From the NCBI GenBank assembly GCA_036271555.1, contig DATBAK010000087.1, positions 1 to 64,000 of the forward strand: a stretch of 64,000 nt of DNA, written 5' to 3'. The notes below the pieces were generated by a model. That model had not been told where the DNA came from and did not search any database. It was given only the letters and a program-made list of their open reading frames with translations. The stretch is from Acidimicrobiia bacterium (lineage in GTDB: Bacteria; Actinomycetota; Acidimicrobiia; IMCC26256; PALSA-610). Numbering within the stretch: position 1 is the first letter of the stretch; the number at the start of each line of letters is the position of its first letter. The position numbers and the translations under genes are program-made. Shown here in pieces: positions 1-64,000 of the stretch.

Positions 1-321
1 ATCGCCGCGAATCGTGCCCGGCGCGGCCTCGCGGGGGTTCGTCGTGCCCATCAGCGTGCGCACGACCTTCCACGCCTCGGGTCCTTCGACCACCATCGCG
101 ACCAGCGGACCACCGGTGATGAACGACACGAGGTCGCCGAAGAACGGCTTGCCCTCATGTTCGGCGTAGTGCCGCTTCGCGGTCGCTTCGTCGAGCCGGC
201 GCAGCTCGAGCGCGCGCAGCGTGAGACCCTTCGCCTCGATGCGGCGCACGATCTCGCCGACGAGACGGCGACGCACCGCGTCGGGCTTGCAGAGAACGAG
301 TGTCTGTTCGGTGTCGCTCAT
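1..321 (-). CDS. ndk: Nucleoside diphosphate kinase (3' end outside window)
   Basis: Transfers the gamma-phosphate of ATP to nucleoside diphosphates in the cytoplasm. The 107 visible codons carry the N-terminal signature [11 protein letters not shown] and the [13 protein letters not shown] stretch of the family. The catalytic histidine, in the NxxHGSD motif, lies past the left edge and cannot be checked. The start is the ATG at 321. It is the last gene of a leftward valS-folC-ndk series, 235 bp beyond folC; that gap shows no convincing gene. This order is common in actinobacteria. Confidence 0.93.
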
Positions 322-556
322 GCTGCTTCGCTTGCTCCTTCGCCCGCTTCCCGGAAGCGGCGAGCGTACGCGCACGCTCGCGGGCGAACCTCGACGCTCG
401 CTGCGCTCGCGCCTTCGGCCGCATGGGAATGAGGTCGGCCTCGGACCTCGATCGGACGCGGGAGGCTAGTGGCGGAGCCGGCGAGCGTTCAGATCGGAGA
501 CCGGGGCATCGCGCCGCGCCGCGACGGGCGAGCATGCGACCGTGTGATCGGGCGGT

Positions 557-1873
557 TCACGGCTTCACGAAAACGCCGCGTGCGGCGCCGACCGTGTACA
601 GCGAGCCGGTGACCACGATCTGGCCGTCCTCGGGTGTGGCCACGATCGCGGCTCCGATCGCGTCGCGCACAGTTTCGTGGATCTCGATCTGCTCCTCGTC
701 GAAACCCAGTTCCCGCGCGGCCGTGGCGACGATCTCAGGATCGAGCGCGCGCGGGCTCGGCGGCCGGCAGCACAGCAGGAGCGACGCGTCGTCGAGCCCG
801 AGCGCGGCGAGCATCTCGTGCGGTTCCTTCTCTGCGAGCAAGCCGACGACGAGCGTGCGCGCGGAGGCCGCGAACTCTTCGTCGAGCGCGGTGCGCAGCG
901 CGTTCGCGCCGGCGACGTTGTGCGCGCCGTCGAGCAGCACGAGTGGACGGCGCGCGACGACCTCGAGCCGTCCGGGTGAGCGCACCGCGGCGAAGCCGTC
1001 GGCGACGACCGTCGCAGGCAGGGGCGCGCCGACGAACGCTTCGGCCGCGGCAAGCGCGATCGCCGCGTTGTCGACCTGGTGGCGTCCGTGCAAGGGCAGG
1101 AACACCTCGGGGTAGCTGCCTTCGGGCGTCGAGAGGTCGACGAGGCGACCACCCATCGCGAGCTGTTGCGCGCGCACTCCGAAGTCTCGGTCGCGCAGGA
1201 TGACGCGCGCGGGTTCGCGCGCGAGGAAGTACGGGGTGAGATCGGGATCGGTCTCGCCGAGCACGAGCATCGAGCCGGGTTCGATGATGCCGGCCTTCTC
1301 CTGCGCGATGAGCTCGCGCGTCGGGCCGAGATATTCGACGTGGTCGATCGCGATGTTCGTGACGACCGCGACGCGCCCCTGCACGAGGTTCGTCGCGTCC
1401 CACGTACCGCCGACACCGACTTCGACGACCGCGACATCGACCGCGAGGTCGGCGAACCAGCGCAGCGCGGCCGCGGTGAGGATCTCGAAGTAGCTCGGCG
1501 GGTCGGACATCGACGGCTCGACCAACGCGACGAGCCGCAACAGGTCGTCGAGGTCGGCATCGCCGATCATCTCGTCGTTCCAGACGAGCCGTTCGTTGAT
1601 CCGTTCGAGGTTCGGGCTCGTGTACTGCCCGACCGAGAGCCCGAGCGCCCCGAGCAACGAGCTCACCATGCGCGTCGTCGAGGTCTTGCCGTTCGTGCCC
1701 GTGACGTGGATGACCGGCAGGTCGATCTCCGGCGAGCCCAGCAGCTCGAGCAGCGCGCGGATGCGATCGAGCGTCGGTGCCGTCGCGCGCCGCACCGATA
1801 CGGGCCGGCCGACGCCGGCCTCGAGGTTGACGTGGCTCGCCAGCCAGTCGCGCGGGTCGTTCGGAACGGTCAC
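557..1873 (-). CDS. folC: Folylpolyglutamate synthase / dihydrofolate synthase
   Basis: Adds glutamate to (dihydro)folate, an ATP-dependent Mur-ligase-type reaction in the cytoplasm. At 438 residues it has the usual length. It shows the P-loop TGTNGKTS (about residues 58-65), YTSPNLERINERL, the VVEVGVGGTWDATN and NIAIDHVEYLG motifs of the central domain, and LLDGAHN with VTGSLYTVG in the C-terminal domain. The GTG at 1873 is chosen because it lies 7 bp after the valS stop and just before the first family-like residues. A longer frame reaching 2155 only overlaps valS. It is probably cotranscribed with valS. Confidence 0.93.
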   Translation of the reverse strand: MTVPNDPRDWLASHVNLEAGVGRPVSVRRATAPTLDRIRALLELLGSPEIDLPVIHVTGTNGKTSTTRMVSSLLGALGLSVGQYTSPNLERINERLVWNDEMIGDADLDDLLRLVALVEPSMSDPPSYFEILTAAALRWFADLAVDVAVVEVGVGGTWDATNLVQGRVAVVTNIAIDHVEYLGPTRELIAQEKAGIIEPGSMLVLGETDPDLTPYFLAREPARVILRDRDFGVRAQQLAMGGRLVDLSTPEGSYPEVFLPLHGRHQVDNAAIALAAAEAFVGAPLPATVVADGFAAVRSPGRLEVVARRPLVLLDGAHNVAGANALRTALDEEFAASARTLVVGLLAEKEPHEMLAALGLDDASLLLCCRPPSPRALDPEIVATAARELGFDEEQIEIHETVRDAIGAAIVATPEDGQIVVTGSLYTVGAARGVFVKP

Positions 1874-1880
1874 CGACGGA

Positions 1881-4475
1881 TCACGCAGTCGGTTCGAGCG
1901 GCGCGAGCTCCACCGCGACGCCGACATCGCCGTCGCTCGCGACCGCGGTGACGAGCTCGGCGATCTTCCCGGCCTCGCGCACGTCGGAAGCCGCGGAGTG
2001 GAGCGCGGCGAGGCGCTCGGCCGTGTCGGAGACGACCGCGCGCACGACCGGCGACGCGAGCGAGCGCTTCTGGCTCGACTTCTCCTTGCGCACGTCGGAG
2101 AGCACGGCCGCCGCGACCTCGTACACGAGCACGAGGTCGTCGGTCGCGGCCACACCGTCGGGGTCGGGCCAGCTCGCGAGGTGCACCGAGCCGTCGTGCC
2201 ACCACGACCACGACTCCTCGGTCACGTACGGCACGAACGGCGCGAACAAGCGCAGCAACGCCGACAGCGCGTGTCGCAACGCGTACGCCGCCGACCGACC
2301 ACCCGCGTCGTCGGAGCCGCGGTACGCGCGCGCCTTCACGAGCTCGACGTAGTCGTCGCAGAACATCCAGAAGAACCGTTCGGTGCGCTCGAGCGCGCGC
2401 GCGTAGTCGTACTGCTCGAACGCGGTCGTCGCCTCGACGACGAGCGCGTCGAGCGCGACCAGCAACGAGCGGTCGAGACGATCGTCGAGGTGCGCAGGGT
2501 CGTCGAGCTGCGCGTCACCCTCCGGCGCGCTGCCGCACGTCGTGAGCACGAACTTCGACACGTTGAGGATCTTCGTCGCGAGCTTGCGCCCGACCTTCAG
2601 CTGGTTCTCGTCGAACGTGGTGTCGGTACCCGGTCGGCCCGACGCGGCCCAGTAGCGCACGCCGTCGGCGCCGTACTTGTCGAGCCATTCCATCGGTGTG
2701 ACGACATTGCCCTTCGACTTCGACATCTTCTTGCGATCGGGATCGAGCACCCATCCCGAGATCGCCGCGTTCTGCCACGGCAGGCAGCCGTGCTCGAGAT
2801 GCGAGCGCACGACCGTCGAGAACAACCAGGTGCGGATGATGTCGTGCGCCTGCGGACGTAGGTCCATCGGGAAGGTGCGTGCGAAGAAGTCGTCGTCCTC
2901 GACCCAGCGACACGCGATCTGCGGCGTGAGCGAGCTCGTCGCCCACGTGTCGAGCACATCGGGGTCCGCGGTGAATCCACCGGGCCGATCGCGCTGGGTC
3001 GCGATGTAGCCGGCAGGAACGTCGACCGCGGGGTCGATGGGGAGAATGTCCTCCGGTGGGAGCAATGGGGCGTCGTAATTCGGACGAAGTTCCTCATCGA
3101 GCGAATACCACACCGGGAACGGCACCCCGAAATATCGCTGTCGCGAGACCAGCCAGTCGCCGTTCAGGCCTTCGATCCACGATTCGTAGCGCTGGCGCAT
3201 GTAAGACGGGTACCAGTGCAGCTCCTTGCCCCGCTCGATGAGCGCGTCGCGCAATGCCGCATCTCGCCCTCCGTTGCGGATGTACCACTGGCGCGTCGTC
3301 ACGATCTCCAACGGACGCGAACCACGCTCGTAGAACTTCACCGCGTGCGTGATCGCGCGCAGGTCGCCGTCGAGCTCACCGGAGTCGCGCAGCAGCTCCG
3401 CGATGCGATTTCGGGCCTGTTTCATGGTTTTTCCGGCGATCTCCGCGTACGCGCCCACGCCCGCGTCGCTCAGCCCCGTCGGTGCGTCCGCCTTCAACCG
3501 ACCGTCGCGTTCGACGATCGCGCGCACCGGCAACTGCAGCTCGCGCCACCACGTCACGTCGGTCGTGTCGCCGAACGTGCAGATCATCGCGATGCCCGAG
3601 CCCTTGTCGGGTTCTGCCAGTCGATGCGCGAGCACCGGCACGCGCGCGCCGAACAACGGCGTGGTCACCTCGGCACCGAAGAGTGGTTGGTAGCGCGCGT
3701 CGTCGGGATGCGCGACGAGCGCGACGCACGCCGCGAGCAGCTCCGGTCGCGTCGTCTCGACCATCACATCGCCCTCACCGTCCGCGCGGTGAAACGCCAG
3801 ACGGTGGTATGCGCCCTCGATCTCACGATCTTCGAGCTCCGCCTGCGCGACCGCGGTGCGATCGTCGACGTCCCAGAGCGTGGGCGCTTCCGCCATGTAC
3901 GCCTCTCCTCGCGCGAGCTGCCGCAGGAACGCGCGCTGCGAAGCGCGTTGCGCGACGTCACCGATCGTGACGTACGGAGGTTCGTTCCAGTCGATCGACA
4001 ACCCGAGCCGGCGCCACATCGCTTCGAACTTCTTCTCGTCCTCGACGACGAGGCGCGCGCAGAGCTCGACGAAATTACGCCGAGAAATGGGCATTTCTCG
4101 GCTGTTCTTGTTTCGCTCGCCACTCTCCGGGGGAGAGAAGCTCGGTTCGTATGGGAGCTGGGGGTCGCACCGAACGCCGAAGTAGTTCTGCACGCGTCGT
4201 TCCGTTGCGAGACCGTTGTCGTCCCAGCCCATCGGATAGAAGACCGACAGCCCGCGCATGCGCCGGTATCGAGCGACCGTGTCGGTGTGGGTGAACGAGA
4301 AAACGTGACCGACATGCAGCGACCCGCTCACGGTGAGCGGAGGGGTGTCGATCGAATACACGTGCTCGCGCGGACGCGTGCGGTCGAAGCGGTAGACGCG
4401 ATCGACCTCCCACCGCTCCGACCAGCGGGCTTCGAGGCCCTCGAGGCCGGGACGTTCCGGGATGGCAGCAGGCAT
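1881..4475 (-). CDS. valS: Valyl-tRNA synthetase
   Basis: Charges tRNA-Val and edits misactivated threonine. The 864-residue class I synthetase has the HIGH-type motif HVGH at residues 54-57, the segment YPMGWDDNGLATERRVQNY (80-98) seen in the archaeal-like actinobacterial ValRS type, a CP1 editing region (about 190-400), and KMSKS at 583-587 followed by an anticodon-binding domain. It has no long C-terminal coiled coil like the E. coli enzyme, which fits this type. The start is the ATG at 4475. It is the first gene of the leftward series and divergent from the secreted CAP-domain gene. Confidence 0.95.
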   Translation of the reverse strand: MPAAIPERPGLEGLEARWSERWEVDRVYRFDRTRPREHVYSIDTPPLTVSGSLHVGHVFSFTHTDTVARYRRMRGLSVFYPMGWDDNGLATERRVQNYFGVRCDPQLPYEPSFSPPESGERNKNSREMPISRRNFVELCARLVVEDEKKFEAMWRRLGLSIDWNEPPYVTIGDVAQRASQRAFLRQLARGEAYMAEAPTLWDVDDRTAVAQAELEDREIEGAYHRLAFHRADGEGDVMVETTRPELLAACVALVAHPDDARYQPLFGAEVTTPLFGARVPVLAHRLAEPDKGSGIAMICTFGDTTDVTWWRELQLPVRAIVERDGRLKADAPTGLSDAGVGAYAEIAGKTMKQARNRIAELLRDSGELDGDLRAITHAVKFYERGSRPLEIVTTRQWYIRNGGRDAALRDALIERGKELHWYPSYMRQRYESWIEGLNGDWLVSRQRYFGVPFPVWYSLDEELRPNYDAPLLPPEDILPIDPAVDVPAGYIATQRDRPGGFTADPDVLDTWATSSLTPQIACRWVEDDDFFARTFPMDLRPQAHDIIRTWLFSTVVRSHLEHGCLPWQNAAISGWVLDPDRKKMSKSKGNVVTPMEWLDKYGADGVRYWAASGRPGTDTTFDENQLKVGRKLATKILNVSKFVLTTCGSAPEGDAQLDDPAHLDDRLDRSLLVALDALVVEATTAFEQYDYARALERTERFFWMFCDDYVELVKARAYRGSDDAGGRSAAYALRHALSALLRLFAPFVPYVTEESWSWWHDGSVHLASWPDPDGVAATDDLVLVYEVAAAVLSDVRKEKSSQKRSLASPVVRAVVSDTAERLAALHSAASDVREAGKIAELVTAVASDGDVGVAVELAPLEPTA

Positions 4476-4614
4476 GACGCTTCAGTCTAGAAGTGCGACT
4501 TCTTCACAAGAGGTGGTGAACACGCTGGTCGGCGGTTCCGAATTGCACGCTCCGTGGTACACGACTAGACCGAAGGGCGCCTCGGGCGGAGTGGCCGGGG
4601 ACGATTTTCTCCTG

Positions 4615-5994
4615 ATGCGTTCCCCGACACCAGCCCGCCGGGCCCGCACGTCGTTCGTCATCGCGCTCGTCGCGGCGATGCTCGGCATCTTCGCCGTCGT
4701 GTCGACGTCGGCTTCTTCGTCGACCGCGAGCAGCGCGAGCTATCTCGGTTCGGTCGCGCTCTCGCCGATCCGTCGCCCGATCACGGGCATGACGTCGACG
4801 CCGTCGGGCCGTGGCTACTGGCTCGCCGCCGACGACGGTGGCGTGTTCAGCTTCGGCGACGCGCGCTTCCACGGATCGACCGGCGGCATCCGCCTGAACC
4901 AGCCCGTCGTCGACATCGCGTCGAGCGCGAGCGGTGGCGGCTACTGGTTGGTCGCCTCCGACGGTGGCGTCTTCAGCTTCGGCGACGCGCACTTCTACGG
5001 ATCGACCGGCGCCATCCGCCTCTACCGCCCGATCGTCGGCATGGCCCGCACGCCGAGCGGTCACGGCTACTGGATGGTCGCCTCCGACGGCGGCATCTTC
5101 TCCTTCGGCGACGCGCACTTCTACGGATCGACGGGCGGGCTGAAGCTCTACCGGCCGATCGTCGGCATGGCCGCGACACCGAGTGGCCACGGCTACTGGT
5201 TGGTCGCCTCCGACGGCGGCATCTTCTCGTTCGGTGACGCACGCTTCTACGGATCGACCGGTGGGCGCGCGCTCGCGTCGCCGATCGTCGGCATCAACCG
5301 ATCCGCGCACGGACGCGGGTACTGGTTGGTCGCGCACAACGGCAACGTGTTCGGCTTCGGCGACGCGCGCGTGCTCGGTCAGGGCGGCGGCTCGTCGATG
5401 CTCTCGCCGACGGTTGCGACCGCGGCGTCGCCGGGCGGCGGTTACTGGCTCGGCACCGAGGACGGCGGCGTGTACACCGCGACCGCCGCGGGTCAGTGGG
5501 TCGCCGATCCGCACGACGGCGGCACGCCCGCGCAGCGGATCTCGAAGGAGCTCTACTACCGCGCGAACGAAGAACGTCGTGCGCGCGGTCTCAACCCGTT
5601 GTCGTGGGACTCGCAGCTGTCGGGCCTCGCGACGAGCTGGTCGACGACGATGGCCGGCACCGGATCCTTCTCGCACCGCAACCTCAGCGCGCTGTTCGGC
5701 TCGCCGTCGTACGCCGACCGCTATCGCACGCTCGAAGAGAACATCTTCGAGGGCAACGGCTCGTTCGGCACCGCGGGCTCCGCGCACGTCGCGCTGATGA
5801 ACTCGCCGCCGCACCGCGCCGCGCTGCTCAACCCCGGGCTCACGTCGCTCGGCGTGGGCGCGTACTGCAACAGCGGCACGCTCTACGTCACCGAGGACTT
5901 CGGCACCTGGGTCGGCCGGCCCGCGCCTCCCGCGGGCGCGATCCCGCCGCTCGAGCCGTTCGTGCGCGACGACCACGCCGGGGTGCCGTGCTGA
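4615..5994 (+). CDS. Secreted repeat protein with C-terminal CAP/SCP domain
   Basis: The predicted product is an exported 459-residue protein. Residues 1-35 form a signal or anchor segment (RTSFVIALVAAMLGIFAVV). Five or six repeats of about 42 residues follow (about 45-285), each with a GYWLVASDGGIFSFGDA-like core and usually FYGSTG, which suggests a beta-propeller-like array. Residues about 305-440 resemble a CAP domain: RISKELYYRANEERRARGLNPL, then SFSHRN and LEENI, then NSPPHRAALLNPGLTSLGVG. The start is taken at the ATG at 4615 because the signal peptide begins there; an open frame continues upstream to 4462 but overlaps the divergent valS start. The function is unknown; CAP domains occur in secreted wall-associated or lipid-binding proteins. 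Confidence 0.85.
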   Translation: MRSPTPARRARTSFVIALVAAMLGIFAVVSTSASSSTASSASYLGSVALSPIRRPITGMTSTPSGRGYWLAADDGGVFSFGDARFHGSTGGIRLNQPVVDIASSASGGGYWLVASDGGVFSFGDAHFYGSTGAIRLYRPIVGMARTPSGHGYWMVASDGGIFSFGDAHFYGSTGGLKLYRPIVGMAATPSGHGYWLVASDGGIFSFGDARFYGSTGGRALASPIVGINRSAHGRGYWLVAHNGNVFGFGDARVLGQGGGSSMLSPTVATAASPGGGYWLGTEDGGVYTATAAGQWVADPHDGGTPAQRISKELYYRANEERRARGLNPLSWDSQLSGLATSWSTTMAGTGSFSHRNLSALFGSPSYADRYRTLEENIFEGNGSFGTAGSAHVALMNSPPHRAALLNPGLTSLGVGAYCNSGTLYVTEDFGTWVGRPAPPAGAIPPLEPFVRDDHAGVPC

Positions 5995-6065
5995 GGCGGT
6001 TCCCGCCTCGACCTGGCTCCTGATCCAGCCTCACCCCGGCTCCTCGTCGTACGTTTGCTTCGCAT

Positions 6066-7141
6066 ATGCGGCGGACGCATGACCAGGGCGGGGTGGGCGG
6101 GCGTTCGCGTGCAGATCTGAATGCCGCGCTCGCCGCGCTCGCCGCGCTCGCCGCGCTCGCGGTGCTCGCCGCGGGTTGCACGTCGCACGCGCACGCGACA
6201 CCGCGCGCGGACGCGGCGCGGTTCGAGATCGCGCCGGTCACGCGCGTGACCAACCCCCGTGCCACGCACCCCAGGTGTACTCCGGCATGGAGCAGAAGTG
6301 CCTGACTCTGAGCGCGGCGATCGCGCGCACCACGGATGTCGTCGACGCGACGGTGATGTACGACTCCAGCCAAGCGAGCTGGTTCGTCGCGGTCACGCTC
6401 GACGCCGCCGCGAACGCGAGGATCGCGGCGCGGTCGCAGTCGGCGAGCGCGTCTCCGCAGTTCGCCGAGATCGCGACCCTCGTCGACGCCCGGGTCGTGC
6501 AAGTGAGCCCCCTCGTCGCGAGCGGGCAGCGTCTGCTCATCGCGTCGACGAACCGCGCCGACGCGATCGCGCGGGCGCAGCGGATCACCGGGCGCACACC
6601 GACGGTGCAGGGCGGGCCGCACGATGCCGAGCTCACGCTCGGCGATCACTGGCACGTCGCGCTCGGCGTCGACGACTGCGGCGCGTGGGTCCCGAATTGG
6701 AGCTGGGCGCCCGGGAACGTCACGAACGGGTCGGCGGTCGGCGCGGGCGCGCCCGCGCGCGCGGGCTCGAACGGCCAGGTCTACGCGGGATTGCACAGCC
6801 ACGGCGACGGGCTCATCCACCTCGAGCCTTCGACGACCCAGGAGACGGGCGCGCACGCGACCCTCGGTCTCTACTTCCGCTACGGCGGCTGGCAGGTGAG
6901 TGAGGGCGCGATCGACTTCGTGAACGTGCACGAGCAGAACGGCAACTCGTGCGACGGGAAGCCCGGTGTGCTGCGGTGGTCCGTGAACGGCGTCGAGCAG
7001 CACGGCGATCCCGCGAGCTACCGGCTCCACGACGGCGACACCATCGCGCTCGTGTTCAACACGGCCGACGCCGCGCTGCCGCCGAAGTCGGCCGTGCCGT
7101 CGTACGCGACGCTGCGGCAGATCCTCGGCCTCGCGCCGTAG
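6066..7141 (+). pseudogene. Lipoprotein gene interrupted by an apparent 1-base frameshift
   Basis: An ATG at 6066 opens a frame with a lipoprotein signal ending LAVLAAGC, coded across a 9-bp tandem repeat (about 6128-6159). That frame runs into non-protein-like sequence after about 6245. A second frame (2 mod 3) then carries the mature domain to the stop at 7141. It includes MEQKCLTLSAAIARTT, an SecDF-like segment of alternating strands, and a beta-rich C-terminal half (HVALGVDDCGAWVPNW, GLHSHGDGLIHLEP). One extra C in the five-C run near 6247-6251 would join the frames as ...TNPPCHAPQVYSG. It may be a true pseudogene or an assembly error. The family was not recognised. Confidence 0.7.
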
Positions 7142-7213
7142 GACCGCGGATCGTCACGAGGCGCCGACGCGAGAGGCGGTCGCGCGATGCGCGTCGGGCA
7201 GAATGCCGGGGCG

Positions 7214-7996
7214 ATGGACGTGGCACTGCGGCTCGACGACGTGCACCTGACGATCGGCGACACGACCGTGCTGCGCGGCGTGAGCCTCGTCGTCGAGCCC
7301 GCGCAGCGCTGGGTGATCCTCGGCGCGAACGGCGCGGGCAAGACGACGCTGCTCCGCATCGCCGCGCTCTACCAGCACCCGAGCCGCGGGACCGTCGACG
7401 TGCTCGGGCAGCGGCTCGGCCGCACCGACGTGCGCACGCTGCGCGAGCGCATCGCGTTCTCGTCCCCCGCGATCGCCGACAAGCTCGAGGCGAGCATGAC
7501 CGCGACCGAAGCGGTGATGACCGCGAAGTTCGCGGCGCTCGCGCCGTGGTGGCATCGCTACGACCACGCCGACCGCGCCCGTGCGGTGTCGTTGCTCGAA
7601 CGCTTCGGTTGCGGCGCGCTCGCGGAGCACCGCTTCCCCACCCTGTCGGCCGGTGAGCGTCAGCGGGTGTTGCTCGCGCGGGCGCTGATGCGTGATCCCG
7701 AGCTCCTGCTGCTCGACGAGCCGACCGCGGGCCTCGACATCGGCGGCCGCGAGCAGCTGCTCGCCGATCTCAGCGCCATCGCGTCACGACCGGGCGCCGC
7801 GCCCGTCGTCCTCGTCACGCACCACCTCGAGGAGATCCCGCCCGCATTCACGCACGCGCTCGTGCTGCGCAACGGTGTCGCCATCGGATCGGGCCCGATC
7901 GCCGACACGCTGACCGACGACGTGCTCACCGAGTGCTTCGGCGTGCGGTTGCGCGTCGAGCACGCAGCCGGCCGCTACACCGCCCGGCTCGCCTGA
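7214..7996 (+). CDS. ABC transporter ATP-binding protein
   Basis: A single-domain ABC ATPase of about 260 residues. Motifs are Walker A GANGAGKTT, signature LSAGERQR, Walker B LLLLDEPTAGLD and the H-loop VTHHLEE. No permease or binding protein is next to it, so the substrate cannot be assigned; the layout resembles orphan ATPases of the YlmA/ModF type. The ATG at 7214 is preferred over an upstream in-frame start at 7187 because homology begins at VALRLDDVHLTIGD. It converges on clpX with a strong hairpin between. Confidence 0.85.
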   Translation: MDVALRLDDVHLTIGDTTVLRGVSLVVEPAQRWVILGANGAGKTTLLRIAALYQHPSRGTVDVLGQRLGRTDVRTLRERIAFSSPAIADKLEASMTATEAVMTAKFAALAPWWHRYDHADRARAVSLLERFGCGALAEHRFPTLSAGERQRVLLARALMRDPELLLLDEPTAGLDIGGREQLLADLSAIASRPGAAPVVLVTHHLEEIPPAFTHALVLRNGVAIGSGPIADTLTDDVLTECFGVRLRVEHAAGRYTARLA

Positions 7997-8067
7997 CCCG
8001 CGCCGTCCTCGAACGGACGGCTGACGTGCCGACGTCAGCGCATCGCGCGGCTTCGGTCGATCGCTCC

Positions 8068-8110
8068 GTGGTACTGCGTTATCGGCGTATAGCCGAGAAA
8101 CGCAGTACCA

Positions 8111-8111
<1 letters not shown>
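8068..8111. terminator. Bidirectional hairpin between the ABC ATPase and clpX
   Basis: A 13-bp perfect outer stem (8068-8080 with 8099-8111) has a further 5-bp inner stem (8082-8086 with 8092-8096) closing a GTATA loop. The right arm touches the clpX stop codon at 8111-8113. It sits between convergent genes, so it probably terminates both. There is no clear U-tract, which is usual in high-GC actinobacteria. Confidence 0.75.
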
Positions 8112-9364
<1,253 letters not shown>

Positions 9365-9394
9365 GACGAGTGCCTCCTCCCCGACTTCTCGAAC

Positions 9395-10027
9395 TTATTT
9401 GTCGGTGCCCTCGGCGGTCGGTACGGCCGCCAGCTCACGGTTGCTGATGACCTCGTCGACGAGGCCGTAGACCTTCGCCTCTTCGGCACTCATGATGAAG
9501 TCGCGGTCGGTGTCCTTGCTGACCCGCTCGACCGTCTGTCCGCTGTGGAACGCGAGCATCTCGTCGAGGAGCTCGCGCATGCGCACGATCTCCTTGGCCT
9601 GGATCTCGATGTCGACGGCCTGACCGGCCGCGCCACCGTGGGGCTGGTGGATGAGCACGCGGGCGTGCGGCAGCACGAAGCGCTTGCCCGCGGTGCCCGA
9701 CGCGAGCAGCACGGCCGCGGCCGACGCGGCCTGGCCCACGCAGATCGTCGAGACGTCGCAGCGGATGTACTGCATCGTGTCGTAGATCGCGAACAGGCCG
9801 GTGATCTCGCCGCCCGGCGAGTTGATGTACATCATCACGTCCTTGTCCGGGTCCTCCGACTCGAGGTGGAGGAGCTGGGCGATGATGATGTTGCTCACCG
9901 TGTCGTCGAGGGGCGTGCCGAGGAAGATGATGCGGTCCTTCAGCAGGCGCGAGAAGATGTCGCGCGTCTCCCGACCCCGAGGCGTGTCCTCGGTCACGTA
10001 GGGCATGTACAGGTTCTGGGAGCTCAC
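9395..10027 (-). CDS. clpP: ATP-dependent Clp protease proteolytic subunit
   Basis: The serine peptidase chamber that works with ClpX. The 210 residues carry the catalytic triad: Ser102 in GQAASAAA, His127 in LIHQPHGG, and Asp176 in KDTDRD (spaced from the histidine as in E. coli ClpP). It also has the YINSPGG loop and the C-terminal VYGLVDEVI. The start overlaps the tig stop by 4 bp (ATGA), pointing to translational coupling. The N-terminal extension is short, so processing, if any, removes few residues. Confidence 0.97.
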
Positions 10028-11403
10028 GCTTCCGGACTCTCCTCGATTGCGGACGGTTCGACGGCTTCGGCCTCGGATGGCGTCGTCTCCGGCAGGCTCA
10101 GATCGATGGCGTTGCCCGACTCGTCGACGACTTTCGCGTGCTCGACCAGGAACTCGAGTGCCTTCCCGCGGGCGATTTCAGAGCGTACCGCCTCCAGGAC
10201 CCCTCGCTGTTCGAGGTCGCGACGCACCTTCGCCGCCTTCTGGTTGTTGCGTTCGGCGATCCGGGCGACCTCGGTGTCGAGCTCGTCGTCGCTCGCCTCG
10301 ATCGCCTCCTGCGCGACGACCGCGCGCAGTGCGAGGTCGGCGAGCACGGCCCGCCCGGCGCCCTCGCGCATCTCGTCGACGAAGTCCTTGACCTCGCGTC
10401 CCGTCGCCGCGAGGTACTGCTCGATCGTGAGCCCGCGGTGCTGCAGCTGGTGCAGCAGATCGTGCATGCGCTGCTCGAGCTCGCTCTCGACGAGCGGCGC
10501 GGGCGGCAGCAGCGGCACGAGGTCGGCGGCCGCCTGCAACACGCGATCGCGCACCGCCATCTGCGCCTGCATGCGCGCAACCAGCTCGATGCGCTTGCGG
10601 ACGTCGGTGCGGAGCTCGTCGACGGTCTCGAACTCGCTCACCTCGGTGACCCACGCGTCGGTCACCTCGGGCATGACCTTCTTCTTCGACTCCTTGACGA
10701 TCACGCGGAACGTCGCGGCCTTGCCACCGAGCTCGCCGAAGCGCTCGGGCAGATCGTCGGTGAACTCGAGGATCGAGCCGGGCTTCGAGCCGTGCAGCTG
10801 CGCGTCGAGCGACGGCACGACGTTGTCGCTGCCGACCTCGTAGAGGAAGTCGCTGACGACGAGCCCGTCGACTTCTTCTCCGTCGATCGCGCCGCGGATG
10901 TCGATCGTCGCGTAGTCGCCGTCGGTGAGCGGGTCCTCGGAGTCGGCGAGCTCCGCGGAGCGCTCGCGCAGCAGGTCGACCTGACGGTCGACGTCCTCGT
11001 CGGTCGCGTCCTCCCACGGAAGCGTGATCGTGAGCTCGTCGTAACCGACCAGCTTCACGACCGGACGAATCTCGACGACCGCGTCGAACTCGACGTCGCC
11101 CTCTTCACGGCCCGCGGTGATCTCGATCGACGGCGCCGCGATCGGGTCGACGCCTTCGCTCTCGACCGCGTCGGCGTAGTAGTTCGGCAGCGAGTCCTGC
11201 AGCGCCTGGCGGCGCGCGGCCTCGGTGCCGAGCCGGGCCTCGAGCAGACGGCGGGGCGCCTTGCCCGGACGGAAGCCGGGGATGCGCACCTCATGGGCGA
11301 GTGTGCGGAAGGCCGCGTCCAGCGCGCGCTCGAACTCGTCGGCCGGCACCGCCACGTGCAGCTTGACCTTGTTCTCCTCGAGCGGCTCGACCGTCGTCTG
11401 CAT
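10024..11403 (-). CDS. tig: Trigger factor
   Basis: The ribosome-bound chaperone with peptidyl-prolyl isomerase activity. The 459 residues show the ribosome-docking signature GFRPGKAP near residue 45, a central FKBP-like PPIase domain (about 150-240, with [19 protein letters not shown]), and a helical C-terminal domain ending in an acidic, alanine-rich tail. It is the first gene of tig-clpP-clpX, with its stop overlapping the clpP start. It is divergent from an SDR gene across 68 bp. Confidence 0.95.
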
Positions 11404-11471
11404 GAGGGGGAGGAGTGTAATGGGCGGGGTCGCCCATCCCCGTCTCGTTCCGCCTCGTTACCGTTCCGGTC

Positions 11472-12482
11472 ATGGAGCAGACGAGCGCACGGTGGCTGGA
11501 GGGGCGGGTCGCGATCGTGACCGGTGGTGGTCGGGGCATCGGTCGCGCCTATTGCGAACGGCTCGCGGCGTACGGCGCGCGCGTCGTCGTGAACGACTCG
11601 GGTGGCGCGACCGACGGCGCGGTGACCGACGAGGATCCCGCGGCCGACGTCGTGAACGCGATTCGCAGCGCGGGCGGTGAAGCCGTCGCGTTGCGCGGCG
11701 ACATCTCGTCGACCGCGGTCGGACGCGACCTCTGCGATCTCGCGATCGACACGTGGGGACGACTCGACATCGTGATCAACAACGCGGGGATCGGTCGTCC
11801 ACGCATGGTGTTCAACCTCGCCGAGGAGGAATGGGACGACGTCGTGCGCGTGCACCTCAAAGGCACGTTCGCGGTCTCGCAGCCCGCGTGCCGATGGTGG
11901 CGCGCGCAGGCGAAGGAGCGCGGCTCGTCGTACGGCCGCGTGATCAACACCGCGACCGGTCTCCTGCTCTACGGCGGCGCGGGCCAGTCGAACTACGTGG
12001 CCGCCAAGGCGGGCATCGCCGCGTTCACGGAAGCGGTCGCGACCGAGATGGCACCGTACGGTGTGACCGCGAACGCGATCATGCCGTCGGCGGCCACGCG
12101 TCTCGCGCGCATCGGCTGGCGCATGGAGCGCAACGCGGCCGCTCGCGAAAGGGAAGCGGCAGAGCCCGCGAGCGAAGCGAGCGCGACCATTGGCACCGAT
12201 CCGACCGATCCGGTGCACGTGGCGGAGTTCGGTTGCTTCCTCGCGTCCGAGGCGGCGGCGTGGATCAGCGGGCAGACGTTCCAGATCCGCGGTGCGACGA
12301 TCGAGCACGTCGGCTCGTGGCGCGTCGAGCGCACGATCACGCGCGACGGACGCGGCTGGAGCGCACCGGAGTTGGCAGAGGAGCTGCCGCGCGCGTTCGG
12401 CGCCGGCGCGAAGCGATCGGATCCCCCGCCGAAGCAGTGGAGCGAGAGCTATCACGCGACGCGGGAAGGCTCGGCGTTGTGA
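11472..12482 (+). CDS. Short-chain dehydrogenase/reductase with long C-terminal extension
   Basis: The protein is an NAD(P)-dependent oxidoreductase; substrate unknown. The Rossmann motif TGGGRGIG is near the N-terminus, then NNAG, NTAT, and the catalytic YVAAK (YxxxK). At 336 residues it is longer than classical SDRs: about 90 residues follow the usual end, resembling the actinobacterial MFE-2/hydroxyacyl-CoA dehydrogenase-like SDRs. Around residues 220-240 there is a low-complexity stretch (EREAAEPASEASATIG) coded by a copy of the dispersed 20-bp repeat at 12170-12189, which looks like an in-frame insertion. The start ATG at 11472 is the first in frame. Confidence 0.85.
   Translation: MEQTSARWLEGRVAIVTGGGRGIGRAYCERLAAYGARVVVNDSGGATDGAVTDEDPAADVVNAIRSAGGEAVALRGDISSTAVGRDLCDLAIDTWGRLDIVINNAGIGRPRMVFNLAEEEWDDVVRVHLKGTFAVSQPACRWWRAQAKERGSSYGRVINTATGLLLYGGAGQSNYVAAKAGIAAFTEAVATEMAPYGVTANAIMPSAATRLARIGWRMERNAAAREREAAEPASEASATIGTDPTDPVHVAEFGCFLASEAAAWISGQTFQIRGATIEHVGSWRVERTITRDGRGWSAPELAEELPRAFGAGAKRSDPPPKQWSESYHATREGSAL
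12170..12189 (-). repeat. Dispersed mirror repeat, intragenic copy
   Basis: On the minus strand this reads TGGTCGCGCTCGCTTCGCTC. It is the same 20-base element found after stop codons at 55.8, 58.4 and 61.6 kb, differing at one degenerate position. Here it lies inside the SDR gene in antisense orientation and codes for part of EPASEASATI without breaking the frame. Confidence 0.75.
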
Positions 12483-12495
12483 GCGCCCACCACAA

Positions 12496-12508
12496 GCCCG
12501 ACGCGGGC
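12496..12508. terminator. Small hairpin between convergent SDR and pepA
   Basis: GCCCG-ACG-CGGGC forms a 5-bp stem with a tight 3-base loop, 14 bp after the SDR stop. It is weak and could be chance in GC-rich DNA. It is placed here because the two genes converge. Confidence 0.3.
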
Positions 12509-12566
12509 AACGCGAGCCGCGCGCAGGCGTAGGCGCGGCACGAGGTCACCGGCCGCGGGCGGTGCG

Positions 12567-14003
12567 CTACCAGGCGGCGAGGAGCTCGAGCAGGGTGCGG
12601 ACGCCGGCGCCGGTGGCGCCCTTCGTGAGCTCGCCGTCGTCCTTGCTCGACCAGCCGGTCTCGCCGATGTCGAGATGCACCCACGGGATGCCGTTGACGA
12701 ACTCGCGCAGGAAGAGGCCCGCGAGCAGCGAGTCGGCCTGATCGGGATCGCCGATGTTGCGGAGGTCGGCGACGGGCGAGTCGATGTTCTCGCGGTACTG
12801 CTCGGGCAACGGGAGCGGCCACGCGAGCTCGCCCGCGCGCGCCGCCGCGTCGAGCACGCGCGCGACCAGCGCGTCGTCGTTGCCCATCACCGCGGTGAAC
12901 AGTGGACCGAGCGTGCGATAACCGGTGAGCGTCGCGATGTCGAACATCGCGACCGGCTCGCGCTCCGCGCCGAGCGAGAGCCCGTCGGCGAGCACGAGTC
13001 GACCCTCGGCGTCGGTGTCGAGGATCTCCACCGTCTTGCCGTTGCGCGCGACGACGACCTCACCGGGTCGCGTCGCGTCCGGACCGGGAAGGTTGTCGGT
13101 CGCGGCGACGATGCCGACCACGCGCACGCGCGGCGCGATCGCGGGCAGGGCGCCGAGCACCGCGAGGACCGCCGCTCCCCCGCCCATGTCGCCCTTCATC
13201 TCGTACATGTGCTCGGGACGCTTCAACGAGAGCCCGCCCGAGTCGAACGTGATGCCCTTGCCGACGACGACGATCGTCTCGGGATCGTCGACGCCCGGCG
13301 GCGTGTACTCGATTTGGATGAGGCGCGCGGGCTCGCGCGATCCCGCGTTCACCGCGCGCAGGCAACCGAGACGCTCGCGCTCGATGTCGTGCTCGTCCCA
13401 GACCGTGACGTGTAGATCGTGCGCGGCCGCGACCTCGGTCGCGATCTCCGCGAGTCGCGGCGCACCGAGGCGCGCGGGTGTCTCGTCGGCGAGATCGCGC
13501 GTGAAGGCGACCGCGCTCGCGACGATCGCGCCGAGCGCGACACCGCGATCGGCCGCGGGATCGGCGACGACGACCTCGCAGCGGCTCAGCGTGAGGGCAT
13601 CGGCCTGCGACTTGTGCCCGGCAAAGCGGTGCACACCGAGCACGACGCCCTCGGCGACCGCGCGCGCCGCGGCCTCGGCGCCGAGCGCGTCGACCGCGAC
13701 GGCACCGGGCTCGACCGCGATCGTCGCCGCGTGCTGCAACGCGCGACCGAGCGCGCCCGCCGCGCGCCGCACGACGCGCGCGCCGAGCGCGTGCCGCGCA
13801 CCGAGTCCGGCGACCACGAACGGTCGCCCGCTCCCGTCGACACCGGTCAGCAGCTCGCCGGCCTTGCCGCGAAAGCCCGACACCTCGGCGAACCGCTCGG
13901 TGAACGGCGCCGGCAACGCGTCGAGCTCGCCCGCGATCGCGAACGCGCCGCGCGCGTCGACCGCGGCGGAGATCTCGTCGGCACGAACGAGGTCGATGGC
14001 CAC
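12567..14003 (-). CDS. pepA: Leucyl aminopeptidase (M17 family)
   Basis: A cytosolic metallo-aminopeptidase acting on N-terminal residues of peptides; family members form hexamers. The 478 residues have an N-terminal macro-like domain and the M17 catalytic domain with VGKGITFDSGGLSLK, EMKGDMGGGAAV, and the signature region ILDTDAEGRLVLADGL. The classical signature is NTDAEGRL, so the first residue is D here; that position is not one of the metal ligands (the DxE is kept). The GTG at 14003 is chosen because GGGAGAC lies just upstream; a frame open to 14642 overlaps the neighbouring gene. It follows the hydrolase gene by 20 bp. Confidence 0.92.
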   Translation of the reverse strand: MAIDLVRADEISAAVDARGAFAIAGELDALPAPFTERFAEVSGFRGKAGELLTGVDGSGRPFVVAGLGARHALGARVVRRAAGALGRALQHAATIAVEPGAVAVDALGAEAAARAVAEGVVLGVHRFAGHKSQADALTLSRCEVVVADPAADRGVALGAIVASAVAFTRDLADETPARLGAPRLAEIATEVAAAHDLHVTVWDEHDIERERLGCLRAVNAGSREPARLIQIEYTPPGVDDPETIVVVGKGITFDSGGLSLKRPEHMYEMKGDMGGGAAVLAVLGALPAIAPRVRVVGIVAATDNLPGPDATRPGEVVVARNGKTVEILDTDAEGRLVLADGLSLGAEREPVAMFDIATLTGYRTLGPLFTAVMGNDDALVARVLDAAARAGELAWPLPLPEQYRENIDSPVADLRNIGDPDQADSLLAGLFLREFVNGIPWVHLDIGETGWSSKDDGELTKGATGAGVRTLLELLAAW

Positions 14004-14023
14004 CGTGACGTCTCCCTTCGGCT

Positions 14024-15553
14024 TCAGCTTGGGATCGGGGCCGCGTTCGCCGCCGCTTCGATCGCCTCGGCGTCGACATTGGTGAGGAGATGAAGCGTCT
14101 TCGCCTCCTGCGTCGCCTTGCCGATGTCGAGGACGTAGCGCTGGTGCGTCGGATAGATCTGTCGCAGATGCGCGGGCGTGAACGGTGTGGTGCTCCCGAA
14201 CAGCGAGCAGATGACGCTCACACCCGGCTTCAACGTGCCGTCGAGCGTCGAGATCGGCACGACGACCGCGGGCAGCCGCACACCACCGCGCGCGTTGCCG
14301 ACCGCGTCGCGCACGATCGTCGACGCCGTCGTGTCGATCGGCGCGGGATGCGGCGGCTGCACGTGGTTCGTGACCCAGAGATTCAGCGCGGCGAACGCGG
14401 CGTCGAGGCCGTAGTTCTCGGGACCGTCGTTGATCACCCCGCACAGCGACGTGAAGTCCGGAGCCTTCTCGCCCGGCGACCACACGTGACCCGACGCGAT
14501 GCCGTAGTCGAGCGTGGTCTGGTCGGCGTGCGAGGTGCCGGCGAGCTCCCACGTCACGAAGCGGTTCGTGTCGGGCTGGCGCGCCTTCGCGAACCCGAGC
14601 CCGAACAGATCGGTCTCGGTCTCGACGGTCATCACCGGCCACGGCTCGTCGCCGCGGATGTGCACGACGTCGGGCACTGAGTCCTTCGCCGCGGCGTTGA
14701 CCGGCTCACCGTCGTTGCCGCGGCTGTGGATCATGAAACCTTGGAACAACTTCGACACCGGCGCGATCGCGTTCACGTAGGTGACCATGCGCGACGCCGA
14801 CTGCGACTCGCCGGTGGCGATCAGTCGGGAGGGATGCAGCGTTCCGAGCGGGTTCACGCCCTTCGGTCGCCAGATCGCCTGCGCGGCCTGCGAGAAGATG
14901 TCGTAGGAGTAGTCGTCGCCGGGATGCGAGAGCGACGCGTACCTCTTCGGGTTCTGCATCTTCAACGAGACCGGGTTGTAGCCGGGGATCGGGATCGTGA
15001 ACCCGCCGGTTCCGGTGATGCCGAGTGCCTGCGCGGAGACGCCGACGTACGCGAAGCCGTCGTGGAGGAGCTCGGTGTGCGCGAAGCCGAAGTCGGGGTC
15101 GGAGTCGCGTCCGGCCGTCTCGTTGAACCACTCGAGCACGACCGTGCCGTTGAAGCGCGCGGGATCCGTCGGCACGCGCACGACCATCCGCGACTTGTAC
15201 GCGGCGGTGGTCGTCGGCGCGACCGTCCACTTGCCGTCCTCACCCCAGGTGCCCTTGGGCCCGTACGCGGTCGCGGTGCCCGAGAAGAAGTACTCGTGTT
15301 CGGAATAGCCGTACTGCTTCGCGAAGCCGGTCGGCATCGCGTTCACGGGGATGTCGGGAGTCCCGCCGGTCACGGGTCCGGCAACGGTCGGCCGCGCGAC
15401 CGGCGACGCGGGCGGGGCGACGAGCTCGCCGGTCTTCGGTGTCAGGCCCTTGGGAAGCGTCGTCGCGGTGTGGTGCGACGACGAACAGCCCGCGGCGACG
15501 ATGGCGCCCACCAACATCACCGACGCGAACCTGCGCATACCGTTCGTCCTCAC
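14024..15553 (-). CDS. Secreted alpha/beta-hydrolase-domain lipoprotein
   Basis: The predicted product is a 509-residue lipoprotein with signal MLVGAIVAAGC; acylation would fall on the cysteine near residue 23. The mature part matches the 'alpha/beta hydrolase domain' family of large secreted actinobacterial proteins. It has VVLEWFNETAGRD, GFAYVGVSAQ, and the nucleophile elbow GESQSA, then HSRGNDGEP and ELAGTSHADQ, where the histidine would be catalytic. The substrate is unknown. The GTG at 15553 overlaps the upstream SDR stop by 4 bp (GTGA); an ATG at 15538 is an alternative. It probably forms an operon with the SDR and pepA. Confidence 0.82.
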   Translation of the reverse strand: MRTNGMRRFASVMLVGAIVAAGCSSSHHTATTLPKGLTPKTGELVAPPASPVARPTVAGPVTGGTPDIPVNAMPTGFAKQYGYSEHEYFFSGTATAYGPKGTWGEDGKWTVAPTTTAAYKSRMVVRVPTDPARFNGTVVLEWFNETAGRDSDPDFGFAHTELLHDGFAYVGVSAQALGITGTGGFTIPIPGYNPVSLKMQNPKRYASLSHPGDDYSYDIFSQAAQAIWRPKGVNPLGTLHPSRLIATGESQSASRMVTYVNAIAPVSKLFQGFMIHSRGNDGEPVNAAAKDSVPDVVHIRGDEPWPVMTVETETDLFGLGFAKARQPDTNRFVTWELAGTSHADQTTLDYGIASGHVWSPGEKAPDFTSLCGVINDGPENYGLDAAFAALNLWVTNHVQPPHPAPIDTTASTIVRDAVGNARGGVRLPAVVVPISTLDGTLKPGVSVICSLFGSTTPFTPAHLRQIYPTHQRYVLDIGKATQEAKTLHLLTNVDAEAIEAAANAAPIPS

Positions 15554-16434
15554 TGACCCGTGGTCGGATTCCAGTTGCGGAAGTAGTCGGGATTGCGGCG
15601 CGCCTTCATCGCGGCGTAGCGCGCGTCGAGCGGCTCGTCACTGCTCGGGTTGATCCAGAACGTGTCGGATCGCACCGCGTCGAGCACGCGCTGCGCGACC
15701 TCTTCGAGCGGTGTGAAGGGCAACGGCGTGCCCGCCGCTTCCATCTGACTCTCGAACTCGTCGAGCGTCGGGTAGGGCGTCGTGCGTTGCTGCTCGCGCG
15801 TGTACTCGGCCGGGCGCGTCTTCCACGCGTCCCACAAGTGCGTGCGCAACCAGTTCGGTCCCGGATAGAGCACGGAGCACGACACGCGCGTGTCCTGCGT
15901 CTTCAGCTGGTAGTAGAGGAGCTCGGTCAGCGTGGTCACCGCACTCTTCGACATCGCGTAGATCGGCGCGTCGCCCATCGGCGCGATGCCGCCGTTGCCC
16001 GACGACGTGTTGACGATGTGGCCTTCGTCGCCCTGCTCCAACATGATCGGCACGAACGCGCGCAGGCCCCACGCGATGCCGAGCACGTTGACGTCGAGGC
16101 ACCAGCGCCAGTCGACGGGCTCGTACTCCCAGAGCATCGTCTGACCGCCGGGTCCGATTCCCGCGTTGTTGCAGAGCAGGTGCACCGCGCCGAACGTCGC
16201 GAGCGTCTCGCGCGCGAGCCCTTGCACCGACTCCGGCTTCGTGACGTCGGTGACGCAACCCGCAGCGTCGAGGCCGTCGGCCCGCAGCGCGGCGACCGTG
16301 TCGGCGAGTGGATCGGGCTGGATGTCGGCGAGCATCACCTTCATCCCCGACTGCGCGAAGTGGCGCGCCATCGCGAGGCCGATGCCGGAGGCACTGCCGG
16401 TGACGACCGCGGTCTTGCCTTCGATGTCGCGCAT
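15550..16434 (-). CDS. Short-chain dehydrogenase/reductase
   Basis: An NAD(P)-dependent oxidoreductase of 294 residues. The cofactor motif is TGSASGIG at residues 11-18, then CNNAGIG, the catalytic serine in NTSSGNG, and YAMSK (YxxxK). The tail (DPEQ-like WINPSSDEPLDARY) resembles SDRs found beside amidohydrolases and acyl-CoA genes in actinobacteria. The start is the ATG at 16434. It is divergent from the decarboxylase-like gene across 66 bp and translationally coupled to the hydrolase downstream. Confidence 0.88.
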   Translation of the reverse strand: MRDIEGKTAVVTGSASGIGLAMARHFAQSGMKVMLADIQPDPLADTVAALRADGLDAAGCVTDVTKPESVQGLARETLATFGAVHLLCNNAGIGPGGQTMLWEYEPVDWRWCLDVNVLGIAWGLRAFVPIMLEQGDEGHIVNTSSGNGGIAPMGDAPIYAMSKSAVTTLTELLYYQLKTQDTRVSCSVLYPGPNWLRTHLWDAWKTRPAEYTREQQRTTPYPTLDEFESQMEAAGTPLPFTPLEEVAQRVLDAVRSDTFWINPSSDEPLDARYAAMKARRNPDYFRNWNPTTGQ

Positions 16435-16500
16435 GGTCCCCCTGCGCAGGAGCCGAGTGGCGTGGAACACTACCGAGAGCATCGAACGCGAGGGGACGTC

Positions 16501-17280
16501 ATGCCGACGATTCGCTACGGAGCTCGACCACCCGAAGCGCAACGCAACCGCGAAGTCGAAGCGGTCAGCGCGCCGATCTGGTCGACGGCGGTCACCGTCG
16601 TGTGGGAGACGGATCCCGACGTGATCCGCGCGGTGTTGCCCGCCCCGCTCGAGCCGTCGGATCCGCTCGCCCGCGTGCGTTTCGCGGTCGTCGACATGGG
16701 CACCGGGATTCCGACGTTCGGTGCGGGCTGGTTCGGCGTGCGCGCACGGCACGGTTCGAAGGAAGGCGAGTACGCGCTGTTCATGCCGATGACGACGGAG
16801 CAGGCGACGGTCGGTGGACGCGAGACGTTCGGCGAACCCAAGAAGATCGGCCGCGTCGCGATCGAGATCCACGGCAACGAGGTGCACGCGTGGTTCGACC
16901 GCATGGGCTTCCCGCTCGCAGAGGTGAAGGGCCAGCTTCGCGAGTCGATCGACATCGCGCCGAAGGACAAGACCGACTTCTACTTCAAGTGCAGTCCGTC
17001 GCCCGACGGCAAGGGCTTCGACACCGAACCCGCGCTCGTGCACGTCGCGCGGCACGAGGAAGCACGCGACGGCCGTCGCCTCGACGGCACGCTCACACTG
17101 CACGACTCACCGCTCGACCCGATCGCCGACATCCCCGTCAACCGGATCGTGTCGATGGAGTTCGCGCAGATCACCACGAACCAGCACGGCGAGGTCGTCG
17201 AGCGCGTACCCGCGGATTGGTTGCTGCCGTTCGTCCACCAGCGCTTCGACGACCTGTCGGTGCTCGGCAAGAAGGACTGA
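16501..17280 (+). CDS. Acetoacetate-decarboxylase-family protein
   Basis: The 259-residue protein belongs to the ADC fold family. It keeps the Schiff-base signature: TFGEPKK, with the two adjacent lysines at 114-115, equivalent to the catalytic lysine and the lysine that lowers its pKa in Clostridium ADC. Many family members act on other beta-keto or enal substrates, so acetoacetate is not assured. It starts at ATG 16501, preceded by GAGGGG. The amidohydrolase begins 6 bp after its stop, so the two are almost certainly cotranscribed and may act in successive steps. Confidence 0.85.
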   Translation: MPTIRYGARPPEAQRNREVEAVSAPIWSTAVTVVWETDPDVIRAVLPAPLEPSDPLARVRFAVVDMGTGIPTFGAGWFGVRARHGSKEGEYALFMPMTTEQATVGGRETFGEPKKIGRVAIEIHGNEVHAWFDRMGFPLAEVKGQLRESIDIAPKDKTDFYFKCSPSPDGKGFDTEPALVHVARHEEARDGRRLDGTLTLHDSPLDPIADIPVNRIVSMEFAQITTNQHGEVVERVPADWLLPFVHQRFDDLSVLGKKD

Positions 17281-17286
17281 GCGCCG

Positions 17287-18549
17287 ATGAAACCGGACGA
17301 GCGCTACACGATCATCTCCGCCGACGCGCACGCGGGTCTGCCGTGCGAGGAGTACCGGCCGTTCCTCGACGCGCGCTACTTCGACGCGTTCGACGACTAC
17401 CTCGCGGAACGGCACGCGCAACGCGACCAGCAGATGAAGCTCAACTACGACTACATCACGAGCTGGGAGACGACGAACGAAGAGGGACTGCGCGGCGCGT
17501 ACGACGCCGAGCAGCGCGACAAGGAGCTCGACGCCGACGGCGTCGCGGCCGAGGTGCTCTTCGCCGACGCCGACGCGATCACGGGCATGGAGTCACCGCC
17601 GTTCGGCGCGGGGCTCTCGGCGGGAACGATCGAGGATCCCGAGCTCGCGTTCGCGGGCGCCCGCGCGCACAACCGCTTCCTCGTCGACCTGTGCGCGACC
17701 AGCCCGGAGCGGCGCGGCGGCATCGGGCTCGTGCCGATCTGTCACGACATCACCCGCGCCGTCGCGGAGGTCGAGTGGCTCGCGGGCACGCCCGGTATCC
17801 GCGGCGTGATGGTGCCGACGATGTGGCGCGATCGGCTGCCGTACAACCATCCCGACTACGACCCGGTGTGGGCCGCGTGCGAGGCCGCGAGTCTCCCGGT
17901 GCACGTGCACTCCGGTGAAGCGCCGCGCGAGGAGATGAACGACTTCATCGGCATCTACCTCGCCGAGGTGGTGTGGTGGACGCACCGCCCGATCGCGCAC
18001 CTGCTCTTCGGCGGGGTGTTCGAGCGCTTCCCCGGGTTGAAGTTCGTCGTCACGGAAGGCGCCGCGTACTGGGTGCCCGACATGAAGTGGAAGTGGGACC
18101 AGTACCTCGGCGGCGGTCACACGACGAAGAAGATGGCCGCCATGATGAAGGGCATCATCTCGAAGCTGCCGTCGGAGTACTTCGGCGAGAACATCTTCGT
18201 CGGCGCGTCGACGATGTCGAAGGAAGAGATCCGGCGCCGGCACTCCATCGGGTGCGACGTCGCGATGTGGGGCACCGATTACCCGCACCCGGAAGGCACG
18301 TGGCCGAACACGATCGCGCGGTTGCGCAGCGACTTCGGCGACGTGCCCGTCGAGGACGCGCAGCTCATGCTCGGCGCGACCGCGGCGCGTTGCTACGGCT
18401 TCGACCTCGACGCGTTGCAACCGATCGCCTCGCGCATCGGACCCACGCCGAACGACCTCGGTCAGGACGTCACGCTCGTCACCACCGACGAGGAACGCCG
18501 GCGCGCGGAGTGGTGGAAGGACGAGTACCAGGTCCGCTGGAACGGTTGA
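17287..18549 (+). CDS. Amidohydrolase-2 family metal-dependent hydrolase
   Basis: The 420-residue TIM-barrel hydrolase/decarboxylase is of the PF04909 type. Likely metal or active-site motifs are SADAHAG near residue 12, PVHVHSGE, and GTDYPHPEG near the C-terminus. Related enzymes act on aromatic or cyclic carboxylates such as 2-amino-3-carboxymuconate semialdehyde, but many are uncharacterised. It is the second gene of a two-gene operon with the ADC-like gene (6 bp gap). It converges on another amidohydrolase with a hairpin between. Confidence 0.88.
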   Translation: MKPDERYTIISADAHAGLPCEEYRPFLDARYFDAFDDYLAERHAQRDQQMKLNYDYITSWETTNEEGLRGAYDAEQRDKELDADGVAAEVLFADADAITGMESPPFGAGLSAGTIEDPELAFAGARAHNRFLVDLCATSPERRGGIGLVPICHDITRAVAEVEWLAGTPGIRGVMVPTMWRDRLPYNHPDYDPVWAACEAASLPVHVHSGEAPREEMNDFIGIYLAEVVWWTHRPIAHLLFGGVFERFPGLKFVVTEGAAYWVPDMKWKWDQYLGGGHTTKKMAAMMKGIISKLPSEYFGENIFVGASTMSKEEIRRRHSIGCDVAMWGTDYPHPEGTWPNTIARLRSDFGDVPVEDAQLMLGATAARCYGFDLDALQPIASRIGPTPNDLGQDVTLVTTDEERRRAEWWKDEYQVRWNG

Positions 18550-18552
18550 CGC

Positions 18553-18575
18553 GTGCCGGGCGCCGTGCCCGGCGC
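18553..18575. terminator. Hairpin between convergent amidohydrolase genes
   Basis: GCCGGGC (18555-18561) pairs with GCCCGGC (18567-18573) around a 5-base loop, with one or two more possible pairs outside. It lies in the 31-bp gap between two convergent stops and could end transcripts from both sides. Confidence 0.6.
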
Positions 18576-18580
18576 TCGCG

Positions 18581-19825
18581 TCACCAGGCCTTGACGACCT
18601 GGTCCTTGTCGAAGGCGTTGCACGTCGAGTCGGCCGGGTAGTCGATCGGGTCGAGCGGCACCCGCACGTCGCCGACCGTCGGACCGATGCGGTCGCCGAT
18701 CGCGCGCAGCCGGTCGAGATCGAAGTGGTAGACCGACGCGGGCGTCGTCTCGACCATCCGCCGCGTCTCCTCGGGCGGGCAGGCCGCGAACGCGACCCGC
18801 AGCGCCTCGGTCGTGTACGGGTAGCTGCCTTCGGAGTGCGGGTAGTCGGCGCCCCACATGATGCGGTCGACGCCGACCTCGTAGCGCAGCGAGCTCTCCG
18901 ACGAGCGCAGGAAGCTCGCGCCGACCCAGAAGTTGCGCGCGAAGTACTCGCTCGGTGTGAGCGACATGTTCTTCGCGACCGCGCCGAAGAACACGGCCTC
19001 GGCCGCGCCGCCGTGGACCATGCGGCGGTGGAACCAGTCGAGCGTCTCCATGCCGCGCGGGATCCAACCGGTCCCCTGCTCGGTGAGCGCGATGCGCAGA
19101 TTCGGATGGCGCTCGAGCACACCGCCGAAGATGAGGTGCCAGACCGCGCGGTGCGCGAACCACGCGATCTCGATGAGCATGATCGCGCGCGCGGCTTCGT
19201 GCTCACCGAAGTCCGGGAGCCCGCTGCCCGCGTGCACATTCAACACGACACCGAGCTCCTCGCAGAGATCCCACAGTGGTTCGTAGACGGGATCCCACAG
19301 CGGCGCGAGCGCGCTGTTCGGCGCGACCGACGGCAGCATGATGCCGCCGCACACGTCGATGTTCTCCTTCGCCCAACGCACCTCCGCGAGCGCGTCGTCG
19401 AGATCGTTCAGGAAGATCTGCGCGACGCCCGCGCGCCGACCGGGCGCGGCCGCGCAGAAGTCGGCGAGCCAGCGATTGTGCGCCTGCACGCCCGCGAGGC
19501 GTCGCTCGTAGTCGTCGACGGTCGGCTCGAGCGCGACGAGGTTTCCTTGCGCGAAGAACGGCGGCACCGTGTTCGGGAACAGCACCTCCGCGACGACGCC
19601 CTGCGACTCCGTCTCCTGGAGCCGGCGATCACTGTCCCAGTTGCGATACGCGGTCGGTGCCTGCAGATCGGCGAACGGGTTGACGTACGCCGCGGCCCAC
19701 GCGTCGAACTCGTCGTGCCACCGCGCCGGGAGATAGTGCTTGTAGCCGTTGATGTCGGCGCCCGCGTGGCCGTCGACGGAGACGATCGTGTAGCGACTCT
19801 CGGGCGTCAGCACACGATCGGCCAT
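18581..19825 (-). CDS. Amidohydrolase-2 family metal-dependent hydrolase
   Basis: The 414-residue PF04909-type enzyme shares the layout of its convergent neighbour and of the gene at 37.1 kb. It has SVDGHAGAD near the start, FPNTVPPFF, AHNRWLADFC, FLNDLDDALAE, LNVHAGSG and WGADYPHSEG. The substrate is unknown. The ATG at 19825 shares one base with the stop of the acyltransferase gene (TGATG), so the two are translationally coupled. The pairing of an amidohydrolase with an acyltransferase is unexplained. Confidence 0.87.
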   Translation of the reverse strand: MADRVLTPESRYTIVSVDGHAGADINGYKHYLPARWHDEFDAWAAAYVNPFADLQAPTAYRNWDSDRRLQETESQGVVAEVLFPNTVPPFFAQGNLVALEPTVDDYERRLAGVQAHNRWLADFCAAAPGRRAGVAQIFLNDLDDALAEVRWAKENIDVCGGIMLPSVAPNSALAPLWDPVYEPLWDLCEELGVVLNVHAGSGLPDFGEHEAARAIMLIEIAWFAHRAVWHLIFGGVLERHPNLRIALTEQGTGWIPRGMETLDWFHRRMVHGGAAEAVFFGAVAKNMSLTPSEYFARNFWVGASFLRSSESSLRYEVGVDRIMWGADYPHSEGSYPYTTEALRVAFAACPPEETRRMVETTPASVYHFDLDRLRAIGDRIGPTVGDVRVPLDPIDYPADSTCNAFDKDQVVKAW

Positions 19826-21765
19826 CACCCAATTCTGGTCGCAGGGCCGGGGGGCGTCCATACGGCCGAGCGCTCGGCTCGCGGCGGCTTCGCCTGATCG
19901 AGCAGCCAACGGGCGATGAGCTGACCGCCGGGTCCGCTGTAGTGCAGGCCGTCGGGACGCAGGGTCACACCGTGCAGCTTCGTGCGGCACGTGCCGTCGG
20001 GGCAGACGTAGTGGAAGAGGTCGATGAGCGAGGCGCCCGTCGCGCGCGCCGCGCGCGCGAGCAGCCGGTTGTTGCAGTCGGTGCCGCGGTCGGTGCCGGC
20101 GAACTCGTTGGCGGCATACGCCGTCGTCGTCACCGCGACCCGCGAGCCGTCCTTGCCAAGGGTGCGGATCTCACTGATGACGTCGCGCTCGAACAGCGAG
20201 TCGTACGGCTCACTGCAGGGACGGATCCAGCGGCCGCCGTACGTCACGCGAGTCGCGGGACTGGCAAGGACGAGGAACGCCAGGTTCGGCCGGAACGCGT
20301 CGACGACGCTCGACTGCCAGCTCGCGTTGCAGACGCCGGCCGGGCGGGTGTGGTCGCCCCCGCCGGAGAGGTCGAACTGCTCGTACCCGACGCCGGACGG
20401 ATAGACGCACCCGCTGAGGCCTTCGTTGAAGACCGCGACCGGAGAGGTCGGCGTGACGTGTCCCATCTCGCGCCCCAGGAAGTCGGCGACCGAGTCACCG
20501 ACGACCATCACGCGTTGCGCGTCGACGGGCGCGGCGCGATGCGCGACCGTCGCGAAGTACGTCCACTGTTGCGGCGTCCAGACGACGATCTTCGGCGTGG
20601 CCTCGGCCCCGCTCGTCGTGGTGACGACGGCCGCGACGAGCGCGACGGCGACGACGGGCACGAGCGCGCGGAGCTGGCGCGCGCTGAATGCGCCGTGGCG
20701 GATCGGCTGCTCGACGAGCCAGTACGACGCGATGGCGATCGCGAGCGTCACGGCCGTCTGCAGGAGGAACAGCGGCCAACCACCGACGTGGGCACGTCGC
20801 GAGCTCAGGATCACGTCGACGGGCCAGTGGTAGAGGTAGACGCCGTAGCTGATCAGCCCGAGCGCGCAGAGCGGACCGAACGACAGCACGCGCGCGAGCG
20901 GACCGCGTTCGGGATGCACCGCCGCTGCGATCACCACGGTCGCCGCGAGACCGCAGGCAAGAAAGCCGCCTCGGTAGAGGTTCGACGACTCGCCGTGCAG
21001 CGTCGCCCACGCGATCGCGAGGAAGATCGCGGCCGCGACGCCGGCGACCTCGAGCGCGATGCGCGCGCGGCGGGTCGCGACCGGGCCGTAGACGCTGAGC
21101 GTGGCCGCGAGCGCGACACCCAGGAGGATCGCCGCCGCGCGCGTGTCGGTGCCGTAGTACACGCGGTTCGAGTTCGTGCGGTGGTACAGCGCGACCATCA
21201 GCACGCTCGAGATCGCGGCGAGCGCGAGCGCGGTCACCAGCACGGCCTTCGGCGCGTTGCGCCGGAACCGCAGGAGCAGGCCGACGAACACGAGCGGCCA
21301 CAGAATGTAGAACTGCTCCTCGATCGCCAGGCTCCACGTGTGGTCGAGCGGCGACGGCGCGTTGAAGAGCGCGAAGTAGCTCGTGTGCGCGAAGACGTCG
21401 TGCCAGTTCGCGACGTAGCCGAGCGTGGCGAGCGCGTCGCCCCGGATCTGCGCAAGCTCCGTTGGCTTCGCCCAGACCACGGCGTACACGGCGACGCCGA
21501 CGATCAACACCGCGAGCGCCGGCAGCAGCCGGCGGGCCCGGCGGGCCCAGAACGCGCGCATCCGGACGCGGCCGGTGTGCGCCGACTCGGCGAGCAGGAG
21601 CGACGTGATCAGGAAACCGGACAGCGTGAAGAAGAAGTCGACGCCGAGGTAACCGCCGACCAGGTGGCCGCCGTGGAACAGCACGACACCCGCGACCGCC
21701 AGCCCACGCGCGCCGTCCAACGCCGACACGCGCGCGATCCCCGCCGCCCCTTCGCCCGCCGCCAC
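19825..21765 (-). CDS. OafA/YrhL-type membrane acyltransferase with SGNH domain
   Basis: A predicted O-acyltransferase of the cell envelope, about 646 residues. The N-terminal half is an acyltransferase-3 membrane domain of about ten segments: ALDGARGLAVAGVVLFHGG, FFFTLSGFLITSLLL, WSLAIEEQFYILWP, GLISYGVYLYHWPV and WLVEQPIRH. The C-terminal half is an extracytoplasmic SGNH hydrolase domain with VMVVGDSVADF and RPDGLHYSGPGG. The fusion is typical of enzymes that acetylate wall polymers or glycans. The start is uncertain: GTG 21765 is used, and GTG 21729 is possible. Confidence 0.85.
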   Translation of the reverse strand: MAAGEGAAGIARVSALDGARGLAVAGVVLFHGGHLVGGYLGVDFFFTLSGFLITSLLLAESAHTGRVRMRAFWARRARRLLPALAVLIVGVAVYAVVWAKPTELAQIRGDALATLGYVANWHDVFAHTSYFALFNAPSPLDHTWSLAIEEQFYILWPLVFVGLLLRFRRNAPKAVLVTALALAAISSVLMVALYHRTNSNRVYYGTDTRAAAILLGVALAATLSVYGPVATRRARIALEVAGVAAAIFLAIAWATLHGESSNLYRGGFLACGLAATVVIAAAVHPERGPLARVLSFGPLCALGLISYGVYLYHWPVDVILSSRRAHVGGWPLFLLQTAVTLAIAIASYWLVEQPIRHGAFSARQLRALVPVVAVALVAAVVTTTSGAEATPKIVVWTPQQWTYFATVAHRAAPVDAQRVMVVGDSVADFLGREMGHVTPTSPVAVFNEGLSGCVYPSGVGYEQFDLSGGGDHTRPAGVCNASWQSSVVDAFRPNLAFLVLASPATRVTYGGRWIRPCSEPYDSLFERDVISEIRTLGKDGSRVAVTTTAYAANEFAGTDRGTDCNNRLLARAARATGASLIDLFHYVCPDGTCRTKLHGVTLRPDGLHYSGPGGQLIARWLLDQAKPPRAERSAVWTPPGPATRIG

Positions 21766-21826
21766 CGGATGGATGCTACCGGCGCCGAGATCGCGGCTCC
21801 CTCGGAGGAAAATAGGATTCGTCGGC

Positions 21827-21903
21827 CGGGGTGTAGCGCAGTTGGCTAGCGCACGTGCTTTGGGAGCACGAGGTCGCGGGTTCGAGTCCCGCCACCCCGA
21901 CCA
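21827..21903 (+). tRNA. tRNA-Pro (anticodon TGG)
   Basis: A complete cloverleaf: acceptor stem CGGGGTG with CACCCCG, D arm with AGTTGGCTAG, anticodon stem CGTGC/GCACG with loop TTTGGGA giving anticodon TGG, and T arm GCGGGTTCGAGTCCCGC. Discriminator A is at 21900, and CCA is encoded at 21901-21903. Confidence 0.96.
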
Positions 21904-21945
21904 TTGTCCGCGAACGCATCGTCGCCGATCTGCGTCGGAGAGCAT

Positions 21946-22542
21946 GTGAGACGCGCAGCAGCCTCCACCGTGATCGTCGGTCTCTCGATGCTGCTCGGCG
22001 CGTGCGGCGCCGGAACCGCACCCGTCGCGGCGGTTCACGCGGCGACGCGATCGACGGCGCCGAAAGTCCTCGCGGAAACGACATCGACGACCGCGACCGC
22101 GACCACGACGACGACCGCGCGGTGCGGTCGCGCCGCGCTCGACTGCCCGCGGTCGTATCCCGCGCCGCCGCCGGTTCCGTGTCCGCCGCACCCGACCACC
22201 CCGACGATGAACGGCAGCTTCTGCGGTCCGATCCCGCCCCCGGGGAACGGGCTCGGGCCGAACGGCGAATGCACCGGCGCGGAGACGGCGCCGCCCTGCG
22301 GAACGGGAGTCGTCGTCGGCCGGTACTACGCCTACACGCTCCCCGGAACCTGCGACGGAGTCATCGTGTTCGACGGGCGGCGGTGGGACTCGGAGCTTCC
22401 ACCCGATCGTCGGGTGCCCGACATGAACGTGTGGATGCGACTCGGCGGGGCGTCGGGGGCCGGCTTCATCAGCCCGAACGGCGCGGTCGGATTCCGTCCC
22501 GACTCCGGCGCGCCCCCTCCGAGTTGTGACGCCGCCGGCTGA
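21946..22542 (+). CDS. Small proline-rich lipoprotein
   Basis: A 198-residue predicted lipoprotein of unknown function. The signal ends LSMLLGACGAG; after it comes a Thr-rich linker (TSTTATATTTTTA), a Cys/Pro-rich middle (PPPVPCPPHPTTP) and a C-terminal domain with RYYAYTLPGTCDGVIVFDGRRW and WMRLGG. The GTG at 21946 follows a GGAG ribosome-binding site 8 bases upstream. It starts 43 bp after tRNA-Pro. Confidence 0.72.
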   Translation: MRRAAASTVIVGLSMLLGACGAGTAPVAAVHAATRSTAPKVLAETTSTTATATTTTTARCGRAALDCPRSYPAPPPVPCPPHPTTPTMNGSFCGPIPPPGNGLGPNGECTGAETAPPCGTGVVVGRYYAYTLPGTCDGVIVFDGRRWDSELPPDRRVPDMNVWMRLGGASGAGFISPNGAVGFRPDSGAPPPSCDAAG

Positions 22543-22554
22543 CGCGTCGAGTCG

Positions 22555-23424
22555 CTACGAATCGTCGGGCGGACGCATCACGACGTCGAGTGCGGGCCAC
22601 GGCGGACCCTCGCGGAGCGCGCCGAGAAGCGCGCGCCGCGCTCGTTCTCCGTCCGGGAACTGGTCGGTTCGGTCGCAACGCCAGGCGGCAACCATCGCGA
22701 GGACGAGAAGCCGACAGTCGGCGAGCAGTTCTCGGTCGGCGCCCGCATACCGATCGACGACGGCTTCGGGAACGTGCGCGAGGTCGAACTCGACCGGTCC
22801 GCGACAGCACGTCTCGAGATCGATGAAGCGCAGCCCGTTCTTCGTGTTCAGCACGTTGCCGGGGTGCGGTTCGCCGTGGAGCAGTTGCTCTCTCGCGCTG
22901 CGCTGACCGATCGCGCGTGTCGCGCTTCGCAACGCGCGGCCGAGGAGATCGCGGTCGGGGTCGATGAGCGAGGGCGTGAGGTCGCGTTGCGCGACAAGGT
23001 GTTGTGCTTCCGCGACTCGGTCGGTGAAATGCGGGGCTTCCACAGCGAGCGTGCGCATCCCGGCATGCAGACGCTCGAGCGAGCTCGCGTAGTCGCCCGG
23101 TGAGACGGTTCGCGATTCCACCGTTTCGTAGTAGGTCCAGAACGTGATCGCGAAGCCGTCGCGCTCATAGACCCGTGGCGGCACGCGGGGCTCGAGCCCC
23201 GCCACGGGGCATTCGGCCTCGGCGAGCCGTTGCGCGAGATCGATCTCGAACCGGGCGACCTCTTGCCCGATGTGCGCGACGCGCGCGAAGACGTCGCACG
23301 GTCGAAGACGGAGCGCGAGGTTGTTCGAGTTGTGCACGACATGCGCGTCGTCGACCGCCAGCTTCAGCTCTGCGGCGATCGACACCGCCGCACGCATCGC
23401 GCGGGTGATCGCTTCCGTCTGCAC
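22555..23424 (-). CDS. Aminoglycoside-phosphotransferase-fold kinase
   Basis: A 289-residue APH/choline-kinase-like protein. The Brenner motif is LLHGEPHPGN, with E replacing the usual D, a common variant in uncharacterised members. The metal-binding motif is FIDLETCCRGPVEFDLAH. The N-terminal lobe has VHNSNNLALRLRP and VARVAHI-like strands. The natural substrate is unknown; resistance should not be assumed. It converges on the lipoprotein gene (12 bp). Confidence 0.8.
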   Translation of the reverse strand: MQTEAITRAMRAAVSIAAELKLAVDDAHVVHNSNNLALRLRPCDVFARVAHIGQEVARFEIDLAQRLAEAECPVAGLEPRVPPRVYERDGFAITFWTYYETVESRTVSPGDYASSLERLHAGMRTLAVEAPHFTDRVAEAQHLVAQRDLTPSLIDPDRDLLGRALRSATRAIGQRSAREQLLHGEPHPGNVLNTKNGLRFIDLETCCRGPVEFDLAHVPEAVVDRYAGADRELLADCRLLVLAMVAAWRCDRTDQFPDGERARRALLGALREGPPWPALDVVMRPPDDS

Positions 23425-23478
23425 CGCTCCAGGTTGCCCGATTGGACGCGGAGACGGCCGCCGTCGCGTCTCGAAGCG

Positions 23479-23884
23479 TCACTCCCAGATGCGTTCCGGT
23501 TGACACTCGATGGTCAACGCGGCGTCGAGGTCGACCGGAGGTGTGTTCGCAAGCCGGAGGACCATGACGCCGCGTTGGTCCGGCGTCGGGATCACTCCGT
23601 CGTCGCTGCGCCCGGCGAGTGGCCCGCGCCACTCTTCCCATCCGAGGTGCGCGTAGAACGACGTTCGGTCGGTCTGTAGGCATCCGATCTCGTAGTCGCC
23701 GATCGTCTCGGCGAGGCGTTGCATGGTCGCGCCGCCGTAGCCCTGGTTCTGGTGCGACGGCAGGGTCGAGACCGCGTCGACGTCGAGACGACCGCGTGGC
23801 TCACGAGTGCGTCGCCGCGGCGAGCTCCTCGCTCGTGGAGATCCGGACCGAAGACCGGCGCGCGCCATCGTCGCCACGGCTCAC
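23479..23884 (-). pseudogene. Decayed AAC(2')-like GNAT acetyltransferase
   Basis: One frame encodes a convincing C-terminal GNAT half: VDAVSTLPSHQNQGYGGATM (acetyl-CoA loop), then FYAHLGWEEWRGPL, IPTPDQRGVMVL and a terminal PERIWE, like aminoglycoside 2'-N-acetyltransferases. The N-terminal half is broken. A GTG at 23884 opens RISTSEELAAATHS before a stop, and a short piece reading GDALVSHAVV lies in the third frame. The pieces fit an intact gene that lost internal segments. The expressed part alone (from 23877, 132 residues) would lack much of the fold. Confidence 0.65.
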
Positions 23885-23951
23885 GCGCACAGATTGCCGG
23901 ATCGAGCGCCCACGCGGTAGCGCCCGCCGTTGATCGGCGACCGGTCGGGGA

Positions 23952-24653
23952 ATGGCGGCGTCGATCGACGGGTTGCGGCGCCCGATGATCGAGGTCGTCG
24001 CAGTGAACGTCGGGACGCCCGAGGTCCTGTTCAGTGGGCCGGACGGCGAGCGGGTCTACAGCTCGATCGCGAAACGAGCGGTGCCGTTCGGGACCGCATT
24101 GTGGCTTTCGTCCGGGAACCTCGCGGGCGACGCGCAGGCCGACCTGGCGGTACACGGTGGTCCCGACAAGGCGGTGTACGCCTATCCGAGCGAGCATCTC
24201 GCGGGGTGGACGGAGGAGCTGGGCGGCCCGCTCGGTGCCGCGGCATTCGGCGAGAACCTCTCGACGCTCGGGGTCGTCGAAGTCGACGTGCGCATCGGCG
24301 ACGTGTGGAAGTGGGGCGACGCGTTCCTCCAAGTCAGTCAGCCCCGCTGGCCGTGCTTCAAGCTCGCGCTCCATCGCCGACGCCGCGACGTACAACAACG
24401 GATGCGGACGTCGGGCCGCACCGGCTGGTATCTGCGCGTGGTGCAGCCCGGCGAGGTCGTCGCGGGATCGGCGATCGAGATCTCACATCGCGATCCCGCC
24501 GGTCTCACCGTGGAGGACGCACACCTTGCGATGGGCGACCGCCACCTCGACCACCGCGCACGGACCGAGGCGCTCGCCGAGCACGACGCACTCGCGGAGC
24601 AGTGGCGCGAACCGCTCCAAGCGCGACTCGACGAATCGACAGCACGCTCCTGA
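23952..24653 (+). CDS. MOSC-domain protein (YiiM-like)
   Basis: A 233-residue MOSC protein. The conserved cysteine lies in QPRWPC (C135); other family marks are DLAVHGGPDKAVYAYP, FGENLSTLG and IGDVW. MOSC proteins bind molybdenum cofactor; the E. coli relative YiiM reduces N-hydroxylated base analogues. The first ATG at 23952 is used; ATG 23985 (MIEVVAVNVG) is closer to the usual family start. It is convergent with the DUF2867-like gene. Confidence 0.85.
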   Translation: MAASIDGLRRPMIEVVAVNVGTPEVLFSGPDGERVYSSIAKRAVPFGTALWLSSGNLAGDAQADLAVHGGPDKAVYAYPSEHLAGWTEELGGPLGAAAFGENLSTLGVVEVDVRIGDVWKWGDAFLQVSQPRWPCFKLALHRRRRDVQQRMRTSGRTGWYLRVVQPGEVVAGSAIEISHRDPAGLTVEDAHLAMGDRHLDHRARTEALAEHDALAEQWREPLQARLDESTARS

Positions 24654-24684
24654 ACGAAAGCCACTCGCAACCGCAGATCGGTAG

Positions 24685-25149
24685 CTACGCGCTCCGGGCT
24701 GCGTGGCCGAACAGGCTCGGGAGAATGCGTCGGTGCAGGAGTCCGGCGACGCTCCAGATCGCTCGGGCGCCGGGTCGGGTGAACTCGAGGTTGCTTCCGG
24801 CTGTCGCCGACGACTCACCGGCGGTGAACGTGAGCCGACAGCGACCGAGCATTCCGGAGTCGACGGCGAGGACGACAACATCGGCGTCGCTTCGCACGAC
24901 GCGCCAACCTGCAACATGATCCGCCGACCTGCCGCGCGCCAGGTGAAGCCCGAGGACATAGCGCCAGCCGAACGTGACGAACCACCGCAGTGCAGCCGGA
25001 CCTTGCTCGAGCGTCTGCCGCGCCCAGGCTTCCGGCGGTCGCGCGCTCACGCGCTCGACAATGAAGCCGTCTGCGTAGTCGGACCGGAAGTCCTCGCCGG
25101 CCACGACCACTGGCACCTGAGGCGCGGTCGCGCGTGCCCTGATCGCCAC
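24685..25149 (-). CDS. DUF2867-like protein
   Basis: The protein has about 154 residues, with YADGFIVE, PEAWARQTLEQGPAALRWFV, GWRYVLGLHL, DHVAGWRVV, VVVLAVDSGMLG and HRRILPSLFGHA. This pattern resembles small actinobacterial DUF2867-type proteins; the biochemical role is unknown. The GTG at 25149 is an estimate. The frame stays open to 25599, but the upstream part is arginine-rich and does not look like protein. Confidence 0.6.
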   Translation of the reverse strand: MAIRARATAPQVPVVVAGEDFRSDYADGFIVERVSARPPEAWARQTLEQGPAALRWFVTFGWRYVLGLHLARGRSADHVAGWRVVRSDADVVVLAVDSGMLGRCRLTFTAGESSATAGSNLEFTRPGARAIWSVAGLLHRRILPSLFGHAARSA

Positions 25150-25781
25150 GACACCAGCCTCGCACCGCCAATGCCGTCGGCTCGAAAGCACACCAACGGC
25201 GCCGGGCGTCGCGCGTTTCTCTTCGGGGCGCGGCGCTCCCTGATCGCGCAGCATCCGTCGGAAGCCCGCGAGCGCTGCGGTCGGCGCACGGAACGGCAGG
25301 TAGGTGTGCTCTCGTCTGCCGCGGATCAGCGCACGGAGACGACGAAAAGCACGACGAACAGCGTCGCCACTCCCACGAGCGACACCCGGAAGATCAGCCG
25401 GCCGCGACGCGTGATCGGCGCGTCCCGCGTGCCATCCGACGATGGGAAGAGCCGTGCCGTCCAGTGCAACCGCCCCATCGAACGAACCGTAGCGCGCGAC
25501 CTCTCGACCGAACCTGCAATCGCAGTACCCCTTTTTCGTGCGCCGCTTCGAGGTGAACCCACCGTCCCTGCGGCGCGGGAACGCGGAGCACCGCGCCATC
25601 GGGGATCTCGATCAGACGATCGGGACGCGATGCGAAGTGCTGCACCACGCATGCCCGCTTGCCCTCTTCAACTCGCGATCGACGCGACCAGACGCCTCGC
25701 ATCGGCGTATGACGGCAGAGACGCGATCGTCCATCGGTAGAGACGACCAGACGACGAACTCGCGCCCGAAGCCATCGGCAG
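25150..25781. other. Gene-poor stretch
   Basis: About 630 bp with no gene I can support firmly. Codon bias is weak and the frames are short. Apart from the possible 50-residue membrane ORF listed separately, I see no repeats, RNA genes or clear promoters. Together with the decayed acetyltransferase nearby, this suggests eroding accessory DNA. Confidence 0.5.
25326..25478 (-). CDS. Possible small single-pass membrane protein
   Basis: A 50-residue frame from ATG 25478 ends in one hydrophobic segment, FRVSLVGVATLFVVLFVV, with a basic stretch (ITRRGR) before it. No good ribosome-binding site is visible, so it may not be translated. Confidence 0.3.
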   Translation of the reverse strand: MGRLHWTARLFPSSDGTRDAPITRRGRLIFRVSLVGVATLFVVLFVVSVR

Positions 25782-26048
25782 TTATGCACTGTCGGCAGCG
25801 GTCGGATCCACCCCGGCTAGATGCACGAGGCCTCGTTCACCGTGCGAGTCAACCAACGCGAACCGCGTGAACGTCTCGTCGTCGGTTGCATTTTGCTCGG
25901 CCCAGGCGAGCACGTCCGCGACATCCGCGCGGCAGATCCGGCGCGGCGCGGTGGCGCCGTGATCCGGCGATCCGGGTCGCTCGGTGTGGCCGCTTGCCGC
26001 GGATAGGGGATGGCAGCACGCGGCGTCAGGTTGAGGGCGAGCGTTCAA
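25782..26048 (-). CDS. Small hypothetical protein
   Basis: An 88-residue frame. The first 35 residues look random; residues about 38-88 (CRADVADVLAWAEQNATD, then FALVDSHGERGLVHLAGVDP) look like a real small alpha/beta protein, perhaps the remaining part of a longer gene. The listed TTG start is doubtful. No family recognised. Confidence 0.4.
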   Translation of the reverse strand: MNARPQPDAACCHPLSAASGHTERPGSPDHGATAPRRICRADVADVLAWAEQNATDDETFTRFALVDSHGERGLVHLAGVDPTAADSA

Positions 26049-26199
26049 TCGGGGACGCGTGCAGACCGGCTCGCGCCTTTTACCGGCTGTAGGTATCCCA
26101 TCGATCTGAACCGCGGCCGCCCATTACGGTCCTGGCCGTGACGACGTCGATGGGCGACGCCCGCGGGCACGTCGTCTCCGGCGGCTCGTTGTCCGAGCG

Positions 26200-27177
26200 A
26201 TGAAAGAGCCCGAGACGGAGACACACTGGCTCGACGAGCACCGCGACCCGACCGAGGCTGCCGTCGTCCGGTCCTTGGCCGCACAAGTCGTCGCGCAGCA
26301 CGGCGGCGATCTGAACCGGATGCGTCGGGCTCTCGGGATGTCGAACGCGACCTGGGTCGGGGGCGGCCTGGCCATACGGATTGCGAACACGCCACTCGTC
26401 GACGCCATGGCCGCCGAGGTCGCACTCGTGCGAGCTCTCCCGCCCGAAGTCGGACACCCGAGGATCCTCGGGGCGGGCACGACCGGGGGTCACGACTGGA
26501 TCGTCACCGAGGAGGTCCACGGCCAGAACCTGCACGAGGAGTGGTCCACGCTGACACTCGAGGAGCGGCGACGAGCCATCCGCCAGCTGTGGGCACGCGT
26601 ACGGGTCGTGCACGACGCGACCCCCTCGCTCCGTCTGCTCGTCGGATCGGAATCGGGCTTCATACCAACGCCGGATGACGCCACGGCCGCGGCCGTTCGC
26701 GTCAGTGCTGCGTTGGGTCTGACCGACGTGCAGCGGTCGCGGCTCCACGAGATCATCGGCGCCTACTACCGAGCCGCGCCGGTCGTCGAGCAGGTCGTCA
26801 ACCACGGCGACCTCGCGCTGATGAACGCCCTGTGGGACGGCGAGGTCGTCGCGCTCCTCGACTTCGAGTTCGCCGTGCTCGGCCCGGTCGAGATCGACCT
26901 GTGTCGGCTGGTGTGCGAGGCCCTCGTGTCCGAGGACGGACACAGCACCGACCCGGATGCCGTCGGTGTCGCGTTCGCGATCGCAGCTCGCGACGGGGAT
27001 CCAGTGCACGGTCGCGCGCTGCTCCACGGCGCGGCGGTGCTCGACCAGCTCCGCGACCTCGAAATCTGGCTCGCCCGCGCCCGGACCGAAGACCGGTTCG
27101 AAGACTGGCGCCCGGACCGGCTGCTCACCGGCCTCCTCGACGCGGACGGCGGCTACCTCGCACCCGCGCTCACCTGA
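26200..27177 (+). CDS. Aminoglycoside-phosphotransferase-family protein
   Basis: A 325-residue APH-fold kinase. It has the Brenner-type motif NHGDLALMNALW, the metal motif LLDFEFAVLGPVEIDLCRL, and an N-terminal lobe with GMSNATWVGGGLAIRIA. This is the second APH-fold gene within 4 kb; the two are not close copies. The substrate is unknown. The ATG at 26200 follows an open upstream region without a strong ribosome-binding site. Confidence 0.82.
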   Translation: MKEPETETHWLDEHRDPTEAAVVRSLAAQVVAQHGGDLNRMRRALGMSNATWVGGGLAIRIANTPLVDAMAAEVALVRALPPEVGHPRILGAGTTGGHDWIVTEEVHGQNLHEEWSTLTLEERRRAIRQLWARVRVVHDATPSLRLLVGSESGFIPTPDDATAAAVRVSAALGLTDVQRSRLHEIIGAYYRAAPVVEQVVNHGDLALMNALWDGEVVALLDFEFAVLGPVEIDLCRLVCEALVSEDGHSTDPDAVGVAFAIAARDGDPVHGRALLHGAAVLDQLRDLEIWLARARTEDRFEDWRPDRLLTGLLDADGGYLAPALT

Positions 27178-27388
27178 GTTGCGGAGGCGGCGCCCCCTCT
27201 GGCTCAGAGTCGCACCGCTTCGAGCCCCGAGCCCAGGGGTTGTCTCGATCGTCGAGCCTGAGCGCGGTGGCGGCGAGGCGACGCGAAGCAGAGGTCGCCC
27301 GTCTGAGCGTGTCTGGAACCGCAGCAAGCGAGTGCGAGAAGGTGCGCTTCCATGGAACCAACCGGTGGGGCGCGTCGTCCGAGTGCAC

Positions 27389-27841
27389 ATGCGTCGAATC
27401 TCGTTGGTCGTCGTCGTCGCCGCGCTCGTCGGCGCGGGCGGTTGGTACGTCGGTCACGCGGTCTCGCGATGCCCTGGTTGTCACACGCTCGATGCGCACC
27501 AGGCGACGTGGCGGTCGCAACACCTCGTCGACTACTCGTACGTCTACGAGGAAGGCGGCATGGCCTGTTGCGATCGCGTGCGTGTGACCGTGCACGCGGG
27601 GCGCGTCACGCACACCGAGGTGCTGCACGAGCTCTATCCGCGCGCGAAAAAGCCGACGGTCGACGACGTGTTCTCGGCGGCGCGGCACGAGATGCACGTG
27701 GCCGACGGCGTGACCGTGCAGTACGACAACCGGTACGGCTTCCCGATGTCGGTGAACGTCGATCCGAACGATCACGCGATGGACGACGAATGGGGCTTCC
27801 GGATCGAGCAGTTCCGTCGGCTGACGCCGGCGAACGCCTGA
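27389..27841 (+). CDS. Exported or membrane-anchored DUF6174-like protein
   Basis: A 150-residue protein. Residues 1-25 (RRISLVVVVAALVGAGGWYVG) form a signal or anchor. The rest resembles DUF6174: DYSYVYEEGGMACCDRVRVTV, GRVTHTEV, TVDDVFSAARHEM, YGFPMSVNVDPNDHAMDDEWG. There are four cysteines in two CxxC/CC pairs. The ATG at 27389 is preferred; GTG 27383 is also in frame. Function unknown. Confidence 0.75.
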   Translation: MRRISLVVVVAALVGAGGWYVGHAVSRCPGCHTLDAHQATWRSQHLVDYSYVYEEGGMACCDRVRVTVHAGRVTHTEVLHELYPRAKKPTVDDVFSAARHEMHVADGVTVQYDNRYGFPMSVNVDPNDHAMDDEWGFRIEQFRRLTPANA

Positions 27842-27906
27842 GCCGGCGCGCCGAGAGTCGGCACACCGGCCTCGCACCTCTTCCTGGTATGCCGTTCCCT
27901 CGCCAC

Positions 27907-27923
27907 ACGCGCGAATCGCGCGT
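27907..27923. terminator. Hairpin between convergent genes
   Basis: ACGCGC-GAATC-GCGCGT forms a 6-bp stem. CCTGGTA upstream and TACCAGG just downstream could extend it as a distal stem. It is placed between the DUF6174-like gene and the convergent oxidoreductase; modest support only. Confidence 0.4.
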
Positions 27924-28001
27924 ACCAGGCCGCGGGCACGTACCAGTCGGCCGAACGGCGACCGGTCGCACGACGCGCGCGAGCTCGGATCGCGCGTCGG
28001 C

Positions 28002-29093
28002 TCAGCGCAGCGACGCGGGATCGACTCCCGTGCCGCCGGCTTCGCTGCTCGCGTACGCCGCGAGCGCGAAGCGCAACACGTCGACCGCCTCCGCACCACC
28101 CCACAGCAACGGACCCTCGCCGGTGTGCAACCACCGGAGCCAGTGACGACCTGAATCGCGGAAGCTGCTCGCCCAGTCGTCGTCGAGCGCGTGGTACGAG
28201 CGCATCTCACCGTCGGCATAGACGTCGAGGCTCGGCTGCTGGATGCCGCGGCCGGTGCAACGGTTGACGCGCGCGTATCCCTGCCGACCCGTCACCTCCC
28301 AACGCTCGTCGTTCGTGTAGTAGTCGGAGCGCAGGTACATGTCGGTTGCGATCGTGATGTCCCACACGCCGCGCACGCCGTTCGCGTGCTCCCACAGGAT
28401 CGTCGTCGGCGCGTCGATCGCGAATCCGGGCACCACTTCCGTCGCGCCGATCCACGCGCGCACCTCGCGCAGCGGACCGAAGAGCCACAGCGCGGTCGCA
28501 AGCTTGTGCCAGCCGTCGTCGAACACGAGGACCCCGCGCCCGTCACGCATCTGGCGGACCTGCCACTCGTAGCTGCTCATCGGCACGTCCCAGCCGCCGC
28601 GGCCGCTGCCGACCATCTTCATGTGGTAGCCGCTCACGGTGCCGAGCTCGCCCGACTCGACCGTTGCCTTCAGCTTCCGCAGCGGCTCGTAGAAGAGGTA
28701 GTTCTCCATCACGCGCAGCACGCGGTCGTTGGAGGCGGCCGCGTCGAGCATGCGCTGCGCGCTCGCGAGGTCGTTGCACATCGGCTTCTGCAGGTTGACG
28801 TGCCAGCCCGCGTCGAGCAGCTCGATCACGCCGTCGACGTGCAGCGGGATCGGGAGCAGGCATTCGACCGCGTCGACCTCGAGACCACTTGCGATCAGCT
28901 CGGCGACCGATGCGAACGTGCGCGCCGCGGTCCAGTCGGCCTGCCGCTGCGAGCGCCGCTCCTCGCTCGGGTCGACGAGCGCGACCACCTCGACGTCCGG
29001 GTTGTCGAGGTAGGCGCGCACGTTCAGGTCGTAGATGCGACCGAGCCCGATGAACGCAGCGCGCACCGGACGGTCGTAGGGCGTGAAGCTCAT
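28002..29093 (-). CDS. Gfo/Idh/MocA-family oxidoreductase
   Basis: A 363-residue NAD(P)-dependent dehydrogenase, typically acting on sugars or inositols. The Rossmann motif is AAFIGLGRIYDLNVRAYL near residue 12; the conserved HVNLQKPMCND corresponds to the family's EKP motif with Q for E. The C-terminal domain has DDGWHKLATALWLFGP. The ATG at 29093 is used. No sugar-pathway neighbours are present, so the substrate is open. Confidence 0.87.
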   Translation of the reverse strand: MSFTPYDRPVRAAFIGLGRIYDLNVRAYLDNPDVEVVALVDPSEERRSQRQADWTAARTFASVAELIASGLEVDAVECLLPIPLHVDGVIELLDAGWHVNLQKPMCNDLASAQRMLDAAASNDRVLRVMENYLFYEPLRKLKATVESGELGTVSGYHMKMVGSGRGGWDVPMSSYEWQVRQMRDGRGVLVFDDGWHKLATALWLFGPLREVRAWIGATEVVPGFAIDAPTTILWEHANGVRGVWDITIATDMYLRSDYYTNDERWEVTGRQGYARVNRCTGRGIQQPSLDVYADGEMRSYHALDDDWASSFRDSGRHWLRWLHTGEGPLLWGGAEAVDVLRFALAAYASSEAGGTGVDPASLR

Positions 29094-29167
29094 GTGCGGA
29101 AATATGCCGCGCCCGGCGCCCGCCTGACCAAACGCGTGATCAGGTCACCGTGAACTGCGCCGCGCGC

Positions 29168-29196
29168 TTGACAAGTGCACGTCCGCGCAAGACGCT
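29168..29196 (+). promoter_or_regulatory. Possible promoter of the repeat/IPT protein gene
   Basis: TTGACA at 29168-29173 is a perfect sigma-A -35 hexamer, rare in this DNA. With a 17-bp spacer the -10 position reads GACGCT, a poor match. It is 43 bp upstream of the start codon. Confidence 0.3.
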
Positions 29197-29238
29197 TCGT
29201 CGTTTCTCCGACACGGTGGGCTCCAGCAAGGACGGACG

Positions 29239-31449
29239 ATGAGCACACGGACGCGTCGATCGGGTCGGCTGATGTTCTGGACGACACTCGCGAGCCTCAG
29301 CACCATCGCGGTGGTGATCGCGCCGGTCGCCGCGGCGAGCGCCGCCGCGAGCTCCGCGGTCTCTGCTCTGACGGTCACGATCTCGCACCCGAGCGCCGCG
29401 GCCGGCGCGCTCACGACGTACGCGGTGCACTTGAAGACGTCGGCGTCCGGCGGCCTGTCGGGCGACGCGGGCGACACCATCACGGTGACGTTGCCCGCCG
29501 GCACGTCGCTCACCGGCTTCCACGGCGGCGCGCTCCTCGACGGTACGACACAACTCGGGGGCTGCCTCGTCGACGCTCCGACGGTCGTCAGCTGTTACGT
29601 CTACAGCGGTTCGAACGTGCCCGGGGGCGACAGCATCACCCTGGATATGAACGGCGTCACGAATCCGACCGCGCCCAAGACGACGTACAAGCTCACCGTC
29701 AGCACCACGTCCGACACGACGAAGGTCACGTCGCCCGCGTACACCGTCGTCGCCGCACACGCCCTGTCGAATCTCACGGCCACGAACGCGGCGCCGACGA
29801 CCGCGGCCGGCGCGCTCACGACCTACCGCGCCACGTTCAAGACTTCGGCGACGGGCGGGATGGCCGGCGACACGGGCAGCATCATCGCGATCACGCTGCC
29901 GCCCGGCACCACGGTCGCCGCGTTCCACGGCGGCGCGATTCTCGACGGCGCGACGCAGGTCGGCGGATGCCTCGTTCCCGACACCACGAAGCCCGTCGTC
30001 GACTGCTACGTCTACAGCGGCGCGACGACCGCCGCGGGCGACACCCTCACGACCGTCCTCAACGGCATCACCAATCCGACCGCACCCAAGACGACGTACA
30101 AGCTCACGGTCAGTACCACGTCGGACCCGACGACGATCACGTCACCGAGCTACAGCGTGGTCGCGGCGCACGACCTCGCGAACCTCACGGTCGCGATCGC
30201 AGCGCCGTCGTCGTCGGCGAAGGCGCTCACGACGTACGCGGTCGCGTTCAAGGCGTCGGCGACGGGCGGGATGGCCGGCGACACCGGCAGCCTCATCAAC
30301 ATCACCCTGCCGTCGGGCACGTCGATCGCCGACTTCCTCGACGGCGCCGTGATCGACGGCGCGACGCAGGTCGGCGGCTGCCTCGTTCCCGACACCACGA
30401 AGCCCGTCGTCCAGTGCTACATCTACGCCGGCGCGACGACCGCGGCCGGCGACTCGATCACGGCCGACCTCAACGGCGTGACCAACCCGACGACCGCGAA
30501 GGCGTACAAGCTCACGGTCAGCACGACATCCGACGACACAGCGATCACGTCGCCGAGCTACACGGTCACCGCGATCTCGGGCATCACGACCGCGAGCGTC
30601 GCCCCGAGCTCGACGGTGACGAAGGCCTCGAACGTCACGTACGTCGAGTCGTTCAAGGCGACGACCGGGCTCGCCGGCACGACGGGCAGCACCGTGACGG
30701 TCGCGCTCCCGGCGGGCACGGGCGTGACCGGTTTGGCGCCGGCCAGCGGGATCTTTCACGGCTCCACACAGACCGGCGGCTGCCAGGTCGACCACGCGAC
30801 GGTCGTGGTGTGCGAGGTGTACAGCGGCACGACCGTCGCCGCGGGCGCGACGGTCACCGTCAAGCTCGTCGGGCTGAAGAACCCGGCGACGAGCGGCCCC
30901 TACACCGCGAAGCTCTCGACCAGCTCCGACACGATCGTCCGGTCGATCACGTACTGCATCGTCGCCGCGGGCGTGCCGTGCATCGCGAACGTCAAGCCCG
31001 CGAGCGGCGCGGTCGGAGCCGCGGTCACGATCACGGGATTGAACCTCGCGCACGCGACCGCGGTGAAGTTCCACGGCGTCGCCGCGACGATCACGACCGA
31101 TTCGGCCACGACGATCACGACGAAGGTGCCCGCGGGCGCGAGCACGGGGACGATCACGGTCACCACCGCGGGCGGTGTCGCGACGAGCCCGACCGCCTTC
31201 ACGGTGATCCCGCCGCCGAGCATCACGAGCTTCGCTCCGCATTCGGGCCGCGTCGGCACTCCGGTGACGATCTCCGGACACGACCTCGAGAACGCGTCGA
31301 GCGTCACGTTCAACGGTGTCACCGCGTTGATACAGACCGACTCGGCCACGACGATCACGACGAAGGTGCCCGCGGGCGCGACGACCGGGAAGATCAGTGT
31401 CCGCACGCCCGGCGGAACGGCGACGACCGCCAAGTTCACGGTGACTTGA
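29239..31449 (+). CDS. Secreted repeat protein with two C-terminal IPT/TIG domains
   Basis: A 736-residue exported protein with an alanine-rich signal (about 1-40). Four beta-rich repeats of about 130-137 residues follow (about 43-172, 178-307, 314-441, 447-575). The first three are highly alike, with GALTTY, TGGMAGDTG, LPAGT, GATQVGGCLVPDTTKPVV, CYVYSGA, and TYKLTVSTTSD. Two IPT/TIG immunoglobulin-like domains (579-656 and 659-736) end the chain, sharing DSATTITTKVPAGA. Each long repeat has two cysteines that could form a disulphide. An AAGGA ribosome-binding site precedes ATG 29239. Probably a surface or secreted adhesive or structural protein; there is no sorting motif. Confidence 0.85.
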   Translation: MSTRTRRSGRLMFWTTLASLSTIAVVIAPVAAASAAASSAVSALTVTISHPSAAAGALTTYAVHLKTSASGGLSGDAGDTITVTLPAGTSLTGFHGGALLDGTTQLGGCLVDAPTVVSCYVYSGSNVPGGDSITLDMNGVTNPTAPKTTYKLTVSTTSDTTKVTSPAYTVVAAHALSNLTATNAAPTTAAGALTTYRATFKTSATGGMAGDTGSIIAITLPPGTTVAAFHGGAILDGATQVGGCLVPDTTKPVVDCYVYSGATTAAGDTLTTVLNGITNPTAPKTTYKLTVSTTSDPTTITSPSYSVVAAHDLANLTVAIAAPSSSAKALTTYAVAFKASATGGMAGDTGSLINITLPSGTSIADFLDGAVIDGATQVGGCLVPDTTKPVVQCYIYAGATTAAGDSITADLNGVTNPTTAKAYKLTVSTTSDDTAITSPSYTVTAISGITTASVAPSSTVTKASNVTYVESFKATTGLAGTTGSTVTVALPAGTGVTGLAPASGIFHGSTQTGGCQVDHATVVVCEVYSGTTVAAGATVTVKLVGLKNPATSGPYTAKLSTSSDTIVRSITYCIVAAGVPCIANVKPASGAVGAAVTITGLNLAHATAVKFHGVAATITTDSATTITTKVPAGASTGTITVTTAGGVATSPTAFTVIPPPSITSFAPHSGRVGTPVTISGHDLENASSVTFNGVTALIQTDSATTITTKVPAGATTGKISVRTPGGTATTAKFTVT

Positions 31450-31522
31450 CGGGGTTTCCAAGATCTCGCGCGCACACCGACGGCGGCGGAGACACGAGCA
31501 CCGCGGGTTACGCTGCCCTGCC

Positions 31523-31593
31523 GCGGGTGTAGCTCAATGGCAGAGCCCCAGCCTTCCAAGCTGGTCATGCGGGTTCGATTCCCGTCACCCGCT
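31523..31593 (+). tRNA. tRNA-Gly (anticodon TCC)
   Basis: Acceptor GCGGGTG pairs with CACCCGC; D arm AGCTCAATGGCAGAGC; anticodon stem CCAGC/GCTGG with loop CTTCCAA giving TCC; T arm GCGGGTTCGATTCCCGT. Discriminator T at 31593; CCA is not encoded. Confidence 0.95.
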
Positions 31594-31950
31594 CTTGCGA
31601 TAGTGCCCGGTTTCATTGATATTTTCGAAGCGGGCATTCAGCGGACGGTTGGCCATCCCGCGCCAACCCGGCCAAGTTTCGCGAGAGTGCTGAAGGGTCT
31701 CTGACGCGCGACGGCCCCGCGAAGGACTGAAGCCGAGGTCGGGCTTCGGGTCGGAACGCCCGCGCCGTAGTTCCAGATCACAGGCTCGCGCGGCAGGTTC
31801 ATCGAGCAGACGGCCGACCCGACGTCGGGTACGCAACCGTGACGCAGAACTGCGCGAACGCGTGATGAAACGGTCGGTGGCCCGGCGCATTCTTGGTCAC
31901 AGGTCTCGGATAGTCCGAGGACAACCTCGAATCGGATGTTGAGGTCGACC
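31594..31950. other. Gene-poor stretch after tRNA-Gly
   Basis: About 350 bp without a supported gene. The first 50 bases are noticeably AT-richer (ATTGATATTTTCGAAG) than the surroundings. A tRNA 3' end followed by such DNA is a classic integration spot, but I find no integrase and no second copy of the tRNA end in the window. Confidence 0.5.
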
Positions 31951-32199
31951 ATGCGTGTCTTCCTGTTTGTCGTCGTCACGGTGGCCGCCGTGCGCGCGGC
32001 TCTCACTGTGGCACGCGCCATTTCAGGCGCCCGTCTCAACCACGCGCTCCGCGCTCTGGCCCCGACGGCGGAGGATGTCGCAGCAGTCATGTCGGAGACT
32101 CGTGCCGACGCTCCGCCGATGACATATGCCGCCGCGGGGAGGTCATGGGAGCCGAAACCATCACCCGGCGGTTCGAGGATCCTTCCGACGACAGCGTGA
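31951..32199 (+). CDS. Possible small membrane protein
   Basis: An 82-residue frame from ATG 31951, with GAGG nine bases upstream. An N-terminal hydrophobic segment (FLFVVVTVAAVRAALTV) is followed by a soluble tail. No family recognised; it may be chance. Confidence 0.4.
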   Translation: MRVFLFVVVTVAAVRAALTVARAISGARLNHALRALAPTAEDVAAVMSETRADAPPMTYAAAGRSWEPKPSPGGSRILPTTA

Positions 32200-32327
32200 C
32201 CGCCGGCAGAGCGAACGCCACATCACACGTCGCCACTCGCGGTCGGAAGAGTCACAGGCCGCGCTCAGAGTCCTCACATCCCTGGGGCTCACAGTCTCAG
32301 AGTTGCACGAGTAGGAAGAAATCCACC

Positions 32328-33089
32328 ATGAACGATCTCGAACGGACCAGTTCTCACGAGGCGGTCGCCACGCCTCGGCCGCGGCGACCGTTGTCGAACC
32401 CAAGGCGCGGATGGATCGCCGCTGCGTCGATGTGTGCCGTGGTCGCGCTGCTCGCCGGTTGCGCCACGTCCTCTTCGGCGAATGCAACGGCTCCCTCGAC
32501 AACCGCGACGTCGTCCGCGACCCCGGCGGGTGGCCGGGCATCCAACGCTCGGTCTGGACCGGCCGCCGGCGGAGCATCCGGCACCGTCGACACCGTGACC
32601 GCGTCGGGCTTCACCATGACGACATCCGCCGGTCAGAAGGTCACGGTGAACGAGGCATCCCAGACGACATATCAGAACGGGACGACTTCAACGGCGGCGG
32701 ACGCCGTTGCGACGGGCGAAAGCGTCGTTGTGCTCGGGACGACCAGCGGAACAACCATTGCGGCGACACAGGTCGCCGTCGAACCGACGAACGGTGGTGG
32801 AGCGGCCGCTTCCACTTCGGCAGGGGTCATCCCGTTCCAGCGCGGCGCGACGACCACGTCAAAGCAGGTCGGTCGGATCCCCGCGGGTTACACCGAGGGG
32901 TCGGGGACGATCGTCAGCGGAACCACAGCGAACAAGGCGACGGAAGCCGCCCTGTCCGCCTACCCCGGTGGCGTCGTCGACCGGGTTGTGAAGCTGAGCA
33001 ACGGCGAGTACGAGGTGCACTACATCGGCGTCAACTGGCCGCACCACATCTTCGTCGACCAAGACTTCAACGTCGTCGGCGCCAATTAG
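32328..33089 (+). CDS. Lipoprotein with DUF5666-like domain
   Basis: A 253-residue predicted lipoprotein. A long basic N-region precedes the hydrophobic core and lipobox ALLAGC (C45), then a Ser/Thr/Ala-rich linker. Residues about 85-155 (GTVDTVTASGFTMTTSAGQ, VTVNEASQTTY, GESVVVLGTTSG) resemble DUF5666. The C-terminus (ATEAALSAYPGGVVDRVVKL, YEVHYIGVNWPHHIFVDQDF) resembles a PepSY-type fold. AGGAAG lies 10 bases before ATG 32328. Function unknown; extracytoplasmic. Confidence 0.8.
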   Translation: MNDLERTSSHEAVATPRPRRPLSNPRRGWIAAASMCAVVALLAGCATSSSANATAPSTTATSSATPAGGRASNARSGPAAGGASGTVDTVTASGFTMTTSAGQKVTVNEASQTTYQNGTTSTAADAVATGESVVVLGTTSGTTIAATQVAVEPTNGGGAAASTSAGVIPFQRGATTTSKQVGRIPAGYTEGSGTIVSGTTANKATEAALSAYPGGVVDRVVKLSNGEYEVHYIGVNWPHHIFVDQDFNVVGAN

Positions 33090-33254
33090 CCGTGACAAGG
33101 CGGGACGTTGGCCCTGGCGTCATGGTGTTGGGTGATCCTCCGACGGATCGAGCCTGCGACGAGGCAAGGAACGGGCCTTGCGGCTCCTGCACTTCTCGAT
33201 GACAGCGACCTGTTGCACCACGACCGCACGTGAGCGCCGCTGGGCCCGCGGTGA

Positions 33255-33989
33255 TCAGAGGGCTGCGCCGGTGTGTGACTCCGAGGGCTGAGACTCCGGC
33301 GCTCGCGGTTCGGACCACAACGCGTAACCCAGCCACGCGAGAGCCAATCCCACCGGTATCGCGATTTTCGGTTGAGACGCGCGAGGCAGCAACGCGGCCA
33401 CGGGCGACAACGCGGTCCCAACCGCGAGCAGCGCGCCTCCCCAGCGAGGGAGGATGCCGGCGCGGAACGTCGCGATACCGAACAGCAGGCCGCCGACGAT
33501 GTAGACGGGTCCCGACAGCGTCCACAATGTCGGCAGGGCGGCGAGGTTGATCTTGCTCCCGCCACCGTTGAACATTGCCATCCAGCTCTGCACGAACGCC
33601 GGCTGCGTGGTCGCGACACGGGGCAGGATGAAGGCTTCGACGAAGCTGAAGCCCATGATGATCATGAGCCAGAGGTTCAACGCGACGTAGCCGACGAGAC
33701 CGAGCCCGCCCGTTCGTTCGGCTTGCCGGGCGTAGAGACCCGCCAGGCCGAGTACTCCGAAGAAGCACATGGCGCAGGCGAGAACGTGCACGACCGCCCA
33801 ACGGGTACTGGTGACGGCCGCGACGACGTTCGGCGGATGGAAGATCCCGACCAGCACGTAGCAGACTCCGGCGAGCAGGGCCGACACGCCTGCCCAGCGG
33901 ATGAGATCGACACGGGCGATCTTGATCTCTCGACCGACCGTCGCCTGTGACTTGCCCGTCGGGCTCTGCTTCTCGAACGACAACGTCAT
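33255..33989 (-). CDS. Multi-pass membrane protein
   Basis: A 244-residue protein with about six hydrophobic segments: WAGVSALLAGVCYVLVGIF, VVHVLACAMCFFGVLGLAGLY, LGLVGYVALNLWLMIIMGFSF, LWTLSGPVYIVGGLLFGIA, WGGALLAVGTALSPVAALL and IPVGLALAWLGYALW. It resembles DUF4386-type proteins, but I cannot assign it. The ATG at 33989 follows a GAGGAGC-like ribosome-binding site. Confidence 0.7.
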   Translation of the reverse strand: MTLSFEKQSPTGKSQATVGREIKIARVDLIRWAGVSALLAGVCYVLVGIFHPPNVVAAVTSTRWAVVHVLACAMCFFGVLGLAGLYARQAERTGGLGLVGYVALNLWLMIIMGFSFVEAFILPRVATTQPAFVQSWMAMFNGGGSKINLAALPTLWTLSGPVYIVGGLLFGIATFRAGILPRWGGALLAVGTALSPVAALLPRASQPKIAIPVGLALAWLGYALWSEPRAPESQPSESHTGAAL

Positions 33990-34357
33990 GCTCGCTCCTC
34001 TACATCGCGTACATCGCGGTCGACGGCGGGCTCGGCGCGCGCATGCGGCGTCGCAGTGCCGACGCGATCGGGATCACCACGACGACGGTGATCAGAGACG
34101 GAGGCCGGCGTTCTCCGCGAGGACGCGCGCCGCCGGCGCCCTCCGAGAACCCCCACCGTGGCTCCTCACGTCGAGACGACTGAGAGCCACATCCCCGCTC
34201 GACCGGGACGGTGTCCGAGCGCACAACGTGCGATCGTCTGCGACGGTACCGGAGGTTCACTCCCACCACCAGGAGCTCGCGCGCGCGAGCCGGTCGTTCG
34301 TCGGCAGCGGGGCGTGACCGCATGATGTCGTAGCGACGCGGGCAGAGCAGGCAAGCT
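33990..34357. other. Intergenic stretch without a supported gene
   Basis: About 370 bp between a leftward membrane-protein gene and a rightward GNAT gene. Frames are arginine-rich and show no protein-like pattern. It should hold two divergent promoters, but I recognise no hexamers or operators. Confidence 0.4.
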
Positions 34358-34828
34358 GTGCTCTCCATGTCGTCGAATGCTTTCGTCCCACCGGAGTTCG
34401 CGGTTCCGACCGAGGCGCACTTCGGTGATCATCTCCATCTGGTTCCGCTCGGCCCGCAACACAACGACGCCGACTACGCGGCGTGGACATCGAGCATCGA
34501 CCACATCCGGGCCACGCCGGGATTCCGCAAGGGCTCGTGGCCGCGTCCGATGTCACCCTCGGAGAATCTGGGAGATCTCGAGCGGCACGCCGACGATTTC
34601 CGACTTCGTCGAGGCTTCACCTACACCGTCCTCGATGCCGACGACGCGGTGATCGGATGTCTCTACATCTATCCCTCGAAGGACGAACGCGTCGACGCCG
34701 CGGTGCAGTCATGGGTTCGTGCCGACCGAAGCGAGCTCGATCGACCGCTCTACGACGCGGTGAGCTCTTGGCTCCGCAGTGATTGGCCGTTCGACGTCGT
34801 CGCGTACCGCGAACGCACCGCGGAGTAG
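34358..34828 (+). CDS. GNAT-family N-acetyltransferase-like protein
   Basis: A 156-residue protein: HLHLVPLGPQHNDADYAAW, then DDFRLRRGFTYTVLDADDAVIGCLYIYPS, which is the GNAT beta4 region, and SWVRADRSELDRPLYDAVSSWL. The acetyl-CoA Q/RxxGxG loop is replaced by RADRSELD, so binding may be altered. The start is GTG 34358 or ATG 34367. Substrate unknown. Confidence 0.7.
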   Translation: MLSMSSNAFVPPEFAVPTEAHFGDHLHLVPLGPQHNDADYAAWTSSIDHIRATPGFRKGSWPRPMSPSENLGDLERHADDFRLRRGFTYTVLDADDAVIGCLYIYPSKDERVDAAVQSWVRADRSELDRPLYDAVSSWLRSDWPFDVVAYRERTAE

Positions 34829-34950
34829 TCCGCCGACGACCGGCGACGAGCACCGCGCGCACGACGGACGGTCTCTACAATCCCGCGGCAATCAGGCGTG
34901 TCGGTCGGGGCAGTGTCACGCGCCGCGCTTCGTCATTCATGGAGGAAGAC

Positions 34951-35601
34951 ATGCGCAAGCCAAGTGCCAAGGTGTTCGTCGTCGCGCTGGTGGGCGCCGC
35001 GGTGTTCGGGTCCTTCGTTGCGGGTCGGCTGAACCCCGCGGCCGCCGCTGCTCACGGAGCGTCGCGCGCCCTGTCGGTGACGCCCGGATGGGAGTGCGTG
35101 CCCTCGGCCGTGGGGCAACCCGTCCTCTCGGGCGGGACCGCAGCGACGCCGTCGTGCGGCGCCGGGTCGACGCCCGTGCTCGCGCCCACGTTCGTGTCTT
35201 CGGGCGTCGGTGGGAAGCCCACCGTGCAGTTCTCGGCGGTGAACGTGCAGATCCTCTCGGGGTCGGGTTCGACCGGCGGACCCGTCAACGGTGAGGGCAA
35301 TCTCATCGTGGGCTACGGCGAGAACCCGGGCGGGCGCCGGCAGACCGGTTCGAACAACCTGATCGTCGGTTCCGCCAACGGGTGGACGAGTTTCGGCACG
35401 ATTGTCGGCGGCTACTCCGATCAAACGACCGGTCCGTACGCGTCCGTGGTCGGAACCAAGAACACGGCCTCCGGGCATTCGAGCTTCGTTGCCGGACAGC
35501 AGAACAAAGCCTCGGGACGGTCGTCGTCGGTGCTCGGCGGTGACGGCAACGCCGCCACGGCGAACTGCCAGTCGATCCCCGCGGCGCCGGGAGTCTGCTG
35601 A
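34951..35601 (+). CDS. Exported protein with YadA-head-like repeats
   Basis: A 216-residue protein. An N-terminal anchor or signal (VFVVALVGAAVFGSFVAG) is followed by about 80 residues of linker and a C-terminal series of 14-residue repeats: PYASVVGTKNTASG, HSSFVAGQQNKASG, RSSSVLGGDGNAAT, with less regular copies before. This is the left-handed beta-roll pattern of trimeric autotransporter heads, here without a stalk or membrane anchor. The ATG at 34951 is preceded by GGAGGAAG; an ATG at 34939 is weaker. It converges on the HtrA gene (10 bp). Confidence 0.75.
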   Translation: MRKPSAKVFVVALVGAAVFGSFVAGRLNPAAAAAHGASRALSVTPGWECVPSAVGQPVLSGGTAATPSCGAGSTPVLAPTFVSSGVGGKPTVQFSAVNVQILSGSGSTGGPVNGEGNLIVGYGENPGGRRQTGSNNLIVGSANGWTSFGTIVGGYSDQTTGPYASVVGTKNTASGHSSFVAGQQNKASGRSSSVLGGDGNAATANCQSIPAAPGVC

Positions 35602-35611
35602 GCGAGCTCGA

Positions 35612-36943
35612 TCAGGCGACGCCGTCGGTGAGCGCGACCGTCGCGTGGTGGCTGACGCCGTTCGCGTCCTGCCACTGCACGGTGACGTGATCACCGACGT
35701 GCGTCGCGTCCATCGCGACGTTCAACGCGCTGACCGAACCGACATCCGTGCCGTTCAGCGCGGTGATCGTGTCGCCCGCGGTGATGCCGGCCTCCGCGGC
35801 AGCCGAACCCGACTCGACCTCGGCGACGTATGCGCCGCCGCCGTTTCCGGTCTGCACGCCGACGCCGAGAATTCCGTGCTCGCCGAGGTGGACGGTGGAG
35901 CTCGTGTTTCCGGCCTCGATCTCGTGCACGACCGAGAGCGCGCTCTCGATCGGGATCGCGTACGCCTCGCCGGACGTGCTGTACGACACCGTGCCGTTGC
36001 CGGCCCACGCAGCCGTGGTCATCGCCACGACGCGACCACTCGTGTCGGCCACCGCGCCGCCGGAGTCACCCGACACCGCGGGCGCGGACATCTCGATGAG
36101 ACCATTCAACGTCTCGGCGTCGTAGCCGGTCTCGTCGGACGCGGTGATCGTCCGGTTCGTCGCCGTGACCGCGCCCTCGACGACCGACGGCGTACCGCCC
36201 TGGCCGTACGCGTTCCCGATCACGACGATGCTCTGTCCGGTGCCGACATCGGAGGCGCCGCTCGTCGTGATCGTGGTGAGTCCCGACACGTCGGCGACCT
36301 TCAACAGTGCGACGTCGCGCGACGCGTCGTATCCGACCACCGTGGCCGAGTACGACTTGCCGGTGGTGACGAGCTGCACATGGACGCTCGTCGCGCCGGA
36401 GATGACGTGATAGTTCGTGAGGATCTCGCCGTCGGACGTGATGACCATGCCCGTCCCCAGCGCTTCGCCGTCGGCGAGCGTCGAGGTGACGTCGACGATC
36501 GCGGGGTCGACCTTCGACGCAACCTTCGCCGCGGCCGCCGATGCCGTGCTCGACGAACCCGAGCTCGAAGTGCTCGAGGACCCGGTTCCGGTCGCAGACC
36601 CGAACCCGCCGAAGTTGCCTCCGAACGATGAACCGCCGCCGTTCGTGTTGTTGAACGCGGGGACGGCAACCGACGACGAGCCACTCGCGCTCGTCGCGCT
36701 CGTCGGCTTGCGCCGGCCGACCAGATAGCCGGTACCCGACGCGACGAACACCAGGACTGCGACCACCGCGGCGAAGGCGCCGGACGCGCCGAGCGAGCGC
36801 GAGCGCGCCGTCGACGGGGGCGGCGCATCCGCGGTCGTGCCGTCGTTCGCGCTGACTTCGTCGGCGCTGGCTTCGTCGGCGCCGGCTTCGTTCGCACTGA
36901 CTTCGTTCACACTGGCTTCGTTCGGGGCTTCGTTCGAATCCAT
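35612..36943 (-). CDS. Membrane-anchored HtrA/DegP-type serine protease with PDZ domain
   Basis: A 443-residue predicted envelope protease. A cytoplasmic N-tail of acidic repeats (NEAS/NEVSANEAGADEAS, residues 4-35) leads to a transmembrane helix (about 54-76) and a Ser/Gly linker. The trypsin-like domain has the triad His179 (LTNYHV), Asp210 (SRDVALLK) and Ser294 (SGDSGGA), and a C-terminal PDZ domain (about 358-443, LGVGVQTGNGGGAYVAEV). The ATG at 36943 is preceded by AAAGGA. Its job is likely protein quality control or processing of exported proteins; the exported repeat protein next door could be a client (inference). Confidence 0.9.
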   Translation of the reverse strand: MDSNEAPNEASVNEVSANEAGADEASADEVSANDGTTADAPPPSTARSRSLGASGAFAAVVAVLVFVASGTGYLVGRRKPTSATSASGSSSVAVPAFNNTNGGGSSFGGNFGGFGSATGTGSSSTSSSGSSSTASAAAAKVASKVDPAIVDVTSTLADGEALGTGMVITSDGEILTNYHVISGATSVHVQLVTTGKSYSATVVGYDASRDVALLKVADVSGLTTITTSGASDVGTGQSIVVIGNAYGQGGTPSVVEGAVTATNRTITASDETGYDAETLNGLIEMSAPAVSGDSGGAVADTSGRVVAMTTAAWAGNGTVSYSTSGEAYAIPIESALSVVHEIEAGNTSSTVHLGEHGILGVGVQTGNGGGAYVAEVESGSAAAEAGITAGDTITALNGTDVGSVSALNVAMDATHVGDHVTVQWQDANGVSHHATVALTDGVA

Positions 36944-37144
36944 GAGGCTGTCCTTTCGATGTGCGGACAGCATCGCCACCGCACATCAGCGTCAGCCCCG
37001 AGGAAGTTGTGAACTGTGCGAGAGTCCGATCACCGCCGACCGTCACGGTCGCGGCGCGACCGAACTCGCGACGGCGACCGCGTCGAGAGTGCGCGCCCGC
37101 CCCTTCCGCGAACGAGGACGACGCGGGTCAGGACAACCCGTCGC

Positions 37145-38425
37145 CTACAGCGCGGCCGAGTCCATGTCGGCGGACATCCCCTTCTCGTCCCCCGCGACGT
37201 AGCCGCGCGCGAGACCCTGGCTCGGGTTCTCCGGCATGGTGCGCAGCGGCTCCGCGAGCTCGGCGACCGTCGGGCCGACTTCGGCGGCGAGTCCGACGAG
37301 CGCGTCGAGGTCGAAGTCGTAGAGCTCCGCCGCGTTCGTGGCGAGGATCTTGTGCTTCACGTCGGGGGCGAGCTGGTAGAAGCGTGAACGGATGGCCTCG
37401 CGCGAGTGCGGGAACGTGCCCTCGTCGTGCGGGTAGTCGCTGCCCCACATGAAGCGGTCCTGACCGACGAACTCCATCGCCCGCGCGTCGGCCATACCGG
37501 GCTGGCTCACACCCATCCAGCAGCTCTGGTGGAACGCCTCGGTACCGAGGAGCTGACCGGTGCGCTCTTCGTCGGTGTAGCGGATCTCACCGACGGAGCC
37601 ACCGCCGCGAATCGACTTCAGCATCGCGTCGAGGTGCGCGAGCAGCCCGGGCAACCACGCGCAGCCGTTCTCGGTCATCACGAACTTCAGGCGCGGGAAG
37701 CGGTCGAACACACCCGACAGCACGAGCTGCACGAACGGGCGCTGCGAGTAGAAGCCCGCTTCCATGATGTAGAGCAACATCGACACGGGGTACTTGCCGT
37801 AGTCGGGCACGCCGGTGCCGCCGTGCGCGTTGACCGGGATCTCGAGGTCTTCGAGCACCTTCCAGAGACGGTCGTACGCGGGGTCGTAGAGCGGCTTCAC
37901 CCACTTCACGTCGGGCGGGATCGCGGGCAGGAGGACGCCGCCGCGCAGACCGTTCTCCTTGATCCAGATCGCGTCCTCGATCGCGTCGTCGATGTCGTTG
38001 AGGAAGATCTGACCGACACCGGCGCGGCGCTCGGGAAACTCCGCGCACCAGGCCTTCAGCCACCGGTTGTGCGCGCGGATCCCTGCGAGGCGGTGGTCGT
38101 ACTCCTCCGGCGGAGGCGGCGGCGCGAACAGCACGAAGCTCGGGAAGAACGGCGGCACCGTGTTCGGGAACACGACTTCGCCGACGATCCCGTCGGCCTC
38201 CTGCTGGGAGTTGCGCATCTCGCTGTCCCAGTTGCGGAGCCGCCGGTTGTCGCCGGGGGCGAGGTCCTTGTACGGGTTCTTGTACTTGTTGCGCCAGGCG
38301 TCGAAGTCCTCGAGGTACGCGGAGTCGAGGTACTCGCGGTACGTGGCGTGCGAGGCACCCGCGTGGCAGTCCGACGAGATGATCGTGAAGTGGTCGTCGG
38401 GCGCGGTCGGCGCGGCGATCGTCAT
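37145..38425 (-). CDS. Amidohydrolase-2 family metal-dependent hydrolase
   Basis: A 426-residue PF04909-type enzyme, clearly a paralogue of the one at 18.6 kb. Shared landmarks are SSDCHAGAS, FPNTVPPFFPSF, AHNRWLKAWC, FLNDIDDAIED, VNAHGGTGVPDYGKYP, and WGSDYPHDEGTFP. The substrate is unknown. The ATG at 38425 has a GGAAGG-type ribosome-binding site and, upstream, tandem 12-bp repeats that may be regulatory. Confidence 0.88.
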   Translation of the reverse strand: MTIAAPTAPDDHFTIISSDCHAGASHATYREYLDSAYLEDFDAWRNKYKNPYKDLAPGDNRRLRNWDSEMRNSQQEADGIVGEVVFPNTVPPFFPSFVLFAPPPPPEEYDHRLAGIRAHNRWLKAWCAEFPERRAGVGQIFLNDIDDAIEDAIWIKENGLRGGVLLPAIPPDVKWVKPLYDPAYDRLWKVLEDLEIPVNAHGGTGVPDYGKYPVSMLLYIMEAGFYSQRPFVQLVLSGVFDRFPRLKFVMTENGCAWLPGLLAHLDAMLKSIRGGGSVGEIRYTDEERTGQLLGTEAFHQSCWMGVSQPGMADARAMEFVGQDRFMWGSDYPHDEGTFPHSREAIRSRFYQLAPDVKHKILATNAAELYDFDLDALVGLAAEVGPTVAELAEPLRTMPENPSQGLARGYVAGDEKGMSADMDSAAL

Positions 38426-38454
38426 GTGTCGAGACCTTCCGTCAAGTCTTCAAG

Positions 38455-38481
38455 TTCTCTTTCACGTTCTCTTTCACGTTC
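38455..38481 (-). repeat. Tandem 12-bp repeats upstream of an amidohydrolase
   Basis: On the minus strand, CGTGAAAGAGAA occurs twice head to tail (38478-38467 and 38466-38455), flanked by AA on the 5' side and a degenerate third copy (CTTGAAGACTTG) toward the gene. The array sits 30-55 bp before the start codon and is much AT-richer than its surroundings. It could be an operator or activator site. Confidence 0.6.
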
Positions 38482-38553
38482 AGTGCGCTCGGCGGGCCAG
38501 AGTAGGCGCCGGATCGGCGACCGGGTCGAGTCCGCCGAGCTCCTGGCCACCTC

Positions 38554-40002
38554 CTACCCGAACCAGGTCGTGAGCGCGCACGGCAGCCCGGGATCGCCGA
38601 GATCACCCGCGAACGCGACGTAGCCGTCCGGCCGGATCAGCACCGCCGCGGGCGCCGCGACCTCACCGAGCACCGGCAGCTGCCACGCGCCGTCGTACGT
38701 CGCATCGACGACGCGGACGCGCGGCCACGGCGAGCTGTCGAAGCCACCCGATGCCGCGAGATCGAGCAGCACGGGCCGCGCGTCGTGCAGGAGGCTGAAC
38801 ACGCGCGTCGCGCCGCCGGCCCTTTGCAGGTCGAGGTCGGGCATGCGCCGGCCGACCAGCGGGTGCCCGTCACCGAGGTCGTAGTGGATGTCGAGACCGG
38901 AGAGCATTCCCGCGAGGTGCCGGCGCGGCTCGTCCAGGCCCAGTACCTCCCCCAATACGGCGCGCAGCGCGTCGTGACGATCGTCGGGCGTGCCGATCGC
39001 GATCATCGCCATCGTGCTCTGCAACACGCGCGCACCGACGGGATGCCGTTCGGCGTGGTACGTGTCGAGCAACGCGTCGGAAGCTGCGCCGTCGATCACT
39101 TGCGCGAGCTTCCAGCCCAGGTTCACCGCGTCCTGCACACCGACGTTCAGGCCCTGACCGCCCTGCGGCGGATGCACGTGCGCGGCGTCGCCCGCGAGCA
39201 GCACGCGATCGCGGCGGTACGACGCGGCCTGGCGGGTCAGGTCGGTGAAGCGCGAGATCCACGTGGGGCTGTGCACGCGAAAGTCGGTGCCGTACGCGGC
39301 GACGAGCGCGACGCGCAGATCCGGCAGTGTCGGATCGGCGTCGTGCTCGACCCGCTTCTCCTTGAGCACGACGCCGTACGGACTACCGCCGTTCACGCGG
39401 TCGACGGGACCGATTCCTCCGCCCTCGCGGCGCACGCCGATCTCGGGCTCGTCGTCCATCTCGACCTCGGCGATCATCCAGCTCGTCGTCGGATCCCACC
39501 CGACGAAGTCGATCCCCGCGGCCTTGCGGACCACGCTGCGACCGCCGTCGCAGCCGACGAGGAACGTACTCCGCAGCGCCGTGCCATCGGACAGCTCCAC
39601 GTCGACGCCGTCGGCGTCCTGCGCGCAGCCCGTCACCTCGCGCTCGCGCAGGAACGGGACTCCGAGCTCGACCACCCAGGCCGCGAGGATGGGCTCGAAG
39701 TCGCGCTGCCAGAGCCCGAGCAGATAGTTGTGGCGCGTCGGGAAGTCGGTGATGTCGAGCGCGACGCCCGCGAAGCCGACCTTCGGATATTGCTGACCCG
39801 CGGCGACGAACCGTTCCGCGATCCCCCGCTGATCGAGCACTTCGATCGTGCGCGCGTGCAGGCCGCCGGCGCGCGATCCGTCGAGCTCCTGCGTCGCGCG
39901 TCGTTCGACGACGACCACGTCGACACCGGCGAGCGCCAGCTCCCCCGCCAACATGAGTCCGGTCGGGCCACCACCGGCGATCACCACTGCGTGCTCCGTC
40001 AT
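38554..40002 (-). CDS. FAD-dependent aromatic monooxygenase
   Basis: A 482-residue class A flavin monooxygenase (PheA/TfdB/RdmE-like). It has the ADP-binding motif VIAGGGPTGLMLAGELA at the N-terminus, a DG-type motif in FLVGCDGGRSVVRKAAG, the second FAD motif RVLLAGDAAHVHPPQGGQGLN, and a thioredoxin-like C-terminal domain with RPDGYVAFAG. These enzymes hydroxylate phenols, polyketides or antibiotics using NAD(P)H and O2. The ATG at 40002 is used. The substrate is unknown; neighbours suggest aromatic or cyclic compounds. Confidence 0.88.
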   Translation of the reverse strand: MTEHAVVIAGGGPTGLMLAGELALAGVDVVVVERRATQELDGSRAGGLHARTIEVLDQRGIAERFVAAGQQYPKVGFAGVALDITDFPTRHNYLLGLWQRDFEPILAAWVVELGVPFLREREVTGCAQDADGVDVELSDGTALRSTFLVGCDGGRSVVRKAAGIDFVGWDPTTSWMIAEVEMDDEPEIGVRREGGGIGPVDRVNGGSPYGVVLKEKRVEHDADPTLPDLRVALVAAYGTDFRVHSPTWISRFTDLTRQAASYRRDRVLLAGDAAHVHPPQGGQGLNVGVQDAVNLGWKLAQVIDGAASDALLDTYHAERHPVGARVLQSTMAMIAIGTPDDRHDALRAVLGEVLGLDEPRRHLAGMLSGLDIHYDLGDGHPLVGRRMPDLDLQRAGGATRVFSLLHDARPVLLDLAASGGFDSSPWPRVRVVDATYDGAWQLPVLGEVAAPAAVLIRPDGYVAFAGDLGDPGLPCALTTWFG

Positions 40003-40118
40003 CGGCGCTCCTCGCGAATCGACTCCACGAACGCGCCATGGTCAGCACGCGCGAGCCGCTTGCGGCAAGCCCCCTCGCGCCCGTTACGCTTGTGGTGGCG
40101 GGCGATCAGCTCGGTCGA

Positions 40119-40652
40119 TCAGGCCGACTTCGAGCTCCGCGCCGCCAGGCCCTGTTCGATGCCCGCCTTCACGAGGCGGTCGTTGTCCTTCGACAGGTAG
40201 CGGTGCACACGCGCCTCGAGCAGCCACCGCATGACCGGGTTGAACACGTGATAACGCTCGGTGAAGTACACGCGCGTGCGCCCGTCGGGGAGGCGCTCGA
40301 GCCGGTGCTCACCTTCGGCGCGCGACCACAACGGCTTCCCGATCGCGAAGTACTTCGCCGACTCGTTCGGCACCACGTCGGTCACGTGCTCCCACGACTG
40401 CGCGACGCCTCCGCTGAAGAGGTACTTCGGCACGCGGAAGAAGCAGTGCCGAACGAGGCCGCTCCCGTCCTCGTCGCCCTCGTGCACGATCTCGATCGTC
40501 ACCGCGCCGTGCCGGATCGTGCGCACGATCGGACCGAACTCGCCCACCGCGCGCGCCTCGTCGGCGCGACGCGCGGGTGGACGTCGATGCATCACCGCCC
40601 AGATCTCCTCGGGTGACGCGTCGATCTCGAACGAGTACTTGTGTTCCTGCAC
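40119..40652 (-). CDS. SRPBCC-family protein
   Basis: A 177-residue START-like hydrophobic-pocket protein: KYSFEIDASPEEIWAVMH at the start, VTIEIVHEGDEDGSGLVRHC, SWEHVTDVVPNESAKYFAIG and a long C-terminal helix (MRWLLEARVHRYLSKDNDRLVKAGIEQ). Related proteins bind or cyclise lipids or polyketides. The GTG at 40652 is the only reasonable start; the ribosome-binding site is poor. Confidence 0.75.
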   Translation of the reverse strand: MQEHKYSFEIDASPEEIWAVMHRRPPARRADEARAVGEFGPIVRTIRHGAVTIEIVHEGDEDGSGLVRHCFFRVPKYLFSGGVAQSWEHVTDVVPNESAKYFAIGKPLWSRAEGEHRLERLPDGRTRVYFTERYHVFNPVMRWLLEARVHRYLSKDNDRLVKAGIEQGLAARSSKSA

Positions 40653-40697
40653 GCCGGGGACGTTACGCGGCGGCGCGCAACCGCCGCGGCCGACCGC

Positions 40698-41054
40698 CTA
40701 CCAGTACGTTGCGACGGGACGGATCTCGACCGCGCCGCCGTGGCGCGCCGCGGGGATGCGCGCCGCGAGCTCGACCGCGGCGTCGAGGTCGTCGGCTTCG
40801 AACACCACGTAGCCGCCCGCGCCTTCACTCGGGTACGGCCCCTCGCGGCGCACGGCCTTGCCGTCCTTCACCTGCACGGTCGTCGCGTCCGCGGCCAGGC
40901 CGAGCGGAAGGCCCGGCTCGACGCCCGGCGTCTGGTTGAGCGCGGCGTAGTCGCGGTAGATCGCCTTCTGCTCGTCGTCGGACAACGTCGCCCACGCTTC
41001 GGGATCGGTCGGGAGCGGGGTCGTGCCCTGATAGATGATCAGCACGTACTGCAT
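40698..41054 (-). CDS. YCII-related (DGPF) protein
   Basis: A 118-residue protein of the YCII/DGPF superfamily: MQYVLIIYQG at the start, GLPLGLAADATTVQVKDGK, and EGPYPSEGAGGYVVFEADDLDAAVELAARIP with a terminal VEIRPV. Such proteins are often paired with ECF sigma factors, but none is adjacent here. The ATG at 41054 is preceded by a strong GGAGGA. Function unknown. Confidence 0.85.
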   Translation of the reverse strand: MQYVLIIYQGTTPLPTDPEAWATLSDDEQKAIYRDYAALNQTPGVEPGLPLGLAADATTVQVKDGKAVRREGPYPSEGAGGYVVFEADDLDAAVELAARIPAARHGGAVEIRPVATYW

Positions 41055-41131
41055 GGTTCCTCCGGTTCGTCGGTTCGCCCCCATGACCCGGCGGACGCGA
41101 CGAACGTGACCGACTCACGCGCGTCGGGAGA

Positions 41132-42160
41132 TCAGGCCGCCTTCGCGCCCACGGCCAGGAGCGGATCGATGAACGCGTTCAGAGCGTTCTGCTCGGCGAG
41201 GTGCACGTAGACGTCGTCGGGTCGTGTCGACTGCGCCTGCCAGCTCAGCCCGCCCTTCGCGTTGAGCACCGCCGCACCGCCCCGACCCAGCTGCGTGAAG
41301 ACGCGAGGAACCGCTCCGATCGCGTAGAGCAGGGTGGGCGCGTCCCAGTCGCCGTCGCGCGGCGCGCCGCAGCCGAACAGCTGCTGATAGACGACGCGCA
41401 TCGGGTTGTTCGCGGGCGCGGCCGTGCACAACGACGAACCGACGCGGGTTCCGATGCCGTCGAGACCGTCGACCCACGCGATCGGCGTCGGCCATCCGCG
41501 CCCGCCGACAACGACACGCGCGGCCGCGAGGTCGAGCTTCTGGTTCGTGGCGGGCGCGCCGCCGCCGGGGAAGAACCCGTCCTCGATCACGAGTCGCTCG
41601 ACCTTCTGCACCACCAACGCGCGCGCCGAGGTGAGCAGACCGGCGAGGTTCGTGTACGCGCCGAGCGCGACGACCGTGACGCTGTGGTCCGGTTGCGCGG
41701 CGAGCAATCGACGGTAGAGCGCGACCGCGTCGGGCACGTCGGCGCTGTCGCGAATCGTGTGCGGCAGCCGTGCCGCGACCGCGTCGCTGTAGCCGTGCGG
41801 CGCGGTGTCGGCCGCGCTGTGCGCGACCGCGCCGAGCGGGATCGCCGCGTGCCCGTACGCGGTGTCGATCGCGTCGATCGCCGCGACCGCGACGGGGTTG
41901 CGGATGTCGGACCCGATGCCGAGCACGTTCACCTTGCCCTGCTGCATCAACACGTTCGCGAGGCCGAGCGCGGTCGCGTCGTCCCACCAGCGCGAGAGGT
42001 CGGTGTCGATGATCACCGCGGGACCCGACGCGCGCGGCCCGGCGCTCGTGGTCGTCGTCACGCGCGGCGGTCGCGGGCCGGACGACGACGATCCCGACGT
42101 GCAGCCGGCCAGCGCCACCGCGACGACGAGCGTCACCACGACGGCCACGCGCGACTGCAC
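41132..42160 (-). CDS. Lipoprotein nucleoside-hydrolase homologue
   Basis: A 342-residue protein with lipoprotein signal VVTLVVAVALAGC, so probably outside the cell. The mature part follows the inosine-uridine nucleoside hydrolase fold: VIIDTDLSRWWDDATALGLA, with the DxD...DD aspartates present at the wider spacing of secreted members but with W where an Asp often lies between them; then GIGSDIRNPVAVAAIDAI, VALGAYTNLAGLL and ERLVIEDGFFPGGG. The GTG at 42160 lies 17 bp after the binding-protein stop, with AGGA upstream; another GTG at 42190 overlaps. It is encoded with a solute importer, suggesting ligand processing before uptake. Confidence 0.8.
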   Translation of the reverse strand: MQSRVAVVVTLVVAVALAGCTSGSSSSGPRPPRVTTTTSAGPRASGPAVIIDTDLSRWWDDATALGLANVLMQQGKVNVLGIGSDIRNPVAVAAIDAIDTAYGHAAIPLGAVAHSAADTAPHGYSDAVAARLPHTIRDSADVPDAVALYRRLLAAQPDHSVTVVALGAYTNLAGLLTSARALVVQKVERLVIEDGFFPGGGAPATNQKLDLAAARVVVGGRGWPTPIAWVDGLDGIGTRVGSSLCTAAPANNPMRVVYQQLFGCGAPRDGDWDAPTLLYAIGAVPRVFTQLGRGGAAVLNAKGGLSWQAQSTRPDDVYVHLAEQNALNAFIDPLLAVGAKAA

Positions 42161-42176
42161 GTCGCGATCCTGACAC

Positions 42177-43448
42177 TCAGCCGCCGGCACCGCTCAGGTC
42201 CGGCGGCTTCAGAATGTCGATGAACCCGTCGCTCAGGACCTTGTACTTACCGTCCTCGATCTGCAGCACCGCGACCTTGCGGGTGAACACCCGGAACGAC
42301 GCGAGGTCGGGCACCTCGGGGATCGCGTTCTTGCGGAAGTCGTAGGGCGCCATCTCCGGTCGATCGACGGGATGGTTCACGACCGCGTCGACCACGCTCG
42401 CGGAATCGAGCGACTGGATCACCGACGGACCCGCGGCGAGGAGCGCGCCCTCGAGCTTCTTCACGTTCGACCACGACGTCACCGTGCTGAAGTCGACGTT
42501 GGGATCGTCAGGGTTCTTGCCGTCGGCTTCCATGTCGGCGCGGAACTCCTGGATGCCCTTGTTCGCCGTGTCGGTCGGCGGCAACGTCTCGCTCACGACG
42601 AGCACGCCGTTCGCGGCGTCGCCCATGTCCTTGAGGTTCTCGGGCGTGATCACGCCACCGGGCACCACGAGGTCGTGGTTCTCCGGCGTGATCCCTTCCT
42701 GCGCGAGCGCGTTCACGACGACGACGGGGTTGAGCGGCAGCATGCCGACCGCGTCGTCGTTCTTCTGCGACACCTCGGCCGCGATCGGCGCGAAGTCGGT
42801 TGTGTCCTGCGGGTAGTAGATCGGGTCGACGTGGACCTTGAGCAGCTTGGCCATCTTCACGATGAGGTTGCCCGCGAACTGCAGCGTGGGCGTGTCGGGC
42901 AGCATCAACACCGACGACTTCTTGCCGCGCGCCTTGATCGCCGACGTGCCCGAGATGCCGAGCGCGATGCCGTTGACCGACGAGTACGCGTCCTTGTTCG
43001 TGAGCTCGAAGGGCGACGTGCCGTTCACGAAGACCGCGGGCAGCTTCGACGCGGTGACACCGTCGTCGAAGCTGCCGATCGAGCCGAGGATCGCGAGCGA
43101 GCCGTCGGACCCGGCCTTGCGCCCGCACGCGAGGTTCGCGTTCGTGTCGTCCTTGTCGTCACAGATCGTCACCTGCAGCGGACGGCCGAGCGCGCAACTG
43201 CGGTTCACCGCGTCGACACCGGCCTGAAGCCCGGCCTTCGAGCGGTCACCGCCGGTGCCGAGCGGTCCCGACAACGCGATGATCGACGTGAACTTGAGCG
43301 GCGCACCGGGACACGGCTTCGACGTCGCGGTGGTGCCCGACGCGCCGTTCGACCCGCCCTTCGAGCCGCTGCTGCCACACGCGGCCGCGCAGAGCGCGAA
43401 CGCCGTGATCACGCACGCGCCGGTGCGTGCCCTGCTACGTCGCTTCAT
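42177..43448 (-). CDS. ABC importer substrate-binding lipoprotein (LivJ/K type)
   Basis: A 423-residue periplasmic-binding-fold lipoprotein (lipobox ALCAAAC near residue 24, Gly/Ser linker). The type 1 fold for branched-chain amino acids, amides or aromatic acids is visible: LKFTSIIALSGPLGTGG, AGVDAVNRS, AILGSIGSFDDGVTASKLPAVFVNG and DFAPIAAEV. It overlaps livF by 14 bp in the leftward LivHMG-LivF-binding protein operon. The ligand cannot be read from sequence; the catabolic context favours an organic acid or similar over amino acids. Confidence 0.88.
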   Translation of the reverse strand: MKRRSRARTGACVITAFALCAAACGSSGSKGGSNGASGTTATSKPCPGAPLKFTSIIALSGPLGTGGDRSKAGLQAGVDAVNRSCALGRPLQVTICDDKDDTNANLACGRKAGSDGSLAILGSIGSFDDGVTASKLPAVFVNGTSPFELTNKDAYSSVNGIALGISGTSAIKARGKKSSVLMLPDTPTLQFAGNLIVKMAKLLKVHVDPIYYPQDTTDFAPIAAEVSQKNDDAVGMLPLNPVVVVNALAQEGITPENHDLVVPGGVITPENLKDMGDAANGVLVVSETLPPTDTANKGIQEFRADMEADGKNPDDPNVDFSTVTSWSNVKKLEGALLAAGPSVIQSLDSASVVDAVVNHPVDRPEMAPYDFRKNAIPEVPDLASFRVFTRKVAVLQIEDGKYKVLSDGFIDILKPPDLSGAGG

Positions 43449-44166
43449 GAGCTCGCTCCCCCGAATGGCCGTTGTCGGATGTGCCCGAACGCAGGTACGC
43501 GTCCTGGATGTCGTCGAGACGCGCGACGAGATCGCTCGCCTTGCCCTCGAGCGCGATCGTTCCCCTCGTCATCACGAGCACACGGTCGGCGACCTGCAGC
43601 GCCTTGTGGATGTGCTGCTCGACGAGCAAGACCGCCATGCCCTCGTCGGCGGCCGCGCGCACCGCACGCAGCAACCGGTCGACGATCATCGGCGCGAGCC
43701 CGAGCGACAGCTCGTCGACGAGGAGCACGCGGCACTCGCGCGCGAGACAGCGCGCGAGTGCGAGCATCTGCTGCTGGCCGCCCGAGAGCAGTCCGACGCG
43801 CCGGTCGAGGTGCGGTTCGAGCTCGGGGAACAACTCGAGCGCGCGCCCGAGGTCACCGCGGCTGACGCGCAGGTTCTCGCGCGTCGTGAGGCGCATGAGA
43901 ACCGAACGCTCCTGCGACACCACACCGAGCCCTTTGCGCGCGCGCAGGTGCAGTGGTGCATCGGTGCGCGTGCCGAACATGCGCACGTCGCCGCCCAGCG
44001 CGCGCAGCTCACCCGACAGGGTCGAGATCGTCGTCGTCTTGCCGGCACCGTTCGGCCCGAGCAGCGCGACGACCTCACCGGCATCGACGTGGAGATGGAG
44101 GTCGCGCACGATCTCGACCTTGCCGTAGCCGGCGCGCAGGCCGTCGGCCTCGAGGACCGCGGTCAC
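43435..44166 (-). CDS. livF: Branched-chain-type ABC importer ATPase LivF
   Basis: A 243-residue ATPase: Walker A GPNGAGKT at 37-44, signature LLSGGQQQM, Walker B VLLVDELSLGLAP and the H-loop LLVEQHIH. This is the usual LivF pattern. The GTG at 44166 overlaps the stop of the fused permease/ATPase gene by 4 bp (GTGA). It partners the LivG domain of that fusion. Confidence 0.92.
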   Translation of the reverse strand: MTAVLEADGLRAGYGKVEIVRDLHLHVDAGEVVALLGPNGAGKTTTISTLSGELRALGGDVRMFGTRTDAPLHLRARKGLGVVSQERSVLMRLTTRENLRVSRGDLGRALELFPELEPHLDRRVGLLSGGQQQMLALARCLARECRVLLVDELSLGLAPMIVDRLLRAVRAAADEGMAVLLVEQHIHKALQVADRVLVMTRGTIALEGKASDLVARLDDIQDAYLRSGTSDNGHSGERAHEAT

Positions 44167-46949
44167 GACGCACTCCCTCCCGCGGGCTGGAGGCTCGCGA
44201 CCTCTTCGGTGCCGAGGTACGCCTCGATGACGCGCGCGTCGTGACTGATCGCGTCGGGCGTGCCCTCCGCGATCGTGCGGCCGAAGTCGAGCGCGACGAT
44301 GCGATCGCACGTCTGCAGGATCAGCGGCACGTCGTGCTCGACCACGAGCACACCGATCCCCCGCTTGCGCGCCATCGCTCGGATGGTGCGCCCGAGCTCG
44401 GCCGACTCGTTGGTGTCGAGGCCGGCGGCGGGCTCGTCGAGCAGCAGCACGGCGGGCTCGGTGACGAGCGCGCGCGCGATGCCGACGAGTCGCGACACAC
44501 CGTGCGGCAGCGACGACGGGCGGACGTCGAGCACGGCGTCGAGTTGGAAGTCGGCGACGACCTCGTGCACGAGCGCGGTCGGTCCGGGCCGACCGGGGTG
44601 CACGAGATCGATGAGGTACCGGCGGCGCGATTGGTCGTCGGCGGCGACGAGCAGGTTCTCACGCACGCTCATCTCCTCGAACAGCTCGACCGCCTGCCAC
44701 GACCGCACGATCCCGGCGCGTGCGCGGCGCTCGACCGACCAGCGGTCGATGCTCGCGTCGCCGAAGCGCACCGAGCCGCCCGACGGCGCGGTGAACCCGG
44801 TGATCACGTCGAGGATCGTCGTCTTCCCCGCGCCGTTCGGTCCGATGAGTCCCACAACTTCGCCGGGTTCGATCGCGAAGCTCACGCGGTCGACCGCGAC
44901 GACGCCACCGAAGTTCACGACGAGGTCGTGCACGGCGAGCGTCACCGCGTCGCGGTGTGGGCGCGGCGGCGCGAGCGGCGGGTCGCTCGTCGCGCGCGGG
45001 AACCGCAGCCCTTCGTAGACGCGCCGCAGCGTCGACGAGCGCTCCTCCGCCTGCTGCACCCCGCGCGACCAGAGCGCGGAGACGCCGTCGGGCGCCTGCC
45101 GCAGCACCGAGATCGCGCCGAGACCCGAGATCACCGCGAGCCACGAGATGATGTCGGTACCGGACGGCACGATCTTCTGGAAGATGACGTTGCCGAGCGC
45201 CGTGGGCGCGCCGGTCGCGCTGGCGATGCCAGAGACCCACGCGAGGCCACCGACGACCGCGTACTGGATCAGCAATACCGAGCCGAACACGTCGTACTGC
45301 CCGAGCTCGACGTTCGTCTGCCGCATCGACAGCAACACGCCGCCGAGCGCCGCCATCGCCGCCGCGACCGCGAAGGCATACACCTTCGCGGCAACGACGT
45401 TGACACCGAGCGACGCGGCCGCGCGCTCGTTGCTCCGCACCGCGAGCAGGCGCGCGCCGGCGCGGCCGCGGCGCAGATTCGCGACGACGAGCGCGGTGAG
45501 CACCAGGAACACGAGGACGAGCGCTCCGTAGCGCTCGGGGTGACCGAGCGGGTCGAGGTCGATGCCCGCGAACGACACCTTCTTGATGGGCAGCCCCACG
45601 ACACCGCCGGTGACCGCGCTGTTCGTGAAGACGAGCGCGCTGAACATCAGTGCGATCGCGAGCGTCGCGACCGCGAGGCTCGTGCCGCGCGTCCGGATCG
45701 CGGGCAACGCGACGACGACACCGACGATCGTGGTACCGACGACCGCGGCCACGAGCGCGGCCTCGAACGGCCAGTGGTCGGCCGACACGAGCCGCGCCGC
45801 CATCCACGCGCCCATCCCCGCGAGCGCGAACTGGCACAGCGAGAGCTGCCCCGCGAAGCCGGCGACGACGACGACCGAGCAGAGGATGATCGCGATCGCG
45901 AAGGTCGTGATGAGCGCGTCGTCCCACGTACGCACGCCGAGCAGCAGCACGACCGACATCACGACGCCCGCGACCGCCGGGATGAGCGGCACGGTGCCGT
46001 TGCCGGGCAGCGGCAGGCGCGCCAGAGTCTCCCCCCGCTGCAGTCGCGACCTTCCGGTCGCGATCATGAACACGAGGATGATTGCGAGCGGCACCGCCTG
46101 CACGAGCCCGGTGAGCGACGCCGCGTTCATGTGGAACGCGTTCGCGATGTCGGGCTGGAACAGGCCGATCTCGCTCTGCACGATGCCGATGCCGAGCGCA
46201 GCGAGCACCGTGATGCCGAACGAAGAGAAGCGCCCCACCAGTGCGGCTGCGAGTGCGGGCAGGATCGTGAGCGATAGCACGGCCGCGTTCAGCGTGATGA
46301 TCGGCGCGAGCAGGATCGCCGCGAGCGCCGACAAGCCGCCCGCGATCGCGAAGTTCGCCATCTCGATGCGGTCGGCCGACCAACCCGAGCTCGCGGCGAC
46401 TCGCCGGTTCTCCGCGACCGCCGACGTGACGAGACCGAAGAGCGTGCCCGAGTAGATGAAGCGCAGCACGACCGCGCACACGAGCGCGACGCCGATGAGC
46501 ATCAACCGATCGCGACCGATCATGAGGCTGCCGAAGAGCGTGACGTTCTTCGACGGCAGCAACGACCGCGGCTGGCTGAACGCGAGGCCCCACCGCAGCA
46601 CCATGAACGACTGGAACACGCTGAAGAGACCGAGCGTCGCGATGAGTCGCGCGAGCTGCGACGCGTCGCGCAGCAACGCCATCACGAGGTACGTGAGCAG
46701 CCCGAGCGCGACGCCGAGCAACAGCCCGAGCGTGACCGCGAGCCACGTCGGCCAGCCGCCGTCGCGCAGGTTGTAACAGATGTACGCGGCGATGCCGCCG
46801 AGCGCGCCGGCGCTGAAGTTGAGGACGCCGGACGTGCGGTAGACGAGGACGATGCCGAGCGCGACCAGCGCGGTCAGCGATCCGGTCGCGGCGCCGAGCA
46901 GCACGAACCGCAACGTCGACTGGCTCCACAGCGCCGTTGCGATCGCCAT
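44163..46949 (-). CDS. LivH-LivM-LivG triple fusion (permeases plus ATPase)
   Basis: One 928-residue protein holds three normally separate subunits. Residues about 1-300 are a LivH-like permease (LVYRTSGVLNFSAGALGGIAA). Residues about 320-620 are a LivM-like permease (GFAGQLSLCQFALAGMGAW, LAVRSNERAAASLGVNVVAAK). Residues about 668-915 are a LivG-like ATPase, with Walker A GPNGAGKT at 703-710, Walker B AVLLLDEPAAGL, and the H-loop VVEHDV. The ABC signature is degenerate: LPHGVSR where LSYGxQ is usual. Continuity is clean, with no stop or frame change. LivH-LivM fusions are known in actinobacteria; adding LivG as well is less usual. Confidence 0.9.
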   Translation of the reverse strand: MAIATALWSQSTLRFVLLGAATGSLTALVALGIVLVYRTSGVLNFSAGALGGIAAYICYNLRDGGWPTWLAVTLGLLLGVALGLLTYLVMALLRDASQLARLIATLGLFSVFQSFMVLRWGLAFSQPRSLLPSKNVTLFGSLMIGRDRLMLIGVALVCAVVLRFIYSGTLFGLVTSAVAENRRVAASSGWSADRIEMANFAIAGGLSALAAILLAPIITLNAAVLSLTILPALAAALVGRFSSFGITVLAALGIGIVQSEIGLFQPDIANAFHMNAASLTGLVQAVPLAIILVFMIATGRSRLQRGETLARLPLPGNGTVPLIPAVAGVVMSVVLLLGVRTWDDALITTFAIAIILCSVVVVAGFAGQLSLCQFALAGMGAWMAARLVSADHWPFEAALVAAVVGTTIVGVVVALPAIRTRGTSLAVATLAIALMFSALVFTNSAVTGGVVGLPIKKVSFAGIDLDPLGHPERYGALVLVFLVLTALVVANLRRGRAGARLLAVRSNERAAASLGVNVVAAKVYAFAVAAAMAALGGVLLSMRQTNVELGQYDVFGSVLLIQYAVVGGLAWVSGIASATGAPTALGNVIFQKIVPSGTDIISWLAVISGLGAISVLRQAPDGVSALWSRGVQQAEERSSTLRRVYEGLRFPRATSDPPLAPPRPHRDAVTLAVHDLVVNFGGVVAVDRVSFAIEPGEVVGLIGPNGAGKTTILDVITGFTAPSGGSVRFGDASIDRWSVERRARAGIVRSWQAVELFEEMSVRENLLVAADDQSRRRYLIDLVHPGRPGPTALVHEVVADFQLDAVLDVRPSSLPHGVSRLVGIARALVTEPAVLLLDEPAAGLDTNESAELGRTIRAMARKRGIGVLVVEHDVPLILQTCDRIVALDFGRTIAEGTPDAISHDARVIEAYLGTEEVASLQPAGGSAS

Positions 46950-47063
46950 CTACGACGCGCGCTCCTCGCTCCCCCAGGGACGTGCCGCCGGGCCGAAAAC
47001 ATATCGTTGCTATTGCTCGGTGGCCAGGCTCTCCCGACGAATCGCCGCCGGTCGCGTCACATT

Positions 47064-47078
47064 GTCAATTCTGTTGAC
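47064..47078. promoter_or_regulatory. Inverted repeat at the P450 stop, upstream of the liv operon
   Basis: GTCAA-TTCTG-TTGAC is a perfect 5-bp inverted repeat; the wider TTGTCAA/TTGACGA is nearly symmetric. It covers the P450 stop codon and lies about 115 bp before the LivHMG start on the same strand. It could be a repressor site for the importer, or chance. Confidence 0.4.
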
Positions 47079-48327
47079 GAGCGGTGGGTGTGAACCGGAC
47101 GGGCAGACGCTTCACGCCGCCGACGAGCGGGATGCCCATCGCGTCGAGCGGCACCAGCTCGCCTGCGACGTCGATGTCGGGCAGGCGCGTGAGCAGTTGA
47201 CGGAAGGCGACTGCGACCTCGCGCCGGGCGAGGTGCGCACCGAGGCAGAAGTGCGGCCCCGGGCCACCGAAGCCGACGTGCGGATTCGGGTTGCGCACCA
47301 CGTCGAAGCGCTCCGGTTCGTCGAACACGCGCGGGTCGCGGTTTGCGACGCCGTACAACAGCACGACCTTGTCGCCCGCCGCGAACTCGTGGTCGCCGAC
47401 GCGCGTGGCCTTCGTCGCGGTGCGCCGCATGAACGTGACCGGCGACGCGACGCGCACGATCTCCTCGACCGCGCTCGCGGTGACGCCCTCGAGATCGTTC
47501 TGCCACAACCGGCGTTGGTCGGGGTTCTGCGCGAGCAGGTGCATGCCACGACTGATCGCCGTGCGCGTCGTGTCGTTGCCCGCGACCGCGAGCAGGATGA
47601 AGAACGGCGCGATCTCGTGCGGCGCCAGGATGTCCTCGTCGTTCTCCGCGTTCACGAGCGCCGACGTGAGGTCGTCGCGCGGCCGCTGGCGGCGCTCGTC
47701 GGCGAGCTCGTTCATCAACGTCGTGAGCTGGATGCCGGCTTCGAACATCGCGGTCATCGGCTCGCGACCGCCGAGCATGTCGGGGTCGCCGGCTCCGAGG
47801 ATGACGTTCGTCGCCTCGAGCACCGTGCGGAACTCACTGCGCGGGATGCCCATCATGTCGCAGATGACGAGCAGCGGGAACGGCTGCGAGAGCGCCTCGA
47901 CGAGGTCGACCTCGCCCTGCTCGCACATGCCGTCGATCACCTCGCGGCAGATCGTCTCGACCGAGTCGAGCACGGTCGCGAGCTGCCGGGGCGTGAACGA
48001 CCGCGACACGATGCCGCGCTGGCGCGCGTGGCGCGGGTCGTCCATGTTGATGAACGAGCCGAAGAACTCGAGCGCCTCGGCCGGCAGGTCCGGGATCGAG
48101 ACCGCGCCTTGTCCCGAGCAGAAGTCTTCCGGGCGGCGGCTGATCTCGACGACATCCGAGTAGCGCGTCGTCACGACGAACGTCTCGGTGAGACCCGACA
48201 TCGGGTTGTCGAACGACGCGGGCAGAAACGCGTCGATGTCGCGGAGCTCCGCGAAGCGCGCCATGCGGTCCTCGAGCGGCTGGCGCCAGAACTGCGGGTC
48301 GACGAGCTCGGCAAATTCTTCGGTCAC
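47065..48327 (-). CDS. Cytochrome P450
   Basis: A 420-residue soluble bacterial P450. It has the oxygen-binding I-helix AGNDTT (249-254), ExxR (E289-R292), and the haem loop FGGPGPHFCLGAHLARRE with ligand Cys361. The FINMDDPRHARQRGIVSRSF segment resembles actinobacterial CYP124/125/142-like enzymes that oxidise sterol or branched lipid chains; this is suggestive only. The GTG at 48327 follows GAGGAGGGG and overlaps the thioesterase stop by 4 bp. No ferredoxin gene lies beside it. Confidence 0.93.
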   Translation of the reverse strand: MTEEFAELVDPQFWRQPLEDRMARFAELRDIDAFLPASFDNPMSGLTETFVVTTRYSDVVEISRRPEDFCSGQGAVSIPDLPAEALEFFGSFINMDDPRHARQRGIVSRSFTPRQLATVLDSVETICREVIDGMCEQGEVDLVEALSQPFPLLVICDMMGIPRSEFRTVLEATNVILGAGDPDMLGGREPMTAMFEAGIQLTTLMNELADERRQRPRDDLTSALVNAENDEDILAPHEIAPFFILLAVAGNDTTRTAISRGMHLLAQNPDQRRLWQNDLEGVTASAVEEIVRVASPVTFMRRTATKATRVGDHEFAAGDKVVLLYGVANRDPRVFDEPERFDVVRNPNPHVGFGGPGPHFCLGAHLARREVAVAFRQLLTRLPDIDVAGELVPLDAMGIPLVGGVKRLPVRFTPTARQQN

Positions 48328-49211
48328 GATCCCCTCCTCGTCGCTTCGACGATCGATCGCCGCCACTCCTCCATCGCGGGATCGTCGGCGCTGTCGAACA
48401 CGTGCGTCATGCTCGCGGTCTGGCTGCCGGTCGCGAGCAGCACACCGTCGCGCGACCACGCGGTGAACGATCCGTGCCCGTAACCATGCGACGCGACCTC
48501 GCCGCGCAGGTGCAGCAGCACCCACTCGACCGGCGGAACGCTCGCGAACCGCAGCGCGTTGTCGAGGCTGAAGCCTCCGCCGAGCTTGCCCGCGGCGCGC
48601 GCGATCGCACCCGGGATCATGTCGGCGACGAAGGCGACACCCGCGGCGGTCATCGTGCGAACCGGCGGCGTCAGGCGTGCCCAGAGCGCCATCGCGTGCG
48701 ACTGCGGATCCTCGAGCGTCGCCTCACGGAACTCGAGATTGCGGTTGAAGCCGCGTTCGGCGAGCTCGGCGATCGCCGGTCCGCGATGCAACGGCGCGCT
48801 GGCTTCCGGCGCCGAGACACGCGGCATGTCGTCGTACTGCCCGGTGAGCCCGTTCGGGCGCGCGTGCGCGGTCGCACCGAGCGCCGTGAAGATGACGCGG
48901 TCGTCGACTCGCGCGACCACCTGCACCTGCGCGATGCGCTTGCCCGCGGCGACCGTGTCGGCGACGAGGTCGATGCGCTCACCGAGGTTCGCGTAGGCCA
49001 CGAACTGCGTCGCCACCCACACCGCGTCGCGCTGGGTCGCGGCCTCCATGAGCATCACCGACGCGGCCGCGCCGGTCCCGCCGTAGAGCACGCCGTCGTG
49101 GCGCGTGAGATCCGGCGTGAGGATGAAGTGCGCGTGGCTGCGGTCCGCGCCGAACACGAACGGGATCAGCGCGAGGTCCGCGTCGTGCGGGTAGGTGTCG
49201 GCCGCGCGCAT
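48324..49211 (-). CDS. TesB-like acyl-CoA thioesterase
   Basis: A 295-residue double-hotdog protein: LTRHDGVLYGGTGAAASVMLMEAAT in the first half; VEWVLLHLRGEVASHGYGHGSFTAWSRDGVLLATGSQTASM in the second, the latter typical of TesB-type thioesterases. It would release a CoA thioester in the cytoplasm. The ATG at 49211 is preceded within 10 bases by a palindrome. The stop overlaps the P450 start (GTGA), so the pair is coupled and presumably acts on the same acyl chain. Confidence 0.85.
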   Translation of the reverse strand: MRAADTYPHDADLALIPFVFGADRSHAHFILTPDLTRHDGVLYGGTGAAASVMLMEAATQRDAVWVATQFVAYANLGERIDLVADTVAAGKRIAQVQVVARVDDRVIFTALGATAHARPNGLTGQYDDMPRVSAPEASAPLHRGPAIAELAERGFNRNLEFREATLEDPQSHAMALWARLTPPVRTMTAAGVAFVADMIPGAIARAAGKLGGGFSLDNALRFASVPPVEWVLLHLRGEVASHGYGHGSFTAWSRDGVLLATGSQTASMTHVFDSADDPAMEEWRRSIVEATRRGS

Positions 49212-49219
49212 CGGCTGGG

Positions 49220-49240
49220 GAACGTAGCAAGGTTACGTTC
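49220..49240. promoter_or_regulatory. Palindrome upstream of the thioesterase-P450 operon
   Basis: GAACGTA-GCAAGGT-TACGTTC is a perfect 7-bp inverted repeat with a 7-base spacer. It begins 9 bp before the thioesterase start codon, in the 76-bp gap after a TetR gene. Size and position fit a TetR-family operator. Confidence 0.65.
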
Positions 49241-49287
49241 GCGGCGTCAGCTTTCCCACGGGGATCGGTCACACGCCGGCGCCGCTG

Positions 49288-50133
49288 TCAGGATGATTGA
49301 CGCTCACCGCGCTCGCGCAGCACCTGACGCACGCGCTCGTGCGAGAGCCCGGCCGCCGCGCCCACCTGCCGCAGGCTGTGACCCGCCTCGACCGCGTCGA
49401 CGAGGCTGTCGTGCAGCGAGCGCTGCGCCCGCTCCGCCGTCGTCGCCCGCGCCCGCACGCGCGCCAGCGCGGCCGGTCGGGTCTCGTCACCGTCTCCGCC
49501 CGCCGACTGCATCACGAGATCGGTGAATCGACCGAAGGCTTCGTCGGATGGCGGCGGCTCGTCGAGCGCCGCGAACACCATGCGGCCGAACGTGAGCAGC
49601 GCGAACAGACGCGCGAGCTCGTCGGTGCGGAGCGCGGGATCGATGACGCCGAGCGCGACACCCTTGTCGTTCGCCTCCTTCATCGCGTCGAGGTAGGTCT
49701 CGAGGCCGCGACGCAAGATGCGCTTCACGTGCGGATCGCGACGCGCGACGACGATCACGTCGAGCAGCAGGAGCATGCCGCGGTCCGGCGGGGTCGCGAG
49801 ACCGTGGCTCATGATGCGCGACGCCTCGCTCCACGGCAGCGCGGCGAGACCCGCGATCGAGTCGACGACATCGGCCGCAGGCGTGAGCCCGACCGTCGCG
49901 AGCAGCAGGTCGAGCTTGCCCGCGAAATGCGCGTACAACGCACCGGTCGTCACGCCGGCGCGCTCCGCGATTCCCGCGACCGTCGCCTCCTCGTAGCCGC
50001 GCGTCGAGAACTCCTCGAACGCCGCGTCGACGAGCGCAGCGCGCGAGTTCGCGCGCGGACTCTCACTCGCGCGCGACGCGCGGCGGAGGAGATCGAGGTC
50101 GCCGCCCGCTTCCGTCGCCTCGACGTCGGCCAT
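49288..50133 (-). CDS. TetR-family regulator with extra C-terminal HTH
   Basis: A 281-residue regulator. The N-terminal HTH is at about 29-76 (ALVDAAFEEFSTRGYEEATVAGIAERAGVTTGALYAHF), then a typical ligand-binding domain. After about residue 225 comes an extra segment, SLHDSLVDAVEAGHSLRQVGAAAGLSHERVRQVLRERG, which looks like a second HTH of the sigma-region-4 type. TetR proteins normally end near 200-220 residues. The ATG at 50133 is used. It lies directly upstream of the thioesterase-P450 pair and probably controls it through the palindrome at 49220. It is divergent from an oxidoreductase gene. Confidence 0.9.
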   Translation of the reverse strand: MADVEATEAGGDLDLLRRASRASESPRANSRAALVDAAFEEFSTRGYEEATVAGIAERAGVTTGALYAHFAGKLDLLLATVGLTPAADVVDSIAGLAALPWSEASRIMSHGLATPPDRGMLLLLDVIVVARRDPHVKRILRRGLETYLDAMKEANDKGVALGVIDPALRTDELARLFALLTFGRMVFAALDEPPPSDEAFGRFTDLVMQSAGGDGDETRPAALARVRARATTAERAQRSLHDSLVDAVEAGHSLRQVGAAAGLSHERVRQVLRERGERQSS

Positions 50134-50265
50134 CCGCGGCAGCGTACCGGTGCTGCGGTGACCAGGCCCCGGGACCCGAGCTCTACGGTCGATGTCGATT
50201 CCGCGGTCGCCCGTTCGTCGAATGGGTACGCGAAACGTGATCCCCCCAGTCACAAGGAGGCCGCC

Positions 50266-51189
50266 ATGAAGGCTGTTCGCATCCGGGAACCCAAGGGGCT
50301 CGAAGGAATCGAAGGTCTCGAGTACGAGGACGCGCCCGATCCCCAAGCCATGATCGGCGACGCGCTCGTGGAGGTTCGAGCCGCGAGCTTCACGCCGACG
50401 GAGCTGTTGTGGCCGCTCGCGAACGACCGCATGGGCCACCCGCGCGGCGCGCGGATCCCCGCGCACGAAGGGTCGGGCGTCGTGGTCGCGCTCGGCTACG
50501 GCGCCGCGGGCTTCGACGTCGGCGACGAGGTGTTCGGCCTCATCGACGGCTACCGCGACGGATGGGCAGCCGAGTACGTCGCCATCGAGGTGCGCAGCCT
50601 GGCGAAGAAGCCGGCGACGATCGACTTCGTGCAAGCCGCCGCGATCCCGCAGGCCGCGCTCACGTCGTGGCAGGCACTGTTCGACCATGGCCATCTCGAG
50701 CGCGGGCAGACGGTCGTGATCCACGGCGCCGGCGGCGGCGTCGGGACGATGGCGGTACCGCTCGCACACTGGGCGGGCGCGCATGTCATCGGCACCGGCC
50801 GCGCCGACGCGCGTGACCGTGTGCTCGCGCTCGGTGCCGACGAGTACGTCGACGTCGAGCAGGACGACTGGGACAAGGCCATTCCCCCGGTCGAGCTCGT
50901 GTACGACATCATCGGCGGCGACGTGCTCGCGCGTTCCGCCGCGCTCGTGAAGCCGGGCGGCGCGCTCGTTTCGATCATGGTGGAGTCGTCGACCGATCGC
51001 ACCGACATCCGCACGGTGAGCTTCGTCCGCGACGCGAGCGGCGCGCAGTTGCGCGAGATCGCGCGCCTCGTCGACGACGGCACGCTGCGCGCCGAGGTCG
51101 GCGCGGTCTACCCGCTCTCCGACACGCGCGGCGCGTTCATGGACAAGTCCACGAAGCACATCCCCGGCAAGGTCGTGCTCACACCGTGA
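50266..51189 (+). CDS. NADP-dependent MDR oxidoreductase (quinone-reductase type)
   Basis: A 307-residue medium-chain dehydrogenase/reductase without zinc ligands. It has the GroES-like N-domain with IPAHEGSGVVVALG, AAAIPQAALTSWQALFDHG, and the cofactor motif VVIHGAGGGVGTMAVPLA. It probably reduces quinones or enones. The ATG at 50266 has a perfect AAGGAGG. It is divergent from the TetR gene across 132 bp, so it may share its regulator. Confidence 0.9.
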   Translation: MKAVRIREPKGLEGIEGLEYEDAPDPQAMIGDALVEVRAASFTPTELLWPLANDRMGHPRGARIPAHEGSGVVVALGYGAAGFDVGDEVFGLIDGYRDGWAAEYVAIEVRSLAKKPATIDFVQAAAIPQAALTSWQALFDHGHLERGQTVVIHGAGGGVGTMAVPLAHWAGAHVIGTGRADARDRVLALGADEYVDVEQDDWDKAIPPVELVYDIIGGDVLARSAALVKPGGALVSIMVESSTDRTDIRTVSFVRDASGAQLREIARLVDDGTLRAEVGAVYPLSDTRGAFMDKSTKHIPGKVVLTP

Positions 51190-51193
51190 GCGA

Positions 51194-51234
51194 CCGAGGG
51201 CTCGCGACCGCACCTGCCGGTCGCGAGCCCTCGG
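51194..51234. terminator. Strong bidirectional hairpin
   Basis: A 16-bp perfect stem (51194-51209 with 51219-51234) and a 9-base loop lie between the convergent oxidoreductase and beta-propeller genes. It is the longest perfect stem I see in the window. Confidence 0.85.
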
Positions 51235-51257
51235 GTAGAAGCAGTTCGCCGCGAACG

Positions 51258-52391
51258 TCAGACGGCGACGATGCCCTCGCCGCCGACCGCGCTGGCAACG
51301 GTGACGCTGCCCACGCTCGTGAGCGATCCGTCGCTGCCCACGTGGAAGCCGTCGACGATCCCGCTCGCGCCGGTCTGCACGTACAGGTAGCGACCAGCCG
51401 CGCTCGCGGCGGCGTCGACCGTGCCCGCGTCGGTCGTCGTGGCACCGAGCAGCGTGAGCGCGCCATTCGCTGCGGGTTGGACACGGCTGATGGAGCCGCT
51501 CCCCGCGTTCGACGCGAACAGGTAGCCCTGCGCGCCGGCGATCCAACACGTTGCGGCCTGACCGGTCGCGACCGAGTCGAGCGCGTGGATCGTGCCGTCG
51601 TGGTTCAGCTCGAACGACGCGACCGCGTTCGTGCCCGCCTCGGCAAGCACGAGATGACGCGAGTGGTCGAACGCGATCGCGAACGGCACCGCGCCCGGCA
51701 GCGCGTTCACGGTCGGCGCCGACAGCTCACCGAAGTAGCCGACGCGGAACACGTCGACGTCGTTGCCGTTCGCCTTCGTCGTGACGACGAGCTGCTGGCC
51801 CGACGGCGAGAACGCGACCTGACCCGGCGTGTTCACGAACTCCGGTGACGCGGTGGAGTCGAGTCCGAGGTCCGCGCGCGCGTGCCGCAACGGAATCAGA
51901 CGACCGTTGCGGAGCCCGTAGCCCTGCACGACGCCACCGTCGCGCGCGTTCAACACGTACACGAGGTCGTCGTGCACCGCGACGCTCACGGGGAACTGGC
52001 CGCCCGACGCGATCACCTGCCGCCGCGTCAGGTGGTCACCGGACGCCGAGAACACCGAGACGCTGTCGCTGCCCGCGTTCACGGCGAAGAGCAGGCCGTG
52101 ATCGCGGTCGTAGGTCAGGGAGCCTTGCGACGCGAGGTGGTCGACGACCGATCCGTCGAGCACTCCGCCGCGTCCGCCGGTCGAGTAGGTGCCGGCGAGC
52201 GTCAAGGCACCGTTCGCGCCGCGGTGATAGGCGACGACGTGATTGCCGGCCGGATCGTCGGTCTGCACGAAGACGGCATGGTCGGCGCCGGTCGCCGGCG
52301 CGTGGGCCGCGACCGCCGCGAATGCGGGCGCGGGCAATGCGAACGCCGCGCCGAGCGCGACGGTCGCGAGGATGCGGAACGGAGATCTCAT
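51258..52391 (-). CDS. Secreted lactonase-like beta-propeller protein
   Basis: A 377-residue exported protein with signal ILATVALGAAFALPAPAFA. The mature chain is a seven-bladed propeller of the lactonase/YncE kind: VFVQTDDPAGNHVVAYHRG, LLFAVNAGSDSVSVFSASGD, LVYVLNARDGGVVQGY, FSPSGQQLVVTTKANGNDVDVF and YLFASNAGSGSISRV. No catalytic activity can be assigned. The ATG at 52391 has a strong GGAGGAAAT site. It is divergent from an ECF sigma gene and carries a promoter motif matching the sigma gene's own. Confidence 0.85.
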   Translation of the reverse strand: MRSPFRILATVALGAAFALPAPAFAAVAAHAPATGADHAVFVQTDDPAGNHVVAYHRGANGALTLAGTYSTGGRGGVLDGSVVDHLASQGSLTYDRDHGLLFAVNAGSDSVSVFSASGDHLTRRQVIASGGQFPVSVAVHDDLVYVLNARDGGVVQGYGLRNGRLIPLRHARADLGLDSTASPEFVNTPGQVAFSPSGQQLVVTTKANGNDVDVFRVGYFGELSAPTVNALPGAVPFAIAFDHSRHLVLAEAGTNAVASFELNHDGTIHALDSVATGQAATCWIAGAQGYLFASNAGSGSISRVQPAANGALTLLGATTTDAGTVDAAASAAGRYLYVQTGASGIVDGFHVGSDGSLTSVGSVTVASAVGGEGIVAV

Positions 52392-52426
52392 GCATTTCCT
52401 CCGGGATCGATGACAAGTGGTTCTCC

Positions 52427-52457
52427 GTTCAGTGGGCCGGACCGCTCCCGCGTTACA
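52427..52457 (-). promoter_or_regulatory. ECF-type promoter of the propeller gene
   Basis: On the minus strand: TGTAACG (52457-52451), a 17-bp spacer, then ACTGAAC (52433-52427). Transcription would begin near 52420, giving a leader of about 30 bases with the ribosome-binding site. The same two elements occur on the other strand ahead of the sigma gene. Confidence 0.65.
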
Positions 52458-52477
52458 GAAAAGATTTGGCAATCTCG

Positions 52478-52509
52478 TGTAACGAAAGACCGCGCCCGCC
52501 CGACTGAGA
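52478..52509 (+). promoter_or_regulatory. ECF-type promoter of the sigma/anti-sigma operon
   Basis: TGTAACG (52478-52484), an 18-bp spacer, then ACTGAGA (52503-52509); the predicted leader is about 26 bases. With the opposing copy it forms a CGTTACA...TGTAACG inverted arrangement around an inner AGATT/AATCT repeat. Confidence 0.65.
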
Positions 52510-52540
52510 CGCATGACGCGAGCGGCCTACGCTCACCACC

Positions 52541-53182
52541 GTGCCCGGAGCGGACTTCACGGACGACGTCGTCCTCACGAAGGCGCTCACCGCGCGCGAC
52601 GGCGACGCGTTCGCGTATCTCGTCGATCACTACCACTCGGCACTCGTGCGGCTCGCGCAGCAGTACGTTCCGAGTCGCGCGATCGCCGACGAGGTGGTGC
52701 AGGAGACGTGGCTCGCGATCATCCAGGGCATCGACGGTTTCGAACACCGCGCGAGCCTCAAGACGTGGATGTTCAAGATCCTCGTGAACATCGCACGCTC
52801 GCACGGCGCGAAGGAGCACCGCACGATCCCGTTCGCGACGAACGCGACGTCGGCCGACGAGCCGGCGGTCGATCCGCACCGGTTCCGGCGCTTCACGCTT
52901 CACGGGCGCGGGCAGTGGAAGGAACCTCCGTGCCCGTGGCCCGGGCCCGAGCAACGCGCGATCGACGGCGACACGGCGGCGACCATCCACGATGCGATCG
53001 AGCGGTTGCCACCGGACCAGCGCGAGGTCGTGACGATGCGTGACGTGCTCGGTTGGTCCGCCGCCGAGGTGTGCGACGCGCTCGCGATCACCGACGGCAA
53101 CCAGCGCGTGCTGCTGCACCGCGGCCGTTCGAAGGTGCGCGCCACGCTCGAACGCCGCAACGACGAAGGTCGCGACCGATGA
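52541..53182 (+). CDS. ECF-family RNA polymerase sigma factor
   Basis: A 213-residue sigma factor with region 2 at about 13-90 (FAYLVDHYHSALVRLAQQYV, ADEVVQETWLAIIQGIDGFEHRASLKTWMFKILVN) and region 4 at about 145-195 (ERLPPDQREVVTMRDVLGWSAAEVCDALAITDGNQRVLLHRGR). The linker is long and carries FTLHGRGQWKEPPCPWPGPE. The GTG at 52541 is used. Its stop overlaps the start of a zinc anti-sigma gene. It probably activates its own promoter and that of the divergent propeller gene. Confidence 0.93.
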   Translation: MPGADFTDDVVLTKALTARDGDAFAYLVDHYHSALVRLAQQYVPSRAIADEVVQETWLAIIQGIDGFEHRASLKTWMFKILVNIARSHGAKEHRTIPFATNATSADEPAVDPHRFRRFTLHGRGQWKEPPCPWPGPEQRAIDGDTAATIHDAIERLPPDQREVVTMRDVLGWSAAEVCDALAITDGNQRVLLHRGRSKVRATLERRNDEGRDR

Positions 53183-53436
53183 GCGCCGCGTCCGCCTACG
53201 TGTGCCGGCAGTTCGTCGAGGACGTCACCGCGTACCTCGAAGGCACGCTTCCCGACGACGTGACGCGGCTCGTCGAGGAGCATCTCGCCGACTGCCCGCA
53301 CTGCCGTGAGTACCTCGCCCAGATGCGCCGCACGATCGCGTTGACGCACGAGATCGGCGAACGCGACATCGACCGCATGCCCGCCGAGTTGCGCGACCGG
53401 CTCCGCCGCGCGTTCGACGAGCCGGCGCCGGAGTGA
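53179..53436 (+). CDS. Zinc-finger (zf-HC2) anti-sigma factor
   Basis: An 85-residue protein with the ZAS motif EHLADCPHC (HxxxCxxC) near residues 35-43, an upstream helix (CRQFVEDVTAYLEGTLPDDV), and a helical tail. There is no transmembrane segment, so it is a cytoplasmic ZAS protein, a type often redox-sensing. The ATG at 53179 overlaps the sigma stop by 4 bp (ATGA). It should bind and restrain the sigma factor. Confidence 0.92.
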   Translation: MSAASAYVCRQFVEDVTAYLEGTLPDDVTRLVEEHLADCPHCREYLAQMRRTIALTHEIGERDIDRMPAELRDRLRRAFDEPAPE

Positions 53437-53446
53437 CTCGCAGTCT

Positions 53447-54691
53447 CTAGCGCGTCCCGACGAGCTCGTCGCGCGTGCGCTCGGCCTGCTTCTTGGCGTA
53501 CATCAGCGCGTCGGCGCGTTCGATGAGCGTGTCGGCCGGGATCGGCTCGGCCGTCCACGACGAGCCGACGCTTGCGTGCAGCTCGATCACGGCACCGTTG
53601 ATGTCGACGGGACCTTCGAGCGCGAGCCGGATCCGGCGCGCGATGCGCTGCGCGTGCTGCTCGTCGGTGACTCCCGGGCACAGCACCAGGAACTCGTCGC
53701 CACCGAAGCGACCAACGCGGTCCTGCTGGCGGATCGCGGTGTGGAGCCGCTGCGCGGCACAGCGTAGGAACGCGTCGCCGGTCGCGTGCCCGAAGCGGTC
53801 GTTCACGAACTTGAAGCGGTCGAGGTCGACGAAGACGACCGCGGTGCCCTCGGGCCTCGGTGTCGCGAGCTCGTCCTCGAGCATCTGCAGCACGGTCCCC
53901 CGATTGAGGCAGCCGGTCAGCGCGTCGATCGACGCGCGCACCTCGAGCTCGCGCCGGAGCAGCACGCGGTCGGTCACGTCGTTCACGCAGCCGACCGCGC
54001 CGACCGGCGCACCGGTCGAATCGGTGAGCGGACGCAACGACACCACGCACACGCGCTCGCACGGAACCCCGTCGGCGCGCGGCACGTCGAGTCGGAGCTC
54101 CACGTCGTCGGCGCGTTCGCCGGCGAGCGTCGCGGCCGCCGCGCGCGCGAGCAGCGCGCGGTCCTCGGGGACCACGTTCGCGAACTGACCGTCGATCCGC
54201 GCCGCCGGCGCGGTACCGAGGATCTCGAAGAGTTGGTCGTTCGTGAACACGATCGTGCCCGCACGATCGAACTGGAAGATGCCGACCGGCAGCGCGTCCG
54301 AGAGCCGGCTCAGCAGCTCTTCACGCGCGCGCAGCTCCTCCTCGATCCCGACCTGCTCGACGCTGACGCGTTGCATCGTGGTGTGAATGGTCTGGCCGTC
54401 GAGCTCGCACCGGTTCGTGACCTCGACCCAGACCCACCGGCCGTCGGCGCTCTGATAGCGACCGCGCCAGAGCCAGGTCTCGTCGGGTGCGGTGATCATG
54501 TCCATCCACGCGGCGACGGCCGGGCCCTGGTCCTCGGGATGAATGAGCCGCGTCGACGGCTGCCCCACCAGCTGGTCGGGCTGCCAGCCGAGCAGGTCGA
54601 CGACCGATTCCTCGACCCACGTCACGAGCCCCGCGGCGTCCCGCGTCATGGCGACGACCAAGCCGTCGGGCTCCGATTCGACCTCCGACAT
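53447..54691 (-). CDS. PAS-PAS-GGDEF diguanylate cyclase
   Basis: A 414-residue c-di-GMP synthase. There are two PAS domains (about 10-115 with VVDLLGWQPDQLVGQ and 128-245 with GIFQFDRAGTIVFTNDQLFEILG), then a GGDEF domain with an intact RFGGDEF (330-334) and an RxxD inhibitory site (R321-D324) five residues before it. Activity and product inhibition are therefore expected. It lacks membrane segments. The ATG at 54691 is used. It converges on the anti-sigma gene (10 bp). Confidence 0.95.
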   Translation of the reverse strand: MSEVESEPDGLVVAMTRDAAGLVTWVEESVVDLLGWQPDQLVGQPSTRLIHPEDQGPAVAAWMDMITAPDETWLWRGRYQSADGRWVWVEVTNRCELDGQTIHTTMQRVSVEQVGIEEELRAREELLSRLSDALPVGIFQFDRAGTIVFTNDQLFEILGTAPAARIDGQFANVVPEDRALLARAAAATLAGERADDVELRLDVPRADGVPCERVCVVSLRPLTDSTGAPVGAVGCVNDVTDRVLLRRELEVRASIDALTGCLNRGTVLQMLEDELATPRPEGTAVVFVDLDRFKFVNDRFGHATGDAFLRCAAQRLHTAIRQQDRVGRFGGDEFLVLCPGVTDEQHAQRIARRIRLALEGPVDINGAVIELHASVGSSWTAEPIPADTLIERADALMYAKKQAERTRDELVGTR

Positions 54692-54728
54692 CGAGAAAGA
54701 AGTCGGCCGCCGGAGGCACCGGCTTGAG

Positions 54729-54926
54729 CTACCAGAAGTTGTAGAGGGGGCGGGCGTTGAGCTCGCCGATCTGGCGGGCGTCGTCGTCGGGGATGTCGAG
54801 CACGGCGTCGGCCAGGACCCTGCGGCGCTCCGGCCAGTTCGAGTCGTTGGGAGGGAAGTCGCACTCCCACATGCACTTGTCGAGCCCGATGAGATGCCGG
54901 TTCAGCACGGCGTAGCGGTCGGCCAC
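54729..54926 (-). pseudogene. 3' fragment of an amidohydrolase gene
   Basis: A 65-residue frame matches only the C-terminal end of amidohydrolase-2 proteins: HLIGLDKCMWECDFPPNDSNWPERR (compare WGxDYPHxEG of the full-length copies), then LDIPDDDARQIGELNARPLYNF. The barrel is missing, and the sequence upstream runs straight into the stop of the SDR gene. It is probably a deletion remnant. Confidence 0.75.
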
Positions 54927-54963
54927 CCCGCCGTCCTGGAGGGCGAGCGTGCGAGCCCGACCA

Positions 54964-55722
54964 TCATTTCGGGGCGAATCGCTGGCCGCCGTCGAGGCGG
55001 ATGCACGAGCCGTTGAGCATGGGCGTCTCGACGATCGCGACGACGAGCCGCCCGTACTCGTCCGGGCGCCCCATGCGCTTGGGGAACGCGGCGTCCTTCG
55101 TGAGCACGTTTGCGAACTCGTCGGGGATGCCCTCGGTGAGGCCCGTGCTGAACAGGCTCGGCGCGATCGCGAGCGTGCGGATGCCGAGGCTTCCGAGATC
55201 GCGCGCCATCGTGAAGACCATGCCCGCGATGCCGGCCTTCGCGGCCGTGTACGCGACCTGGCCGATCTGGCCCTCGAACGCCGCGATCGACGCGGTGTCG
55301 ACGATCACGCCGCGCTCTTCGTCCTCGGGCTCGTTCGTCGACATGTGCCATGCCTGCAACCGGTTCAGGTTGAACGTTGCGACGAGGTTCAGGTTGATGA
55401 CCTTCTGGAAGTCGGCGAGCGGGTGCGGCGCGTCGCGACCGACGGTGCGCATGCCGATGCCGCCGCCCGCAGTGTTCACCGCGATGTGCAAGCCGCCGAG
55501 CGCGTCGACCGCTTCGCTCAGTGCGAGCTCCGCGCCTTCGAAGTCGGTGACGTCGACCGGATGGAACGTGCCGCCGAGCTCCTTCGCGACCTCGGCACCG
55601 GCCGACGCGGGCAGGTCCATGATCGCGATCGACGCGCCGCGCGCGTGCAGCATCTCGGCCGATGCCTTCGCCATCCCCGACGCGCCGCCGACGACGACCG
55701 CTTTCTTACCGTTGATGTCCAT
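54964..55722 (-). CDS. SDR, HSD10-like 3-hydroxyacyl-CoA dehydrogenase
   Basis: A 252-residue classical SDR: VVGGASGMA, NTAGGG in place of NNAG, IVDTASIAAFEGQIGQVAYTAAK (Ser and YxxxK), FAPK at the C-terminus. The pattern is that of type II 3-hydroxyacyl-CoA dehydrogenases in fatty-acid or isoleucine breakdown. The ATG at 55722 is used. It follows another SDR gene by 112 bp, the gap being filled by repeats. Confidence 0.88.
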   Translation of the reverse strand: MDINGKKAVVVGGASGMAKASAEMLHARGASIAIMDLPASAGAEVAKELGGTFHPVDVTDFEGAELALSEAVDALGGLHIAVNTAGGGIGMRTVGRDAPHPLADFQKVINLNLVATFNLNRLQAWHMSTNEPEDEERGVIVDTASIAAFEGQIGQVAYTAAKAGIAGMVFTMARDLGSLGIRTLAIAPSLFSTGLTEGIPDEFANVLTKDAAFPKRMGRPDEYGRLVVAIVETPMLNGSCIRLDGGQRFAPK

Positions 55723-55747
55723 TGGGTCTCTCCCCGGTCAAGGATTC

Positions 55748-55836
55748 GCAGGAACGGCGAGCGAAGCGAGTGCGACCATCAGCTCAGAGATTCGGTCCCG
55801 CAGGAACGGCGAGCGAAGCGAGTGCGACCATCAGCT
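55748..55836 (-). repeat. Two 37-bp direct repeats after an SDR stop codon
   Basis: The copies at 55748-55784 and 55800-55836 are identical over 37 bases. Each contains TGGTCGCACTCGCTTCGCTC on the minus strand (55778-55759 and 55830-55811). The second copy overlaps the stop of the SDR gene at 55835. The core CTCGCTTCGCTC is mirror-symmetric. These are members of the dispersed gene-end repeat. Confidence 0.9.
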
Positions 55837-56671
55837 ACAGCGCGCCGTAGCGACCGAGCAGGAAGTGCACGGCCGGTGTGGCGTCGGGGAACGAACCGGT
55901 GATGCCCGAGGCGAAGTAGCCCGCGTCGGTGATCAACGTCTGCCCCGCGATCGCGGAGGCCGCGTCGCTGCAGAGGAACAGCAGCGTGTTCGCCTGCTCG
56001 AGCGGAGTTGCGGCTTCGACGCCGACCGCTTCGCGGTAGTCGGCTCCGAAGCCGAGCCACATGTCCTTGTTCGCCTGTGCGAGCGGCGTGTCGGTCGGAC
56101 CGGGACAGATCGCGTTGATGCGGATGCCCTGCTTGAGGAACGCCATCGCTTCGCGCGCGACGTAGGCGCAGATCGCCTGCTTGCTCCACATGTAGTCGGC
56201 CTTGCCGTGATCGATCGCCCACTGCGACGCGGCGTCGAAGTCCTCCACATCGAGGTACTCCTTCACCAGGTCGAGGTTCGCTTCCCAACCGAGCCCGGCC
56301 GCGGAGGAGATGAAGCCGATCGAAGAGCCGCGCGGCAACCAGTTGCGCTCGAGCAACCGGTTGATCAGGTAGCGGTGACCGATGAAGTTGATCTTCTCGA
56401 TGCCGGGCGTGCCGTCGGCGACGCCCGCACACGAGAACACCGCGTCGAAGGGTCCACTGATCTCGCCGAGCGCGCCGTCGATCGACGCCTGGTCGGCGAG
56501 GTTCACCTTGACCTTCTTCGCGCCCTCGAGCTCGATGTCGGCGAAGTCCATGCCGATGACCTCGGCACCCGCGTCGAGCGCGACCGCAGCCGTCGCCGCA
56601 CCCATCCCGCTTGCCGCGCCCACCACGAGCACTCGCTTCCCGTCGTAGCGGAACGCGTCGAACAGACCCAT
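55835..56671 (-). CDS. SDR, coniferyl-alcohol-dehydrogenase-like
   Basis: A 278-residue SDR: VLVVGAASGMGAATA, SCAG in place of NNAG, ISSAAGLGWEANL, and the catalytic YMWSK (YxxxK); then NAICPGPTDTPL. The shape (a long insert between Ser and Tyr) matches SDRs annotated as coniferyl-alcohol or 3-alpha-hydroxysteroid dehydrogenases. The ATG at 56671 has a GGAGGAGA site. The next SDR lies downstream past the repeats. Confidence 0.87.
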   Translation of the reverse strand: MGLFDAFRYDGKRVLVVGAASGMGAATAAVALDAGAEVIGMDFADIELEGAKKVKVNLADQASIDGALGEISGPFDAVFSCAGVADGTPGIEKINFIGHRYLINRLLERNWLPRGSSIGFISSAAGLGWEANLDLVKEYLDVEDFDAASQWAIDHGKADYMWSKQAICAYVAREAMAFLKQGIRINAICPGPTDTPLAQANKDMWLGFGADYREAVGVEAATPLEQANTLLFLCSDAASAIAGQTLITDAGYFASGITGSFPDATPAVHFLLGRYGAL

Positions 56672-56829
56672 TGCAATCTCCTCCTGCTTCGCGTCGCGCC
56701 GTGCGACCGATCGGGAGTCTGCACCACCCGCGCGGCCCCGCGCCCGTTCGCCGTTCGCGACTCGTGTCGCATCGGCACCCGGATCGGCGAACGCACGGGC
56801 ATCCAAAACGCCGTACCCTCCCCTGCCTC

Positions 56830-58386
56830 ATGCGGAGAATCGGTGGCCTGGCCTGCGCGCTCGTCATCGCGGTGGTCGCGGCGTCGTGCAGCAGCACCGG
56901 GTCGCACGCAACCAGCGGGGCGACCGCGTCCACGGCGCCACCGCTGACCGTGCAGCCGACCAGCGGTGTCGCGGGCATTCCGAGCGAGGTGAGCGCGAAC
57001 GCGGACGACTGGCCGCTCCCCGGCCGCGACTACTCGAACTCGCGCGCCACGAACGCGAGCGCGATCACGAGTGCGAACGTCGCGCAGCTGAAGCCGCGTT
57101 GGACCGCGACACCGAGCGGCATCGGCGCGCTCTCGACCGCGCCGATCGTCACGAAGGACACGATCTACCTGCAGGGCGGCACGGGCGAGATCGTCGCGAT
57201 CGATCGCGCGACCGGCCACACGCGCTGGACGCGCGCGACGGGCTTCAACATCGGACCGTTCGGTGCGGCCATCGCGAACGGCCGCGTCTTCGGCGACGAC
57301 GGTTCGAGCGGTGTGATCGCGCTCGACGCGAAGACCGGAGCGGTCGACTGGCGCACGCGCATCACGACGACGAAGACGCTCGGCGTCGACGTCCAACCCA
57401 CCGTGTTCGCGGGTCTCGTCCTCGCGAGCAGCGTGCCGGTGAGCGCCGGCGGCATCTACGCGGGTGGCGACGTCGGCCGCCTCGTCGCGCTCGACGCCGC
57501 GACCGGCAAGATCCGCTGGCATTTCGACACGGTCAAGGGCGGTACCGCGCTGTGGGGCAACCCGGGCGTGAACTCGGGCGGCGGCGCGTGGTACCCGCCG
57601 GCGATCGACGTGCGCCGGCGCGCGGTGTACTTCGGCACCGCGAATCCCGCGCCGTTCCCCGGCACGAGCGCGTATCCGAACGGAACGAGTCGCCCCGGGC
57701 CGAACCTCTACACCGACTCACTCGTCGCGCTGAACGTCGACACCGGCAAGCTGCTCTGGTACCACCAGGTCACGGCGCACGACCTGTTCGACCGCGATCA
57801 GGTGCACGCGATGCTCGCGTCGATGGGCAACGGCGATCAGGTCGTGATCAGCGCAGGCAAGTCCGGCGTCGTCGTCGCGCTCGACCCTGCGACCGGCAGG
57901 GTCGTGTGGCAACGCGCGATCGGACAGCACCACAACGACGACCTCACCACGCTCCCCGGCCCGACCGAGATCGCGCCGGGCACGTACGGCGGTGTCGAGA
58001 CGCCGCCGGCAGCCACGATCGGCGTCGCGTACTTCGCGACCGTGAACGAGCCCGTGACCCTCGAGCCGAACAAGACCGCGTACTTCGGCGCGCAGATGGG
58101 CAAGCACGACGGCGAGGTCGTCGCGCTCGACGTCGCGACCGGCACGGTGGAGTGGGACACCAAGGTGCCCGGCGATCCGCTCGGCGGCGTCGCCGTCGTG
58201 AACGACCTCGTGTTCACGTCGCTGCTCGACGGCACGGTCGTGGCGATCAATATCGACACCAGCAAGATCGTCTGGAAGTACAAGACGAAGGGCGGCATCA
58301 ACGGCTTCCTGTCGATCGCGGGCAACACCGTCTACGTCCCCGTCGGTCAGGCGAGCCCGCCGGAACTTCTCGCCCTCTCGCTCTGA
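56830..58386 (+). CDS. PQQ-like beta-propeller lipoprotein (quinoprotein-type)
   Basis: A 518-residue lipoprotein (lipobox VVAASC, residue 19). The mature part is a propeller with tryptophan-docking-like repeats: IVAIDRATGHTRWTRATGF, VIALDAKTGAVDWRTR, LVALDAATGKIRWHFDTVKGG, LVALNVDTGKLLWYHQVTAHD, VVALDVATGTVEWDTKV, VVAINIDTSKIVWKY. The YFGTANPAPFPG segment is like quinoprotein alcohol dehydrogenases. Whether it binds PQQ is unknown. ATG 56830 is the first residue of the signal. A gene-end repeat follows its stop. Confidence 0.85.
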   Translation: MRRIGGLACALVIAVVAASCSSTGSHATSGATASTAPPLTVQPTSGVAGIPSEVSANADDWPLPGRDYSNSRATNASAITSANVAQLKPRWTATPSGIGALSTAPIVTKDTIYLQGGTGEIVAIDRATGHTRWTRATGFNIGPFGAAIANGRVFGDDGSSGVIALDAKTGAVDWRTRITTTKTLGVDVQPTVFAGLVLASSVPVSAGGIYAGGDVGRLVALDAATGKIRWHFDTVKGGTALWGNPGVNSGGGAWYPPAIDVRRRAVYFGTANPAPFPGTSAYPNGTSRPGPNLYTDSLVALNVDTGKLLWYHQVTAHDLFDRDQVHAMLASMGNGDQVVISAGKSGVVVALDPATGRVVWQRAIGQHHNDDLTTLPGPTEIAPGTYGGVETPPAATIGVAYFATVNEPVTLEPNKTAYFGAQMGKHDGEVVALDVATGTVEWDTKVPGDPLGGVAVVNDLVFTSLLDGTVVAINIDTSKIVWKYKTKGGINGFLSIAGNTVYVPVGQASPPELLALSL

Positions 58387-58392
58387 GCTTTC

Positions 58393-58412
58393 TGGTCGCA
58401 CTCGCTTCGCTC
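58393..58412 (+). repeat. Dispersed gene-end mirror repeat
   Basis: TGGTCGCACTCGCTTCGCTC begins 6 bp after the stop of the quinoprotein-like gene, in the sense orientation, followed by GCCG as in the copies at 55.8 kb. Confidence 0.85.
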
Positions 58413-58427
58413 GCCGCTCCTGACGCC

Positions 58428-59693
58428 TCAGACTTCGGGCCGGACGGGCGGCGAAGCCACCCGCCCCTTCCCGCGGCTTGCGAGGAACGCCTCGACGCAC
58501 TCGCCGATGTAGTCGCAGTCCGAGTCGTCCATCGAGTGGTTGTTCGGCAGCACCAAGCCCCACTCCATCACCCGGTCCGCGTTCGGCAGTCCGCGGTCGG
58601 GCTGACGGAACTCGCGCGCGCGGAACGCGGGCTGGCGCGCCGCGTTGCCCGTCCACACCATGCGCGTGTCGACACCGCGTTGCTCCATCCAGTGCTGCAG
58701 CTCCGACCGACGGATCCCCGACTCCGGCCGGATCAGCACGGGAAACATGTGCCAGCCGGTGTCGACGCCGTCGGTCAGTCGCGGCAGGGTGAAGCAGTCC
58801 GGCCACCGGGCGAACCACGAGCTCGTCCGCTCGAAGTTGCGTTGCCGCCGCGCGAGGTTGTCGCCGAGCTTGTCGAGCTGAACCAACCCGAAGGCGGCCG
58901 AGAGCTCCGACGGCTCGAAGTTCCAGCCGACCTCGTCGAAGATGAAGAGGTTGTCGTACTCGATGTCGCCGTCGATCGTGCTGAAGAAGCGACGGTCCGC
59001 GCCCTTCGTCGAACCGAACAGCTGCACCTCCGAACGTCGGCCCCAACGGCGGAGGAGCAGCGCGCGATCGGCGAGCGCGTCGTCGTCGAAGCACACCATG
59101 CCGCCGGTCCCCGCGGCCGTGATGATGTGCGAGAGCGCGAAGCTCGTGAGACTGATGTCGGCGCGCGTTCCGGTCGGCGTGCCGCGCAGCGTCGATCCGA
59201 GCGCGTCACACGAGTCCTCGACGACCCGGAGTCCGTGACGATCGGCGATCGCGCGGATCGCGTCCCAGTCGGGCACGTTCCCGATGAGGTTCGGTGCGAG
59301 GATGGCGCGCGTGCGCGGACCGATCATCACTTCGATCGCGTCGACGTCGATCTGGAACGTGTCGACGGTGACGTCGACGAACACCGGCACGAGCCGGTTG
59401 CGGAACATCGGCGCGAGGTCCGTGGAGAACGTGACCGGTGCCGTGATGATCTCGTCGCCGGGTTCGAGGTCGAGCACTTCGATCGCGAGGTAGAGCGCAG
59501 AGCTCCCCGAGTTGCACATCACACCGCGCCGCTTGGCGAAGAGCGCGGCGACCCGTTGTTCCATCGCGCGCACGTTCCGGCCGATGCGCAACGCGGTCGG
59601 CCCACCGCGCAGCACGGCGACGACGGCCTCGATCTCGCGCTCGTCGTGCACCGAGCCCGCGTAGTCGATGCGCCGCGGCGCCCCGCTCGTCAT
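58428..59693 (-). CDS. RfbH-type PLP-dependent sugar 3-dehydratase (DegT/DnrJ fold)
   Basis: A 421-residue DegT/DnrJ/EryC1-fold protein. Motifs follow the NDP-4-keto-6-deoxyhexose 3-dehydratase (RfbH/ColD) branch: YAGSVHDEREIEAV, CNSGSSALYLA, PVFVDVTVDTFQID, EDSCDALGSTLRG (PLP-ring Asp160), and LTSFALSHIITAAGTGGM. In the last, His189 stands where aminotransferases have the PLP lysine, as in 3-dehydratases. The C-terminus has VGWNFEPSELSAAFG and TRMVWTGNAARQP. It would make 3-deoxy sugars for glycans. The ATG at 59693 is used. No other sugar-nucleotide genes are nearby. Confidence 0.85.
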   Translation of the reverse strand: MTSGAPRRIDYAGSVHDEREIEAVVAVLRGGPTALRIGRNVRAMEQRVAALFAKRRGVMCNSGSSALYLAIEVLDLEPGDEIITAPVTFSTDLAPMFRNRLVPVFVDVTVDTFQIDVDAIEVMIGPRTRAILAPNLIGNVPDWDAIRAIADRHGLRVVEDSCDALGSTLRGTPTGTRADISLTSFALSHIITAAGTGGMVCFDDDALADRALLLRRWGRRSEVQLFGSTKGADRRFFSTIDGDIEYDNLFIFDEVGWNFEPSELSAAFGLVQLDKLGDNLARRQRNFERTSSWFARWPDCFTLPRLTDGVDTGWHMFPVLIRPESGIRRSELQHWMEQRGVDTRMVWTGNAARQPAFRAREFRQPDRGLPNADRVMEWGLVLPNNHSMDDSDCDYIGECVEAFLASRGKGRVASPPVRPEV

Positions 59694-59813
59694 GGGCCGG
59701 AAGTATCGCGGCGCCGGCGCCCGCTCGTTTTGCGCCGCGTTTGCCCGGCGGCGCGAGAACGACAGGGCACGCGTCGGCGCGTGGGCGTCGACGCACTCTG
59801 TGGGGAGGCAACG

Positions 59814-60311
59814 ATGGCGACCGAGGACACCCCGATTCAAGGCACTTCGCTCGCGCTGACCCGCGTCACCGGCGCCGGCACGACGATCACGTCGCTCGGC
59901 ACCGCGGCGGTCGCGCTGTTCACGATCAACGCGGGCGACCCCGACGGCGTGAAGATCGCCAAGATCGCGGCCGCCGCCATGATCATCGCGGTCGGTCTGC
60001 TCGCGACTTCGTGGGTCACCGCGGCCGATGTGCGTGCCCGCGGCAACGCGGCCGCGGCGAATCCGGCGCCGGCGAGCCCGACCGTGCCCGCCCCGGCGAA
60101 TGGTGCCGCGAAGCAGAACGGCTCGGTTCCGGTCGGCGGCGCGGTGTGGGTGACCGTCCGCGACCACGGCGACCAGCCGTTCCTGCTCGTCGAGGCCCAG
60201 CACCTGGCCGACGACCACACGCGTTACTTCGTCAGCCGCAACAACGAGCGCCCCACCTGGGTGCTCGAGGACGACATCGAGTCGTGGAGCGTCGGCGCAC
60301 CGTCGACGTAG
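59814..60311 (+). CDS. Small membrane protein of unknown function
   Basis: A 165-residue protein: two hydrophobic segments (about 20-38 and 48-68, IAAAAMIIAVGLLATSWVT), an Ala/Pro/Asn linker, and a soluble C-terminal domain, VWVTVRDHGDQPFLLVEAQHLADDHTRYFVSRNNERPTWVLEDDI. GGGGAGG precedes ATG 59814. No family recognised. Confidence 0.72.
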   Translation: MATEDTPIQGTSLALTRVTGAGTTITSLGTAAVALFTINAGDPDGVKIAKIAAAAMIIAVGLLATSWVTAADVRARGNAAAANPAPASPTVPAPANGAAKQNGSVPVGGAVWVTVRDHGDQPFLLVEAQHLADDHTRYFVSRNNERPTWVLEDDIESWSVGAPST

Positions 60312-60337
60312 CGCATCGGACCCGAACCTGACGGCGG

Positions 60338-60346
60338 TGTCATAAT
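60338..60346 (+). promoter_or_regulatory. Extended -10 promoter of the amidohydrolase
   Basis: TG-T-CATAAT matches an extended -10 box, 35 bp before the ATG at 60381. No good -35 is seen, which is usual for extended -10 promoters. Confidence 0.4.
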
Positions 60347-60380
60347 TCGCGCTCACCGCCCGGCAGGCTCGAGGAGCGCA

Positions 60381-61604
60381 ATGGAACTCCCGAAGATCAT
60401 CAGTGTCGACGATCACGTCGTCGAGCCGGCCCACGTCTGGCAGACGTGGCTGCCCGAGAAGTGGCGGGAGCGCGGCCCGCACGTCGAGCGCAAGCGCTGG
60501 GGTGCATTCCGCCTCCGCAAGGGCGCCAAGTACGAGATGACCGAGGACGCCGAGGGCGAGTGGGGCGACGCCTGGATCTACGACGGCAACCTCATCTACG
60601 TGCAGAAGAAGTTCGTCGCGATTCCGAAGATCGCCACGAAGAACGACGATCCGTCCACGTTCGACAAGACGGTCATGACGATGACCGCGACGACGTATGA
60701 CGACATGCGCCCCGGTTGCTGGGACCCCAAGGAGCGCAAGAAGGACTTCGAGCTCAACTGGGTCGACGGCTCACTGCCGTTCCCGACGTTCCCGCGCTTC
60801 TGCGGCCAGACGTTCTACGAAGCCGACGACAAGGAGCTCGCGCTCGCCTGCGTCGAGGCGTACAACGACTGGATGGTCGAGGAGTGGTGCGACCCCTCGA
60901 TCGGCATCAACATCCCGTGCTGCATCATGCCGCTCTGGGATCCGCAGCTCGCGGCGCGGGAGATCGAGCGCAACGCGAAGCGCGGCGTGCGCGCGGTCTG
61001 TTTCTCCGAGCTGCCCACGCGACTCAACCTGCCGAGCATCCACACCGGGCACTGGGACCCGATGTTCGCGGCGTGCGACGCGACGGGCACCACGGTGTGC
61101 ATGCACGTCGGGTCGTCGTCCTCCGACCCCGCGTCGTCGGCCGACGCACCGGGCGGCGTCGGCAGCATGGTGGCGTTCAACAACTCGATGGCATCGCTCG
61201 GCGACTACCTCTTCAGCGGGAAGATGCGCCAGTTCCCGAAGCTGAAGATCGCGTACTCCGAAGGTCAGATCGGGTGGATCCCGTACGCGCTCGAGCGGGC
61301 CGACACGGTGTGGGAAGAGCACAACGCCTGGCTCAACTCGAAGAAGCTCATCCCCGAACCGCCGTCGACGTACTACTACGAGCGCGTCTTCGGGTGCTTC
61401 ACCTGGGACTCGCACGGCGTGCGCTCGCTCGACGAGGTCGGCGAGAACAACATCTGCTTCGAGACCGACTACCCGCACACCGACACGACGTGGCCGAACT
61501 CGAAGGCGTACTGCGAGAAGATCCTGCAGGACGTCGACGAGCAGCAGGCGTACAAGATCCTGCGCGGCAACGCGATCCGAATGCTGGAGCTCGATCGGAA
61601 GTAG
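60381..61604 (+). CDS. Amidohydrolase-2 family metal-dependent hydrolase
   Basis: A 407-residue PF04909-type enzyme of a different subgroup from those at 17-20 and 37 kb. Landmarks are ISVDDHVVEPAHVWQ at the start, WVDGSLPFPTFPRFCGQTF, CVEAYNDWMVEEW, VCMHVGSSSSDPASS and CFETDYPHTDTTWPNS. Similar proteins are common in mycobacteria and uncultured actinobacteria near degradation genes; the substrate is unknown. The ATG at 60381 follows GGAG. Confidence 0.88.
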   Translation: MELPKIISVDDHVVEPAHVWQTWLPEKWRERGPHVERKRWGAFRLRKGAKYEMTEDAEGEWGDAWIYDGNLIYVQKKFVAIPKIATKNDDPSTFDKTVMTMTATTYDDMRPGCWDPKERKKDFELNWVDGSLPFPTFPRFCGQTFYEADDKELALACVEAYNDWMVEEWCDPSIGINIPCCIMPLWDPQLAAREIERNAKRGVRAVCFSELPTRLNLPSIHTGHWDPMFAACDATGTTVCMHVGSSSSDPASSADAPGGVGSMVAFNNSMASLGDYLFSGKMRQFPKLKIAYSEGQIGWIPYALERADTVWEEHNAWLNSKKLIPEPPSTYYYERVFGCFTWDSHGVRSLDEVGENNICFETDYPHTDTTWPNSKAYCEKILQDVDEQQAYKILRGNAIRMLELDRK

Positions 61605-61631
61605 ACGCGCGCTCCCGTGTGACGGAGCCGA

Positions 61632-61651
61632 GAGCGAAGCGAGCGCGACCA
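61632..61651 (-). repeat. Dispersed gene-end mirror repeat
   Basis: On the minus strand TGGTCGCGCTCGCTTCGCTC begins one base after the stop of the 2OG-oxygenase gene at 61653, between convergent genes. Confidence 0.85.
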
Positions 61652-61652
61652 G

Positions 61653-62486
61653 TCAGTACGTGTCGCGGCGGCTGCTCTTGCGGGAGCGCCTCCGCACCTG
61701 CGTCGTGAGCTCGCGGAAGAACTCCGACGCGGTCGGCCACACATCGCGCCGTCGTTCCGACGGCCGGCGCGACCAGCGCAGCATCGGCGGGCTCGGCGTG
61801 AGCGCGGGCGCCTCGTGCGAGTACAGCCGGCTCGACAACGCAACCCGCAGACCCGCGTCCGGCGCGAGCGCTTCGACACCGTGCGGGTGCGCGCGCGTCG
61901 GTTCGAACACGACCAGCCGGCCCGGCACCGGCTCGATGCGCTGTCCGATCGCCGACATGTCGCTCGGCCAGAGCTCGAGCCGCCCGCCCATTCCGGGCTT
62001 CCAGTCGCTGCAGTAGTAGAGGACGACCGCGCGATTCCAGAGGCCCGTGTGGGGATGGACCGGGAAGTCTTCGTGCACGCGCTGCCATCCCCCGGCCGGG
62101 TAGACGAAGAGGCCCGCGCGACAGAAGGTCGGATCGGTCTCGAGTCCGTCGATCCCGGTGACGGTCTGGACGAAGTCGGTGAGCACCGAACCGCTCAGGA
62201 CGTCGAGCGCCTCGCGCGTCGTCGGGCCGAGACCGTCCGCTTCGAGCGAGCTGAGCTTGTACTGACGGCGCGAGCGGCGACGGACGAGCGCGCTCTCCGA
62301 GAGCGCGGCGGCCTCGGTCGCCACGCGCGCGGGGACGTCGGCCGGGAGGATGCCGTCGACGACGAGGTGCGGCCACGGCGTGGCGCGCTGGTACTCGTCT
62401 CGCAGCGCCGTCCAGTCGAGCGCCTCCAGCAACCCAGCTCCCTTCCGTGGGCCCCCCGACGCGCCGGCGCGGCGGAGCGCCCTCAC
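61653..62486 (-). CDS. 2-oxoglutarate/Fe(II)-dependent oxygenase
   Basis: A 277-residue double-stranded beta-helix oxygenase of the prolyl-4-hydroxylase-like type. The iron facial triad is His138 and Asp140 (VHEDF) and His202 (HGVEA); Arg214 (GLRVAL) would bind 2-oxoglutarate. It also has LVVDGILPADV at the start. The C-terminus is very basic. The GTG at 62486 is the likely start. The hydroxylated target is unknown. Confidence 0.85.
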   Translation of the reverse strand: MRALRRAGASGGPRKGAGLLEALDWTALRDEYQRATPWPHLVVDGILPADVPARVATEAAALSESALVRRRSRRQYKLSSLEADGLGPTTREALDVLSGSVLTDFVQTVTGIDGLETDPTFCRAGLFVYPAGGWQRVHEDFPVHPHTGLWNRAVVLYYCSDWKPGMGGRLELWPSDMSAIGQRIEPVPGRLVVFEPTRAHPHGVEALAPDAGLRVALSSRLYSHEAPALTPSPPMLRWSRRPSERRRDVWPTASEFFRELTTQVRRRSRKSSRRDTY

Positions 62487-62629
62487 CAGGTTCCCACCTT
62501 ATTTGGTTCGGCCTGAAATGCCGGTTTCGGACCCAATGGTGAAACGAGCCCCGGACGCTGGCCGTTCACCCGAGTCGCCCCTGCCGCGCACGGTCCCCGC
62601 GGGCATGCCGGCACAAATATCCTGGGGCC

Positions 62630-63061
62630 GTGCGCTTCCGGCGGGAGACGGATGCGGGTGTTCCTTCGCTCCACGCGGGCGCGGACGACCGCGAGTTCGT
62701 GGCAGCCGACGTGACGCCCGCCGCGATCGTGCAGCTGTACGACGACTACCTGTCGAGCGAGGCCGACAAGATCGTCGCGCCGCTCGTCGGCAAGTGGCTG
62801 CGCGTCGCCGGACCACGCGGCTATCCCGTGCCCCGCCGCCGCGGCGTGACCCTGCTCCGGTTCGACCGACGGGCCGTCGAGCCGTACACGCGCGTCGAGA
62901 TGAAGTTCCACGGGCCCGACGCCCGGCAGCTGCTCAATGCGATCCCGCGCGGAACCGAGGTCGTGATCGTCGGCACCCTCGCTTCGGTGACGCGTTCGCA
63001 GGTCGTCCTCGACCACTGCGAGATCGAGAGTGCGAACCTCCGTTCGTCGCCGCCGCCCTGA
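62630..63061 (+). CDS. Hypothetical protein, possible OB-fold
   Basis: A 143-residue protein. The middle (IVQLYDDYLSSEADKIVAPLVGKWLRVAGP) and the end (GTEVVIVGTLASVTRSQVVLDHCEIE) follow a tRNA_anti-like OB-fold pattern. No signal or membrane segment. The GTG at 62630 is used. Divergent from the oxygenase gene. Confidence 0.65.
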   Translation: MRFRRETDAGVPSLHAGADDREFVAADVTPAAIVQLYDDYLSSEADKIVAPLVGKWLRVAGPRGYPVPRRRGVTLLRFDRRAVEPYTRVEMKFHGPDARQLLNAIPRGTEVVIVGTLASVTRSQVVLDHCEIESANLRSSPPP

Positions 63062-63116
63062 CCTGGGAAGGCGCGCGACCCGCGCTGAAGAGTCGATGAA
63101 CTCCGCGACGAGCCCG

Positions 63117-63146
63117 TTGCAAACGGCGCCGCGGCTTCCCTACCCT
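63117..63146 (+). promoter_or_regulatory. Sigma-A-like promoter of the STAS gene
   Basis: TTGCAA (63117-63122), an 18-bp spacer, TACCCT (63141-63146). It is 53 bp before the start codon. A reasonable match for actinobacteria. Confidence 0.4.
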
Positions 63147-63198
63147 GAGCGGGTCGGGTTCGATGCGATTCACGCGTCGCCGGACCGAGGGAGTTGCA

Positions 63199-63525
63199 AT
63201 GGCGCTGGCCTGGCAGTCATCGGCCTGGGTCGATGTGGGTGACGAGCAAGGTGCCGTCGTGTTGCGCGTCGGCGGCGAGCTCGACGAGGCGAGCCGGTCG
63301 GCCGTCGAGCCGGCGGTGATGGCGGCGGTGCAGAGCGCGTCGCACGTCATCCTCGACCTGGGCTCGTTGACGTTCTGCGACTCGTCGGGCATCGCGATGA
63401 TCGTCCAGGCCGCCGAGACCGCGCGTCAGCGCGACTGCCGCATCGCCGTCGACCACGCGACTCCCACCGTGCGGCGCATCTTCGACATCGCCAACCTCGG
63501 CGAGATCGTGGACCTTCGCCAGTAG
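63199..63525 (+). CDS. STAS-domain anti-sigma-factor antagonist
   Basis: A 108-residue SpoIIAA/RsbV-like protein: VVLRVGGELDEASRSAVEPAV, HVILDLGSLTFCDSSGIAMIV with the conserved serine that partner kinases phosphorylate, and TVRRIFDIANLGEIVDL. It would release a sigma factor by binding an anti-sigma kinase; no such kinase gene is in the window. The ATG at 63199 follows GAGGGAG. Confidence 0.9.
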   Translation: MALAWQSSAWVDVGDEQGAVVLRVGGELDEASRSAVEPAVMAAVQSASHVILDLGSLTFCDSSGIAMIVQAAETARQRDCRIAVDHATPTVRRIFDIANLGEIVDLRQ

Positions 63526-63529
63526 CGCC

Positions 63530-64000
63530 TCAGTCGTGGATCTGCGCGGCGAGGTAGTGCGCGTCGCCGACCTGCTGCAGCAGCTCGAGTTGGGTCTCGA
63601 GCCAGTCCGCGTGGTCCTCCTCGCCGTGCAGGATCGACGCGAGCAGATCGCGGCTGCCGTTGTCGCCGCGCTCGATGCACAGCGGGATGCCGGTGTTGAG
63701 ACGCGCGATCGACTCCTTCTCGAGCTCCAGCGCGAGCGCGAGCTTCTCGGGCACGTTCTCGCCGACGCGCACGGTGCCGAGTCGTTGCAGGTTCGGATGC
63801 CCTTCGAGATAGAGGATGCGCTCGATCAATGCGTCGGCGTCCTTCATCTCGTCGATCGACTCCTCGCGGAAGTGCGCCGCGAGCACGTCGTAACCCCAGT
63901 TCTTCGCCATCTTCGCGTCGACGAAGTACTGGTTCACCGACGTCAGCTCGGCGGTGAGCACGTCGTTGAGCAACTCGATGACGTCGGCGTCACCGCGCAT
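63530..64000 (-). CDS. bfr: Bacterioferritin
   Basis: A 156-residue iron-storage ferritin, 24-mer cage. The family start (MRGDADVIELLNDVLTAELTSVNQYF) falls exactly at the right edge, so the gene looks complete. The haem ligand Met52 and ferroxidase residues E18, E51, E94, E127 and H130 are present. The sixth ligand position, normally His54 (DEMKHAD), is Asp54 (DEMKDAD). It converges on the STAS gene across 4 bp. Confidence 0.93.
   Translation of the reverse strand: MRGDADVIELLNDVLTAELTSVNQYFVDAKMAKNWGYDVLAAHFREESIDEMKDADALIERILYLEGHPNLQRLGTVRVGENVPEKLALALELEKESIARLNTGIPLCIERGDNGSRDLLASILHGEEDHADWLETQLELLQQVGDAHYLAAQIHD

What the first reader, a model, noticed from the sequence alone, without database searches (positions are those of the whole stretch)
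52421..52541. Matching divergent ECF promoters link a sigma/anti-sigma pair to a secreted propeller protein
TGTAACG-N18-ACTGAGA faces the sigma gene and TGTAACG-N17-ACTGAAC faces the propeller gene. Both are placed to give 26-30 base leaders. I saw no other exact TGTAACG spaced to ACTGA in the window. Two matching bipartite motifs at the right distance on both strands are unlikely by chance and would define the sigma factor's target and autoregulation, giving a compact ZAS-controlled regulon with an extracytoplasmic lactonase-like product.
Basis: partly seen in the sequence, partly recalled or inferred. Interest (0 to 1): 0.72.

Follow-up and report, generated by a model that had tools for sequence, protein, structure and literature searches.

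The report
Sigma factor with matching divergent promoters
An uncultured actinobacterium carries a stress-type transcription switch (a sigma factor and its zinc-binding inhibitor) whose recognition code sits exactly twice in the whole genome, once in front of the switch itself and once in front of a neighbouring exported propeller-shaped protein, and the same code recurs next to related switches across several bacterial phyla.

Summary
TGTAACG-N17-ACTGA (minus, facing the propeller) and TGTAACG-N18-ACTGA (plus, facing the sigma gene) are the only two such sites in the 4.68 Mb genome. Three relatives of the same family keep the divergent layout and both motifs although the spacers diverged. De novo k-mer counting upstream of 79 named sigma relatives, chosen by protein only, gave TGTAACG as top 7-mer; ACT followed at gap 17 or 18 in 21 of 36 sites (about 0.45 expected). 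Lactonase-fold propellers near the sigma in 7 of 80 named loci all carry the motif. A strong motif precedes the propeller in 8 of 13 genomes with the sigma, 0 of 11 without. Refinements: the sigma gene also has a conserved leaderless housekeeping-type -10 (TACGCT) 7 nt before its GTG. The anti-sigma is small with the RsrA-type ligand pattern and the wider group drives mainly thiol/redox genes, so the signal is probably cytoplasmic oxidation rather than envelope stress. Lactonase activity is unproven. In other members the motif is also embedded in the sigma coding sequence, about 107 nt before the anti-sigma start. Nothing here is experimental.

The parts
51258..52391 (-). Secreted 7-bladed beta-propeller of the Lactonase family (377 aa, N-terminal signal peptide by eye)
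   Evidence: Pfam PF10282 E 7e-13; AlphaFold2 pLDDT 83, Foldseek best hits 1ri6/6nau, also 6igb; orthologues in four family members
52398..52402 (-). Ribosome-binding site GGAGG of the propeller gene
   Evidence: sequence; conserved CCTCC in three orthologous loci
52429..52433 (-). -10 element ACTGA of the propeller promoter
   Evidence: aligned ACT in orthologues
52451..52457 (-). -35 element TGTAACG of the propeller promoter
   Evidence: invariant in orthologues
52478..52484 (+). -35 element TGTAACG of the sigma/anti-sigma promoter
   Evidence: TGTAAC invariant in orthologues
52503..52507 (+). -10 element ACTGA of the sigma/anti-sigma promoter (GACTG conserved)
52528..52533 (+). TACGCT, TANNNT-type -10 seven bases before the GTG: candidate leaderless housekeeping promoter of the sigma gene
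   Evidence: TANNNT present at this place in all four family loci; TANNNT 6-8 nt before 24 of 142 candidate starts, against 4 for the control hexamer
52541..53182 (+). ECF sigma factor (213 aa)
   Evidence: Sigma70_r2 and r4_2; orthologues at 48-71% identity
53179..53436 (+). Zinc-binding anti-sigma factor (85 aa, no membrane segment by eye), ATG overlapping the sigma stop (ATGA); ligands C9, H35, C39, C42
   Evidence: PF13490 zf-HC2; ligands invariant in seven aligned sequences

Best explanation
This is a self-contained ECF sigma / zinc-binding anti-sigma switch. Proposed working: the small cytoplasmic anti-sigma (zinc held by C9, H35, C39, C42) binds the sigma factor; oxidation or alkylation of its cysteines releases it; the holoenzyme recognises TGTAACG-N17/18-(G)ACTG; it then fires both divergent promoters, raising sigma plus anti-sigma (positive autoregulation with built-in shut-off) and the exported propeller. 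A leaderless housekeeping-type promoter supplies basal sigma. Shown computationally: the motif pair, its genome-wide uniqueness, its conservation, and its group-wide association with this sigma family and with the propeller. Inferred: that this sigma binds it, redox sensing, and what the propeller does (probably hydrolysis of a lactone or electrophile, or a structural role, in the envelope).
For: Two sites only, in the window and in the genome. Both motifs and the divergent layout are kept in G001, G008 and G011 while the intervening sequence changed. CGTTACA is the top-enriched 7-mer upstream of 79 sigma relatives chosen by protein alone, 18 loci against 1.3 expected. ACT at gap 17 (16 sites) or 18 (5 sites) of 36, expected 0.23 per offset, and 0 TGTAAC upstream of 15 unrelated ECF genes. 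Propellers in 7 of 80 named loci, in several gene orders, all with the motif. Strong motif before the propeller in 8 of 13 genomes with the sigma and 0 of 11 without, Fisher p 0.002; in G207 and G327 the sigma lies on another contig yet the propeller keeps the motif; in G007 the propeller is present, the sigma absent, and the motif absent. Anti-sigma ligands invariant. Group targets: Pyr_redox, glutaredoxin fusion, Redoxin, FMN_red, EgtB-like, DUF417.
Against: No transcription start, binding or mutant data. Several genomes hold both sigma and propeller without a clear motif in front of the propeller (G126, G179, G197, G213, G343). In 5 named loci the CGTTACA overlaps a leaderless -10 (TTACAGT), so part of the 7-mer enrichment could have a second cause; the spacing test does not depend on it. 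Loci are not phylogenetically independent and many are metagenome bins. The redox signal rests on relatives' target genes, not on the window's own target.
Confidence: 0.85

Rival explanations
1. The two TGTAACG arms are the half-sites of a dyad operator for an unknown DNA-binding regulator, not two -35 elements.
For: The arms form an inverted repeat (CGTTACA-N20-TGTAACG), and in G184 they abut as CGTTACATGTAACG.
Against: The distance between arms varies widely (from 0 to over 25 nt) among orthologues; most relatives have a single arm; the arms keep a fixed 17-18 nt gap to ACT.
Confidence: 0.04
2. Only the propeller promoter is sigma-dependent; the sigma operon is driven by the leaderless housekeeping-type promoter and the plus-strand motif is weak or inert.
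For: TACGCT 7 nt before the GTG, with TANNNT at the same place in four loci and at 6-8 nt commonly in the group. In most relatives the motif faces only the divergent gene (18 divergent-facing, 10 sigma-facing loci).
Against: The plus-strand motif is conserved in all four family members, recurs in front of the sigma in 13 of 87 loci, and never together with the internal coding-sequence copy (0 of 29, p 0.004).
Confidence: 0.15
3. Envelope or extracellular stress is the trigger, as the ECF name suggests, with the propeller as part of the sensing.
For: The only target found besides the operon itself is exported; membrane-bound zinc anti-sigmas also exist (PMC7406223).
Against: The anti-sigma is 85 aa without a membrane segment; zinc-binding motifs are over-represented among soluble anti-sigmas (PMC7406223); targets in relatives are mostly redox enzymes.
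Confidence: 0.15

Closest known systems
Streptomyces SigR / RsrA and Corynebacterium SigH / RshA (PMC3489674)
   Same: ECF sigma with a small zinc anti-sigma of the C-H-C-C type; housekeeping plus self-dependent promoters in the operon; redox-gene regulon
   Different: Promoter GGGAAT-N16-19-GTT there, TGTAACG-N17/18-ACTG here; RsrA equivalog model below cut-off (32.8 against 62.5 bits); the target here is a secreted propeller
ECF16: Caulobacter SigF / NrsF, Brucella BcrS / AbcS (PMC8315932, PMC3511200)
   Same: -35 (T/C)GTAAC with a 16-17 nt spacer; autoregulated; oxidant (HOCl) response in Brucella
   Different: -10 is CGAA rather than (G)ACTG/A; the anti-sigma is a six-helix membrane DUF1109 protein, not a soluble zinc protein
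PpgL periplasmic gluconolactonase / YbhE-Pgl 7-bladed lactonases (PDB 6igb, 1ri6)
   Same: Fold (Foldseek TM about 0.7, prob 1.00), export in the PpgL case
   Different: About 17-19% identity; Pgl equivalog not met (26 against 370 bits); an invariant Cys-Trp pair in this subfamily; activity unknown

Membership tests
ECF (group 4) sigma factors | sigma2 and sigma4 domains only, about 200 aa | tested here: met
   PF04542 27-94 and PF08281 149-198, both above cut-off
ECF (group 4) sigma factors | neighbouring cognate anti-sigma factor | tested here: met
   zf-HC2 gene overlapping by 4 nt (ATGA); physical interaction not testable
Zinc-binding anti-sigma (ZAS) proteins | HxxxCxxC plus an upstream Cys, about 26 residues before the His | tested here: met
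   C9, H35, C39, C42 invariant in 7 sequences
Zinc-binding anti-sigma (ZAS) proteins | binds zinc and the sigma factor, redox-labile | not testable with these tools
   needs purified proteins
RsrA (mycothiol system anti-sigma-R) | NCBIfam TIGR03988 above its curated cut-off | tested here: not met
   32.8 bits, cut-off 62.5
SigR/SigH sigma group | GGGAAT-N16-19-GTT target promoters | tested here: not met
   conserved elements are TGTAACG and (G)ACTG; SigR/SigH consensus from PMC3489674
ECF16 (SigF/BcrS) | -10 CGAA | tested here: not met
   ACTG/ACTA at the -10 position; ECF16 consensus from PMC8315932
ECF16 (SigF/BcrS) | DUF1109 membrane anti-sigma | tested here: not met
   anti-sigma is PF13490
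A numbered ECF group of the 2021 re-classification | match to that group's model | not tested
   group models not available; the paper is not held
Lactonase (PF10282) propellers | Pfam gathering score and 7-bladed fold | tested here: met
   49.0 against 21.7 bits; Foldseek
6-phosphogluconolactonase (Pgl) | NF008258 equivalog cut-off | tested here: not met
   26 against 370 bits
Lactonase (PF10282) propellers | lactone hydrolysis | not testable with these tools
   needs an assay; catalytic residues were not checked

The most novel reading that the evidence does not exclude
This sigma group hides a copy of its own promoter inside the coding sequence of its own region 4 (codons for C/R-N ... E-T-N-Q-R), about 107 nt before the anti-sigma start, so one stretch of DNA encodes part of the sigma's DNA-reading domain and also works as the sigma-dependent promoter of its inhibitor. 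The window's lineage lacks the internal copy and carries the promoter in front of the sigma gene instead; the two placements never co-occur (0 of 29 against 13 of 58, p 0.004). Codon choice supports it: TGT rather than TGC in 24 of 25 cases when Asn follows, 7 of 47 otherwise, and 10 of 32 for Cys-Asn pairs elsewhere. The principle (a sigma-dependent promoter of the anti-sigma gene inside the sigma gene) is known for C. glutamicum SigH/RshA (PMC3489674); a cross-phylum conserved dual-coding version would be new as far as I could check.
Probability: 0.5. Interest if true: 0.7.

Novelty: new member of a known kind. Interest (0 to 1): 0.5.

Why it matters
It gives a testable promoter code for a large sigma group (Actinomycetota, Chloroflexota, Acidobacteriota, Myxococcota and others) for which I found no experimental study in the papers searched. 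It ties that group to thiol/redox genes and to a recurrent exported lactonase-fold propeller, so a regulon can be predicted in uncultured genomes from sequence. The placement of the promoter (before the target, before the sigma, or inside the sigma gene) is a natural series for studying how autoregulatory circuits are rewired.

Tried and rejected
Chance co-occurrence: rejected by shuffles, the genome-wide count and conservation. Dyad operator: rejected by variable arm distance and fixed -35/-10 spacing. Larger regulon in the home genome: relaxed patterns gave only background-level extra sites. Membership in RsrA, SigR/SigH or ECF16: tested, not met. The 7-mer enrichment was checked for a confounder (overlap with TANNNT leaderless -10s, 5 loci); the spacing test does not depend on it. 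A phylogeny-corrected test of the internal-site residue covariation was uninformative because few branches are well supported. Papers were searched for lactonase propellers as ECF targets and for the TGTAAC motif in this group: nothing found.

Full report
OBSERVATION. The window at 52391-52541 holds TGTAACG-N17-ACTGA on the minus strand (52457-52429) and TGTAACG-N18-ACTGA on the plus strand (52478-52507). Shuffled windows give 0.01 such matches on average and none of 100 reached two. The whole genome (G000, 4.68 Mb in 104 contigs) has exactly these two, with none for the reversed control pattern. TGTAACRN{16,19}ACTG also gives just these two. TGTAACRN{15,17}SACT gives one more, at background level. 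So at sequence level the regulon of this genome is the divergent pair. Weaker sites cannot be excluded.

GENES. The minus-strand gene (51258-52391) is an exported propeller: Pfam Lactonase PF10282, AlphaFold2 pLDDT 83, Foldseek best hits 1ri6 (YbhE), 6nau (6-phosphogluconolactonase) and, ninth, 6igb (PpgL, a periplasmic gluconolactonase) at 17-19% identity. The signal peptide was read by eye. The plus-strand operon is an ECF sigma factor (52541-53182) and an 85-residue zf-HC2 anti-sigma (53179-53436) overlapping it as ATGA. C9, H35, C39 and C42 of the anti-sigma are invariant in seven aligned sequences, and profile searches of the PDB find RsiW and RsrA. The RsrA equivalog itself is not met.

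ORTHOLOGUES. Three genomes of the same family (G001, G008, G011) have sigma orthologues at 69-71% identity and propeller orthologues at 62-66% in the same divergent layout. All keep TGTAAC in both directions with the -10 in register, although the sequence between has diverged and one has a longer insert. A fourth family member, G007, has the propeller (50% identity) but no sigma orthologue, and its upstream region lacks TGTAACG.

WIDER GROUP. A genome scan with a sigma-protein alignment returned 80 named loci from Actinomycetota, Chloroflexota, Acidobacteriota, Anaeromyxobacter, Mycobacterium and others; promoter sequence was not used to choose them. CGTTACA, which is TGTAACG pointing away from the sigma gene, is the most enriched 7-mer in the 300 bases upstream (18 loci against 1.3 expected). 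Of 36 TGTAAC[GA] sites, ACT follows at gap 17 in 16 and gap 18 in 5, expected 0.23 per offset; 15 unrelated ECF genes have no TGTAAC upstream. The group code is therefore TGTAACG-N17/18-ACT(A/G), usually with G before ACT, and the window's two sites fit it. Genes behind the motif include glutaredoxin-thioredoxin reductase fusions, pyridine nucleotide-disulphide oxidoreductases, a redoxin/TlpA-like protein, FMN reductases, an EgtB-like enzyme, DUF417 and glucose dehydrogenases: mostly thiol and redox functions.

THE PROPELLER LINK RECURS. A propeller profile found members in 7 of the 80 named loci (L075, L076, L077, L111, L129, L131, L142): divergent, upstream on the same strand, or downstream of the operon. 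All seven have TGTAACG-N17/18-ACT in front. L075-L077 are the same three family genomes as above. In a search of 396 genomes of the phylum, 20 have the propeller. Counting genomes, with the three family members and G007 added, a strong motif precedes the propeller in 8 of 13 that encode the sigma and 0 of 11 that do not (Fisher p 0.002). In G207 and G327 the sigma lies on a different contig, so the motif is not just a by-product of a shared intergenic region. In G184 the two promoters abut as CGTTACATGTAACG.

CORRECTION ON AUTOREGULATION. The sigma gene has TACGCT at 52528-52533, seven bases before its GTG; a TANNNT hexamer stands at the same place in all four family loci. TANNNT occurs 6-8 nt before 24 of 142 candidate sigma starts in the group, against 4 for the control hexamer. 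Such hexamers mark leaderless housekeeping transcripts in actinobacteria (established knowledge; papers on it are listed). The ECF promoter therefore probably adds feedback on top of basal transcription. The sigma leader lacks a Shine-Dalgarno site; the propeller has GGAGG.

INTERNAL COPY IN RELATIVES. In 29 of 87 distinct sigma genes a [C/T]GTAA[C/T] element lies in the region 4 coding sequence (C/R-N ... E-T-N-Q-R), typically with GAGAC at promoter spacing, at a median of 107 nt before the anti-sigma start. When Cys is followed by Asn there, TGT is used in 24 of 25; otherwise in 7 of 47 (p 7e-12). Cys-Asn pairs elsewhere in these loci use TGT in 10 of 32. Genes with the internal copy never have a sigma-facing upstream promoter (0 of 29 against 13 of 58, p 0.004). 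These p values ignore relatedness. A SigH-dependent anti-sigma promoter inside sigH is documented in C. glutamicum (PMC3489674), so the principle is known. The window uses TGC GAC here and lacks the copy.

RELATION TO KNOWN SYSTEMS. It works like SigR/RsrA and SigH/RshA (small zinc anti-sigma, feedback) but has a different promoter. It shares the -35 of ECF16 (TGTAAC, PMC8315932) but not its -10 (CGAA) or its DUF1109 anti-sigma. The numbered ECF group could not be assigned because the models are not available here.

VERDICT. A real, conserved promoter pair of an ECF/ZAS switch. The kind of system is known; the promoter code, the propeller target and the internal copies in relatives appear undescribed in the papers searched. 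Binding, signal and propeller function remain to be shown.

Noticed in passing
L008, L009, L092, L096, L099, L123, L150, L154 and others, about 522 nt into the sigma gene: TGTAAC-N16-GAC-like element inside the sigma coding sequence, about 107 nt before the anti-sigma start, with biased codon choice (TGT before Asn 24 of 25); mutually exclusive with a sigma-facing upstream promoter.
   Followed up: partly
window 52528-52533 and many sigma loci: TANNNT 6-8 nt before the sigma start codon: probable leaderless housekeeping promoter. In L108, L115, L131, L145 and L150 it overlaps the opposite-strand TGTAACG.
   Followed up: partly
propeller, window protein residues C282-W283: A Cys-Trp pair is invariant in nine aligned propellers; in the window protein the Cys lies in an exported protein controlled by a presumably redox-responsive sigma.
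   Followed up: no
L060 (G007), propeller upstream region: The propeller without the sigma has a different repeated element, CGCGAACCGTAA(C/G), twice upstream, and another ECF-like gene convergent to it.
   Followed up: no
L092 and L106: A secreted protein family (DUF7482 in L106) lies behind the same motif in Chloroflexota: another possible exported target.
   Followed up: no
window 53447-54691 (-): PAS-GGDEF diguanylate cyclase gene ending close to the anti-sigma gene on the opposite strand.
   Followed up: no
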